Assembly (NCBI RefSeq): GCF_964355755.1
Contig: NC_092671.1
Location: 7,575,001 to 7,639,000, forward strand
Direction: 5' to 3'
DNA length: 64,000 nt
Source: Antedon mediterranea
Lineage: Eukaryota; Echinodermata; Crinoidea; Comatulida; Antedonidae
Shown here: one piece after another, positions 1-64,000 of the stretch
How positions within the stretch are numbered: the first letter of the stretch is position 1
Layout: each line of letters starts with the position of its first letter
Notes under the pieces: model-generated
Told to the model about the DNA's origin: nothing
Database searches by the model: none
What the model saw: the letters and a program-made list of their open reading frames with translations, nothing else
Position numbers and translations under genes: made by a program

Positions 1-3000
1 AATACAGATTATTTAGTAACATTTTTTTTTAATAAGTAAAAACAACAATTTGCACTCTTCTTTTGTGCTTCCTTTTTCAGTAGGGTTAAATTCATATAAA
101 TTGCCATATATTAGTATAATTGCTGAATTATCACAATTTTTGTCTACACTTTTAATTTTTCGTGTTCTTAGTGTGAATGGAGAACTGAAGCAAGAAATGT
201 GAAATAAAACTATATTGTCTCCAAACGTTTTTCTTGAGTAGTTAATTGTTGTTGCGACCTGCAAATACTATCCCAAGTTGAAATAATTTGTCTACAGAAT
301 TATAATAAAAGCAAGGCTCCCAGAAATTGTGTGAAAAGTGTATGATACTCTTGTTTGAAAACAACAACCAAAATTGTTCAATCAAGTCCAATTTAAGACA
401 GAATGGATGCATAACCTCACAAAGGAAATAAATTGTTATAGTTTCTAAATATTAATGGCACATAGTTGCTGGTTTCCTATGAAACTGTAGATTCATTTAG
501 TGCCACCTTAAATTGTACTGATTACGGTACAGAAGACCTCCAAGTCAACTCATATGTGAAGAAAGTGAATCAAGGTATTACAAACTCGGCTTTTTGTTTT
601 TAAAAATCATTCACAAAAATGTATGGAGTACGAATGATAAGGCAGCACGATAAATCAAGAACAGAGTAAACCAATCCTTAAGTCTTACCCCTGCAACCCT
701 AATATTTGTCCATTGCATGCTAGTTGCTTGTTGTTCATGTCTGCTTCATTACTTGTGGTACTTGTGCATGACATCTGTAGCATCATTCTATAGCTCATAA
801 GGCCTACAGTGGGCACATGTTTACAGTTTTTTTTCAGTATATATCTTATTTATGGCTGGTCGTAACTTCTTTAAGATTGGTTCAGATTAGAGAATTGTTT
901 GGTTTAACTATAATTTGCATGGTACACCAACTAATGTTTCAGCTTTGCTAGTCTGAACCAACGTTTATTTTGCCCTAGAAATTGATGTGAACTTGCATAA
1001 AAAAGCAACAATATTTTATTATAATCTAAAACTGGACAGCAATTCACAAGACGTTTATTTTTGGAAACAATTACATTTATAAGACAGAATAATAAATTAT
1101 AGCATGAAATTAAATTACAAAACAATTAAATTTTGTTAGAATGAGTGGTAAATCTTGGCATGAAATTACCTATGGATAGAATGATATGCACTTATGAACC
1201 ACTGAACATTCTGCATCTAATCACTCTGTAATTATCAAACTATATAGCTGCCTTCATTAATCTCTTTAAATTGCATGGCTTTTATATAATCATGCACTTT
1301 TTTCAATTGTATTGATTTCTAAATCCACATGGAATAAAAACATATCTGTGAATACAGATTTTGAAATTCAATAATTTTAAGTATGTTAAAGGTACATATT
1401 CGGATAAAAACATCTCTGAGCTTACAATACACCTTTTTGCAGCCTCATTTGAGAAGCTGTCACTAACGCGAGTCGAGTACAGTAGAATCCTTCCTTTTGC
1501 ATATTCAAGGGACATACTCCTGTAAAAATAAAGAAAATGAACAAATTACCAAAGTTTTTTGGAGGAAACTCTATATAGACACTTTGGAGTGTACCGAAGG
1601 TGTCCCATAGCGTTTTACTGTAGGCCTACATATTCTACACTACTTCTTCACCATACACAATTAAATTCTCTAGGTTTTTACACAGTATCTATAAAACCAT
1701 GTTCTATCTTTCAGAGTCGCAACAGAAGCACTGGCTATAGCAACACCTGCCACTATAAGCTTGTACTAAGAAGAATGTATGTATTTGGCTATAGGTACTT
1801 TATTATAGATACTTGGCTCAAAGTTTGGAACAGAGTATTCAGAAGACTTTTTCACTGGTTATCACTATATTTATAATTTGCTTTTAAAATACTTAATACA
1901 CAGGTAAAACAAATTGAAATGTACTGGTATGGATTTACAATTTGCAAACTATAAATCAAAGGGCAGAAATAAAATTATAAACTTCTGACCAATCAGATGA
2001 CAGCATATTAGGTATTTGGCTATCAGTGACTCTGATACTTCAAGACAATTTTACCATGCATATAGTTCTATTGTTTTTAATAATATCTGTCAATTAATTA
2101 TTTCTATGGATGGCTTTTGTGATTATCATGACTTCATCAGTTTGTGTAGTTCTGTCGTCATAACATGAAGTATGTAATGGACCATTCAATAATTACTATA
2201 AGTTCAACTTATATTCAAATAATGCTATGAATAAAGATCTTAATATATAATCAAACATATATTTATAATTTCAATTATATGTTATTAAATATAGTTCTAT
2301 GCATAATGTGGTAATATGTTTGGTTATCATATATATTTACTAAAGTATTTCTTTTTTGTTGCAAGTTTGTGGTCAATGCTTTGTTTAAAATATATAATTT
2401 TTGGTTAAAGTTATTTCTGCTGTTTTTGTGTTTTAAGACAAATATGTTTTATAAATATTTGTGTTTTAAGACAAATATGTTTTATAAATATTTGGCCATT
2501 TTTATGTAATAAGTAGATATATACTGGGTAATTGATTTTAATGAAATGTCATTAAACCAAATGTATATTTAATAGTATAAACACTTATGTCTATTTTTAC
2601 TGTTAAAAATAAACATTTTTGTCCTAAAATAAAATAAAATAGTCTTCTATGGAAAGTCACAATATAACTTCCAATACTAACATTTTATGTAATTATTAAT
2701 TAACATTATACATAGGTTTTTGAACTCTAAAATAACTCCAAATAAATAACATTCAATGTATTTTATGTTGAAGGATTATGATACAGTATACATTACATGT
2801 TGCTATACAAAAGGTTAGGTCCAGGACAAATAAAAAATAAAACAATATTATTAAAATTTAGAAACAATACATTTATGAATGAAAATAATTTTTGAAGTTA
2901 ATGTTAAAATTGCAATACATCCCATTATATTAGACATTAAAAGATATATTATATAGCTACTTTCCATATTTAAGGACTTATTATTTTGATGTTATTTATT

Positions 3001-3035
3001 TTATTTTTAACTTTGAATAATTGCTGCAAGTAACA
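1..3035. other. Intergenic AT-rich DNA, no gene recognised
   Basis: I find no coding exon with convincing splice sites or family similarity here. The longest open frames (about 105 aa at 1559-1876 +, others below 85 aa) have skewed composition and no domain. The stretch is strongly AT-rich from about 2200 to 3000. It could hold UTR or intron of a gene lying to the left, which cannot be judged from the sequence. Confidence 0.5.
2428..2493. repeat. 33-bp direct tandem duplication
   Basis: A 33-bp unit beginning GTGTTTTAAGACAAATATG at 2428 is repeated exactly at 2461. Two perfect copies suggest a recent slippage duplication in AT-rich DNA. Confidence 0.8.
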
Positions 3036-3039
3036 AGGC

Positions 3040-3250
3040 AACTAACAATAGGATGCTGAGCTCCAGAGCGACATTACAGTTCCACGCCCCTCGCGCGCGC
3101 CACAGAGATTATGTACATAGTCAAAGATAACACTATCCTTGGCATAGTACAGACTGCTGCCATTTGTCGCAGCCAGACATAAGATCAAAGGGCTGTTACG
3201 AGTTTCAATCTTGACAAGGCGAGTTCAGTGTCATGTTTTTCTGTTGTGCC
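3040..3250. repeat. Dispersed repeat, copy 1 (partner at 24905-25165)
   Basis: This stretch shares ordered blocks with 24905-25165: a GGATGCTGA block, a block reading ATGTACATAGT, a block reading CAGCCAGACATAAGATCAAA, and a block with GGCGAG(T/C)TCAGTGT. The same order and orientation with gaps indicates two diverged copies of one interspersed element of unknown class. Confidence 0.6.
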
Positions 3251-4454
3251 TTGAGTTTAGTAACAATGAGCAGATTATCCATTCAGAGCATACTAACAAC
3301 CAATATATTTCAATTTATTTACTGTATTTTAATACATTATATAATTATTTATTTATTTATACTTTTGGTATATTATTTAAGATAATTATTTATTTTTTGT
3401 GGTGATCATTTTCAGGTTCATTTTTCTGTTGGAAATTTTGTTTGGCGTTAAATAGTAAAGAGTAAAATAGACAATTGCAAGCTAATCACGAAATGCCAAA
3501 TACTGGAGTTAATTTGCATGTGTTGTTATATCTGTATATATACAATTTACTGTATTACACACTATGATTCGTCATTTCATTACTAGATTCAGTGTTGGAT
3601 AACAAATGTAGGAAAGCATTTGGTTACCAGGATGATCTTGTATTTCCAAATTAAAAATTATAATTGAGATTTTTTTTTTTAAAGATCATAATCGAAATGG
3701 AATGAAGATGTTCTATGTTTAATTTTGTAACTCCGTTATTTTACTTCTTGTTGATGAAAAATAGATATTGCAGAAGTTTTTAGGCCATACAAACCAAACC
3801 AATACTGCATCATTTGCAATTGGACACAATTATATAATACTACTGCGCAGTTACTTTATAAAGATGTATTTTTTGTCTTAATCATGAGATATGTTGGTGC
3901 CATAAACCCTCGAGGCCTACTCTCAGCTAACTATTCTCCATAAATTGCAATTTTCCAAAATTCTTTTACAGAAAAATCAAAGAATTGTAAGGTTGTTACT
4001 GTAAATGGTTGTCGATATATTAGCTATTTATCAACTCAGGTTACAGATGTATATATAATAATATAGGTCGTATAATTGTGCAGAAATAAAGTCAATTAAA
4101 CCATGGAGGCATTAGTTTTAAACTAATTCTTTCTTGTTTAAACTGAGATTGTGTTCATCTAATTGTTTAATTATTTTATAATGTTGTGTATCAGAAGTGG
4201 AGATGATGCTGGACGACGACATGATTATTATATAATTATAGAATTATTAGACTGACCTACTTAGAATCTCCAGAAGCAAGTAGAATATATTTTACAAAAG
4301 AGTATAAAATACTTAACATGACATCGTTATGACGTTCTGTGAACTGGCTGATACATCGTAACACGTAAGAATGATGGATATAACCATTGTAATATTCATA
4401 ATATACGGTAACGTTTCCACTAGACAAAATCAATCGTCCCCGTCCCGATCATGA

Positions 4455-4660
4455 ACTACTGACCAATCAGCAGAAACAACATCCATCCATCGTGAAGATT
4501 AAACCCTAGCCTTGTCCCAAGTCTGTATCTATTGTCTTTTTATAATAATTATGTTTAGTCCACCAGTCGGCGTTTCGATTTTTGTCTGAAATACGAGCTT
4601 ACGTATTATACGTGTGAAACGCCATATGTGGCAAAATATTGATCTTTTTAACCATGCTTA
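4455..4660 (-). repeat. Dispersed CATATGGCGTTTCATAC-family repeat, copy 1
   Basis: The core GAAACGCCATATGTGGCAAAA near 4617-4636 is the reverse complement of a core seen at about 6256-6280, 9708-9735 and (variant GGCGTGTC) 62656-62675. The neighbouring TTTTTGTCTGAAA block recurs as TTTCAGACAAAAA next to the 6.3-kb copy. This is probably a family of short non-autonomous transposons; clear ends were not resolved. Confidence 0.5.
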
Positions 4661-5489
4661 TGCCTACTAAGTTAGGACCAAGAAGAGCCAATCATACGGT
4701 ATGCCTAATTTTCTAGATATAACAACGTATTTTGTCAACATGTCGTCCTCCTCTTCATGAAATACGCAAGTTTTAGTTATAAAGTTAGTTAGTTTAGTTA
4801 TATTAGTTGACCTGATACTTTCGTCTCGTAGATCTAACGAAATAAGATACATTTACCACGAAATGTAGTGTCATACAACAAATTGTTCATTATGATGATT
4901 AATTGGAATCACCCAATATCATAAGGTCTATAAAATATTAGGCATATTTACCACTTTATTTAAATGTAATGAACATGCGATGCGACTGGGTAGTGTTATA
5001 AACTCCTAGATTTGTACGAAAGAACATCACTTTTCGTGGGAGGTGGGGTGAAATATATGAGCTTGCAAATAAACTCAAATAGTACGGTATACCTGTTTAG
5101 TTTTTAGTTTATTTCGACGATGAGCCGACTGATCATAGACAATTTCTCTAGATAACACTGCACGAATGTGCGATACTCGGAGTACAGCAAAAGAAGCTGT
5201 AATGACGTCATAAGACGGGATGTAACGTCACATACATATATCAATAACCTCGCTACCAAATACGGCTATATTCCGAAAAGTTACGTCACATAACCGGAAA
5301 TGGCATAATTACGGTAAATTATGAAATCTCAAAGTGATTTTTTGCTATTTCCAGGAGCAGAAGTGACACAAGAAGTCACAATATCATAAATAAAATTTAC
5401 TGTATATATTCTCCAAGTCAAGACCTTTGAAATGACACCAAACACGGCTATATTACGACAAAAATCGTTTGGCACCAAGGTACCATAAT

Positions 5490-5760
5490 ATTGGAGACGT
5501 CATGGCTGCATCCGGTTTAAAATTAAAAAATCCGGCTCTATAGCTTTGAGGACATGTCCTTTTAGTATACCCATGCCAAATCCCAGCTCAATACTAAAAC
5601 AACGAATAAGGGAGAGTAGTACTTTATAAATCGCAGTTTTTGCGATTGGTACCATGTTTATGACGTCAGGCTGCATCCGGTTGAAGTACGAAAATGTTCT
5701 CTCTATAGCTTTGTTCACCTATTACCCTAGTATATGCATGCCATGTTTCAGAGCCGTCAG
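5490..5760. repeat. Diverged direct duplication, about 165-bp spacing
   Basis: The block GGCTGCATCCGGTT followed by TCTATAGCTTTG and then a CCATGCCA(A/T)-type block occurs at about 5505-5580 and again at 5670-5745. Neither copy encodes a recognisable product. Confidence 0.5.
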
Positions 5761-5895
5761 ACGACGCGTAAAGAACCAGTAGGACTGTATTGTGATATTT
5801 TGTATATTTTGTAAGATCTTTTTAATCCAAACCTTTTATTTGAATTACCCCAGTGTGGGATGATAAAAGAATTTTGAATTGAATTGAATTGAAGA
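5760..5895 (+). mobile_element. Probable 3' tail of a non-LTR retrotransposon
   Basis: The stretch ends in a short repeated TTGAA(T) tail (TTTTGAATTGAATTGAATTG) after a GGGATGATAAAAG segment. A non-coding 3' end finishing in a simple repeat is typical of CR1/RTE/Jockey-type elements. No reverse transcriptase is attached, so the class is not assigned. Confidence 0.35.
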
Positions 5896-6078
5896 AAAAG
5901 AGGAGAAGATGAGCGAGTCCTAGACTCGGGTATCCCGAGTAAAAATGTATATATAGAATAGAAATCGACCGGTCTATATAGTTAGACTATTCATGCACAC
6001 AAATAATAAAACGTTTAAAAAACATTACTAAGTTAAAATGATTGAAATAACTATACTCTTGAACTGTCATCACTTTTA

Positions 6079-6385
6079 ACGTTGGTGGCGGTAAACTCAA
6101 AACCAATTTCAAAACGCTGATCTAACGGTTTACGCCACCAACGCGTTGTAACGGTATGGTCAACTCACATACCACGACCGTGCTTTGTTGCCTATGGTTT
6201 TGTCTGGGCTCCAGACAGAGTTTTGTCTTAATATTAGTAAAAATATACATATTTTTGCACATATGGCGTTTCATACGTGTATTACTTGAGTTTGGATATT
6301 TTCAGACAAAAATCAAAACGACGAAGTGTAGAATGACATAAAAAAGACAATAAATACAGACTTGGAGCAAGTCTACTTATGGTTG
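6079..6385. repeat. Dispersed CATATGGCGTTTCATAC-family repeat, copy 2, beside a short inverted repeat
   Basis: Inverted arms around GTTGGTGGCG(T/G)AAAC and its complement lie at 6080-6100 and 6125-6145. The following segment to about 6380 matches 9630-9830 in order: a TTAGTAAAAA block, GCACATATGGCGTTTCATAC, and CAGACAAAAATCAAAA. This is a non-coding interspersed repeat. Confidence 0.5.
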
Positions 6386-7429
6386 TGCGTAGCTAGTATC
6401 TACTGTAAAAACTCATATTATCTTATCTAATGGTCTTGCAAACTGAGCAGTCTAATAATTATATAAATACAAATTGATTCAATTTTTTACAATAATTTTT
6501 GTGTTTCCGTAAAAAATAAAAAAAAAGTAATGTAATGATTTTGTGAAATTCCTCTTCTTTCTTTTTAAAATATTAAGACGGGAGGGTGAATTTATGGGCA
6601 TTTAAGAATTGTTTTTCTTGAGAGGTCCCAAGAGGCAGGGAACGTGCATGCAGCATTCTACACGACCGTCGTGTTTTGGCGCAAAAATAGATAATATAAT
6701 ATGCACTCTAATGCCGCAGCCGTGGAACATTACTCATCGAACTCAGTGATTGGTCAGTTTTACAAAAACAGTGATCATGCACGAAAAGCGTGATAACCGT
6801 ATTACTCCTTTTATAAAATCGTTTTGCGAGAAATAGTTCATACATAATGTCAATTATAATCATAAAACTGTTATGCCTATAATTATATATATTTGTTTTA
6901 AACTTTAATAAATAATATAATTAAAGGTTCTCAAAAACCCAAATGTTTTTCATAATGTTTTGGAAATGGCGTATGAATCTTCCTTTATCATTTTCTACGC
7001 TTGAATGGATAGAGAGAAAATTAAGTCAGAGGGTTGGTATTTTGTTGAGTTTCGTGTTGTTTTTGTTTTCTTGCTATCAGTCCGATTTCCTTGGTCATTT
7101 AGGCCTACTCCACTTTTATTTTAAGGGATAGAAGTAAAAAGTGATTATTATTTCACTAAATGAAATGTTGTGCAAGCAATGACGTGCAAATGACATGCAA
7201 ATGATGAGAGTAGCAACCTTAAACAGAGTATAATAGGCTAGGTCATTTGATAATAAATATGGGATCGGAAGCCATATTGATTGTTCTAAAATATAATAAA
7301 TCTAAATTATAATAATATAGTAGTCATCATGATTAGATGTCACATTTTTTACGAATATATAAGTAGGTCACCTGGTGGTTGTTTTGATTTTGTATTGATA
7401 TCATAATTAATTATTTATAATTTTAAATC

Positions 7430-7716
7430 ATTGATTTGCATAACTCATTTGCATATGAAGTTCGGGCACGGTTTGACATCTCTCTCTATCCAGGAGGTCA
7501 AGGACGAACTGCAAAACCACCACCACGACGCACGCTCTCACACCACCGCCGCGCCAACAAAGAAGATAAGGTTTGTGTGTTATGTGTGGCGCGAGAGGCT
7601 AGGCTCTGCGGTGCGACACGACACGATTTTCTTAAATCTGTGTTGTTGTGCGATGTTTTTTTATTCCCGCGTTTCTGTTTTGAAAAATCACTAATTTTTT
7701 ACGTGGCGTGTAAAAG
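7430..7716 (+). promoter_or_regulatory. Possible promoter / 5' non-coding exon of the zinc-finger gene
   Basis: A locally GC-rich, CpG-containing island sits in AT-rich surroundings, followed by a TAGGCCTA-rich stretch like those near other gene starts in this window. A plausible splice donor (AAAAG|GTAAAG) ends at 7716. The coding exon of the downstream gene starts at a splice acceptor near 10779, so a separate 5' exon must exist upstream; this is the best candidate. Two overlapping open frames here (87 and 94 aa) are low-complexity and probably not coding. The transcription start is not visible. Confidence 0.3.
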
Positions 7717-7779
7717 GTAAAGGGTTTGTTTTGGTACAGTATATAGCCTAGCTAGTAGTTTTAACTTCTGTTGTGTTGT

Positions 7780-8075
7780 GTGATTCTACAAGTTTTTATG
7801 CACATCGCCTGTCCTCGGTAGGTTAGCCTGGGCTATTTAGACCTAACTATAGGCCTAGCCCTATAGTACTGTATTGTATAGGCCTAGTGCCGGGGTACAA
7901 ATAGAGAGTAGGCAGGCCTAGCTAGGCTAGTAGGCCATCGAGGCCTCCTAGCCCAAACAGATCGTAGGCCTAGGCTAGGCTACATCCGTTTAGGGATTTT
8001 ACGCATCACAATTTATATTTGAATATTTTTGTTGGTTTTATGAAATATAGGCCTAGCCCTAGTAGGTAGGTAAGT
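7780..8075. repeat. TAGGCCTA/AGGCCTAG-rich cluster
   Basis: Short palindromic variants of TAGGCCTA occur repeatedly between 7840 and 8060. Similar clusters occur at 17590-17950, 59330-59860, 62940-63000 and 63715-63890. See findings. Confidence 0.7.
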
Positions 8076-8194
8076 AAATTAAAACCTGACGATATGTCAA
8101 TATGTGAAATTAAAGACGCCTCCATCCACAGTGACAATGCCATCGCGTCAACTGTGGTGTGTAACGCGTTACTGATTTACATTAGTGTTTTCTG

Positions 8195-9460
8195 GTTTAA
8201 AGATAAATTGTCCTGAAAAAATGTTTAACATTTTTAGTTGGAATATGCAATTTTAATGTCACATTATTAAATATTATTATTGTTATGCGCGATTTGAACG
8301 ATTTGCGCAATTTGAAATTGCGCAAGGATTTTCTTGCGCAATTTAAAATTGCGCAAAAAATTTCTTGCGCAATTTGAATTGAAACATGTCTTTCAAATTG
8401 CGCAAGCAACGTATTAAATTGCGCAAGTAATCTGCAAATTGCGCAAGGTTTTTCGACAGATTGTGAAATCATGCACAGTAACACCCATATTTTTTTAGTA
8501 ATTTCTCTAAGAATGATTCAAAATTGAAGATAATATCGCATTTCCTTACCCTCCCGGGAGTCACCCTCCCGGGAGCCCGCCTCCCGGGAGCCAGCCACCC
8601 TCCCGGGAGCCTCCCCCCCCCCCCCCCCCCCGAATTTTTTTTTTCGAATAAAAAAAATCTCGAATTCCCAATGGTTCTATAAAATACCATATTCACACAT
8701 AATATGAGGAGAAGGCATAAATAAATACCAATAGATAATAATTTCAATTCAAATATCAGTACTAATGACGATTAATAAGACTAATAACGATTGGATTTTT
8801 TTTAGAAACAATAATTATTATGAATTATTAGACGTTTACTATTTAACTTAAAAATTAAATTTAATGACAAAAAAGATCGACCTTTCGGTACCATTCTCAA
8901 CAACAAATGAGTACAATAACAAAAATAACAAACAGTTCGTTTTCAAATTGCGCAAAGGTGTCATATTGCGCAAGAACTATCTTGTGCAATTTACAAATTG
9001 TGCAGCACAATTTGAAATTGCGCAAGGATTTTCTTGCGCAAGTTGATTGCGCAATTTCAATATTGCGCAAGAAAATCCTTGCGCAATTTGAAATTGCGCA
9101 ATAATTCTTTGCGCAATTTTAAATTCCGCAAATCGTTCAAATCGCGCATAACACAATTATAGTTTCACCACAAATTTGAAAAAAATGTTAACCCGAATTT
9201 CAGATAAATATTTTTTTTTTTCTTAATTCAAATTGTCTATCATCAGGTAATGAGTTTTTTTTGTTGAATTAGCTTATATAATATAATAATAATTGTTATT
9301 ATTATTTTATCTTTATGTGAAATCATAATTTCTTTGAATATTTTTTTTTTACAAAAGTGAATAATTTATTATTAAAAACTGCAAAATTGCCTATTCAAAG
9401 TTTGATTTATGTTATTTGGGTACAATATAATTGTTATCTTTATGTTCAGCAAAAACAAAA
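8195..9460. mobile_element. Composite repeat: MITE-like shell carrying a fold-back insert
   Basis: The outer ends resemble the 23950-24293 element: TTAAAGATAAATTGTCC on the left corresponds to TTTAAAGATGTATTGTCC there, followed by a shared GAATATGC.ATT.TAATGTCACAT block. The right part shares a CCTATTCAAAGT block and an ACAATA..CTTTA end. Inside lies a fold-back unit (about 8284-9152) that is absent from the 23.9-kb copy. Nested insertion is the simplest reading. No transposase is present. Confidence 0.55.
8284..9152. repeat. Fold-back unit built of TTGCGCAA palindromes
   Basis: The left arm starts TTATGCGCGATTTGAACGAT and the right arm ends with its near-complement, ATCGTTCAAATCGCGCATAA. 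Both arms are packed with short palindromes of the type TTGCGCAATTTGAAATTGCG. The centre holds CTCCCGGGAG repeats and a long poly-C run (8530-8640). The arms should form a long imperfect hairpin. Confidence 0.75.
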
Positions 9461-9479
9461 AGTTTTACTTATACTATTA

Positions 9480-9835
9480 GTCGCGTGTGCAACGTGGCTC
9501 TACTGTACCAGCTCACTATGTTGGCGGTTGGTCGGTAAACACTAACTTGAGCACGCGACTGCAACCATGTATATGGCCTTGTTAATGTATGTACAATTAG
9601 TAGAAGAAAATTGTAGTGTGAAACACATATACAATCGGTCATGCACCACATACGTTAGTCTAGGTTCTAGACTGAGGTTCGACTTAACATTAGTAAAAAA
9701 GATAAACATTTTGGCACATATGGCGTTTCATACATATACTACCTTCAGACAAAAATCAAAATGCTGACTGATTGACAAACAAAAAATGACAAATACTAAA
9801 TAAAGATATGGTGTAAGTCTACATCTGTCTGAGTA
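9480..9835. repeat. Dispersed CATATGGCGTTTCATAC-family repeat, copy 3
   Basis: The stretch contains GGCACATATGGCGTTTCATA followed by CAGACAAAAATCAAAA, in the same order as 6250-6330. The start of the copy also holds a GCGTGTGCAACGTGGC... / ...GAGCACGCGAC inverted pair (about 9482-9560). It is non-coding. Confidence 0.5.
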
Positions 9836-10783
9836 TTTAGAGCTAAAAATGACCTCACCCTTTTCACCCATGCCAGGGTACCGTGAGAAAAAGTGTTCTT
9901 TATTTATTTACATAATCCCTTCAAATATCAATTTAACAAAATAATTGTCACTTGACATGGAGTAATTTTAAATTTAATTAGCATTTAGTAGGAGAGGTTT
10001 GCCTGAGAGCATTTGGAGAAATACTGCCCTACTGTACTACAGTATATGATGATTTTGATGAACAAATTTAAAGGGTAGTTTCAGGTCCAAGCCCCCTTTT
10101 AAGTGGCGCCAAAGGACTTTCTCACATTTATTGACGTACAATTTACAATTTGTTTTTTTCCCCCTGATTGATTATTCTTTCGATTTATATGCTTTTTCCA
10201 TAAGAAAAAAATGTTTCCTTTTTACAATGACAGCCAATTCTGTTTTTTCTTTTAAAAAGTCATGAAGCACCACTTGTTACCGTTGATGAAGAATACAAGG
10301 GGTTATTATCAATCTTGTTGTAAAGGCTTAGATATTATTATATAACAAACATTTTAAACCTGGAGCTACCCTTAAAGCTAAAAACATGAAAGTGGCCACA
10401 TTAGTAATTGGCTGATAAAAATTACTGCATAGGCAGCCAGGGCAACACTGTCACTTTAAAAGGTCCTTTCTGAAGTCGAAAAAAGGCATGAATATTTAAA
10501 AAAATTGAGACTTTTTTTCACATACAATCTTGCAGAGTTCAGTCTTTTAAAAATGATGTTCAATCGAGAGAAAGATATTTTTCCTTTCTGAACATCAGTA
10601 CATTTGGTATACAAGATATTGCAGGCATATTAGTACAGATATTATTACTAAACAAAAGAAGAAGAAAATTAAGTTTTCAATTTTAATTGTTGATAAATTT
10701 TGTGTAATGAATATATATATACTATACAAACTTCTAGATAATAGTAACTAATTTACATGTACATCTCTTTTATTCATAGGAAC

Positions 10784-12712
10784 ATGGCTACTTTGGTGAA
10801 AGCGGCCAAAAGTTTTGGAAAAAATGAGGATCTGGAAATGACTTGTGTTGATGAGGCGCCAACTACAAATCAATTAAATAAGCATTTTGAATCTTCTCAA
10901 GTTATTACAAGTATTGAAAGTCAGTTGCGTCAACTCGTAGAGAAGGTAACCAAGCCAGATGAGTCGGTTAACTTGTCCGTTACAAACAAGAATGGTTTCC
11001 AAGAGTTCCATTCTTCATTTGTCCGACAGAATGGGTTGGTACAAAGTGCACCACCCGCCACAAACAGTAAGCCGCAGGTATTTCCACGTATTCAGTCTGT
11101 TACATCACTAGCACCCAAAGTGCTTCAAAATTATATGATTATTAACCAGAATACACAAAATCCTCCAGTATCATCACAAACTATCCAAGGTGTTGACTAC
11201 CGGTATGTAATTCCAGCATCACAACAGACGACATTGGTAAGACCAGCTGTACCAGGGCAACAATCTATCATATTCCCTTCAAACTCTGTGATTGTACATA
11301 CAACCAAAGCCAGTGCACCTATTAAAGTATCTTATCAAAATGTAGTTGTCAACCAAGTAAAAACCACGACAACAACGGCAACAACGGCCAAAGCAAGTAC
11401 CGCTGTTGTATTATCTGCTGTACAACCTCCAAGAGCGGCTGCTGTTGTTTCTGGCACGGCAAACACTGACCTCCAAACAAACTATTTCTACAGTTCTAAA
11501 CAGGGTGATTTAACATTTTCTCAGCAGAGAGGAAGTTATCCTTTTAAATGTGGCTTAAGTACTTGTAACAGAATTCTTGAATCAAACATTGTATATATGA
11601 GTCATATTAAGGGTCACTTTGAAGTTCAGCGAGTGAAAAATAGCAATCGTTCAAAACTTGATTGTGAACATTGTTTTAAAGCTTTCCCACATTCAATAGA
11701 CCTAACCACACACAAAGAAAAGGTGCACCAGAGTAGCGCATTTAAGTGTAAGACCTGTGAATACACCTTCCCAGATAAACCATCCTTGGTAACACATCTT
11801 GGTAAAAGGCACAAGCCTCTTCAGATGCCTTATGTATGCAAGTTATGCGGATTCATGACCTCTATTTACCAGGACATTCTGAGCCACTTCGCGGTAAAAC
11901 ATGATCGTACAAAATACGTCCTCTGTCATTTGTGCTTAAAAGTTATGACTGACGTTCGAAACTTCTTTAAGCATTGTCAAATGCATTATCAATCTACAAA
12001 CCTTTCTAAAGGCCACTGCAAGATGTGTAAACTAATATTTTTAAACAGTCAAGATTTCAGAGACCACACAACAAACGACCACAAGATTCACACTCTGTCG
12101 GTGAAGATACCACCTAAAAGACAGCTACCACAGATACCAACCAGTTCGAATGAGATGTCTGCTGCGAAGAGGTTGAAAACAATACAGGCCAGCTCTTCAA
12201 ACACACAGCCAACGACACTTTCCTTTTCAAAATGCTTTACGGATTTCAAACATCCTCTGCGTTGTTGCGAGTGCGGAGCTCGTGCCAACATTCAGAATCA
12301 TTTTCGCACACAAGTTCTTAAGTGTAAACAATGCCGTTATCAGACGTATTGCCAAAGATCGTATGGCTCGCATAGTAACATATTCCATAACAGTCAACGA
12401 GACCCACCTGTTCTTCATCCGGTATCTAAAACATACAATCGTAAACTCGTAACTTTAACATGCAACCGTTGTTTTTTCACGACTCAATCTGCATCATTTA
12501 TGGCATGGCATGTGGTTATATGTCCAAAGGGTTCGTCGATTGTCGAATCATTTTGTTACAGAAAAAACCCAGCTGCCATTACTGAACCAAAAAACGTTGC
12601 CGGAAACAAGAGTGATGATCCTATTGTTATTATAGACTCTGATGATGAGGACGAAAAATCCAAAATTACCCCTACTACATCAACAAATGTTGCAGTCAAT
12701 GGTGTTCATTAA
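10784..12712 (+). CDS. POGZ/ZNF280-type C2H2 zinc-finger protein lacking the transposase domain
   Basis: One uninterrupted coding exon of 642 codons. An in-frame ATG at 10757 falls before a splice acceptor (TTCATAG|GAAC at 10778-10779), so I take 10784 (MATLVKAAKS) as the start. Residues 1-245 are Gln/Thr/Ser/Val-rich and probably disordered. Zinc fingers run from about 253 to 435: FKCGLSTC, LDCEHC, FKCKTC, YVCKLC, VLCHLC and GHCKMC. A second Cys-rich block at about 490-580 contains RCCECG, LKCKQCRY and LTCNRCFFTT. The linker MPYVC(K)LC and the order CHLCLKVM...H, then CKMCKL.FL, match the finger array of vertebrate POGZ and the ZNF280 family; the C-terminal block resembles POGZ. Human POGZ continues into CENP-B-type and DDE transposase domains; here the protein stops soon after DPIVIIDSDDEDEK, a SUMO-interaction-like acidic motif. 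A nuclear chromatin or DNA-binding role is inferred from the family. Confidence 0.85.
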   Translation: MATLVKAAKSFGKNEDLEMTCVDEAPTTNQLNKHFESSQVITSIESQLRQLVEKVTKPDESVNLSVTNKNGFQEFHSSFVRQNGLVQSAPPATNSKPQVFPRIQSVTSLAPKVLQNYMIINQNTQNPPVSSQTIQGVDYRYVIPASQQTTLVRPAVPGQQSIIFPSNSVIVHTTKASAPIKVSYQNVVVNQVKTTTTTATTAKASTAVVLSAVQPPRAAAVVSGTANTDLQTNYFYSSKQGDLTFSQQRGSYPFKCGLSTCNRILESNIVYMSHIKGHFEVQRVKNSNRSKLDCEHCFKAFPHSIDLTTHKEKVHQSSAFKCKTCEYTFPDKPSLVTHLGKRHKPLQMPYVCKLCGFMTSIYQDILSHFAVKHDRTKYVLCHLCLKVMTDVRNFFKHCQMHYQSTNLSKGHCKMCKLIFLNSQDFRDHTTNDHKIHTLSVKIPPKRQLPQIPTSSNEMSAAKRLKTIQASSSNTQPTTLSFSKCFTDFKHPLRCCECGARANIQNHFRTQVLKCKQCRYQTYCQRSYGSHSNIFHNSQRDPPVLHPVSKTYNRKLVTLTCNRCFFTTQSASFMAWHVVICPKGSSIVESFCYRKNPAAITEPKNVAGNKSDDPIVIIDSDDEDEKSKITPTTSTNVAVNGVH

Positions 12713-13200
12713 GTTGAAAATAACAATGATCCTGCCCCCGCAATCCACCCACCCTTGTGTGTATTTATTAATATATTACTGACTCATGCTCTTGTTTCAA
12801 GGATTTAGGCATCTATGATGCAATGGAACATTTTTTTTTGCCAGGGCTTCCATCAATGGAAACATTTACCCATTAACCTGATTCTAGACAAATTATTTTT
12901 TGTTCATTGAATTAAAACAGTAGTGGTAACTATAGAGAAATTGGCTGCTACAAACAAAAGTATATTAAAATATGTATAATGTATGTGCTCCCGTTTGTCT
13001 AATTACAATATTTATATAGCTACAGAGAAATTGTCTGCAATGAGAAAAAGGGGAAACCTTCACTATATAATGATGTGTACTGATAGATAACATTTTTGTA
13101 ATACTTATACAAATAATATTGTAGTTCTTTTAGAAAATTAGCTAGCCAGTATTTTACTAATAATAATAGAATACAAATTGCTTGTTATAAATAGATTAGA
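12713..13200. other. 3' flank of the zinc-finger gene
   Basis: This probably contains the 3' UTR. I see no coding exon. A clear AATAAA does not follow closely; one at about 14055 lies inside a transposon-like repeat, so the mRNA end is uncertain. Confidence 0.4.
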
Positions 13201-13204
13201 TTAC

Positions 13205-13338
13205 TTAAGCTATGTCTACACTATCAAACTTTATGTGACAAAAAAATGTGATGTGGACATGATGATGTCATATCTACCTTATTTGGGCACATCACACTTT
13301 GTTATCAAACTAGTTTGATAGTGTAGACAGAGCTTTAA
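13205..13338. mobile_element. MITE family A copy 1 (AAGCTCTGTCTACACTATCA ends)
   Basis: The terminal inverted repeats read TTAAGCTATGTCTACACTAT on the left, with GATAGTGTAGACAGAGCTTT on the right. The interior contains the family signature GTGATGTG and TTTGGGCACATCACAC. About 134 bp, with no coding capacity. Confidence 0.85.
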
Positions 13339-13736
13339 AATTATTATGATTGACTAAAAAAAGTAAATTAGAGGTAGTGATATAGATATATAATACATAC
13401 TGCTATCGTATTCCATTTCTTGTGGAGTATGTAATTGTGAAAATATAGAAATAATTTACACTAAGCAATATATTAACAGTCCAGGGACAAGCATTTGCTA
13501 CTTGTGTCTGGAATAATTGCATAATCTGCAGCAACAATAAGTACAGAATGTTTTTTAACATTTGAACACCATTTTATGAGATTGATACCAACCTTAATTA
13601 AAAAGTAATAACACTTGGATAGATTGATTAAAATATTTAGTGGAATTTGTTTATTTTTGGAAACTTTCTTGGGTGTAAATATTTTTAATCATGTTCCCTT
13701 TTAGTGTGCACTTGCCAAGTACTTGTAAGTAACAAA

Positions 13737-14216
13737 GTACAGTACAGTATCCCCTTAATATGGATGTCCACGGAATAACGGCTGGCTGTAGTTAAAAAAA
13801 AATATGATTGTCCCTCTTTCGTTTCATTGAAAAGTGCTCCTTAATAGAAATTGGCTGTAGTATTAAAACATACGTTACCCATTACTCATTTCATGGAAAA
13901 GTGTCCCCTTAATAGGGGGTGTCCCAAAATGTATTTTGTGTATCTGAGGTTGTTGTACTTAAGGTGATCATTTACTGATTTAGATAGGTTATAAGCATGC
14001 TATTCATACAATGCTTTATTGCTGTGTAAGCAATACATCAAGATGACAGAGACCAAATAAAGTAGAATAACCCCTATAAGGGGATACATTCAGGACTCGA
14101 AATGATGTCCAAATAATAGGGGTGTCCCTTTAATAGTGGTTGGCCATAATGTAGTGCATTTCACAGAAAAGTGGTCTCCAGAATAGGGGTGTCCCAAATA
14201 AGGAGTTCTACTGTAT
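13737..14216. mobile_element. MITE family C copy 1 (CCCCTTAATA.GGGTGTCC type)
   Basis: The left end reads TACAGTATCCCCTTAATATG and the right end reads AAATAAGGAGTTCTACTGTA, an imperfect terminal inverted repeat. The interior holds several AATAGGGGTGTCCC motifs. A related copy lies at 29335-29672. It is non-coding. Confidence 0.6.
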
Positions 14217-14219
14217 AAT

Positions 14220-14785
14220 ATAAAGCAGCTACCGAAAATGTTTAGGATATACAGTTCAGTAGTATGCATGATACAGATAATAGCCAATGAATTTGTGTGT
14301 ATATGTATATGCAAAACAGTTTTAAAAAAAAGTAAAAATATTTGTAAAAAGTACAATAATTGTATGTACTGTATATATAATGAAATGAAGAAAAAAAAAA
14401 GTTTCTTCAAATAAAAATACTGCACCATAAAGTTTTAAATTTAGTTAAAGTTCAATTTTTTCTTTCTTGTGATATTAATCCAATATAGTAATATTAAATA
14501 ACTAAAAATTAAATAAAATAATTTTAGTATTTAAAAACTCCAAATACAAATTGTGTGGTATTTACTAAAGGAAAGTCATTTATTTATTTTAAGAAATTGT
14601 TTTTGTTTGAGTTTGATAGGTGTATAAAGAAAATGTTTTTTCCCCAAAAATGGTGCTGAAGCTTATTCATATATAATCCCATCACATTTAAAGGTAGTAT
14701 TATTTTACAATACAGAATTTGAGTATCGCTCCTGAACAATAGAAACAGGCACACATTAACCATACAATAGTTGGCTTTGTAAACA
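14220..14785. other. Intergenic AT-rich DNA, nothing recognised
   Basis: The only open frame (112 aa on the minus strand, 14090-14428) is low-complexity, rich in Phe, Leu and Tyr, and runs into the adjacent MITE. I see no supported feature. Confidence 0.5.
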
Positions 14786-14895
14786 TTAAAGCTCTATCTA
14801 CACTATCAAACTAGTTCGTTTGTGATGTGCCCAAATTTGGTAGTAATATGACATTTTTCTGTTGCATAAAGTTTGATAGTGTAGACAGAGCTTAA
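14786..14895. mobile_element. MITE family A copy 2
   Basis: The left end reads TTAAAGCTCTATCTACACTA and the right end reads TTGATAGTGTAGACAGAGCT. At about 110 bp it is the shortest full copy in the window. It lies between the zinc-finger gene and CETN3. Confidence 0.85.
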
Positions 14896-15536
14896 CATAA
14901 GATAAGATACTGTATGACTATGCTATGCAACGCTATAGTATAATTTATGTTCTGTATTAATACAGTAAATAATTGGCAACAGCTCTCCCCAAACATTTAG
15001 AATTTTCTAATAATCCTTTTTTCACTGTAAATAATAGGAATCTTTCACTGTAAATAATTATACGGTAACATTAGGAGTGGGGTCATGTTAAAAAGTGATC
15101 AGATTGAAAGCTGTCCAAGCATTGTAACTGGTGGCTGTGGCCAACGAAGCTCCCTTCGTGAATCTCATATAAGCTGTTGACCACTAAACTGTACTAGTGT
15201 AGGACATTTTCTGTGTGTCTATTAATAGACTTAAATCATTTTGCTGATACAATAATTTATTCTATAACACATGTTATTGGAAAAGCAATTCTTTAAGAAA
15301 AACAACAAACAATACTGTATTTTCCAATAGGTATGAAATATTTATTTGCCAATTTAGCAAAAATAGATAATGTAATCATTAAGTTGTATAAAAACATGAA
15401 ACAAAAAAAAACTAGTACCATACATATTATTTACAAGAGAAACATTTTTTACAACAAAGAATACAATATAAATCAAAAGAACAGTATAAGTATGTCACAA
15501 TTATTAAGAGGACAGGGACACTTCTTCAATTCAGAG

Positions 15537-15542
15537 TTTATT
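15537..15542 (-). terminator. Candidate poly(A) signal of CETN3
   Basis: AATAAA on the minus strand, about 280 nt downstream of the CETN3 stop codon. The position is reasonable for a short 3' UTR, but there is no transcript evidence. Confidence 0.4.
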
Positions 15543-15821
15543 ATTTGTCTTGTTTTTAATCCGATGGAATTACTAGCCATTGTTTTATCCAGAGTGAGAG
15601 ACTATTTCAAAGACTCTGCAAAGATCAATATAATAGGTGTGATCATTAACTTCTAACCAGTCTCAAAATGTAAATTTGTACAGTCATTTCTAGTATTGTA
15701 AGCTACTACATGTGTATTCTGAATAGATAAAAATAATTTTAAGTGTGTAAATTAAACAATGACATGTCTCTTCTTAGCACCTGCTATGTATTGTTTCCTT
15801 GCTTTGTTCATCTTTGTCTCT

Positions 15822-18017
15822 TCATGTATCTCCGGTCATTATACTTAGAAATTCTTCCGAATTTACTGTAATAAACAAGGAAACTATTAATATCTGCACT
15901 AATACAAGTCTCAGTTTTTGTTATGAACAGCTTTGTTGAAGGCAAAGCAAAGATGTCTGTCATGGATGTGCCATAAGCTCTCCCATTTATGGGCAGATCC
16001 AGGAGTGGAGAATGAAGTACAGACCCCTACATTTTACAAGGTATCCATTTTAAGAGGTGGTGATAAATTAAGAGGTACTGTGATAATAATAACACTACTA
16101 CTTTTTATATTGTATAAACCAGTGAAGTTTGGCTGATTTGCACCTGTTCTGGCACGTTTTCATGACGCTTCACGTGACTATGCACCAATTGGTATGCGTA
16201 TAGCGATGTGAAAACTGAACATTAAAGTTTAATTTGCTGGCACTGGACCAGGTGTGAAAGGCCCTTTAAGCAGACTTAAATTTTGTTTGAGATGTTTTTT
16301 TTTAAACGCTATGCGAATATCTACATCACCTCCCCTTTTTTTTAACCCTTCCTCTCCAACAAAATTTCCACCAGCTATTGCATTCACGTTGTTGTGTTGG
16401 TGAACTTGATATTAAGGCTTTTTAAGAATTTTCCTCTTACTTTCACCGTCGCCATCTTTATCAAACTCGTCGATCATTGCACGTAGCTCCTCGTCTGTCA
16501 TGTTCTCGCCAAGTTCTCGAGCAACTCTGCGCAAGTTACGCAGACTTATTTTTCCTGAATCATCGTCATCAAACAATTTAAAAGCTTTCAGAATCTCTTC
16601 TTGCGGATCTCTTTCCAGAATCCAGTCCGTCACTATAAAAAAAAATGTTTAATTAAGTACAAATGTAGAGCCTTGGATAAGAGAACAAGAAACTGCAAAA
16701 AAATGTTTGGTATTTATACTGTAACTTACTGACTTCGTTGAAATCTTTAAATGATATTTTTCCAGTATTTTCCCTATCATAATCTCTTAAAACCTTCAAC
16801 ACATCTGCTTTTTTCACTTCAAAGCCCAGTGCCTTCATTGCTACCTAACAAAAACAATTATTTACAACAACATTATTTGTACTATCTATTTCTATATATA
16901 AATAAAACAATTTTTCGCAAATTATGAGCCGCAACATTTTGTTGAGGTGCCTTTATTTTAACATGGTTTTATCTTGCTGAAAATGTTGGTAAACATATCA
17001 AACGCAATTGATATGTGCGGCTAAAGTTTCGTCACGATGTACTATCCTGTGTTAACTGTGATGCGACACAGTGAAATGTGGACGTTATTTAATTATTATT
17101 ATTATATTTAATCTTCATGTTGTATTTTTTTTTGGGTCCCTATTGATCAGCTTTGGCTAGATGGACCAAACAAATAATCAAGGGGAAACCACAGGCAAAC
17201 ATAGGTGAGGTATTATGTCTACGTTGGTCCAGCTGGGCCGTTTCCTGGTTTTGGGAACAGGATTTTAGGCCGCGAAATAAAAAGTTTGCGGAGCTCTGAC
17301 ATAAAGATGGGTGGTGAATTAAAATTAGGTCCAAGTTAAGTTTGAAACTTTGAATTGCCTTAAGTTCATGATAATCAATTGCTCCATCGTAGTCTGTGTC
17401 AAATAATTCAAAGGCTTCTTTAATTTCCTGTTTTTGCTCATCAGCTATTTCTCGTCTCTTTCGTCTTCTTCCTTTGTCTAAATTAAATTCTGATCTAAAT
17501 ATAGTAAAAAAGATACAAAAAAATCATTATATTATTTACTTAAACAATCAATACAATATGAAATATCGGCTAATCTACCTAACTAAATAAGTAATTAGGC
17601 CTACTACTAGGCTGGAATAATGCATGGCCTAATAAATAATAGTAATAATAAGCTATACTAGGCCTAGTACTAGGCCCCACCAGGGCCTAGAAAAAGTAAG
17701 GTCAAGAAGGAGTAATAAAGTAGTCTCTAGCTAGGCCTAAGCCTGGACTTATACAGAAAAGTATGAGTAGCCTAGGTTTAGCCTATTTCAATCCCATTTA
17801 GCATGGCATTTCTGGCCTAGGCCTAGAGTGAATCCGGGACGATTCATCCCAGGTTTGGTGGTGGGTTCAACCTTCCAAGCAAGCCAGCTCTCTCATCTCA
17901 TATTGCTGACAGAAAGATAGGGCCTCTATAAGCTAGGCCTACGCCTAGCATAACTCTAGGACCTTATGCTATGCACATGCGTTTTTATAAAAATAAATAC
18001 CTCAAAGATAGACTCAT
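15822..18017 (-). CDS. CETN3: Centrin-3, complete, five coding exons
   Basis: Exons on the minus strand: 18001-18017, 17359-17494, 16730-16844, 16441-16632 and 15822-15865 (17+136+115+192+44 = 504 nt, 167 aa plus stop, the length of human CETN3). Frame is continuous across all joins. The protein begins [20 protein letters not shown] and has four EF-hands. Loop 1 (residues 38-49) is [12 protein letters not shown]; loop 2 (74-85) is degenerate; loop 3 (111-122) is [12 protein letters not shown]; loop 4 (147-158) begins DKDGDGE. It ends SIMTGDT, where human ends IMTGDI. Centrin-3 is a calcium-binding protein of centrioles and spindle-pole structures. Introns 1, 3 and 4 are GT-AG. Intron 2 appears to start with GC (AAG|GCAATT), because the codons after AAG must join to GTAGCAATG to keep the family sequence. 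The gene lies head-to-head with the F-box gene. Confidence 0.95.
16139..16264. repeat. Possible short MITE with CACCTG.TC.GGCACG ends
   Basis: The left end CACCTGTTCTGGCACG and the right segment CTGGCACTGGACCAGGTGTG form an imperfect inverted pair in CETN3 intron 4. The core CACACCTG(T)TCC recurs in the perfect palindrome at 53527-53584, so the two may be related. Confidence 0.35.
17590..17950. repeat. TAGGCCTA-rich cluster in CETN3 intron 1, with a SINE-like segment
   Basis: There are dense TAGGCCTA variants between 17595 and 17945. The segment about 17830-17910, read on the minus strand, contains GGTTGAACCC, resembling a tRNA-type B box, as in the SINEs at 36.1 and 46.6 kb. The SINE part is weak. 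Confidence 0.45.
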
Positions 18018-19030
18018 TATAACTAGTAGTACAATAATTTAAGACTTTTAAGCTGCTTTTCTTGGTAATCTTTTCTCCAAATAAAAAATTATTACCGCGT
18101 ATACTTTGTTTATTTTGAAATTGAAACTTATATAGCGCCACCACACAACTGTATAACCCCTGGATTGAAAGTTACGGAGGTATATAGATAACACTGGTAA
18201 TAATGTTATTATTATTATTATTATTATTATTTATTGCCAAAAACCAGTTACAAACATACAAAAACACAGAAACTAAGGGAGTAGGCATGAACCTAAAAGT
18301 GAACCTAATCCCTATAACAAGAGTTCAGGTTCCGTACTCCCAAAGTAACAACAATGATATATAATAAACTATAAAAAAATATTTAAATAAAAAATAGACG
18401 AATCAACAGCGTCAAATAAAATAAAAGGATAAAATACATTATAGTCGATTCAACAAAGTCAATATAAAACATGTGATTTTTTTACTGTATAACTTTTCCA
18501 GAATATAATATATATAATTGTTATTTATATGAGAAGTGTCGAATTCTATAAAACTATCTTTTAAATAGAAACTGTATAGAAATACAATTTATCTAGGGCG
18601 ACTCTCGAAGCCTACGTAGTTATGTGTTTTTTTTTTATTGTATGAGACAAACCGAAGTGAGATATAACTACTGTTATGAATGGCTGATGTCTTCCTATAG
18701 CCAAGCCAATATTTCTAAGATTTGTAGGAGTTAGATGTGTTTTTAGTGAATAACATTCACATCAGTAACATAGTTTGTTATATATAAGCTGAAAAAAATC
18801 TACTTATAAAAAGAAATTAGTTCAAGTAACGATAAAATTGCGGTGAACTATTCTATTCTGGATGTTGACATATTCCAATTGGACCAATAGTATCGCTTGT
18901 TTACCTACTCTGGGTCGAATGTTTATTAAAATACAGAGAGCCATGTTTATGTGAGTTGTTTTTGTGAGTCGCGGCGGAAGGAGGACTCCAATAAATTCTC
19001 CTCTTCCAAGTCTCATTTCGACTTTTAAAC
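18018..19030. promoter_or_regulatory. Divergent intergenic promoter region, CETN3 / F-box gene
   Basis: The two start codons are 1013 bp apart and face away from each other, so both 5' UTRs and core promoters probably lie here. A retrotransposon tail occupies 18199-18350. No TATA box or transcription start can be fixed from sequence alone. A 64-codon open frame at 18822-19016 on the minus strand has no splice donor in frame and no similarity to centrin. Confidence 0.5.
18199..18350 (-). mobile_element. 3' end of a non-LTR retrotransposon with AAT-repeat tail
   Basis: Read on the minus strand, this ends GGTTTTTGGCAATAAATAAT followed by repeated AAT, a pattern typical of LINE 3' ends. It lies between the divergent promoters. 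No coding part is attached. Confidence 0.55.
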
Positions 19031-22000
19031 ATGACTAACAGCATAAGAAGTCGTAGTGATGTAAGTTTATTTCATTGTATGATACGTAGTTCCCGTAGTT
19101 CTACAAACCCAGACAAATTAAGATAATTTGTACCTGCGCGAAAGGTCGTGAACAGCTGATATCGTGTACGCAATTCATTGTTTTTGTTCGCGATAGGTTT
19201 TCGCAGTCAAGAAAGAGCCACCCTGTGCCCGATTCAATTCATGAGGTCCATTTAATTCTTATCTAGCTTAAAATTGTTTTTTAATTAGGCCTATGTGTTC
19301 TTTTTGTGCCGTCATCGATGATCCTTTTGGATTACAATAATTATACTAAACTAAACCTTCATATTATTAAAAAAAATATTATTAATCTATTTTCATTCGC
19401 ATTCAGTCAGGGATTTATACTAGCCTAGGCCTAATTTAATATTATTTTAATAATATATATTTTCTAATGGAATGTTAGGTGTACAGCTATCATGAATGGT
19501 GTATGTGTTTTATATACTGCCTTTGACTTGATGTTACCAGCAATTGTGTAAAAACACAAACTTAATAAACAATGCTATTTTTAAACAAAGTCATTTTTTT
19601 TCAAAACACAAACTCTTCAGTCTGAACTTATTAGACTTAGAGATATTATTTTTTTCTATGATCTGACCCTTAAATTCTATTTTTCAGGGCCTTGATGAAT
19701 TTGTGATGCATCAAACATTCATTTCATTGACCAACTTATGTTTCCTACAGAATTCTATAAAATAAAATATGAAAATTGCCCATCAGAAATCATTTATCAT
19801 CATCTTCCAAACTACATAATCGTGTTCGAGTGTAGTTGCATTATAGTTTTCCAAGACAGGAAGGGTAGTCGATATGTTCAGTTGAGGAAATGAATAAAAA
19901 AAATTATTTAAAAAAAGAGGATATAAAATAAATTTTGAAAGAAAGCTGTAAAAATAAAATGCAAGCATATTTTGTGAAAAGTCCCATTTGTAGCTAGCAA
20001 GCATGTTGTTGAAGAACAAAGACAGCCTTTTGATACGTTACCTCACAGGTCACATATATTGGTGGTTCAATGGATAGTTTTTATTAGATTGTTTGGAACT
20101 ATTTAAAGGACACCTCAATTAAGTGAATAAAGGAGTAATATACTTGCACTACGGCCAACCCACATTTAAGAGACCGTTTGTTACTATGCTATCAAAATTG
20201 TAATGAATTAAATACTAGATTTGTTTATTAATTTGATTGATAAAACAAATTAGTTCTATATAATATTTGTGGGTTTATCACATCCATTAAATATAATCAC
20301 TACCTATTTAAAAAAAAATATCGTTTTATTATCAGAATGTTATCATGTCTACAGTCAGTTACTAATTTCAGTTTCAGAGTGTTAATTTCTTTATCACAGC
20401 CTGAACAAGTGTCTATCAAGTAACAGATGAATTTTCTATCACAGACATGACTAATTTTACTGATAGAACATAGGTGAAACTGTCAATAACATTTTAGGCT
20501 TGTTATTCGAGCTATGCTATATAAGGAAAAACATTATGGATTATATGACCATAATGGATTCACAAGATTGTGCTAACGTATCATATTATTTAATGTTTTC
20601 TTATTGAATTTTATTAAATGGATACATGCTCGATTTCAATTATTGTCTCGCTAGTCAATACTGGACTAGGTAACCTACAAAGAAATTTTATACAACTCGA
20701 GTCAACTCATTCCCAGCTCAAAAAGTAAGTCAACATTGAGAGGGCTATGTCATCAATTCGACCAATCAGATAGAGTAGAAATTGCGGCCACTATTCAGTT
20801 ACGCACAACTACACCTGCATTGCCCACATTTTCAACAACCGACACAAGTGTATTCTTTACAGTAAATAAGTCTTTCTATGTTATTAGATATGGTGACCAT
20901 TTAGAAGAGTTTTCGCATCACTAATCTGGTGGCCAGACGTACAGTACTAATCCAAGCCTACACCCTCCTTTCTCATCTAAACAATAGGGAGGCTTCGCAA
21001 TCTTACGAATACGATAATGAAAACGGATACGTCACGCACACGTATTCGTTTTTCGTAAGCCAGTAAAAATCTGTTTCGCATGGCAACAAAATATTGAGAG
21101 CGCCGTCCAAAATATGACTGCGGTAAATTTAAGCGAAGCGCAGGTACGTGTTGCTTGGTGCTTGGCTGCCTAGGCCTAGCGTAACATCAAAGCGAGTGAG
21201 GACTTTAAAAACTGCTATTTATCAAAATTGACCAGGCATTTTAGTCAATTACTTTCAATAAATCTATAATTATATTATAATCATGAATAATTCCTGATTC
21301 AAATGCAAAATGTGTAAAATAGATTAAAAACTATACTCGTTTTGTAGTTACGAATATGACTGATGATATTCGTAAACACGAAAACGCTTTACAAATATGA
21401 AATGGGGATCAGCTCAAAAGTTTCACAAATGTGTGACGTTTTCGTTATCGTATTCGTAAGGTTGCGAAACCTCCCTAATAAGTGATATATACTGACCATA
21501 ATGTTTTTTTGTTTGTTTTTCCAGCATTGGAGTTTATCTGCTGACGAGTCGTTAATAAACAGAAAATTACCAAAAGAGTTGACGCTAAGGTAAGGTATTA
21601 TTAATTATCAAATCTTCAGTATTCCATTTATCCCTGTTAATTTGCAACTACGCAAGACTATAGTACTTTATGTAGTCACCTAGACCTAAAACCATGTCAA
21701 AGAATTAAGGGAGGAAACATGTCTAAATGTCCCTGTAAGCATTTGAATGTTGTGGGGACACCAGGCTCTCTAAAAATGCAGGGTCTGCAACAGTGAACCC
21801 CTGTCTAATTTACTTCTTTTACCTGAACATTGTAATCATTTTGGTTTTTTTACAGAATTTTCTCTTACCTGGATTTTGTGAGTTTATGCAGGTGCGCTCA
21901 GGTGTCAAAGGTAATTAATGAATAAACAGTTTTTGACAGGAAGAATGATGAGTTGGAAAATGGTTATGACAAGTAGTGTGTTGAAGGCATCCACAATTTG

Positions 22001-25000
22001 TGTATACTCCTTTCAGACAAGTATTGTATATGCCGTTATTGTTGCGGTGGTTTAATGTTCGCAAATTTCGCGATTCACAACCTTTCCGCAAAAATTTCAA
22101 CTCGTGAAAATTATGCCATATACATTGTATTGTATTACGATCATTTGTATACAATCAGTCCAATTCATCAACCAGGGGGGAGAGAGGGGGGGGGGGGGTA
22201 GTGGGAGAAACAATAGATTAGGTTTTTAATTTTAGTGCTTCATTTACTTTTTTCAAGACTTGCACCTTACCCTTTATTAAATAATTTGCAATACACATGA
22301 TCATGTGTACAAGCTCACTAATGGGTAATACTACTATATTTTTACTTCTTGCTAATTTGTAGTATTACCAAGACGCTGTCTCTTATGGATGTGTTATACA
22401 GTGTCTATGAAATTTATACAAAATTTAATAGTACTATATTCTGCATTTTTTCCATTAACACATGGCTTCCTGAAATCACTCAGTAGCAGCAGATTAAACC
22501 ATAAATTGATTTTATATATTAAAATTAAAAAAAGAATGAATATTGTTTTGCTGTGTATTTTTACAGTAAGCTTTAAGAGTAAGTAACTGGTTATCCTAAA
22601 TCTTATCTTCTAAATAAAAAAAAAATTAATACCCATCATATTTTAGTAAATTCTGCTCATTACTGTACCCTTCATTGACATACCTAAGCTTAGATAAATT
22701 GTCAAAAAAAATTAACCGTCAATGAAATAAACCAGTCCAACAACCAATGACATTGGTTTATTAGTCGGATCAATAATAATAAAAATAATAATATTAAACA
22801 TGAAATAATAATTACTTTGTACTTGCATACTGTACTTAGATATGTTTTGTTTTGGTAACTAATGTGTGTTTTTTCCTAAATTTTAAAAATTAATATTTTA
22901 AATTAACATGCAGTAGACTCAATAGATTAAATTAGCGCCAAAAAAAAAGACCCAATTTCCTCGAAATAATAACTCCTTGGATAATTATTCAAACTCAGTT
23001 ATACATTGATTAGGGTTTTTTTTTCAATTAATTTTATACACGTACCTTATTACAATCACTTTAAGTCTTGATAAATAATCATTCACTGCAGTACATCAAT
23101 CATTATTGTGTCTACTACAGTGCCTTCCTTCTAAAAAAATCAGAGACTAGTTATTTATAAAAGAGAACATATGTCCTAATTTATAGTGGGAAGGAAAGAA
23201 TGTTATTGAGCATCATCCACACTTAAGCTCTGTCTACATTATCAAACTAATTTGACAAAAAAAAAGTGTGATGTGCCCAAATTTGCTAGTGATATGCCCA
23301 AAGATGTTAGTGTGGACAGAGCTTAAGAACCGATACATAAAATACAGTTTTAATAAACCCCAATTGATTCTGTTATCGGTCACCAAAACCGTTTTAAAGG
23401 GTGTTTCACATCACCTGTGCTCCAGTTCAGGTTTGTGTCAGATGGCAAGTACAGCATTAATTGTACCACACAGCTTTGTGCATATCGAGTAAAAAGAATG
23501 GCGCATAGCCATGTTGAAAATCGTAAAAATGAAAATTAAGATACAATTTTATTTACCAAAACTGTTAAAAGATGGGGCTTATAGAATAATACATTTGGTT
23601 TATACACAAAATATTAATTACTCTATAAAATCCAAGGTCCAAAATGTAACCCATATATTTAATCTTATCTAAGGGGCTGGTTTCACAAACTTCAAACTTT
23701 ATTGATGGGCTTATGCCACAATTAGAGCTTATACCATGTCAGTATAAAATTATGCACTAGTTCATAAAGCTATGTCTACACTATTAAACTTTACGTGACA
23801 AAAATGTGCCCATATATGGACATGATGATGTCATATCACTACTATATTTGGGCATATTACTACCATATTGGGCACATCACACTGTTTTTGTCAAACTAGT
23901 TTGATTGTAGACAGAGCTTCTATGGAAGACATAGTTTATTACAGGTTAGGTTTAAAGATGTATTGTCCCTATGAAAACTAATTTTTTTAAATTTTTTTGT
24001 TGAATATGCCATTGTAATGTCACATAATAATTATTGACTTCGACCAAAAATAGGATCGGAAAAAAATGTATTTACCTGAAAAAAATAGAATTTAAAGCAA
24101 AAAATGGTCAAATTGGCTGCCAGCCATTGGATTTTTGGTTGAATTTAACCATTTATCATGTTATTTTATAAGTGAAAACATTATTTTTCAGGTTTTTTTT
24201 TTCTTGATTAAAACTACAAAATAACCTATTCAAAGTCTAATTTAATTAATCTTCATTTTTCCTGTTTTTGGGGGAACAATACATCTTTAAGAGAGATCCC
24301 ATATTTTATCTGTACTGAAATTGTTCTCATCTAATTAAAAACAAAAGTGTTTATTAGTGATGACTGTGGCTTCACAGACATTTTATATTAGAAATTCACA
24401 ACTACAGTAATGAGTGTGTACATTTGTCTGGTTTTTTCTTTATTGCATTAACATTTTCATTTCAAGAAATTTTTAAAACGTAGTTATTATATTATTGTAT
24501 TGTCAATGTAATTGACATCAATTATCACACTACTGAAATCTAATAATTATTATATGTCCGTGCGTTATATGCTGGTACTACTAATACTATACTACAACTA
24601 TTATGTGAACATGTACAGTATGTTGTTAATGAATAATTTTTGTGCTTACAAATATTTAGTAGGATAGTTTAGGTTTGATTATGGAAAGCAATGAGAGAGT
24701 TTATTATGTGTTTAATAATGTACAGTATAATACACCAGACACCAAATTCAGTTTTTTTTGCAAAATAGGAATTTTGTTTTATGCGGAAAATAATTTTTGT
24801 TAAAGGTGTAATAATTTGATAATCGCACAACTTTTGATTGAACAGTTAACTGTACTACTGCAATGAGAATGTATGCTTCTAGGTGCAGTCAATGTAGGCG
24901 GTCGAAAAAGACATTCTAACAAGAGGATGCTGAACTCTGGAGATCAAAGAGTTTATCTGTGACTGCAACACGATCAGTTCCACGCCTCTTAACTTACAAT

Positions 25001-28000
25001 GCGCGCCATGGAGAACATGTACCTCTTAACAGACACCACGTTGCGAAGAATATGTACATAGTACAGTACTCTTGGTTTTTGTCACAGCCAGACATAAGAT
25101 CAAAGGACTGTTTTGTTACGAGTTCTTATCTTGGCAAAGGCGAGCTCAGTGTTCTGTTAGATTGCCTGGGTTGGAAGACATTTACATACTGTAGCTTACA
25201 GAAATTTTGGATAGACCCCTCTACACTCAATCTACAATTTTCTGAGCTGAGTCTCTCAACTCAGTCTACCCGTAAATAATGTATATCAATATCATTATTA
25301 TTGATGTAATATATGCAATATTTTTTTCTTTTTTCAGTACTGGAATGTTCTTGCTTTGGATGGCAGTAACTGGCAGAAAGTTGATCTTTTTAACTTCCAA
25401 ACGGACATTGAGGTTAGTATGAATAAATATTTTACACCGTTGGCCAATTTCCACCTACAGTCTCTGTGTTGTTTTCCAGGAATGAAGTATAAGCTTTTAA
25501 CACACTAGGTTACATTCAGGAAGTCTGTAAGTAATTTGGTAGAAGATCTTCCCCAGACTGCAAGAGATCGTGGATTCAGTAATAACTATAAATCATTTTT
25601 TTGTGTGGATTTTACGGAAAACTCATTCTATAGACAAGAAAAGACGGCAACCAGGCTATTAATTGAAGGGGTACATTTTCTGGGTACATTTTCTGGCTGC
25701 CTTAGACATGTCCAGAGTCCTCAGTCTTGTAGAATTGGTGGCATTCTGGCTGCCTCGGACATGTCCACATGCCTTTGTCTTGTATTCACTAATCAGTCAT
25801 GAATTTGTGGCATTCTGGCTGCCTCAGACATGTCCAAAGGCCTCGGTCCTGTATTCACTAATCATTCATGAATTTGTGGCATTCTGGCTGCCTTGCACAT
25901 GTCCAGAGGCCTTGGTCCTGGATTCACTAATCAGTCATGAATTGGTGGCACTCTAGCTGCCTTGAAAATGTCTAGAGTAAAAGCTTCTATGTTGACTGTA
26001 AACTGTGAACCAGAAATTGATTCAGTTCAATTTGCAGTAAGAATAATAATTAGTACTTCTAGTATTGTAGACTTTAGATTGAAAGGTTAAATCATTAATA
26101 TAATAAATTGAAAATTAAAATGATATTTCTTATGTTGTGCATTCTAAAAGAGCGTTATCTACAGGAACATGCCTAGCCTGTCAGTGATATTATATTAATA
26201 TTATTGGTCCACACCAACTACGCACAGATGCGAGTGAGGCATTGGTAAAACAATTCCTTACCATTATGACAATTCTTAGCAGATCTATAGCATGTTATTT
26301 AACATGCAGCAGCAGCATCTAGACTATAAACATACAATTGATCCATATAGTGCATGTATGTCCTTACAAATGATATATGCAGTCAAATTAAGATAGTCAT
26401 TAAACACAGCAAAATGTTAAATAGCAATCAGTTTTATAAAGGTAAAAAAAAGAACATTTCCATTCAAACAGTTGTTTTAACAACAGTTATATTTTTCCAC
26501 AATTTTATTATCTCAAATTTATAACGTGGATCTATTTATTTTTTTTCATTTATATATAAAAAGTAGCAAGTATTTTTTTTGTAATTCTACATCTACATTA
26601 AAGTTCATTGCATATTTGAAATTGTAAATTTGAAATGCAATATACTTATAGTATTTCTTTACTATAAGTAGTAAAAGCTTATCACTTAAATGTAAATAAT
26701 AATTGTTACTAAAATGAAAGAATTTGAGAATAATTTTGTTGCAATAGTAATAATTAAGAATATAGATTAGAATATACAGTACACATATATCCTGGGCTAT
26801 GTGAACTTTATTTACCCTGGAATATTCTGATATTTATTTATATACAGTATTTAACAGGTCATTGAATACTTCCTGGAATACACGGCTTTGTAGATAAAAT
26901 ATACTTTACTTACACTGTTAGTTCACCCATCTTCTATTCTTGAACACATTTCGTACAACCAGTGGCATAGCTAAACCCAGGGGCTTATGGGCCCCTAAGC
27001 AGTGCCCCGAGGAAAAAACAGGCATTAAAATATGTTGAAAGAGGCTAAAAACGTCCGAGGCCTCCATTGTTGGAGGGCCACTTAGGGTTCCTAAACCAGG
27101 GGCCTCTGGTCTCTATGTTAAGATCTCAGCACAGAGTTTTTTTATAGCTGAAATATACTGTAAATTAGACATTTTATTCTTCTGTAAACTGTAAATAATA
27201 ATAATAACATAGTAAAAATCACTTTAGGCCTATAGCAAATTTATTATGCAAAAGTAATTAATATTTGTTTCATTATTTTTTTAAATGCATAGGGTCCTGT
27301 AGTTGAGAATCTTTCCAAAAGATGTGGTGGATTTCTGAAGCAGTTGAGTCTACGAGGATGTCAGAGCATTACAAATGATGCCATGCGGTACGTTAATCAC
27401 CTCCTGTGTCCCCTCTAATCTGTGTCAATACAGTGTTTCCAGTGGAATTGCTGTTGAATTTGAACAGTTCAAGAAAATGTCTACACTATCAAACTAGTTT
27501 GACAAGAAAAGTGTGATGTGCCCAAATATGGTAGTGATATTCCCAAATATGGTAGTGATGTGACATCACCATATCCATATATGGGCATATCACTATTTTG
27601 TCACATTAAGTTTTATTGTGTAGACAGAGCTTTAGAATAATATGAGGGTACATTCATACTGTATTATAGAATATTGAGCCATTTTGGACATTATTTTCTA
27701 AAATTTTAAAAAATTGTGTGCATAACATTTCTTTTCAATATGAAATATCTCACCTTTCGCATATCTTAATATTCCATGGCTTAAATGTCAAAGTTAAGCC
27801 TATTGAATTACTGTCTTTCTTTACTTTAAATCCATGCCTTAATTATCATATTCTTTTATTCCGTTTAATGCTACGAATCTTGATGTTTTTGTTTTTCATA
27901 TCCTTTTTAGCTTACATTTGTTAGTCTGCGGTTATTGTACATAGTTGAATTAATGAGATACATTTTTCATTTTATTCATTTATTTAGTCAAATTATGTTT

Positions 28001-31000
28001 CTAGCATAGCATAACATTTTAATTCTTATGTCCAGGTGAAATTGTAATGCTATCTCTAAACTAATTAATTGATTCTATGATAGAATTGAAACTTCTTTCT
28101 TTATTCATTATTTATAATTACTTGGTTAGCATGAACAGTTCTGCGAAATGTTTTTTTCTCAATATTAAATTAGTTTTCTTAAAATGAATGGAATCATGTT
28201 TTGCTTACCTGGAAAAATAGTTGTCTTTCTCCCTTCAGTGAAGGAGATTGAAGAAATTTGGCTGTGGATCATGCAATTTTCTATGTGGATGTTCTATTTA
28301 AATACAAATTTTTTGTTTGTTCAGGTGGCATGGCCAATGTTGGTTTATCCATGTAATATAGTGATACTGTACTATTAGTTGGCTAGCAGCAGCAGCATCA
28401 CTTTCTGTAATTTTCAAAAACAGCGTCATGACCATGGTTGATGCCCCTTCCTTTCTTTGCCCTTTTCTACCAGCTATATCTTTCAGTAAATATATATAGG
28501 TCGCAGGTTCAAATCCCGCAAGAGACATTTTTTCATACAACTAAAAATATAGAACTTTCGTCGATGAGCTATGCTCGACGCAATCATGAGATCATGTTTC
28601 GAATATGAGCACTGTTTAGTAATTTGACAGTATTATATGTAGGACTGTATCGATATCTATCTTTAGCTGCAACACAATAATCTTAAATAGTTCTATTTCT
28701 ATGTACTATATGACATTTTGCACAAATAGTGAGAATTTCATGTATCATTTGTAAATTAGTCATTTATACTATTAGTTGCCGTGCTTTGAACCTTCCTCTA
28801 ATAAAAATAGCTCATTAGCATAAACCATTAGTCTTCCGGGATTATTATCAACCTGATCATTAAATTTATCTAGTCACATCAAGGATCACATAAACTTTCA
28901 AAATCATTTCTAAAATAGAAATTCAAATAATATTCAACATTTTTTTTGTATGCTTAATTAATTAATAACAAAATTAATAACTTTTTGTACGTGAGAATTG
29001 AAAAAAATAGTAGGTTGCTGTTGTTAAGTTGGTATATAGACCAACTGTATTGCTCTTAGGATTGCCTCATTTGCATAAGTGCTTTTTGTTGTAAAATTGA
29101 AAGCTTGGTATAGTATTATCATCAATAACAAGACTCATTTTGCTCAGGGTGTAAGATAGTAGAGTCTGATCACAGAAGATAGGATGGGTGTTAACTGTTA
29201 GTTCATTATTTAGAGAGGAACATTTATGTAATGACAATATGTGCAGGACATATTATGAGGAAAGGTATTTGACACTAATGATTCTGGACTATGCTCATAT
29301 TGTATTCATAAAACAGTGATATTTAAAAAGAACAATGGAACCTATATACAATACTAGTAAGAGGACACCTTCAGGATCAAACAAGTGTCCCATAATAGAG
29401 GTGTTTCCTGAATAGGGGTTGGCAAAATGTGTCCCCGGAATAAAGTTAGGGATAGGGATGTCCCCTAATGAATAGGGATGTCCACTGAATAGGGATGTCC
29501 ACTGAATAGGGATGTCCACTGAATAGGGATGTCCACTGAATAGGGATGTACCCTGAATATTGATGTCCCCTGAATAAGATGTCCCCTGAATAGGGGTGTG
29601 TCCTGATGAATAGGATGTCCCTTGAATAAGGATGTTCCTTAGGGTTGTTCCAATAAGTTTCTACTGTAATAAGTTAAATAATGATAAATTATTTTCACTG
29701 ATACACAGTTTCTTCATTAATCATATCGAAAAAATCAATTTCTATTTTTTTTGCTTTTTCAGAACATTTGCGCACAATTGTCCAAATATAGAAGAACTAA
29801 ATCTTGAAAACTGTAAGAAAATTGGTGATCCAACGTGTTCTAGTCTAAGTAAATATAGCAAGAAGCTAAAGTACCTTGCATTGGAGTCGTGTACGTCCGT
29901 CACAGACACAGGGTTAAAATCACTAAGGTATGTACAGTAAACTCTATCCACAAGAAAATAGCAAAATGATTTTTAAAAAGATCTATTTTTTTTTTATACA
30001 ATAACACGTATGCAGTGCTTCCTTGTATACCTAAGATGGTAAGTATAAATATGTAAATTACTTGTACTCAGCAACCCAGCATAAATCAAATTAAATTCCG
30101 AGAAACAGACATTTTAAAAACAGTATTGATTTATGGTTATTATAACTTCATACTTTATCATATATTAATATATAACGCACCTACTTACTTATTGTGTGCC
30201 CTGCATTATTTGGATCCATTCAAAATAATGTACGTCGGGAATATGATACTCCGTATCGAAATTCTGGGCATATTTTAAAAAATATTTTTAATGTACAGTA
30301 CCTTTAATATTCACAGTAGGTGTGTTATAAAATGTTGTTTTTTTTAAATATTTCTTTTATGAAATTACTGTGTGTTTACCAACTAGTTAAATATACCAGT
30401 ACATCTTTTAACGAATGAAAATATTCCATCCATTGCACTCGTAAACATTTATTATTTATATACAGTTTCCTTGTGTATAGATATGTCATTAAAACTAATA
30501 TCAATACATTTTATAGCATTTGAATTCTTAAATTTTAAATTTTCATTTTTTTAATGTTTTTTTTTTTAAATTTTAACTCGCAATTATTCAACACAAACAA
30601 AATTGTTAAATAAGAATAATTTGTAAACCTCTCTCATGAAGTTTACAGTACTGTGTGTGTTTGCCATTGTAGATGGAAACCCAGACATTTTGGATTTATA
30701 AGCAAATTTGTTATGCAGAGATTCTACCCAATAGCTGCCACCAAAGAAGTTATAACACAAGAATCTCCTGTTCGTCCGAAGCGCGTAACAATTTTGAAAG
30801 GCATTGTGGGATAGAATAGAGCTAATGGGTGGCGCCATTGAGCCATGGAGAAGCGCGCCCGCATCAAATTAGAAAGTCAAAATCATAGAGGGGGTCTGCT
30901 AATACTATAGGGGGGATAGAGTAATTGACTGAGCCCTCTATAGGAATTAATAGTTTCGACTTCCTAGTTTGGAGGGGGCGCTGCTCCATGCTATGAAATG

Positions 31001-34000
31001 GCGTCGCCCAGTTTGACCTTTTAACCCTGTACTTCCAATACTGTGTTTTGAATGCAAATTGAAGAACAGGAGATTTACTCCACTTCCACTTTAATAATTT
31101 CAATATATGCCAAACATACATAATGTAATAATACAGTCTACAGGATGTAATAAACAGTGTATACTAATGTTTTTTTTAAATGCTGAAATAAGATATTGTT
31201 TATTCGTTGTTGCTGTCATTTAGAAGATAATATAATGGCTACTGGGCATATTTCAACTTTAATTTCTCAGAAAAGTATTCGGAAAATATGCTTAAACTTT
31301 GCCCTATCTTACCTCAGGTGATGTTATTTTCAAGGATATTAATGTATAGAATATAATATAAAGTGTATATTAACATTTTATTATAACTAGATGGCACGCT
31401 CGCTTCGCTCGCGTACCATCTAGGTCGTGCCCACAGATGGTTCTCGAATACACAGTATTTCCAGCGAGAAAAAAATGGAGATTTCAAATGTACGTACCGC
31501 AGGACTATAATACATTGTCGTTTACAGAAACGAATAAATATACACAATGATTTATGTAGTCAACCAAAATTAGCACCCTGGGAATTACTTCCGAGAGAGA
31601 AACAAAATGAGTCAAATTTTTTTATTTGGACTCATTTAAACAAACCCAATTTGTGTTTTGTATGTAACATTAAGGGTTGAGGGATGGGGGAAGAAGATAG
31701 GTACAAAGAGGAAACATTTTAAAATATATTCTTATCCACTCAGTAACGAAATATTGTTTTTAATGTTTTATAGGCCTATAAATAATATACCACTAAATAC
31801 AGTAAAACATTTACGATTTAATACGGTACTTTGTTAAAACTCTCACTGTCATAGTCGATTGAAATAGTAAAGTACATGTAACGATACACCACTACGACGT
31901 TTATATAATTTTAAATTATTAATTAATACAAACGTTGAGAAGCAACTGTCAGTAATAACGTTTATTTATTTGTATATTATATGTTTATAATCTAACAGTA
32001 GGGCCTACCCACACTCACAGTAATAAAATTTATTTGTATATATTTTTATATTACATCTAACAGTACCAACACTCACAGTAAGAAATTTGCGATTCAAATT
32101 GGGATCAAAAGTGGTTAATACCTTAACAGTATTGTACAGCATTGCAATACTATTTATGTTTATTCTCCAAGGGGGCCCATAAATCTAAATCTATACCTCT
32201 ATGGTTAAACCAAATAATTTGGAATGTTTATTTGTATATTATATGTTTATAATCTAACAGTAGGGCCTACCCACACTCACAGTAATAAAGTTTATTTGTA
32301 TATATTTTTATATTACATCTAACAGTACCAACACTCACAGTAAGAAATTTGCCATTCAAATTGCGATCAAAAGTGGTTAATACCTTAACACAGTATTGTA
32401 CAGCATTGCAATACTATTTATGTTTATTCTCCAAGGGGGCCCATAAATCTAAATCTATACCTGTATTGTTAAACCAAATAATTTGGAATGTTCCATTCAT
32501 CACAAATCAATACATTTGTAAAAACGTATATTTAATGTATCAAAATAGTATTTTTTAAAGAAAATCGGCCTGTCTTCAACATTATGATGCTGTACTCGAA
32601 CTGTTCAACCGGTTTTCAGCTATTAAAAACAATTATCGTAGGAGGAGATAGGAAAATGCGAAGCCTCCTCGCATTTTTGTAGCGGGTATTTTTCAAGATG
32701 GACATCCATTAGACAGTGTATACCACGATCGGAAAACACCCCTATTTGGGGCAAATCGTTGAACCTAAATTCGTTTTAATCGTCAATAACTAATTATCTA
32801 ACTTAATTTAATTAGTAAACAGGGTTACATCAGGTGGTTAAAATCAGTACCGAAAGTACGAACCAACTTTATATACCATCGAGTAAAAATTCTAGAAGTA
32901 AGGCGCGATTTACCGAATTTTGCCCTTACGTAAATTTATATATAGATAATGAAATTAGTGTTACAAGTATTTAAAAACCAATCTATACACCCAGTTTCTG
33001 TTCGGGGATTATAGAGATTCTCAATTGAAAAAATCTCAATTCAGCAATAACGAAACGTTAAGACCTTCCCAACCATATTGTATTGACTTTTGGAAACACA
33101 TGGCATTCCACAAACTTATTTGCCATGTAAAGCTCTGTCTACACTATCAAACTTTAGGTGACAAAAAATGTAATGTGCCAATATATGGACATCATGTCAG
33201 TTATTTAGGAATATCACCTCCATATTTGGGCACATCACACTACTTTTTCCAAACTAGTTTGATGGTGTAGAGAGAGTTTTAGAATCGTTTTTCTGGTAAC
33301 CTTTCTTCTTGATACTGTCACACACAATGTTACAGTCTTAGAACAGAGTAAAGATTTTATTCTCACTTCACTAAAAAGAATGTTGCTTACTTCCAATTTC
33401 GTTATTTTTTTTTTCAGTGATGGAAACTCAAATCTTATTCATTTGAATATTTCCTGGTGTGAAGAAGTAACAGATAATGGTGTTGAAGCTATTGCCAGGG
33501 GCTGTACCAAACTACAACACCTTATTTGTAAAGGATGTTTTAAAGTAAGACGTTCACCATACTGTTATCCAAATATAAGCCCACCCCTGAGCTTAGCCAA
33601 ATGTGTATTCACCATACTGTTATTCAAGTATAAGCCCACCCCTGAGCTTAGCCACATTTGTATTCTTGTTTCATTTAAACAAATTATAATAGACAATAAT
33701 CAAGGAAAAGGCAAAAATCGAAAGTTCATGCCCGCATCTAAACCGAAATACGGGGATACGCCCTTTTCGCTAACCATGGTTTGAACTAATGAACTGCAGT
33801 TAGCACCAGTTGAGTCCTGGCCTTCTCGTAAGATTTCTCTCATAAACATCTGATGCTCGTTTATTTAAGGTTTACAGAAGTTACTCACAGTTGATTACAT
33901 TTATAAATAATTTTGTTATTTATACATTTTGTTTTATGTTAAGCTCTGTCTACACTGATAACAAAATGTGATGTGCCCATACATGGACATGATGATATCA

Positions 34001-36779
34001 TATCACTACCATATTTGGGAATATCACTACCATATTTGGCACATAACACTTTTTTTGTCAAACTAGTTTGATAGTGTAGACAGAGCTTAAGACAAATAAG
34101 CATCTTTTATTCTTCAATATTCACAGATTACAGATGATGCTATGAAAAGTTTAGGAACATATTGTCAAGACTTGACCACATTAAATGTCCAGCAATGTCA
34201 GGTAGGTATAGATTTTTTTGGAAATTGTTGAGTTTTCTGTCATCTGCCATCCCCTCAAAAAATGAGAGCAAGTGAATTTAAACTTTTTAAAACAATTTAA
34301 ACTTAATTTTAAATTCTTTAACCATATTAATACTGTTAATATTAAGCCTATAACTAATTACGATCTATTACTAGGCTAAGGAAGCTGGGCAAGAGTTTTG
34401 TAAAATTTTATCTTGATGAATGTAATAAAGATTGAAATTATATTGTTACAGCAACTAACAGATGAAGGCATGCAACGATTAGCAAGCGGAGCCAAACAGT
34501 TGTGTTCTTTATGTTTGTCCAGTTGTTTACACCTAACAGACCAAACACCAGTAGCGCTTAGTAACTATTGTCCAAATTTAAGGTAGAGTATCTATCTTTA
34601 TCTATACCAAATAATAGTAGTGCCTAGTATATATTGCACTACTGCCGAAAATGTTATTGTGCAGGTTACGGAAAGGGCTATATACCTATACCCAACAAGA
34701 CCAGTGGCATGTGCTAACTTTGGTGATTTTCCAGTTTTGTCCAATTGTTTTATAGTTCAATTCAATTCTATTAACTTATTCCGTCACTTAATCTCCAAAT
34801 TATTTTGTTATTATTATGATAGCTACTATATTTCTGAAGTCTCTATAAAGTTTTCTTTTTCTTTTGACAGGACATTAGAAGTAGCAAGTTGTTCACAGTT
34901 TACAGACAACGGTTTCAGTGCATTAGCAAAAAAGTGCAAAGATTTGAGAAAAATGGATCTTGAAGAATGTGTCTTGGTAAGCTCAATGAATGAGAAATGA
35001 GAATTAATTCTTTTTCACATACAAGATAATTCTTGAAGAACTCAAAGCTAGAAATAAAAAAAGCTAGCCAAAATGGAGAGCCCAAAGGAGAGCCCCAATG
35101 AGCCAGACAGTGGCGTGTAGTACATTCAGATAACTTGTACTGTGCGCTGAACAATGTATTTCATCGTTTTCATCGTGTGTTCCAATTGAATACATGTCGT
35201 AAGATGGCTTGTAGAAAGTCTGTAAAAAAAAACAGATTATAAAATATACAACAAGGTACTGTATATTGTTAATTAAGAGAATGAATAAATAAATAAATCA
35301 TTAAACATTTCTTTTATATTTATTACACCTAGATAACAGATGCTACGTTAAGTCATTTAGCAAGTGGATGCCCACTCTTGACCAATCTTGTAAGTTTTAT
35401 TATGGTCTATAATATGACCCTTGACCTCAACCACAAATAGAAACACCCAGACCACATCTAAGTCTTAAAAAATATCCAGGAGTTATAAAGGGAGGTATAT
35501 CGCTTAATTTCGCGAGGAACGTCATTGCACAATGCATGATGGGAAGGGTTTGGAAGCAATAGCACCACCGTATTATAAAAACTTTATATACTTGTGGTGG
35601 TGATACTGCTCCTAATTCCTACCTATCACCACCGCTAATATTTATTATAAAACAAGACTACAGAAAATGTTTGAAGTAACAATAGGGTCCAATTATTTAT
35701 TTTTCTATTATAATCAGAAAACCTTCTATACAAAATGGATTGTAAAATCTGTATTGTACACAAACGAGCTACTGACCATAATATCTGAAGCCATTTCTTT
35801 GCACTATTAAATTTTTTTAGAGTTTATCGCACTGTGAATTGATTACAGACGAGGGCATACGACATATAGGAACGAGTGCGTGTGCCACCGAACACCTTGA
35901 AGTCATTGAACTGGACAACTGTCCTTTGATTACAGATGTTTCGTTAGATCACTTAATGGGCTGTCAAAATCTAGAACGTATAGAATTATTTGATTGTCAA
36001 CTTATTACAAGAGCCGGCATTCGTCGTCTTAGGGTAAGGTTGAGTAGATTTGACAGTTAACATGCTTGTTTGTCAAACACATTGTCCTGAGTTCAAACCC
36101 TGTATGAGGCCAGGATTTGTTAGCCTAGATAACTATTTTCATTATGAGATGAGGTGGTTAATAATAGGGGACATAAAGGGTGGAAAGTCCTGTTACAAAT
36201 ATGTGATTAAACATATACATAATAAATGAAATATTAATTTTTATATTAGCACTAACCAAAAATTTGTTATTCTGTCTTCTAAACCGCAAGACCGTTGCTC
36301 GCACTTTTCAATTTCCCTTTATCTATTCAGCTATGTTATAATGGAAATTTGTTTATAGAAATGTTTTTTTATACCAATTTCTTTGCGACGCCCGAATGCC
36401 ATGTTTGGTAATTCTCTCAGGAGATTTGAATGGGTAAAACAGCTAGTTAATTTTAATATTTCTGTACTGGATTATCCAAAATATTGATTATATCATTGTA
36501 TCAATTGTATAGTGGTCACAATATGTTGTTTATATACTGTACATACTACTACTACTACTTTTTGGTTCCAACAAATCCAACAGCTCAATACCATTTTCTG
36601 CCATCAATGGTATAACCTGTAAAAGTCAAAATAAACAATTTTGAATATTTTCAATATGTGTTTTGTTCTAGAGCCAGTTACCAAATATTAAAGTTCATGC
36701 TTACTTTGCACCTCTGACACCGCCCCCGTCAGTTGGTGGTGGACGTCAACGGTATTGCAGGTGCTGTACAATTGTTTGA
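19031..36779 (+). CDS. FBXL20: F-box and leucine-rich repeat protein of the FBXL2/FBXL20 type, complete, 13 coding exons
   Basis: Exons: 19031-19060, 21525-21589, 21856-21910, 25338-25412, 27293-27387, 29763-29927, 33418-33544, 34127-34201, 34452-34582, 34871-34976, 35333-35389, 35821-36033 and 36672-36779. They total 1302 nt (433 aa plus stop; human FBXL20 is about 436). All introns are GT-AG and all phases agree. The F-box spans about residues 22-68 (KLPKEL, then RIFSYLDFVSLCRCAQVSK and LALDGSNW). About a dozen cysteine-containing LRRs follow, for example LNISWCEEVTDNG, LEVASCSQFTDNG, LSHCELITDEG and IELDNCPLITDVS. The C-terminus is VHAYFAPLTPPPSVGGG, then CRCCTIV, a CaaX prenylation motif. 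FBXL2/FBXL20 proteins recruit substrates to SCF (SKP1-CUL1) ubiquitin ligases, at membranes when prenylated. The gene may be the single invertebrate counterpart of both vertebrate paralogues, so the symbol is approximate. Exon 1 (MTNSIRSRSD) is the least certain part. Confidence 0.93.
19061..20986. other. F-box gene intron 1, first part
   Basis: This is AT-rich intron sequence. Open frames at 19783-20019 (-) and 20736-20924 (+) lack splice support or similarity. I see no further supported feature. Confidence 0.5.
20987..21475. mobile_element. Tc1/mariner-like MITE with 39-bp inverted repeats and TA target site
   Basis: The left end GGGAGGCTTCGCAATCTTAC and the complement of the right end GGGAGGTTTCGCAACCTTAC extend as inverted repeats of about 39 bp with three mismatches. 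TA dinucleotides flank both ends (20985-20986 and 21476-21477), as expected for a mariner-type insertion. It lies in intron 1 of the F-box gene and encodes no transposase. Confidence 0.85.
21114..21143 (+). other. Possible alternative first coding exon of the F-box gene
   Basis: ATG followed by nine codons (MTAVNLSEAQ) and a GTACGT donor. It would splice in frame to exon 2 at 21525, exactly as exon 1 at 19031 does. It lies inside the MITE at 20987-21475, so it is either an exonised transposon segment with its own start, or a coincidence. Confidence 0.2.
22165..22200 (+). repeat. G-rich low-complexity tract
   Basis: The tract includes runs of six and twelve or more G residues with a GAGAG interruption, within F-box gene intron 3. 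It could fold as a G-quadruplex in the transcript. Confidence 0.7.
23223..23326. mobile_element. MITE family A copy 3
   Basis: It starts TTAAGCTCTGTCTACATTAT and ends TGTGGACAGAGCTTAA, in F-box gene intron 3. The TTAA at both outer edges may be the target-site duplication. Confidence 0.85.
23764..23920. mobile_element. MITE family A copy 4
   Basis: It starts TAAAGCTATGTCTACACTAT and ends TTTGATTGTAGACAGAGCTT. The interior has ATGGACATGATGATGTCATA and a doubled TTTGGGCA..T.AC.ACC block. It lies in F-box gene intron 3. Confidence 0.85.
23950..24293. mobile_element. MITE family B (TTTAAAGATGTATTGTCC ends)
   Basis: The left end TTTAAAGATGTATTGTCC and the right end GGAACAATACATCTTTAA are inverted repeats of about 17 bp; the interior is AT-rich. 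The outer parts of the 8195-9460 element are related. It is non-coding and lies in F-box gene intron 3. Confidence 0.75.
24905..25165. repeat. Dispersed repeat, copy 2 (partner at 3040-3250)
   Basis: It shares CAGCCAGACATAAGATCAAA and flanking blocks with 3040-3250 in the same order. An open frame of 106 codons through it (24959-25279) has no known similarity and is probably chance. Confidence 0.6.
25680..25975. repeat. 69-bp tandem repeat, about four units
   Basis: Units starting CTGGCTGCCT..GACATGTCC recur at about 25747, 25816 and 25885, with partial copies on both sides. The period is 69 bp, a multiple of three, so open frames persist across the array. It lies in F-box gene intron 4 and is not spliced to the flanking exons. 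Confidence 0.85.
25976..27292. other. F-box gene intron 4, remaining sequence
   Basis: AT-rich intron. A segment at about 26960-27120 (AGGGGCCTATGGGCCCCTAAGC-like, then GGGCCACTTAGGG and CCAGGGGCCTCTGG) is locally GC-rich and resembles a repeat fragment seen more weakly at about 38060-38210. No gene is seen. Confidence 0.4.
27477..27633. mobile_element. MITE family A copy 5
   Basis: The left end is slightly decayed (ATGTCTACACTATCAAACTA); the right end is TTGTGTAGACAGAGCTTT. The interior block CCCAAATATGGTAGTGATAT is present twice. It lies in F-box gene intron 5. Confidence 0.85.
28490..28530 (+). repeat. tRNA-like T-arm fragment (B-box), possible SINE remnant
   Basis: GGTCGCAGGTTCAAATCCCG contains a good RNA polymerase III B-box (GGTTCAAATCC). 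No matching A-box or cloverleaf can be built upstream, so this is not a tRNA gene. It is probably a remnant of a tRNA-derived retroposon in F-box gene intron 5. Confidence 0.35.
29335..29672. mobile_element. MITE family C copy 2 with expanded 17-bp core repeat
   Basis: The right end TTTCTACTGTAATAAG and the AATAGGG..GTCC motifs match 13737-14216. The interior has expanded into a tandem array of GAATAGGGATGTCCACT-type units (about 29450-29640). It lies in F-box gene intron 5. Confidence 0.6.
30757..31080. repeat. Possible short transposon with AATCTCCTGTTC ends
   Basis: AAGAATCTCCTGTTC at about 30759 and its complement GAACAGGAGATTTACT near 31066 face each other across about 320 bp that is GC-richer than its flanks. 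Target duplication was not identified. It lies in F-box gene intron 6. Confidence 0.4.
31385..31432. repeat. GC-rich hairpin segment
   Basis: AGATGGCACGCTCGCTTCGC followed by TCGCGTACCATCT forms an imperfect stem around GCTCGCTTCGCTCGC. It is an isolated hairpin in an AT-rich intron, likely a transposon end. Confidence 0.5.
31965..32485. repeat. 262-bp direct tandem duplication
   Basis: The sequence from about 31965 to 32220 is repeated from about 32227 at an offset of 262 bp, with only a few differences (for example CTCTATGG versus CTGTATTG). This is a recent duplication within F-box gene intron 6. Confidence 0.85.
32566..32945 (+). repeat. Dispersed repeat, inverted partner at 51275-51645
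   Basis: About 370 bp match the reverse complement of 51275-51645. Shared landmarks in order include CAACCGGTTTTCAGCTATTA, AATTATCGTAGGAGGAGATA, CCCCTATTTGGGGCAAATCG and CAGGGTTACATCAGGTGGTT. It is non-coding. Confidence 0.85.
33128..33282. mobile_element. MITE family A copy 6
   Basis: It starts TAAAGCTCTGTCTACACTAT and ends TTTGATGGTGTAGAGAGAGT. It lies in F-box gene intron 6, about 135 bp before exon 7. Confidence 0.85.
33552..33660. repeat. 54-bp tandem duplication just after exon 7
   Basis: The segment TTCACCATACTGTTATCCAA, continuing to CCCACCCCTGAGCTTAGCC, is repeated immediately downstream with minor changes. It begins a few bases past the exon 7 splice donor, so it follows but does not alter the donor. 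Confidence 0.75.
33940..34090. mobile_element. MITE family A copy 7
   Basis: It starts TTAAGCTCTGTCTACACTGA and ends GATAGTGTAGACAGAGCTTAA, with TTAA at both edges. It lies in F-box gene intron 7, only 36 bp before exon 8. Confidence 0.9.
36048..36185 (+). mobile_element. tRNA-derived SINE-like element
   Basis: GTTAACATGCTTG (A-box region), then TGAGTTCAAACCCTG (B-box type) and GAGGCCAGGATT follow in the spacing expected of a tRNA-derived retroposon head. The same arrangement occurs on the opposite strand at 46515-46640. It lies in F-box gene intron 12. Confidence 0.5.
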
Positions 36780-39430
36780 TATTGGTTGAACGCGTCAAGA
36801 TGCTTATCAGTGTGCAAAGGTCAAGGTAATTGCAGGTCATATCAGTAAGGTCAGCTTGTATCCACTAAGAAAGGTAGTTGCTATTTCATTCGATTATCAA
36901 TTAGATATATGTGCATTGGAAATTATAGCAGGTAGGATATGCAGATTGTAAGGAGTAAGATGCAAATTATCACAGGTGAGATATGCTAATTGTAATGGGT
37001 GACATGGAAATTGTCACAGGTGAGATATGCTAATTGTAATGGGTGGAGAAGCAAATTTGTACAAGTGGGTTTTGCTAATTCTATATATTGGATCTTGCTG
37101 ATAATAACTATTTGCACATGCGTTAGATAATAGACTTTCGTGTATGTTGTAATTTAAATATGCTTAAAAGCAAGGAAACACTTGTATGCAAAGTGTGTGA
37201 CATTTGAAACGCAACAAATCATAATATGTTTGACATACATGATTATTTCTACTGATATAAACCTGGCTAAGAAAATATAAAGCACGTCTTCATTTACTTT
37301 AAAGATGAAACTTGGTTCTCATTTCTGATTGGTGCTGGTAATGTTACGCATTGATACGCATCAGTGACTCTGTGGTATGTAAAAATTAATAAAAAATGCT
37401 ATACCCATTCCACTTGTAGTAATGTATTTCAATATAGATTTATAGAACAAGCGCTTATTACATTCGGTAGTATCTTTCCAGATGTGTAAAGATTCAAACC
37501 CACACCATTGGTTTCTTTTTCCGAGCACTTCAAGATGTTAAATATTTTAATATGTTAATTTTATATTGGTTACAAAATACATTAAAGCTCAGTAATGATG
37601 TGTAGTCAATTTTGTGCATCTGCGATTTGGTATCCTATATCATGTAATTCCTTTTGTTCTGGACAATACCAAGCTTTTCGATAAAACACAAATCAACATC
37701 TACTATTTATAATGTAATAACAAACCAGTTCATCTTTGTTTAGTTTCTTTCTACTTCGGTATAAATAAATTAAATTATACTTGTAATTAACAAGACTAAC
37801 TTATAAACAGTGGACCAGTTTAAAAATTAACTTTTATATTGTCATATATTTAATGTGTAAAGTTTGAAGTTTAATTTATTATTTAAAACAGTTGCTTCAT
37901 TATTGCAAAGATATCAGTAAGTTTTACATGTCACAATATGTCCTGTAAAAGTGCCTCGTTGTAAAATATCGATTGCGGATTGCTTATATTATTATGAAAT
38001 TGTTGGATTCATAGTTCTGGATTTTTATACTTTTTAAATGGATGGGTTAACAAATAACAGAGGCGGATCTAGGATTTTGAAATAGGGTGCCAAGAGCCTA
38101 AAAATGGCAAATTTTAAGTGCCAAACTGAAATTAGTGTCCTATCTTTTGCATTACAATTTTCAAAATTTAGGGGGCCCCGGGCCGGCTGTGCCCTCCTTC
38201 TATCCACCTATGAATAAACTATTAGTTTGTGTTTAAATATTTAAATATTTTCTAATTACAAACAAATTTGTATTGAACAAGCATGTTAATTAAAACTTAC
38301 TAATAACCATAAACTTAAACTGAAAGGTAAATTTTAAATGGGTACAGAAATTAGAAATGATTACATTAAAGGTCCATTGCAGCCAATTTCAATTCTTTCA
38401 CTATTTTACATTTAGGAGATGTGTATAAATGTAAACCTATTATGTATCCAAGATTTCTAATTCATCCACTTCATAAACCCGTCTAAACCTAATGGGGCTA
38501 TTTTGGTTAGAAGAATTCTGGTAATGTGGTAATGGCAGAATTTTAACCCAATACTTTGAGTTTATAAGCAAACATGGGAACCACCAAACTATAGTGCCGT
38601 TAAATTGCTACTTAGGATATAGGGTGAAATACTAAAGCGCATCGGTCTTGCTACATATTTATGTTCAGGTCTGTAGTATGGTGTTAAATAAATTATATAC
38701 TGCTATAGTAACACAGTTGAGTATTATTGTATACGTGTATGTATAATTTAATATTTTAATGTTGTATATATCTACACTGGTTGATAATATATATATATAA
38801 ATATATTATGTATTTGATAACTTTTTACAGAAATGAAGACCAATTTATGAGTATATGATCATGATAACCAACATGAGAATAACCATAATTCTGACTGTAT
38901 TGTTAAGTGGTAGATATAAGTTAACATATTTATGCAATTCAATCAATTTGTATTGTCATCATTGTTGAGTGTTATTCAACTTAAACAATAGCTTCAATCT
39001 TATTTTCCAACATGCACCTGCTGAGATCCGTTGAACATATTTTTTCAGATAATATATCATTCAACAAATTCATTTTGTCAAATGTCTGGGAATGTCTGCG
39101 TTTAAAAAAAATAAAAATTCAATGCATGCTGTGAAATATTTTGAAGTTACTGTTTGTGTTACACTTTGAATACTCCAAAATGATGGTACCCATTCAGGAT
39201 TTGTTACCCTGATAAGGTGGTTCTCACAAAAGTTATTGTTCTTAACTTACCTGGTATATAATTAACCCTTAACTCCATTAACATCTTTTTAAAATAATAT
39301 TTGAATGGATTATTATATAATTTATTTATAGTATAAATGATTTATTACCAGTAAAGTATTTATATGAATAACTTGATTGCAATTAAATTATGACCGACAA
39401 AATGATAATGTAGCCAAGACCATATTCTAA
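36780..39430. other. 3' UTR and 3' flank of the F-box gene
   Basis: This is non-coding AT-rich DNA. The first good poly(A) signal is AATAAA at about 37389, some 610 nt past the stop; others follow at 37765 and 38211. A 44-bp unit (CACAGGTGAGATATGCTAATT) is tandemly repeated at 36971 and 37015. I see no further gene. Confidence 0.5.
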
Positions 39431-39436
39431 AAATAT

Positions 39437-39625
39437 ATGGTAGTGATATTCCCAAATATGGCAGTGATATTCCCAAATATGGTAGTGATATGCCCAAATA
39501 TGGTAGTGATGCCCAAATATGGTAGTGAAGCCCAAATATGGTAGTGATATAATATCATCATGTCAATATATGGGCACATCACATTGTTTTGTCACATAAA
39601 GTTTGATAGTGTAGACAGAGCTTTA
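39437..39625. mobile_element. MITE family A copy 8, truncated, with internal expansion
   Basis: The right end is intact (AAAGTTTGATAGTGTAGACAGAGCTTTA), but the left inverted repeat is missing. The internal motif CCCAAATATGGTAGTGATAT is tandemly expanded to about six copies, versus one or two in the other copies. Confidence 0.8.
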
Positions 39626-41040
39626 GGAAGGTCAGTAACAATAGTAGCCAGTCCCCATGCTATAAAATTGAATTTGCTTTAGTAACTTTTAAGTGAAAGT
39701 TGGAAATTCGTAAAGCAATTTCACATTATTAAGATTAGAGGAAATGCCTTTGATTGCCATAAAGTTTTAAAAAGTTTATCATATAAAAAAAAAACAACTA
39801 TGAATTATCCAGAAGCAAATATAATCATGTTTTGATTTTAAATCAAAAGTATTTATATAAAAGTAATAATGAGTCATGTTAATTGATATTAATTAACATG
39901 TTTTTAAAGCAATTGTATTTTTTGTAGCTGAAACCGAAAGTGTGTACATTGAATGTACACATGTAAAAGTACCTGTCTATATGAACATTATTTGTGTCAT
40001 TTAGTTCAGTTTAGTGCTCCGGCCATGATTGAAATGAAATATTTGTAAAGCATAGCGATATTATATTATAAAAAAGTCTGTGGTAACTGTGCTGTGTCAA
40101 TAAGTATTGTGAATAAGTTATTTTGGTTTTAAAAAAAGAAAGAAAAATGGTTGTATTGTACATTATTGTACAAATTGTTGCACTGCATTGCTAGTAGCGA
40201 GTGTAGTGCTACGCTAGTTATGTACGTGTAAGTTATTTTGGTTAACAAAAATAAAAAAATGAATTTTGTGGTTAGGATGCTAATTCAAATGGCTGTTTAC
40301 TAAAGATATATTTAATTGTGTGTGTAGGCCTACTCCTCTGTATGTTCTTTTGAACGTTTCCAATGTTACGTGGCGCCGTTTGAGACAATTTAAAATATAT
40401 TAATTAGATATGTCCCAAGCGGCGCCCCGTACTTGTAAGAAATCTATTCTTCATTTTGTTTTGTTTGCATTCTCTCGCAGCTTGTCATTCCAAACTACAC
40501 TGTGATACAAGCCACCACTACTGATATAACCGTGTATATCTTTAGATAACCCATCGTTATTATTGTACAAAAAATATATATTTATTCTTCCCTCTGCAAT
40601 GCGTAGTTTATATATTTGTAAGTTAATTTGCATATTTAGAAAAAAAAACTATTTATAATAATCGTTGAAAAAATGCATGCTTTTTGTATTAAGTATTAGT
40701 AATTATTTTACTTGTACGTTAATTTTATCCAAATATATTTTAATATTAAATTCTTAAGCAAGACGCTTTGTATAATGGAATACTATGTAGTTTGATTCGT
40801 TACTATTCAGTTTTATTTTATTTGAACAATAATTCTGTTTTCTGTTATCATCTCATGAAAATAGTTTTACATTGGGAAAACATCTTATCTTAGGCCTATA
40901 CCAAAACTATGTTTCATAAAAGTCTTCATAATTTGTGTCACCATCGTTATTTATCGTATGATCTTTAATTTATTCATCATGTATATTGTATCGCAGCGGC
41001 AAAGATATATTTTATTCACATCATGCATGCAGTCATCAAC
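39626..41040. other. Intergenic AT-rich DNA, nothing recognised
   Basis: I see no coding exon, splice pair or repeat of note. The longest open frame (60 codons) is not convincing. Confidence 0.5.
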
Positions 41041-41044
41041 GTAT

Positions 41045-41615
41045 CAACCGCTGTAACTTGCCATTGTCACAATCGGTATCATCGTCCATTGTCACAATCA
41101 GCATTATTTTACATTGTCACAACCGGTATATTATATTGCCGGCCCATCGTCACAATCGGTATCATCGTCCATTGTCACAATCAGCATTATTTTACATTGT
41201 CACAACCGGTATATTATATTGCCCATCGTCACAATCGGTATCATCGTCTATTTGTCACAATCAGCATTATTTTATATTGTCGCAATCGGTTTATTATATT
41301 GCCCATTTTCACAATCGGTATTATTTTCTTTTTGTCACAATCGGTAATATTGCCCATCACAATCGGTATTATTTTATATTGTCGCAATCGGTTTATTATA
41401 TTGCCTATTGTCAAAATAATCGGTATTATTTCTTTTGTCACAATCGGTAATATTTCCCATCACAATCGGTATTATAGTCTATTTGTCACAATCGGTATAT
41501 TATATTGCCCATTGTAACAATCGGTATATTTTCTATTGTCACAATCGGTACTATAGTTTATTTGTCACAACCGGTATATTAGATTGTCCTTATCAAAATC
41601 GATATTATTTTTGTC
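41045..41615. repeat. Minisatellite, TTGTCACAATCGGTAT-type units
   Basis: About 20 irregular units of 20-31 bp share CACAATCGGTAT or CACAACCGGTAT. Open frames run through it in several frames on both strands because stop codons are absent from the unit, not because it is coding. Confidence 0.9.
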
Positions 41616-41639
41616 AGTTTCCATATAGTTTGTGATGTT

Positions 41640-42560
41640 TGTGTAATGTTTTAAGGGAATTTAATGAGCTTAAACGAAGAAAACGAGAAATAAAATGAAA
41701 GATTTAATCCAATATCTGGTAATCATTATTTTAACGTTCGTCATACGGAGCAGGCGAAACACCGCAATGATAATCTAGCCGACACAAATATGCAACAGTA
41801 CTAATAACGTAGCCATCATTCATGGGGGTATGGTTGTTAGGTCAGTCTCAAATCAATGTTGGGTTAAATAATGATATGTTTAGTTATTAGGCCTGCTGAA
41901 CTTCACATTCGCAAAAAGTGACGATACGAACAGACGTTTGTACCGACTAAAGTTTCCGGTCTCTCTTCTTGTGGCGCTTTGACAAATCGACACCTGTATG
42001 ATGAAATGAAAATATTTTGGAAATTAACAGCTGTAGGTCTTTCGTTGTTTCACTGTATTCCACTGAACTGTAGACAATTATCATCAGATACACATAGCAT
42101 TTTTGTGATTTATCTAGGTGCTTTATTGGAATTGGGAATATACACAGTAACATGCATAATTGGATTCTACGGCAGTTCCGAATTTCTACAGATCGTCCTG
42201 ACATGCAAATGCCATAGCGGTAACAAACAAAGTAGGATGCGGAAATAGTGTAGTGGGTTTAAACACTGTGCTCAAGGAAATGTAAACACAATAATGTGAC
42301 ACAAAAGGTAATATATAAATTTATTTATTAAAGTGCGTTATACAAAATATAGCTATTTTCATAACTTGTTTTCACACATTGAGACTCAGAGTAACTTCTG
42401 GCGATTTCATAATGCCCAATTATTTATAATTGAAGTACTATATTTGTTCAACTGTAAATCTAAATATATGCTGTACTTATTGCGCTATTCTTTGTTTTGG
42501 GTCAGCGACTGTTCTATGTCTACATTTTACATACTTCAATTTAGGCCTATACCAGATTCT
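41640..42560. other. 3' flank of the first METTL27-like gene
   Basis: Overlapping minus-strand AATAAA signals at about 42320-42329 lie roughly 240 nt past the stop of the minus-strand gene and are good poly(A) candidates. A plus-strand open frame (41979-42248, 89 codons) with hydrophobic stretches has no recognised similarity and is probably chance. Confidence 0.45.
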
Positions 42561-42562
42561 TT

Positions 42563-45500
42563 CTACAGTACTTTATGTATAAAAACTGCCATCTTCCATT
42601 GTTGGTCTCCTCCATCGAAGTTACCTCTTTGAATTAGTTCCCATTTCATCGAACGTTCTTTTTGTTTCATGTCATCTTCTAGTTGGTTGTTTGCATATGG
42701 TTCATACTCGTCTAACCATTGCTGTCTCAGCACGTTGACAATAACACCACCTGTAAATGTAAATTTAACACGGTATTCAATTTTACTCACAATAGCTTGT
42801 TTCATTGATATTTAACAGGCAGAAGTTAGAACGGGTGCATTATTATTTCGCCGTGGCAAAAGATTATTTTAATTTTTTTTTTTTTTTAAAGTGTTTTTTT
42901 TTTCTTTTTTTAAATTTATATAAGATATGAAAACAATAAAAAAAACAGTTGGCAAGTTAAAAGACCTATCTATAAAATCGTGTCATTGTACAACCAATAT
43001 AATTTATTTTTATTTATTTGCGCTTTTAAGAGTAACTGAAGCCTGGTTTCCATTAAAATCGCTACAGCGTTTCCATTAAAATCGCTACACGCGCAGATGT
43101 CGCCGACGCAATCGGGAAGGCTCACCCATCGCAGTCAAATCGGCAAAGTTCAACCGGACCATGTTCAACTTTGCCGATTTTGTCGGCGATGAATCGTATA
43201 CGCGCGGCGTACCAAAGAATATTTAGCGCTCGCGTACTAGATCCCCGATAAATTCTCAATTCTAGCGTTTCCATAGAATCGCTACGTTGACTTGTAGAAT
43301 TCAACAACAATACACAAATCCACTTTATTTGATTGCACTTTTATGGAATGAAGAGTAACGGCCTATACAATTGCCATCTACGATAACACATTATATCTAT
43401 AGAATTCAACCATTGACAATAGACACAATACCATACTTTATAATTATTGTTTACACTTTTAGAATAGTAAAATGAAGGTCAACTATACAACAGTAATAGG
43501 CTATACCTGGTTTAACTATGCGAATCCATTCATCGAAACAATCTGAATGAAGGTGGCCAGGGACAAAACCTCCAACGCATATAAGCCCGTCGTAACAATC
43601 TAGATGAAAACATAAAATTATATATTATCAGCCTGCACGATTTTTTAATTCACATTTTTGGTTGAATATGAAATTTGAATATCACATAATAGTTGTCGGT
43701 CTGTCGCCTGTGTGATTCAATTATTTTTTTAAAATTTCATACGCATCCAACAGCGAGTAACTATTTTATAATTGCTTATTTGATATGGGCGGCCATTAGG
43801 GCCAAAATAGACAAACGTTGCCGTACGAACAATTCCGCTCCCGTAAGGCAAACTAATGTCGTTAAAGACATAATTCCTCGAGTGACAAACAAATATTGCC
43901 GTACGGACACACAAACACATTGCCATATGAACAAATTGCCGTATGGTTAAATTGGCGTAAGGACAAAAATTGGCGTAAGGACAAAAATTGCCGTAAGGAC
44001 AAAAATTGGCGAAAGGACAAATTGGCGTACAGTCTAACTAAATATAAACGTTGAGGGCAGCATAGTATTTTAAAACCACGTGACTGAAACCACTCTGTGT
44101 CCAGTCCTGCCAGGTATATAAAATATACCAAATTGACTATTGAGAATTCTCAACTATTACCACAGTACGACTGTACGACGAAGTCTACTGGTATATTCGG
44201 ATAGCTAGGCTGATTTCCTTGTTAACTTAAGGGGTTCATTCATTTAATTACTGAATTCTGATTGGCATGGTAGTATGCCCTAAAGGAAATTTACTGGAAT
44301 CCCATTGGATGGTAAGGTGGTAGTAGGACCATGTCCATCCTATTGCAGTAATAAATAAAGTTGAGCCACCTGCGACCATTACAATGTCCTACCATGCTAA
44401 TGTAGGAGTGGGGAATTATGCTTACTACTGTTTCTTTCTTAATAATTTAGTACAATTATTAAGAATAAAGAATACACTTAACAATATAACAAATAACATT
44501 AATGTACGATGTAGTTTAACACTGTTCTTAACTATAGTCATTTTGGTATACTTGAGAACATTGATAAAGAATAGGATAAACTTAACAATATACAAAAAAT
44601 AAAATTAATGTACGATCCCGTTTAACACTGTTCTCAACTATAGTCATTTTGGTCTACTTGAGCACAGTGATAAAGAATAGGATAAACTTAATAAAATACA
44701 ACAAATAACATTAATGTACGATACCGTTTAACACTGTTCTCAACTATAGTCATTTTGGTATACTTGTCCAAGTCATATTCATCTAAAAGATAAATGCTGA
44801 GTAAACGGGACTAGTGGTCCTACTCTAACATCTGGACGACTAAGGAGGTACCGTACCCCAGTATAATCCAACTAAGTGACTACCAGGAGCAATTCGCCGT
44901 TTTCTCACAAATACAGTATCGAATTTCACTATAATATTAATAAATCGTAATTGAGTTACACTCAGATTTAAAAGATGAGGGCTGAGTAAACGGGACCAGT
45001 GGTCATACTCTAACTTTTACTGGACGACTAAGGAGGTACCCTAGTATAATCCCACCAAGTGACACCCAGGAGCAATCCGCCGTTTTCTCACAAATACAGT
45101 ATAAAATTCCACTATATATAAAAAATCGTAATTGAGTTACACTCAGATTTAAAAGATAAATGCTGAGTAAACGGGACCAGCAGTTCCACTCTAACTTATA
45201 CTGGACTAAGGAGGTACCCTAGTATAATCCCACCAAGCATGGATTAAGGAATATTATTCTATTCTTTAATCCATGCACCAAGTAACTCCCAGGAGCAATC
45301 CGCCGTTTTCTCACAAATACAGTATCAAATTTCACTATAATATTAAAAATCGTAATTGAGTTACACTCAGATTTAAAAGATGAGGGCTGAGTAAACGGGA
45401 CCAGTGGTCATACTCTAACTTTTACTGGACGACTAAAGAGGTACCCTAGAGTATAATCCCACCAAGTGACTCCCAGGAACAATCCGCCGTTTTCTCACAA

Positions 45501-47980
45501 ATACAGTATCAAATTTCACTATATATATAAAAAAACGTAATTGAGTTATTACACTCAGATTTAAAAGATAAATGCCGAGTAAAAACGGGACCAGCGGTCC
45601 TACTCTTACTTAGCCTATACTGGACGACTAAGGAGGTACCCTAGTATAATCCCACCAAGTGACTCCCAGGAGCAATCCGCCGTTTTCTCACAAATACAGT
45701 ATCAAATTTCACTATATATATAAAAAAACGTAATTGAGTTATTACACTCAGATTTAAAAGATAAATGCCGAGTAAAAACGGGACCAGCGGTCCTACTCTT
45801 ACTTAGCCTATACTGGACGACTAAGGAGGTACCCTAGTATAATCCCACCAAGTGACTCCCAGGAGCAATCCGCCGTTTTCTCACAAATACAGTATCAAAT
45901 TTCACTATATATATAAAAAAACGTAATTGAGTTATTACACTCAGATTTAAAAGATAAATGCCGAGTAAAAACGGGACCAGCGGTCCTACTCTTACTTAGC
46001 CTATACTGGACGACTAAGGAGGTACCCTAGTATAATCCCACCAAAGTGACTCCCAGGAGCAATCCGCCGTTTTCTCACAAATATTTATTTTCTAATACCA
46101 TAAAAACCATAAATAAGACATGGCTTGACACAGGCCTTCAATGATCGATTATGTTGTTAATCCCCAGGACTGGACACAGAGTGGTTTTAAAATACTATGC
46201 TGCCCTCAACGTTTATATGTAGTTAGACTGTACGCCAATTTTTGTCCTTACGTCAATTGTTGTCCTTACGGCAATTTTGTCCTTACGGCAATTTTTGTCC
46301 TTACGCCAATTTTTGTCCTTACGCCAATTTTTGTCCTTACGCCAATTTAACCATACGGCAATTTGTTCATATGGCAATGTGTGTGTGTGTCCGTACGGCA
46401 ATATTTGTTTGTCACTCGAGGAATTATGTCTTTAACGCCATTAGTTTGCCTTACGGGAGCGGAATTGTTCGTACGGCAAAGTTTGTCTATTTTGGCCCTA
46501 ATGGCCGCCCATAATTTGAGGGTTAGGAAGTGGAGTTGAAAGAGTCGTGAGTTATAACCCTGACACTAGGTCAGGATTGAACCCTTTGGATTGGAGGGCA
46601 AGCATGTTAACTACCAAGCAAGTGTGTGTGGAACTCTTTCATGGTTTTATGAACAATGTTATGTTATGAAGACACAATGCATAATACTTTCATAACAAAA
46701 CTGTCCTAAATAAATTAATAAATAAATTAATAAATAATAATAAATAAATTAATTCCAAGTTTCCAATGTAAACGATACTGGTACGAGTCCCGGTACGAGT
46801 ATACTAAGAACTTTGGATGAATGAAATTGTTGTGAAGTTGAATTTATCCTACTGCAACATACCTGACGCTATTTTAATAGTCTTGTCGTCAACCCAAACA
46901 CAAATTAGTTCATTCATGATATCCTTTCTGGCAGCTACATCTAAACTCTTCTGAGATGCATCCAACCCGTCAATGTTTCGATAACCGAGTTTAGAAAGCT
47001 ACAAATAACAGAATATACTTACCACGCACAGTACGTTAAAGACAATTAAATATTTAATTGATTGATTTCACAGACTCCCAGCATAACATAAGATAATTTG
47101 GCCAAGGACTCTTGAATAATGTATATATCATACTATAAATCTACTGTTTGTTAATAATTGTATAAAAGTATTTCCTATTTATGCAATTTTGTAAATTTAC
47201 AAAACCGTATTAACATATAGAGAAATGATTTCTGATTGGCCTTTTCGGATGTTCTGCTTAGCTCTGTATCATGAAAATTCCGTAATACAGTATCTCATGT
47301 TTTTCACATTTATCGCACAGTTGTATGTAATGTTTTAATAGGCCTAAACATACCTCACCCGCTACTCTCCCAGTACCACAAGCAAAATCCAGAATACGTG
47401 CATCGGTGTTTGGCAAGTAAGATGACAGTATACTTGCAGATTTTACTGGGCCATTGTAGCCACTACTTATTTGATTCTATGCAAAATATTGTTTAAATAC
47501 CAAGTTTAAAGAATAGTTTATAATTCGGATTGTATCTTTGGTTGTAAACTCAGTACTGTAGGCATGTAACAACTTAGAAATCGCCAAGAGTAGGCCTATT
47601 CTCATTTTTTAATTTTTTTTTCTAGTTATTTTTTGAGAGAATAATTATGTAGGTGTGAGTTGGGAAAATGGTTCTTATAGAAAAACGTGAAACAATAAAC
47701 AGTACACCCGGCGGGGTTGGAACCCATTGAGATTCAATCGTCCAGATTGGCTTTGGTAGACAATCTAAGAAGGTGAGGGTTATTGTGGTGAATAACTTAT
47801 CCATTTATTTATCCACTAGTTTGTCGTACAATATTTATATATATACTTATATGTTTATGTTCGTACCTCATCAAATGTTTCGGCCCATTCGTCGTAGAAT
47901 TTAACATTGTCTTCAGGCTCGGTAACTACTGACGTCACATGGTGTAGTTTTTCTTTTGCTTGAGACTGAGAGGTCATCAT
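42563..47980 (-). CDS. METTL27: METTL27-like SAM-dependent methyltransferase, gene A, five coding exons
   Basis: Minus-strand exons: 47867-47980, 47354-47476, 46863-46998, 43507-43599 and 42563-42750 (114+123+136+93+188 = 654 nt, 217 aa plus stop). All introns are GT-AG and the phases agree. The protein starts MMTSQSQAKEKLHHV, then KFYDEWAETFDE. SAM-binding motif I is ARILDFACGTGRVAGE (about 64-79), the acidic post-I motif is GLDASQKSLDVA (about 90-101), the motif IV region is CYDGLICVGGFVPGH (about 126-140), and KPGG lies near 153-156. This order matches METTL27 (WBSCR27), a small class I methyltransferase whose substrate I do not know. Human METTL27 is about 245 aa. A non-coding 5' exon is likely at about 48354. 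Intron 3 holds a 2.7-kb fold-back element. Gene B at 52060-54238 is a tandem duplicate of identical layout. Confidence 0.9.
43060..43285. repeat. MITE-like element with internal hairpin in gene A intron 4
   Basis: AAATCGGCAAAGTTCAAC and its near-complement GTTCAACTTTGCCGATTT flank eight bases at about 43137-43180. GCGTTTCCATTAAAATCGCTAC repeats near the left and TTTCCATAGAATCGCTAC near the right. It is GC-rich relative to the intron. Confidence 0.5.
44450..44775. repeat. 106-bp tandem repeat, three units, inside the fold-back element
   Basis: TTAATGTACGAT followed by GTTTAACACTGTTCT.AACTATAGTCATTTTGGT recurs at 44499, 44604 and 44711. Confidence 0.85.
44785..46085. repeat. About 193-bp tandem array, seven units, inside the fold-back element
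   Basis: Units share GAGTAAACGGGACCAG, GGAGGTACCCTAGTATAATC, CAGGAGCAATCCGCCGTTTT and ACTCAGATTTAAAAGAT. The last three units have an exact 193-bp spacing (landmark at 45621, 45814 and 46007) and are almost identical; earlier units are shorter or more diverged. Confidence 0.9.
46515..46640 (-). mobile_element. tRNA-derived SINE-like element
   Basis: On the minus strand, TTGCTTGGTAGTTAACATGC (A-box type) is followed about 30 bp on by GGGTTCAATCCTGACC (B-box type). It abuts the fold-back element and shares layout with 36048-36185. It lies in gene A intron 3. Confidence 0.55.
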
Positions 47981-48220
47981 TAGGACAATCAACGATAATG
48001 TCTAATCTAATTAGTAACCTATGTGTATGGGTATAATGATTAAATTAAAACAAAATAATATACTTATTTTACATTCTTCTCATGGTGTCGATGTGGAACT
48101 GTTGAATCACAGAATTTATTATTTAAATATTATTATAATTATTCTGCCTTATGTAGAACAAACCGGAAAAGGAATTCGTTTTTGCCAGTGGCTATCCGAC
48201 TCCTTAAATTGTTGAACCTT

Positions 48221-48790
48221 GACTCTTTTTTTTTGTACTGTGTATTGTGTCGACCTTGATTTATCAGGATGTGTCCAGTTGATAATTCTCGTCTATATTT
48301 TTTAATATAAATATATTTATTTTATAAAAAGAATAACAACATTTTAAACTTACCCTGGACTGAACGGTGCTCAGTAACAATTAGAATATAACTATTATAC
48401 TACTGTAACTTTAAGTGGGCTCACTCCGATCTACCGGGCACAGCTCCGCAAGCCGAATAGAAGCATTCACAGTGATTAATATCACAATCCTTCAGGAAAA
48501 ATATTTCACGCTTCAAATGTCAAATTAGAATGACAATTATAGGCCTACAATCATTGATTGAAGGCCTATTGTCATAGGCTACAATACAAATTTTTGATAT
48601 CGTTTTAATAGAATTATTATAGGGGATGCACAGGTATTTGGTATAATCAGTGGGCTCTAAAATAATACATATGTGTAATGCAAGTAGAGCAGATATCTTC
48701 AAAAGGGACACTGTATTGCCTGCTTTCAGTCACCTTTAGGGTAAAAGCTATTATTTTAACATCTCTCTTGTGTATAAAAAAAAACAAAAC
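48221..48790. repeat. 5'-flank segmental duplicate, copy 1 (partner 56590-57290)
   Basis: It shares GTCGACCTTGATT, AGGATGTGTCCAGTTGATA, TGAACGGTGCTCAGTAACAA, CTCCGATCTACCGGGCACAG and AAAAGGGACACTGTATTGCC with 56590-57290 in the same order. It marks the upstream part of the METTL27 duplication unit. Confidence 0.85.
48348..48475 (-). promoter_or_regulatory. Probable non-coding 5' exon and promoter of METTL27-like gene A
   Basis: On the minus strand, a segment ending TGAGCACCGTTCAGTCCAGG is followed by a GTAAGT donor at 48353-48348. The upstream block (GGAGCTGTGCCCGGTAGATC) is locally GC-rich. Near-copies occur at about 55930-55985 and 56793-56905, upstream of gene B, as expected if this is the duplicated promoter. 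The acceptor before the coding ATG is weak (AG near 47990-48005). Confidence 0.5.
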
Positions 48791-48829
48791 AGTGACTGAA
48801 GAGTTTTACTGGATGCTCTATTATCCATA

Positions 48830-49320
48830 TCAACATGGCGGCTGAAATAGAATATTTACAACTTTAATAACAATATATTTGGAATCCTCAGTATCACAAA
48901 CATAGGTACTGTATAGACATCATTTCTAACCTACTATGTTATTTATATGTCAAGTTATAAGCCAAAATACGTTTTAAATGGCGACCATCTTGAATTCCAA
49001 CATGGAGGCTGAAATTGAATATTTACAACTTTAATAACAATATATTTGGAATCCTCAGTATCACAAACATAGGTATAGAAACTATTTTTAACTTGCTATG
49101 TTAATTAAAAGTCAAATTATAAGCCAAAATACGTTTAAAATGGCGGCCATCTTGGATTTCAACATGGCGGCTGAAATAGAATATTTTCAACTTTAATAAC
49201 AATATAGTTGGAATCTTCACTATCACAAACATAGGTATAGACACCATTTTTAACTTGCTACGTCACAAGTCAAGTTATAAGCCAAAATAAGTCAGAAATG
49301 GCGGCCATTTTGTTTTTCAC
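48830..49320. repeat. About 160-bp tandem repeat, three units
   Basis: Units begin AACATGGCGGCTGAAATAGA (about 48834), recur at about 49000 and 49163, and share AACTTTAATAACAATATA, CACAAACATAGGTA and ATGGCG(G)CCAT. It lies between the two methyltransferase genes and is not open in frame. Confidence 0.85.
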
Positions 49321-51274
49321 ATTTTAAGGGTGAAGATCTAAAAATTGAGCTGGGTAAACAGCAAATTTGAATTCAGCACCCCAAAATTACCCTAAAACAC
49401 ATGTTTATTCGCTTTTAACACAAAATGCCTACAGCATTTCATTTTTCTCAAATCTGGACTAGTCTAAAAACAAGGAATTCTATTCAGAATGGAATGTGAT
49501 ATAGTGTATAAATAAAAGAGAGGAAAGCATAAAAAATGGGAAAAAGTAAAAAATATTATTTTAGCAATGTAAAATTGTATAATAACAGGCTAAAAACTCG
49601 AGAAAATATTATTACGACACAATACTTAGTATTCTAGTATGGTTTCTACCTTACTAGTTTTATTTACTGGTGCTATATTATGAGTTACAGTATATTTTAT
49701 TTTGTGATGTTGTAATGGCAATTGTGAACCTATATTATGTGATGTATATTTTTATATAACTTTTGTCTATTTTTTAAATGCTTTAACTTTTTATATATGT
49801 AAAATACTAAAAATAAGAAAAACAAAAAAAAACTTTAAAGCTGCAGAGATAGTTTTCTACTGAAACAAAATTGATATAGATTATTGTAACAATTGTAAAG
49901 AATGAAATAAAAGTGAGTGAATCTCACAAAAGACAAAACAAAATTGCACCATAAAGGTCAAAAGTTAAAAATGGTACTTCCTGTAATTTTTTTCAGAAAT
50001 ACTTTCTTAGAGTAAATATAATTGTTTATGTTCTGAACATTTTGAGCTAAAATTCAACTCTCTATGTCCAGTAATTTCAGAGATATTGAGTGTTTAAGCG
50101 AAAATGTCCGCCATTTTAAATTATGCAAATTAAGTGACCCAATTGAATCATTTTGCTTGATGCCCATCAAAAATTGAATTCGTATATGATGGGCAACCTG
50201 TATACCAAATTGGGTGTTTTTGGAAAAAACTGAACCAAAATATCCACATGCTAGTTATATTTAGTTGTTTATTGTGCTAATTTAAGGCCAACAAAAGATA
50301 TGTTAGTGTCACCATGGAGGTATTTTTTACCTCCATGGTGTCACGTCCTATTAGAGAAGCATGACTTTAAAAAAAAATATTTTTGTAAAATTTATTTATT
50401 GTTCATTCAATTTTCTATCAAACTCATCACGATCGTCATATGTTTCACGGTATATACACTGATACTGTAAAAAATACTGTAAAATCAAATCCTGCAGGTT
50501 AAACTATTTCTTTTTAGCTTACAAGATAATACAATTTAATTAGATTTACACAAATAATACATTTTTCATATGTATTTATTATCTAACATGACTTTTAAAT
50601 AATTAATAAGGAAGAAGGTTTAATTATCTATAAAATAAAGTATTTAATGAGTTACATCCGAAAATAGAGTACTGTACCTGTATCTTACTTAAATAGCTCC
50701 CTCAACTTCACAATTTCACTAAACAATATTAAATCCCTGCTACAAAGTACCCAAACGTAATTGTTAATAACTTATGTTTGCCTACTCACAAGCACATGTA
50801 GTTTATACATTATTTCTAGTATATATTGGGACAGTTTTTTTGCATATCTGAAAAAAAAAATAATTATGGCTTCTTGCCTTAATTAACATAATAAATATCG
50901 TATATCACAGATTTTGCTGATTTTTTTGCTAAAATTCTGCCTTTTTGCTTAAAAAAAGTAATTTAATTTCAATAAAGTTGAAATAAAAATATTTTATTGA
51001 ATAGATAATTTAATTAGCTATTAATCAACATTAATGTCAACAAAATACATCAAATATTTATTAAGTTATGAACAATAAAGTGCATCACTATAAAATGGCG
51101 GCCATTTTTGCCGCCATCTTGGATTTCAAGGTGGCCGCAGTAAATTTGCAACGGCACACCTCGTGATTATTGTGTCTAAGGGTATTAGCTAATAAAAAAA
51201 GTTGGTGTGCTGAGTGTGTAGAAACATGGCAATGGGACATGTTAACGAAGCATCATTTTGGCACTTGGACCTCC
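49321..51274. other. Intergenic AT-rich DNA between the METTL27-like genes
   Basis: No gene is recognised. Isolated ATGGCGGCCAT blocks at about 50110 and 51090-51130 resemble the tandem repeat at 48830-49320, so the whole stretch may be one decayed element. A hairpin lies at 50312-50343. Confidence 0.5.
50312..50343. repeat. 13-bp-arm perfect hairpin
   Basis: CACCATGGAGGTA and TACCTCCATGGTG flank a short T-rich loop, with one further mismatched extension into TGTCAC. It could be a transposon end or centre. Confidence 0.8.
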
Positions 51275-51645
51275 GCTTAATATATAAATTTACGTAAGGC
51301 CAAAATTCGGTAAATCGCCCGTTATTTCTAGAATGTTTACTCGATGGTATATAAAGCTAGTTAGAATCTCGGTACTGATTTTAACCACCTGATGTAACCC
51401 TGTTTACTAATTAAATTGAGTTAGATAATTAGTTATTGACAATTAAAACGAATTTAGGTTCAACGATTTGCCCCAAATAGGGGTGTTTTTCGATCGTGGT
51501 ATACACTGTCTAATGGATGTTCTCTTTAAAAATACCTGCACACAATAATACGAAGATGCTTCGCATTTTCCTATCTCCTCCTACGATAATTGTTTTTAAT
51601 AGCTGAAAACCGGTTGAACAGCTCGAGTACAGTATCATATTTTAA
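51275..51645 (-). repeat. Dispersed repeat, inverted partner of 32566-32945
   Basis: It is the reverse complement of 32566-32945 over about 370 bp with scattered differences. One end carries TATATAAATTTACGTAAGGC and the other AAAACCGGTTGAACAGCTCG. Confidence 0.85.
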
Positions 51646-52059
51646 CTGCCATTTGTCACTATACCTCCTCTATAAACCATAATAATTATTCTCTCGAAAA
51701 GCTAGGTCTAAGTCGAGGTGCATAATATGTTATTGCAACAATAAAAATATCTGTACATTTTGGATCCTCTATGCGCCCAAATACTTTTTTTTTTGTCGCT
51801 CGGTCTCCATATTAGCATTCACATCAAGTGTGTATGTATGCGTTCAAAATAAGCTTGTCGATAATCAAATCACCAATTTTTAACAATAATACTGAAAGTA
51901 GGCCTAAGTTTAAAAAATGCAAATTTTATTATATCTAAATATTATATTGTAGTCCTATAAAATATATACTTAGTATACTACACACAGTAATTAATTATAC
52001 AAAATACTACAGACAAGACAAAACATGCTTCATGAAAACATCGAGATATAAGGGAGAAT

Positions 52060-54238
52060 CTATAATACTTTATGAATAAACACTGCCATCGTCCATGTTT
52101 TATCTCCACCTCCTTCAAATTCATCTCTTTTAATTAGTTCCCATTTCATCGAACGCTCTAGTTTTTTCACGTCATCTTCTAATTGATTGTTTGCATATGG
52201 CGGATACTCGTCTATCCATTGTTGCCTCAATACGTTGACAATTATACCACCTTAAAATACAGAAATGGAAAATATGGTTTAGCGCAAGTGGAATTGTTCT
52301 ATTGAAGTTACCATACTCCTATGCCTAACAGCCGAACTAAATAAAAAAACGAAAAATCGTTAGGCCTACTGTACGAATAAAGTATACTATTATATTATAG
52401 AAACATTTTCTTCTGACGAAACTGTCTTCAAACGTAAGATATTAGTTATACTGGTTTACAGTCAATGAACCACCATATCATAGGCCTACCATTATTATAT
52501 TGTTACGTACTAATTGTGCTTTACCGTCAGTTGGGCAGTCAAGATAACTTACCTGGTTTAACTATCCGAATCCATTCATCAAAACAATCTGAATGAAGTT
52601 GGCCTGGCATAAAACCTCCAACGCACACAAGCCCATCGTAGCTATCTGGATGAAAACAGAAAACATGCAGATATAAGTTCACATTACAATTAGAATTTTA
52701 TATAATACTTCTTTTGGCAGGGTATCACGTCCTCGTCCTTCTGATGGGACGTTCAGAAGAGGCGTTATTGGCGGACGGGCCTATATCATGGTCGAATGTT
52801 TGGAGGGCTGTGTTTATGAATACGTTTCACAACGCATTTAATTAATAATTACTTGCAAAATGTGTAGATTATTGAGGCTATGTCTGGAAATAAACTTGTT
52901 CGCAGTCCGTCTAGGGTAGGCCTTACGTACGGCGGATACCTGGCATAACTGATCGGTTTACCTGAGGCTATTTTAAGGGTCTTGTCGTCAACCCAAACAC
53001 AAATTAGTTCATTCATGATATTCTTTTTGGCTGCTACATCTAAACTCTTCTGAGATGCATCCAACCCGTCGATGTTTCGATAACCGAGTTTGAAAAGCTA
53101 ATAACAAAATAGAATATTAAGAACAAAAATTAAAATATCGATATCTGGACAACCTTCCTGAATAGGCCTATCAACCCGGGCGGGGAAAAGATTACTGCAT
53201 TTGAGAAAATGGGGCACAATACTCATATTCCATCGGAAATAAGACCATGTTAGAAATAAGGTCACTGTTTTTTTAATTCTATAATAAAGAATAGAAAATT
53301 ATACCTGGATTGTTGGTAAAATAAGTATGTCCTTAATTTTGTTTTAATTTCATTTTTGAAGAACATTTATTAATTTCATTAATGGCAAAATAACAATACA
53401 TATAAAATAATTTATACATTTTAAAGACTATTTTTGGGATCCTGTATTAGAAAAAATTCAAATGCAGAATGCCAAAGAAATGTATTTGTCCAAAAGTAAA
53501 TTCATGTTGACATACATTTGTAAAGGGTCGTTCACACCTGTTCCGACACGGTTCCGGAACCGTGTCGGAACAGGTGTGAACGACTCTTAAGTATAATAAG
53601 GATTAAATAAACATACCTCACCCGCTACTCTCCCAGTACCACAAGCAAAATCCAGAATACGTGCATCAGTGTTTGCCAAGTAAGAGGAAAATATATTTGC
53701 AGCGTTTTCTGGGCCTTTGTATCCACTCCCGATTTGGACCTGTAAAATAGTGGTGTTGTAGAATAGCAATTGTAATGCAATTGTGATGCCTCCCAAATCG
53801 TTTGCTCTTAATTTCGCTAGTGGTGATGTATAGCCTTACTCCCAACTTTTCACCAGCAACGGAAGAAACTACAACAAATCTAGCATGTTTATCAGGTTAA
53901 TGATGATAACATAATCTGGCATTATTTGGCATACTACAGCCATTTTAACAAATTGACAAAAAATATACAATGACAAAATGTTCATCAGGATTAAAATAAA
54001 TGACAAATACAGATTTATTTGTTTAACAATAGCATGTGATCGGAGATTGAACCCGTATTCCGTACATCCGTTACGTGTGATCGAAAAACATAACGAAGTT
54101 CAGAATTTTCTTTTAAACATACCGTACCTCATCATACGTTTCAGCCCAGTCATCGTATATTTTCACTTTTCCGTCAGCGTCAGGAACATCTGAAGTTATG
54201 TTGTTCAGTTTTTCGCATGCTATATTTAGAAAGCTCAT
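52060..54238 (-). CDS. METTL27: METTL27-like SAM-dependent methyltransferase, gene B, five coding exons
   Basis: Minus-strand exons: 54128-54238, 53617-53739, 52962-53097, 52553-52645 and 52060-52250 (111+123+136+93+191 = 654 nt, 217 aa plus stop). GT-AG introns fall at the same positions and phases as in gene A. The start is MSFLNIACEKLNNIT, then YDDWAETYDE. Motif I is ARILDFACGTGRVAGE, post-I is GLDASQKSLDVA, the motif IV region is SYDGLVCVGGFMPGQ, and the end is MAVFIHKVL. Family and role are as for gene A: a class I methyltransferase with unknown substrate. Exons 3 and 4 are about 90% identical to gene A, while exon 1 is much more diverged. A minus-strand poly(A) signal is at about 51925-51930. 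The upstream acceptor TTCTTTCCAG near 54283 suggests a spliced 5' UTR. Confidence 0.9.
53527..53584. repeat. 58-bp perfect palindrome
   Basis: Two 29-bp arms meet with no spacer at GTTCC|GGAAC (centre 53555/53556). The outer parts read GTCGTTCACACCTGTTCCGA and its complement. It lies in gene B intron 2 and is absent from the same intron of gene A. Confidence 0.95.
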
Positions 54239-55925
54239 CGTACAGTCGTAACTATAAAGATACTGGTTTATAGTTGGTACCCTGGAAAGAAGAAGAACTT
54301 AGATTGTAACTAAGGCAAACACAACTATAGGTGGTATGCACGCCGCCGTTCGAGCTCCGATCCGGCAGGGGTTACTCTTAAACTGGGTTTGTGGTGGGGG
54401 GTTTTAGCGAGGTATTCAAGTATCAGGATTAAACTGGGAAGATTTTAAAAATGTCTGAACCACCCTGGGGAAGGTATTGGTTTCGGTGGAGTAATGAAGT
54501 ATCATGGGAATGTTTCAATACCGGGTATTGAAACATTCCCATGATACTTATTACCGTCAGGGAGGCGTTGTGGTTTTAATGGGATATCAAATCAATATGA
54601 AAACCAGAATTTGTTACAAGGATTTATTTATAGTAAGAATTGTTATTGTTTCCAGCTCGATATTTGTGCCAAAATGGATTTTTTTAGCTAATTTTTTTAT
54701 TCTTGAGAATCTGAATCCCAAAAAAGTGCCATTCTTTCGACCACCCGTTCAGCCGAATTTCAAAATGGCCGACGTTCCATACTAAATTTGGTCATCCATA
54801 TGGTATAATTTTGAAAGGCCAGGGGATGTACGGCAGGCCTATAGTAATCATTTTATTCCATTATTACAACCATAAATAATAAACGCATAGTTACATTAAA
54901 ATGGAATAGTATAGTAAGGTTATTAGATTACTTATATACACATTTTCCACATGTTCATCTTAATTCTTAAATATTATAGATATATTGTTGTCTCATTTAA
55001 GTATATATAGTGAAAAATATATATAAAGTAAATCATATAAAAAAACTCGTTGAATGTTTATTTAAATAAATTGATGTAGGCCTACACTGTATTTGTATAA
55101 TAATTGTGTGACCATGAAAGGCAGGATAGAAAACAGCTCATCTAATGTATATGATAAGTAGTTATAATAATTATGCATTAGGCATATACGCTAATACTCA
55201 TTCATAAGAATACAAATACGAACAACAAACGGATGCAATGGGATAAGCCAATGACTTTACTTCGAAGGACAAACATTTTTAGCTGCGAAGCAATGGTTGT
55301 TTGATCTTATTGTTTTACTTGCAATGCGAAAACCGGGGTGTTATATCGAGGATCGAGGATCTTGATACTTAAACTTAACGTATTTTCACACACTGTATTC
55401 AGAATAAAAAAAGCTTTCAAAAGATACCAAAACAGTATTTGAGAAAATTAAATGTTGATTAGATGTTGTTAAACTTACATATATAGGCCTCCATTGTTTC
55501 AATAGAATGTTTAAAGAAAAATTATTATCTAAAATCAGGTTTCGAACCTGGTAGGCCTATTAGCAAATACGACACTTCATTGATCCTGTTGTTTGTAATG
55601 TTTGAATCCGAGGTGTAAATGTAATTTAGAGAATCATTTGTTATTATTTATTTAAATTTGCGGAGAATTACATTTGCGCAGACTCAATATAACAGCCCCT
55701 AACGTACGTACATAGCTGAAACATATTTAGTATCAACAGGGAGTTGTAAAATAATTTTATCAAGCTGTACTGTACCAGTATTAATGTTTCAAGAGTCGAC
55801 ATTGTGATATAATAATATGCAAAGTCATACGCTTAATTCAATTGATTATGCCTGACTGGTCTATATTCTTAAATACTATTTACAATTGACAGTTTGAATT
55901 TTATTTTATAACAAGAATAACAACA
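54239..55925. other. 5' flank / presumed 5'-UTR intron of METTL27-like gene B
   Basis: No coding exon was found. The stretch contains the palindrome at 54498-54548 and AT-rich sequence. The open frame at 54504-54785 (93 codons) starts within the palindrome and has no similarity. Confidence 0.45.
54498..54548. repeat. 51-bp palindrome with one-base centre
   Basis: Arms of 25 bp (AGTATCATGGGAATGTTTCA then ATACC) surround a single G. Outside the perfect part, GTAAT and ATTAC extend the symmetry imperfectly. Confidence 0.95.
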
Positions 55926-55990
55926 TTTAACATACCCTGAACTGAACGGTGCTCAGTAACAATTCGAATATAATTATAATACTACTATTT
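55926..55990 (-). promoter_or_regulatory. Second copy of the METTL27 5' leader exon
   Basis: On the minus strand, TGAGCACCGTTCAGTTCAGG is followed by GTATGT, a usable donor. It matches 48348-48410 but is shorter. It may be the 5' exon of gene B or a relic. Confidence 0.45.
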
Positions 55991-56589
55991 TAGTATGATG
56001 GTTTACACTTTTTCTCCCTTCTACTTACGAAGCATCTTGAGAAGCAATTAAATGTCGAAAATAGTGCCAAACAAAATGAAAAATGCGCCCTCTGTAGAAT
56101 CTGAAACGATTTCCTTTAACTACAACTGCTGCTGATCGGCCGCAGTATTGACTCGCACATCGTGGTAAATTTCTATTTTTGTTTTTGCCCCTTTGTGTTA
56201 AAAAAATTTAGGTGATAGATCCGCCCTTGGTTAATCCTAATATAAATAGAACTTCTATACCGAGCTCAACTTGCCCTAATCCGTCTTTCACGCTTTAAAT
56301 GTCCTAAATCCGAACGTAATCCATACATTTAGGCCCTAATGTGTTTGATTTAAATTTAAATGAGAACAAAAAATGTAAACTTTTTACTGAAATCTTACTG
56401 CAATTTTCATTCTCAGAGAAATGTAATTTTACAAAATCATGAAATGAGAGAAACATTTCTTTTATATTATAATCTTTTTGAGTTAAATTATTTCGAGAAT
56501 CATTATTATTATTTATTTATTTGCGAAGAATGTTACATTTGTGCAGACTCTATAAAATACAGAGTCTAAATAGCTGCCTTAATAGTATC

Positions 56590-57290
56590 AAGTGTAGGCC
56601 TACCGTACTAAGTGTCGACCTTGATTATGCAGGGTATAACATATTTCTCCATATGCCAAGTCACGCTTATAACATATCGTTTTAAATCAGGATGTGTCCA
56701 GTTGATATGCCTAACTGGTCTATATTCTTAAATACCATTTACACTTAACAGTTTGATTGTCATTTTATAAAAAGAATAACAACATTTAAAACTTACCCTG
56801 AACTGAACGGTGCTCAGTAACAATTAGAATATAACTCTTATTATGCTGTAACTTTAAGTGGGCTCACTCCGATCTACCGGGCACAGCTCCGCAAGCCGAA
56901 TAGAATTTGCATTCAAATGATTAATTCATGCTGCGTATATCAAATTTCCATTGAGGAAAAATATTTCACGCTTCAAATGTCAAATTATAATGACAATAGG
57001 CATACAATCAATAGGTCTACAATACAAATTTTGATATTGTTTTAATAGAATTTATTATAGGAAATGCACCGGTATTTGGTGTAATCAGTGGGTTTAAAAA
57101 TAATATGTTACAACTCCCTGGTGTAATGCAAGTAGAGCAGATATTGAAATGCAGCCCCAGTCCCACTATCATTTTTTTCTTCCGTCTTCAAAAGGGACAC
57201 TGTATTGCCTGCTTTCAGTCAATAAAATCTATTATTTTAACATCTCTCTTGTGTATAAAAAAGAGAAAATAGTGACTGAAGACTGGATGT
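56590..57290. repeat. 5'-flank segmental duplicate, copy 2, with a third 5' leader exon
   Basis: It matches 48221-48790 across the leader exon (56793-56830, with a GTAAGT donor on the minus strand) and the GC-rich CTCCGATCTACCGGGCACAG block. With 55926-55990 this makes two leader copies upstream of gene B against one for gene A. Confidence 0.8.
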
Positions 57291-57604
57291 TCTATTATTA
57301 ATTAATGTTATTAATCAGATGGGCAAGAATTTGGCTTTTAAGGGAACCAGTGTGCAATACGACGAAAGAAACTCTCTATGGTGACTTTAGCTGGGTCCCC
57401 ATGGAGATCAATCAAATTATTTACAGTTGTAGAGAATTATTAAGATAAATATGCATAGGTGGCTACAGCTAATGTTGTTTACAATGATAAGCCAAGGATG
57501 TAACTTTCGAGATTTTCGATTCAAGTTTCTAAATTTAGCAGATAAGCTTTTTCCCAGAATGTATACCTAATGTAGTTATGAAGTTAAGAGAAGGTAAAGA
57601 TTAC

Positions 57605-58257
57605 TTAATTACCTCCTAAACTACCACCGATTCCCGTTTTTCTAATTTTCGTGATCAATAAGTTGTGAGGAACCACTAAGGCCTTTGATCAATCAAGAAA
57701 GATTGCATGAACATCAGGAGGCCGTGCGAAGTCAAGAGTAGGCTACATGCCCATTTACCAAGGATAAGATTACAGGAAAACCAGGTCTAAATCCAAGTTG
57801 CTGGGGGAGATAGAGATTTTAAAGAGCAGAGTTACAGATATGATCGTTTATAAGTCTCTACATAAGTTTACAAATAACAGGAGTTAAAGAAATAGGACGA
57901 TATGATGTAAAAGACCTTGTAGACCGGTACAACAAGAGCTTGTTTCCAATTTTCAGGAACATGCACTCAGTTGTAAAGAAAAGTTAAACATATCAGCTAA
58001 AGGTTTAGATATTGAAAAAGATATTAATTTTAGCTGCAATCTTGTCAGGTCCTAATACACTATTTCTTAATGTGCAAATGGATTTCTGGACATCGAAAGG
58101 AGTAAAAAAAAGGTTATCATATCAATTATATTTTCAGGATAAGAAATATAATTTAAATTTGGCTCAGATGGATTAAAGCATCTTTTAAAATAATTATAGA
58201 ATTGGGCAGAAATTTCTGCCTTGGAAGTGTCACGATTAATATGGTCCGGGGCCAAAA
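57605..58257 (-). pseudogene. Decayed LINE (non-LTR retrotransposon) reverse transcriptase
   Basis: On the minus strand, broken frames spell reverse-transcriptase-like pieces in the right order: GPDKIAAKI, NWKQALVV followed by a VPVY-like piece, YRPISLTPVICKL, QLGFRPG, a piece near HAIFLD with SKA, and VPHNLL. Several frameshifts and stops interrupt it, so no protein is made. The order is that of Jockey/CR1-type elements; the clade is not resolved. The first 62 codons (58067-58255) are the longest open piece. Confidence 0.7.
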
Positions 58258-58345
58258 TCGGTCCGGCCGGACCAGTTTTGGCTCTAAAATTGTGGCCAAA
58301 AGCAGTCCGCCACTGCCAAAATCGGTCCGGGCTTTTCTTCTGTCG
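58229..58345 (+). repeat. GGTCCGG / CCAAAATCGGTCC repeat cluster, left
   Basis: Several copies of CCAAAATCGGTCCGG and GGTCCGGCCGGACCAGTTTT occur in about 110 bp. They face a larger cluster of the same motif at 61363-61558. GTCACG at 58229 and CGTGAC at 61553 could be matching outer ends. Confidence 0.7.
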
Positions 58346-59230
58346 ATTTTAATTGAATGACTAGGCCTATGATGCTGTTTTAAATTGTTTATGGCTATAA
58401 AAATATCCCATGATATATATTAGTAAGTTATCTTGTCGGATAAATACTATAAATAAATGTATTTTATCTAAAAACATGACTTAGGTGTTCACTCATATTT
58501 CGGCCTGCCACACACTCACATGAACGGGTATGAGACGCTGATATTGCCAGCTAGATTTGATTTATGATTGAGGCCTTTTTCCTTCCTCAGCCTAATCAAT
58601 ATTGGATAATTTTTTTTCTAATAATTGTATTGAATTGATATATTGATTGATTAACCATAAATAATTAATAAATTAAATTGTTTTTAACATCATGGGGAAA
58701 CGAAGATGTTAAAAAAGAACAAAATGGATTAAAAACAGGCAGAGATACATATTGTATACAAAAAGCCTAACAATTAGTACTTATTATTGATGAGTTACTA
58801 CTAATAATGATAATAAAAAAAACAGGCTTAATTTATAATATTAAAATAACAAATAAAATCCCATAGTTTTCAATATAATGACTACTCTCTTAAATTCATC
58901 GATTGGAAATTTCGATCGTATTTACGTTTGATGATTAAAACCAAACTTTTTAGACTGAATATGGTATTCATGAACGTGAAATACGCTCCAGTTGAAAATA
59001 AAGTTTCAACTGATAGAAAGTTTGATTACAACATCCAATCAGCGCCTAATATATTGTGACGTGAAAGCGCGCGGACAACAAAAGTTTGTCTTCCCTCTCC
59101 TCGCTTCCCGCCCGCCTGATCTTCAGAGTCAGTGTCTTCATGCTCATCGATCGCATTTTAGATTCTTTGCCGACAATTTACGAGCTACCGTATTCGTAAC
59201 ATATACCAATTGAATCAATATCTATTTTAG
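58346..59230. other. AT-rich DNA, then a possible promoter region
   Basis: No coding exon is recognised. The part at 59060-59160 is GC-richer and precedes a TAGGCCTA-rich zone, as at other gene starts. The open frame at 58992-59213 has no similarity. Confidence 0.35.
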
Positions 59231-61050
59231 AAGGTTGGTAATCATTTATTTTAAATTGAATCTAAGGCATACGCTACATTGAGGCCTACATTCACACCAC
59301 CACCACCGCGCACATTTTCTGGCCACAGCACAGATCTAGGCCTAGGCCTAGTTAGTAGGCTAGTTGACGTGACAGCAGCGAGTGTGGTGTACGGTGGTTA
59401 CGGCTCGAGTTTATTTTTGCCGGTTACCGAGTTAGGCTATAGGCCTAGACCTAGTTAGTGAGTAGCCTAGGTTAAATTTACTAAATCAAATGTGTTATGC
59501 CTTGAATATTATTCTATCTAGGCTAGGCCTAGCCTAGTTGAATAGGCATTTCCATTGTATAAACAATTTTAATGAATACTAAAAAAACGTTACTTTGTAA
59601 TTCTTGTAATGTAATGTAATGACGTTCTCTAGCTAGGCCTACCCTACTACTACTAGCTAGCATAGGCTAGTACTAGCCTAGTAGGCTAGGCCTAACTAGT
59701 AGGTCTAGCTGGAGAAGAGCTAGGTCTAATAAATAGGGCTAGGCTAGGCCTAGTTACTAAGCCTAGGCCCTACTTTAATACTATTTCCTAGACTAGGCCC
59801 TAGGGGCCTAGGCCTATAGCTAGAGCCTCTAGTAGGGCCTAGCCTAGGCGTCCTACGAATAAATTATGATATAATTAATAATTATAATATTAATAAATAA
59901 TGACGATAGGCTATACTGTGTATACTGTACAGTACTAAACTATAACATTTAGTAGAAACATATTATTTCTATCTATTGCACAGGAAAAATGCTTGACTAC
60001 ACAATGTCAATGATGTTTCGGGCTGTAATCATTCACAATAACAACATGGACATCATCTTGAACGATTTATATTTATTTTTTGATAGTAAGTAATAATAAT
60101 ATGTTGTATATCTGTATTTAAATCACTGTATTTATACATGTCAATTGTGTATAAATTCGTGTTTTTTAAGCTTTAAAACAGGGACTGGATTAAAAAATAT
60201 TTCCAACCTAGAAGAAACTACTCGACATACCGACCTGATGCTAGAAAAAGATTGCCTAATTATTGGTGGCTTGACTGAATCTGAACTAGCCTATTATTTT
60301 TACTATTTGTGTTACTATTATTAATGTTTTATAATTTATTTTGTGCACTAGGCCTAATGGTCTTGTTATGTTGATTTATATGAAGCATACTATATGTCTC
60401 AATCTTATACAGAGCATGAACCAAATCAGAAGCTGTGAATTTGTTCATTCAACATATCCATGTAAGCATATTAATTAATAGTACAGTTTTTATTTTCATT
60501 TTAAAAATTACGAATGTCAAAATTTACTTAAATTAGAGAAAAGAGTTTTATATGATACTCTTTTCTGATAATATTGAATAGCAAAACTATTCACCGTTGC
60601 TTTTTAAGACCATATTGAAAATAAAAAATTATCAATGATAAAGATAGTACAGTACTACTACTAAAGATGCGTACATTTATCAAATATTTTATGATAAATA
60701 ACAGTTTGTTATGCTTTTTGTTATTCTTACAGGATGCAACAGATGTTAGAAAAGAGTATGCAGGACAAAAATTTGCACAGCCATATTTATTGTCAATTGG
60801 ACGGTCATCATAACTCAACATGTACTTTCATTCAGACACATTATAGAAGCCATGGTTGGGATTTTATTTAGGCTGCACTATATTTTCCTGAATGATATTT
60901 GTGGACTTTGTAGATGCCCTCCCAAGAATTAGGGTATATCACCAAGGCATATAAGATAGTTTTTGAATTTATAATTATACTACTGAAAGACAAAGACTAC
61001 AGCAGTGTCTTGACTATTGTAATATACTGTTGTTATGTTTTCAATAAAAT
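59230..61050 (+). other. Possible spliced transcript of unknown nature (weak)
   Basis: Candidate internal exons have splice-like borders: 59992-60085 (CACAG| ... |GTAAGT, containing an ATG frame MLDYTMSMMFRAVII), 60181-60290 (an AAACAG acceptor), 60412-60463 (TACAG| ... |GTAAGC) and 60734-61048 (TTACAG acceptor, AATAAA at about 61042). I could not join these into one convincing reading frame and recognise no domain. It may be a long non-coding RNA or chance. Confidence 0.25.
59330..59860. repeat. TAGGCCTA-rich cluster
   Basis: This is the densest occurrence of TAGGCCTA, AGGCCTAGGC and CTAGGCCTAG variants in the window, many overlapping. Confidence 0.8.
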
Positions 61051-61362
61051 CAAAATGGAATATATATAAGAAACGTATCTTTTTTAAGCATCGTATTTAA
61101 ACAAAAAAGTCAATCGATTTTGGTTGAAAAAATAATTTTTCCAATCTTCTTAGTTTGAAATTTTTCAATCTTTGAATCGATTGAAAATCTTCAATCGTTA
61201 TTTCAATCAATCCGATTTGTCCCTACTCACAGTCGGCCAAAAGTTGAAAAATCAACCGTATCGATTGAATATTCAGTCGACCAATTTAAGAGAGTAATCA
61301 TGGCCTTTTTTTTTTTTTAATGATATATACATTATGACTCATATTGCGCACCATATATTTGT

Positions 61363-61558
61363 AAGACCGGACCATATTTGGCGGCCAAAAAACAGTCCTA
61401 CTGCCCGGACCGATTTTATCCAGGCCGGACCAGTTTTGGCGGCCAAAATTGGTCCGGCCGGACAGGTTTTGGCAGCCATAAATGGTCCCCCGGACTGATT
61501 TTGGCAGCCAAAACTGGTCCGCCGGACCGATTTTGGCCCGGACTGATTTTGGCGTGAC
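61363..61558 (-). repeat. GGTCCGG / CCAAAATCGGTCC repeat cluster, right
   Basis: About seven copies of motifs such as CGGACCAGTTTTGGCGGCCA and CCGGACTGATTTTGGC occur in 195 bp, mostly in inverse orientation to 58229-58345. Open frames of 79 and 123 codons through it are repeat-driven and not coding. Confidence 0.75.
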
Positions 61559-61899
61559 AGGAGTAAACATTTTGTCATTTACATTGAAGCAATGCATTCC
61601 TATTGCGACGTCACTTACATGAATGATTTTCAGATGAAGCTGAAATCTATTTACTTCAATATTACACATTACTTATATTTAAGCCAGATATTTTGTTTAC
61701 CAGATTTTATGGCTTTTACGATGGATTTTTTTGGCCAGGGGTAATATACATGGTTTTCTAGGCTTTCCACAAATAAATTTACTTGGTATGGCACTATCAA
61801 CACATATTATACAAGGAATTCCATGTTTTTCATTTACATTATTATCTTTGAGCGTGTTTGACCATGGTTACAATCTATATGGTATATGGTAACATCAAC

Positions 61900-62045
61900 T
61901 TGGTTGATATACAGTTTGCGGTACACCAGTGACGTATATTAGTTCTGAAAGGAACTCTGTTGAGTTTCTCGACGTTTCGATCAATACGCTTTGATCGTCC
62001 TCACTCCTGAGGACGACGATCAACATTATATCAACATTTGATTTC
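61900..62045 (-). mobile_element. Retroelement remnant, SEDDQSVLIETSRNS-type
   Basis: On the minus strand, AGTGAGGACGATCAAAGCGT continues in frame to a short peptide SEDDQSVLIETSRNSTEF. I recall similar peptide strings as common junk-ORF remnants of retroelements in marine invertebrate genomes. A small GAGGACG hairpin lies at its edge. The element type is not established. Confidence 0.3.
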
Positions 62046-62777
62046 GCCATGCAAACCTTCAAACAACACCAACTTTACCATAGCAATACAGTTTTCGTTT
62101 GATTTGTTTAAGTTTCAACTTAGGTAAATTAAAAGTAGTTAAAATTGATAGAGGATCTGAATTAGCAATGTAATAAAAAACCATGCATTTCATGATTGCA
62201 TGAACATTACCAACAAGTACAAGCTAGTTCCCAATGATAGCATTTTGTTGAAATTATATCGGGTGAGTGCTTTTACAATTTGTTTAAGACCTGCACTGGA
62301 ATAACAGTTTACTATCAATAAAATAAACATTTTGTGCATTCTAGCCAATATATTCCCAAAAAATATGCTAAAAACTTATTCAATTTTAATATTACTTTTT
62401 AGGATCGTTCACCTTTAAGAAAAAAATATTTGTTATGAAAATGTCGTTCATAGAATTCTACTAGGCCTACTGAACGAATCTAATACAAACTGATAATACG
62501 GGAATTCCAAATAAAGACACACAAACAAAATAAATATACAAATGAAGAAATTATATATATATATTTATAATTGAAGAACTTTACTTCTCATCAAACTTCA
62601 TTTGTTATAATTGTTAATATTCTAATGACGCCGATTCGTAAAAATAAAACTTTTTGGCACATATGGCGTGTCAAACTTGAGCTGGGGTGGAACGCCCGCT
62701 GGTGGTGGTTCTTTTTTAATCTGTCGTGCTTTTTTTCAACAATTCGATCGAATATATATTGGCGATCAGATAAAAAT
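62046..62777. other. Upstream region of the terminal gene
   Basis: No coding exon was found. It contains a CATATGGCGTGTC variant of the 4.6/6.3/9.7-kb repeat at about 62656-62680, close to the presumed start of the next gene, so a transposon piece may contribute to its 5' UTR. Confidence 0.35.
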
Positions 62778-64000
62778 ATGGATGATCACAGTTACAGCAA
62801 AGCTCATTCAAGATCGAAATCTATACTTTTCACAGCTCAAGTTTTTGGGGAAGCAATACCGGATGAAGGTTAGACTATACTATGGGATGTTATTAAGCCT
62901 TAGGCCTATTCCCGTCTTGAATAAAAAAGTTTCTAGCAAGCTACAGCAGTGAGTAGAGCTAGGCTAGGCCTAGCCTAGCTAGGCCGGATTAGGCCAAGTT
63001 GAGCCGCCGACAAGTTGAGCCGCCGCCAGAAAAACGTTATTTTCTATGAAACGCCAAATGCTAACTTTCGCCGGTGCTCGTTTTTTATTTAATAGAAGTT
63101 CTATTTTCATTAGGGATAACGAAGTTTATATATCACACTTTTTAGTATAGTATTAAATATTACACTTTAAAGAACTATAATATGAAAATCTGACTTGTAC
63201 TTGTAGATTCCAAAATAAAAGACCTAAAACATCACCGAAAATGATCGTTTTTAGCCAAAAATGACGTAAACATGTTGCCCCCTCAGGTTAAATAATTACA
63301 TAAAATCACCGTTTTTTAGGAAAATATTTTGTGTATTAAAATTGTAAAATTCAATAAAATATGATATTAAAAGATAGTAAATAAAAGATATTAATTATTT
63401 AACATCATTTTAAGAATATCAATACTCTATTAGTCTTTTGGGTAGGCCTACACGTCCACGCCAGACAAATATAGAGTGCACGGCATTTTTACCTTGAAAG
63501 ATTACTTTCCTTTGCTGTGTTGTTTATGGTGGTTCAAACCAACATTGTAGTATGTAATTATATATTATTTATTTTCATGACACAATACACATAAAGACCA
63601 TGAACTTGTACTAGGACACCGCTCTAATCACTACGCGAAATGTCGTAAAAGACGCGCTGGGCGTTTCATAGAAATTACCGGCGGCTCAACTTGTCGGCGG
63701 CCCAACCGGTCATATGCCGCTAGGCCTAGTCTAGCGTCGGACAGGAAGGAGGCCTAGCCTAGGCATATAGGCCTAATACTAGGCTAGGCCTAGTTAATAA
63801 ACCGGTATAGGCATTATAGCCTAGTCAGTGGCTAAAAAAGCTAGGCCTAGTACCTACAGTAGGCCTACCTTAGTTTATTAGGTAGGCCTAATTCAAATTT
63901 AAAAATTGCATATTTTAATTTTATTCTCAAATTTTCTACGGTCTCTTTACAGGTTCACCCCAATTCTTAAACCCAGAAAAGCACATAGGCCTACGTCAAG
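62778..64000 (+). CDS. First two coding exons of an unidentified gene, running off the window
   Basis: Exon 1 (62778-62868) begins MDDHSYSKAHSRSKSILFTA and ends after GEAIPDE plus one base at a GTTAGA donor. Exon 2 starts at 63953 after CTCTTTACAG and joins in frame to give GSPQFLNPEKHIGLRQ up to the last base of the window. The phase match and good acceptor support a real gene. A TAGGCCTA-rich first intron, as in CETN3, also fits. I do not recognise the protein. It is soluble-looking and Ser/Lys-rich at the N-terminus, without a signal peptide. The ATG could lie further upstream: the frame stays open to 62571. Confidence 0.55.
62996..63706. mobile_element. Short transposon with GTTGAGCCGCCGACAAG ends in intron 1 of the terminal gene
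   Basis: The left end GTTGAGCCGCCGACAAGTTG and the right end ACTTGTCGGCGGCCCAAC are inverted repeats. Both arms continue into a TCTATGAAACGC/GCGTTTCATAGA pair. It is about 710 bp with no coding capacity. A target duplication is not clear. Confidence 0.7.
63710..63900. repeat. TAGGCCTA-rich cluster
   Basis: There are many overlapping AGGCCTAG variants directly upstream of exon 2 of the terminal gene. A smaller group lies at 62900-62990, on the other side of the transposon, so one cluster was probably split by the insertion. Confidence 0.75.

Follow-up and report, generated by a model that had tools for sequence, protein, structure and literature searches.

Drosophila FB elements have inverted repeats built from tandem repeats, make 9-bp target-site duplications and are assigned to the Mutator group; in FB-flanked composite transposons, paired copies can move the intervening DNA. 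Tetris of Drosophila virilis (PMC4079207) is foldback-like and combines long inverted repeats with satellite-linked internal tandem repeats, and its near-identical copies differ by one repeat unit. The Xenopus MITE miDNA4 and satellite-bearing Helitrons of Crassostrea gigas (PMC12628747, PMC8268682) are non-autonomous and hold short satellite arrays whose unit number varies. Complete IS3EU families, in the account of Kojima and Bao (PMC10045372), always end in TA..TA and usually have 6-bp target-site duplications (TSDs). IS3EU has been connected with satellites before: the C. gigas satellitome includes two satellites similar to IS3EU. Transposons are a favoured answer to the old question of how satellites spread, on evidence that has so far been mostly circumstantial.

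We analysed a 64,000-nucleotide stretch of DNA from the crinoid Antedon mediterranea (the window), which contains an insertion (Table 1) that is very probably a non-autonomous, foldback-like IS3EU transposon with a chimeric core from two other families, X and Y, which an IS3EU transposase would mobilise in trans. It has in common with IS3EU/GingerRoot (PMC10045372) TA..TA ends, 6-bp duplications and a same-ended relative with an integrase-like DDE transposase (rva_4), but the window copy has no gene, its inverted arms are long and repeat-rich, and its core derives from two other families. Compared with the published description of Tetris (PMC4079207), its duplications are 6 bp rather than 8–10 bp; Tetris repeats lie in the TIR and have been proposed to derive from a flanking domain of Tetris itself, whereas here they come from other transposons; and a transposase-coding relative, not found for Tetris, exists here. 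miDNA4 and the C. gigas Helitrons belong to different superfamilies, and here two repeat modules from two transposon families are fused into one moving unit. The type of element is known (Tetris, FB, IS3EU), and the combination appears new; the portions of the literature examined did not describe IS3EU elements that are of foldback type or carry satellites. This one genome presents a series: IS3EU copies lacking X, others that contain X, others again that contain both X and Y, and near-identical siblings one unit apart, most of them with a target duplication.

Table 1. Features of the insertion and its surroundings (positions within the window).
Feature	Position	Strand	Remarks
Whole non-autonomous IS3EU-type foldback element	43784..46513	.	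2730 bp
Left target-site duplication, ATTTGA	43778..43783	.	Single copy at paralogous empty sites
Right target-site duplication, ATTTGA	46514..46519	.	Duplication analysis
Left terminal inverted repeat, TATGGGCGGCCATTAGGGCC...CAGTCCTG	43784..44109	+	Ends in common with transposase-coding relative L051
Right terminal inverted repeat, 18-bp repeats inside	46165..46513	-	Arm complementarity
Subterminal 18-bp tandem repeats (AAATTGGCGTAAGGACAA), left arm	43949..44029	+	
Segment from the end of family Y (dispersed), starting CAGGTATATAAAATATACC	44111..44471	+	87–88% identity to independent Y copies
106-bp tandem array from family Y, 2.8 units	44472..44766	+	
Y/X junction	44751..44800	+	Recurs in other chimera copies
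181–193-bp tandem array from foldback family X	~44781..46083	+	Last three 193-bp units near-identical
X subterminal and terminal remnant, ends GCTTGACACAGGC (X end GCTTGTGTCAAGC)	46084..46135	-	Internal deletion of ~100 bp
Remnant of original IS3EU MITE interior (cttcaatgatcgattatgttgttaatccc)	46136..46164	-	
Gene A conserved block (likely exon), one side of insertion	43504..43617	-	89% to gene B 52550–52663
Next gene A conserved block (likely exon), other side	46860..47015	-	92% to gene B 52959–53111

The initial annotation had described a fold-back element with inverted repeats of about 340 bp, exact ATTTGA copies on both sides and sub-terminal repeat runs, and all three are present. The arms, each ~340 bp long with the tip TATGGGCGGCC, are complementary in blocks of 243 nt (97%), 61 nt (98%) and 23 nt (100%), and both hold runs of the 18-bp unit GGCGTAAGGACAAAAATT, those of the right arm at 46231–46348. 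With long inverted repeats whose arms hold internal 18-bp tandem repeats, the element is a foldback in the structural sense; folding of one TIR arm as a single strand revealed no excess structure (z -0.84). The interior had been read as consisting wholly of tandem repeats, which is not the case: a 361-bp non-tandem segment is followed by the 106-bp array, the 181–193-bp array and an 81-bp non-tandem stretch (46084–46164). The last three 193-bp units are, as had been observed, nearly identical (99.4–100%). Overall, the earlier interpretation of a mobile, foldback-like element stands, but it did not recognise the chimeric interior, made from two other transposon families.

Searching the genome with the 25-bp tip, allowing up to three mismatches, gave 140 matches, against none for a reversed pattern used as control, and the left arm had at least 43 matches. 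Perfect 6-bp target duplications flank 19 of 26 end pairs, with at least five of six bases agreeing in 22, whereas mismatched controls joining left and right flanks from different copies gave 0/648 6-bp matches; at other lengths, the same 26 pairs gave no perfect match at 4, 5 or 8 bp and one at 7 bp. Among the 26 are L033 and L034, which represent one segmental duplication, and L030, which is a composite on C5. The ends are not confined to this locus, and the annotation's expectation of many copies bounded by 6-bp duplications proved correct.

The termini TATGGGC...GCCCATA are found in the window copy, in most aligned copies and in a 4.9-kb relative, L051 (C7:24616237–24621143; TSD TGTTAT). 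L051 and the window copy share the same 27-bp end (96%, E 5e-9) and 30 bp of the inner TIR (83%, E 4e-4), where both have GTT(T)GAGGGCAGCAT; homology is limited to these two short stretches, and the subterminal repeats of L051 are 20-bp units versus 18-bp units in the window. The TIR arms of L051 itself are 99.7% identical over 377 bp. Its matches to rva_4 (PF24764, Pfam) are exon-like pieces without stops that cover profile positions 15–184, with E-values of 9e-28 and 3.7e-19 in two reading frames and a third segment at profile 82–125; among the matches and ends listed (100 of 140 ends), this is the only rva_4 match between TATGGGCGGCC ends. A transposase-bearing autonomous relative sharing these ends had been suggested as something to look for, and L051 is autonomous-looking and encodes an rva_4 enzyme, an IS3/IS481-like DDE transposase. 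Because TA..TA ends and 6-bp duplications occur together with an rva_4 enzyme, we place the family in IS3EU by its termini, its TSD and its enzyme family, and an L051-type transposase would move the window ends in trans.

Gene A, which forms a pair of tandem paralogues with gene B, has a conserved block on each side of the insertion site, and the element is likely inserted in an intron of gene A. The corresponding gene B intron (52664–52958) had been put forward as a natural empty site. The element is indeed absent there, but no part of that intron could be aligned to the two flanks once joined (best BLAST E-value 0.75), so we discarded it as a comparison and replaced it with copies of a dispersed repeat. 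The joined flanks match many copies of this repeat straight across the joint. In five aligned paralogous copies the element is absent and one CATTTGAGG-like stretch occupies the site, with one of the five differing by 2 bases at the ATTTGA-like site; since these copies are uninterrupted, they directly demonstrate the true empty sites of the window insertion. Separately, the minus-strand reading frames at gene A look methyltransferase-like, with Pfam support under the cut-off.

To place the core, we compared it with families X and Y, each of which is independently dispersed. The CAGGTATATAAAATATACC segment and the 106-bp array recur together in dispersed copies of family Y, with long 106-bp arrays. 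The X end GCTTGTGTCAAGC occurs 68 times genome-wide (0 in the control), mostly in inverted pairs 7–33 kb apart, and 12 such pairs gave 9 perfect 9-bp duplications and 2 that agree at 8/9. Judged by these relationships, the core is a chimera in which the 361-bp segment and the 106-bp array come from Y and the 193-bp array from X. A 110-bp span across the Y/X junction is 99–100% identical in the window, L029, L030 (two copies), L031, L032, L035 and L037, and 94% identical in L042, and copies with the junction have different 6-bp duplications wherever both ends are readable. At least eight copies thus bear one Y/X junction, and the combination of a common junction with different duplications indicates that a single chimera formed and then moved repeatedly as a unit.

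Other copies suggest an order of events. X is present without Y in L038, L043, L045 and L054, and the X-free MITE copies L055 and L057 run across the X entry point, with ATAATCATGRAAG followed by unrelated sequence. The sequence beside X in X-containing IS3EU copies is inverted on the two sides and is not a direct repeat, so these copies do not directly display a plain insertion bounded by a 9-bp duplication, and some re-palindromisation must be assumed. We propose that an IS3EU MITE of ~0.6–0.9 kb first acquired a copy of foldback transposon X, after which the palindrome would have been restored by gene conversion or fold-back repair. Part of transposon Y would have been acquired later, with deletions between X and Y, and the chimera would then have moved as a whole on at least several occasions. 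In each such event, an IS3EU transposase would recognise the ends and move the element in trans, joining the ends to staggered breaks 6 bp apart and so producing the 6-bp duplications.

The element has been active recently. Between the copy at C1:12172265 and the window copy there is a single substitution across 2536 aligned bases; the C1 copy has one exact 193-bp unit fewer, the two differ by 14 bp in the right arm, and the C1 duplication is GACGTC rather than ATTTGA. The near-identity of this sibling together with the one-unit difference shows that transposition and the gain or loss of a 193-bp unit are recent, in agreement with the earlier suggestion of recent amplification within a mobile element. 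Such whole-unit changes in the array probably arise by unequal exchange or replication slippage. At C5:1642000–1648084, two chimeric copies lie around 271 bp of an unrelated repeat, of which at least 39 further copies exist at 99%. AGTAAC is present in both outer flanks, neither of which matches the 271-bp repeat, and the inner flanks consist of sequence from that repeat; most simply, one repeat copy received two insertions, which then moved jointly with the DNA between them. The family resembles FB in having inverted repeats with tandem repeats and in this composite, which appears to move intervening DNA, but differs in its 6-bp duplications and IS3EU ends, with family X nearer FB in duplication length. 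This suggests that the little-studied IS3EU elements become foldback-like carriers of other DNA, such as the 271-bp piece on C5.

The repeats in the core bear on how satellites travel. Every inspected 193-bp-unit cluster in the listed matches (22 of 305 candidates scored) adjoins X ends or lies in an IS3EU chimera, including the array at C11:18896263, which is another chimera, and no free 181/193-bp array was seen among them. The expectation that 193-bp arrays would occur both inside and outside elements holds to the extent that they are found outside this family, but those inspected abut X or lie in a chimera. Blocks of satellite DNA are moved around the genome as transposon cargo. A broader proposal, which we advance tentatively and at somewhat less than even chances, is that the 181/193-bp and 106-bp satellites exist here mainly or only as cargo of TIR transposons: X elements of 7–33 kb, packed with tandem repeats and bordered by 9-bp duplications, Y elements, and chimeras like the window element that swap entire satellite modules between unrelated families.

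An alternative origin of the core is that the tandem repeats are free satellites captured independently by the IS3EU element and by X. Captured satellites are described in other MITEs (reviewed in PMC12628747), and monomers diverge to a similar degree inside X (mean 7.2%) and when IS3EU copies are compared with X (8.0%). However, the IS3EU copies bear X terminal and subterminal sequence beside the array, more than capture of an array would bring; X-free IS3EU copies mark the entry point; and the arrays inspected outside the family abut X ends, with no free array among them. We consider independent capture unlikely and favour donation by X.

Alternative classifications of the whole element are far less probable. 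Maverick/Polinton elements also give 6-bp duplications, and one same-ended copy on C9, with GTACGT duplications, is 19.4 kb long. Yet that copy, which we rejected as an autonomous element, is non-autonomous and owes its length to nested LINE, Harbinger-type and Ty3/Gypsy-type insertions, to which its genes belong; its Harbinger-type transposase, also rejected as the partner enzyme, occurs in 100% identical form at other places that are away from the listed TATGGGCGGCC ends; and no PolB match was found among the reading frames scanned in it. Polinton ends usually start with AG. The ends here are TA..TA and the coding relative bears an rva_4 enzyme, making a non-autonomous Maverick/Polinton derivative very improbable. 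We give just as little credence to a classical Mutator/FB or P/Galileo foldback: the long inverted repeats, internal tandem repeats and satellite-like core are as in the Tetris description (PMC4079207), but the duplications are 6 bp rather than 7–10 bp, and so outside the 8–11 bp around the 9-bp Mutator/FB length, and the transposase encoded by the relative is an integrase-like rva_4 enzyme. Least probable of all is that the copies reflect segmental duplication or assembly artefacts rather than transposition. C2:11911083 and C2:11865085 do share flanking sequence and are a segmental duplicate, but among the remaining copies compared, both the flanks and the 6-bp duplications differ from copy to copy, and empty sites exist. 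The element thus reads best as a transposed, non-autonomous member of IS3EU.

The classical Mutator/FB or P/Galileo reading may instead apply to the neighbouring family X, whose 9-bp duplications fall within the 8–11 bp range. A 7.5-kb X copy has a short arm with 15-bp repeats and head-to-tail 181-bp units whose orientation is reversed once, and contains no reading frame of 90 aa. A Mutator transposase was considered for X and set aside, as the PF10551 and PF20700 matches do not lie between listed X ends. In the Y copy at C3:9452759, an 8-bp direct repeat, CGAATATC, read by eye, appears to flank the element.

Two chimeric IS3EU copies (non-autonomous foldback-like elements with IS3EU ends and a core from families Y and X) lie 46 kb apart on contig C2, at 11864600-11867100 (L034) and 11910600-11913100 (L033). 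Judged by their shared flanks, the region that holds them is a segmental duplication. We found no matching duplication at the ends of the copies, where the right tip is repeated over 26 bp.

At C5:1642000-1648084 (L030), two chimeric copies enclose a 271-bp piece of an unrelated repeat that occurs in many copies. Because the outer ends of this pair share AGTAAC, we suggest that the pair and the enclosed sequence moved as a composite transposon. On C9, an IS3EU copy with GTACGT duplications reaches 19.4 kb (22664555-22684003; L046, L047, L049, L050) because LINE, Harbinger-type and Ty3/Gypsy-type elements are nested within it.

In the copies of family X that were read, ~181-bp tandem arrays occur in two orientations; no transposase was found among the family X end pairs listed. 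Elements of family Y carry the 106-bp repeat in long arrays and also in a reversed array, and have an 82-87-bp array in their inner part; CGAATATC is a possible 8-bp duplication.

Transposon families and genes
Feature	Location	Size	Strand	Sequence feature
Family X foldback elements	C1:21189257-21202419, plus some 30 further pairs (L064-L079, L087-L106)	7-33 kb		9-bp target duplications
Family Y	C3:9452759 onwards (L081, L085); C2:14548477 onwards (L083, L084)			start CAGGTATATAAAATATACC
Tandem paralogous genes	window 43504-47473 and 52550-53736		minus	

The paralogous genes are probably methyltransferase-like, with weak Pfam support. Window positions 41061-41611 and 48827-49319 hold further locally repeated sequence, with copies 71-87% alike.
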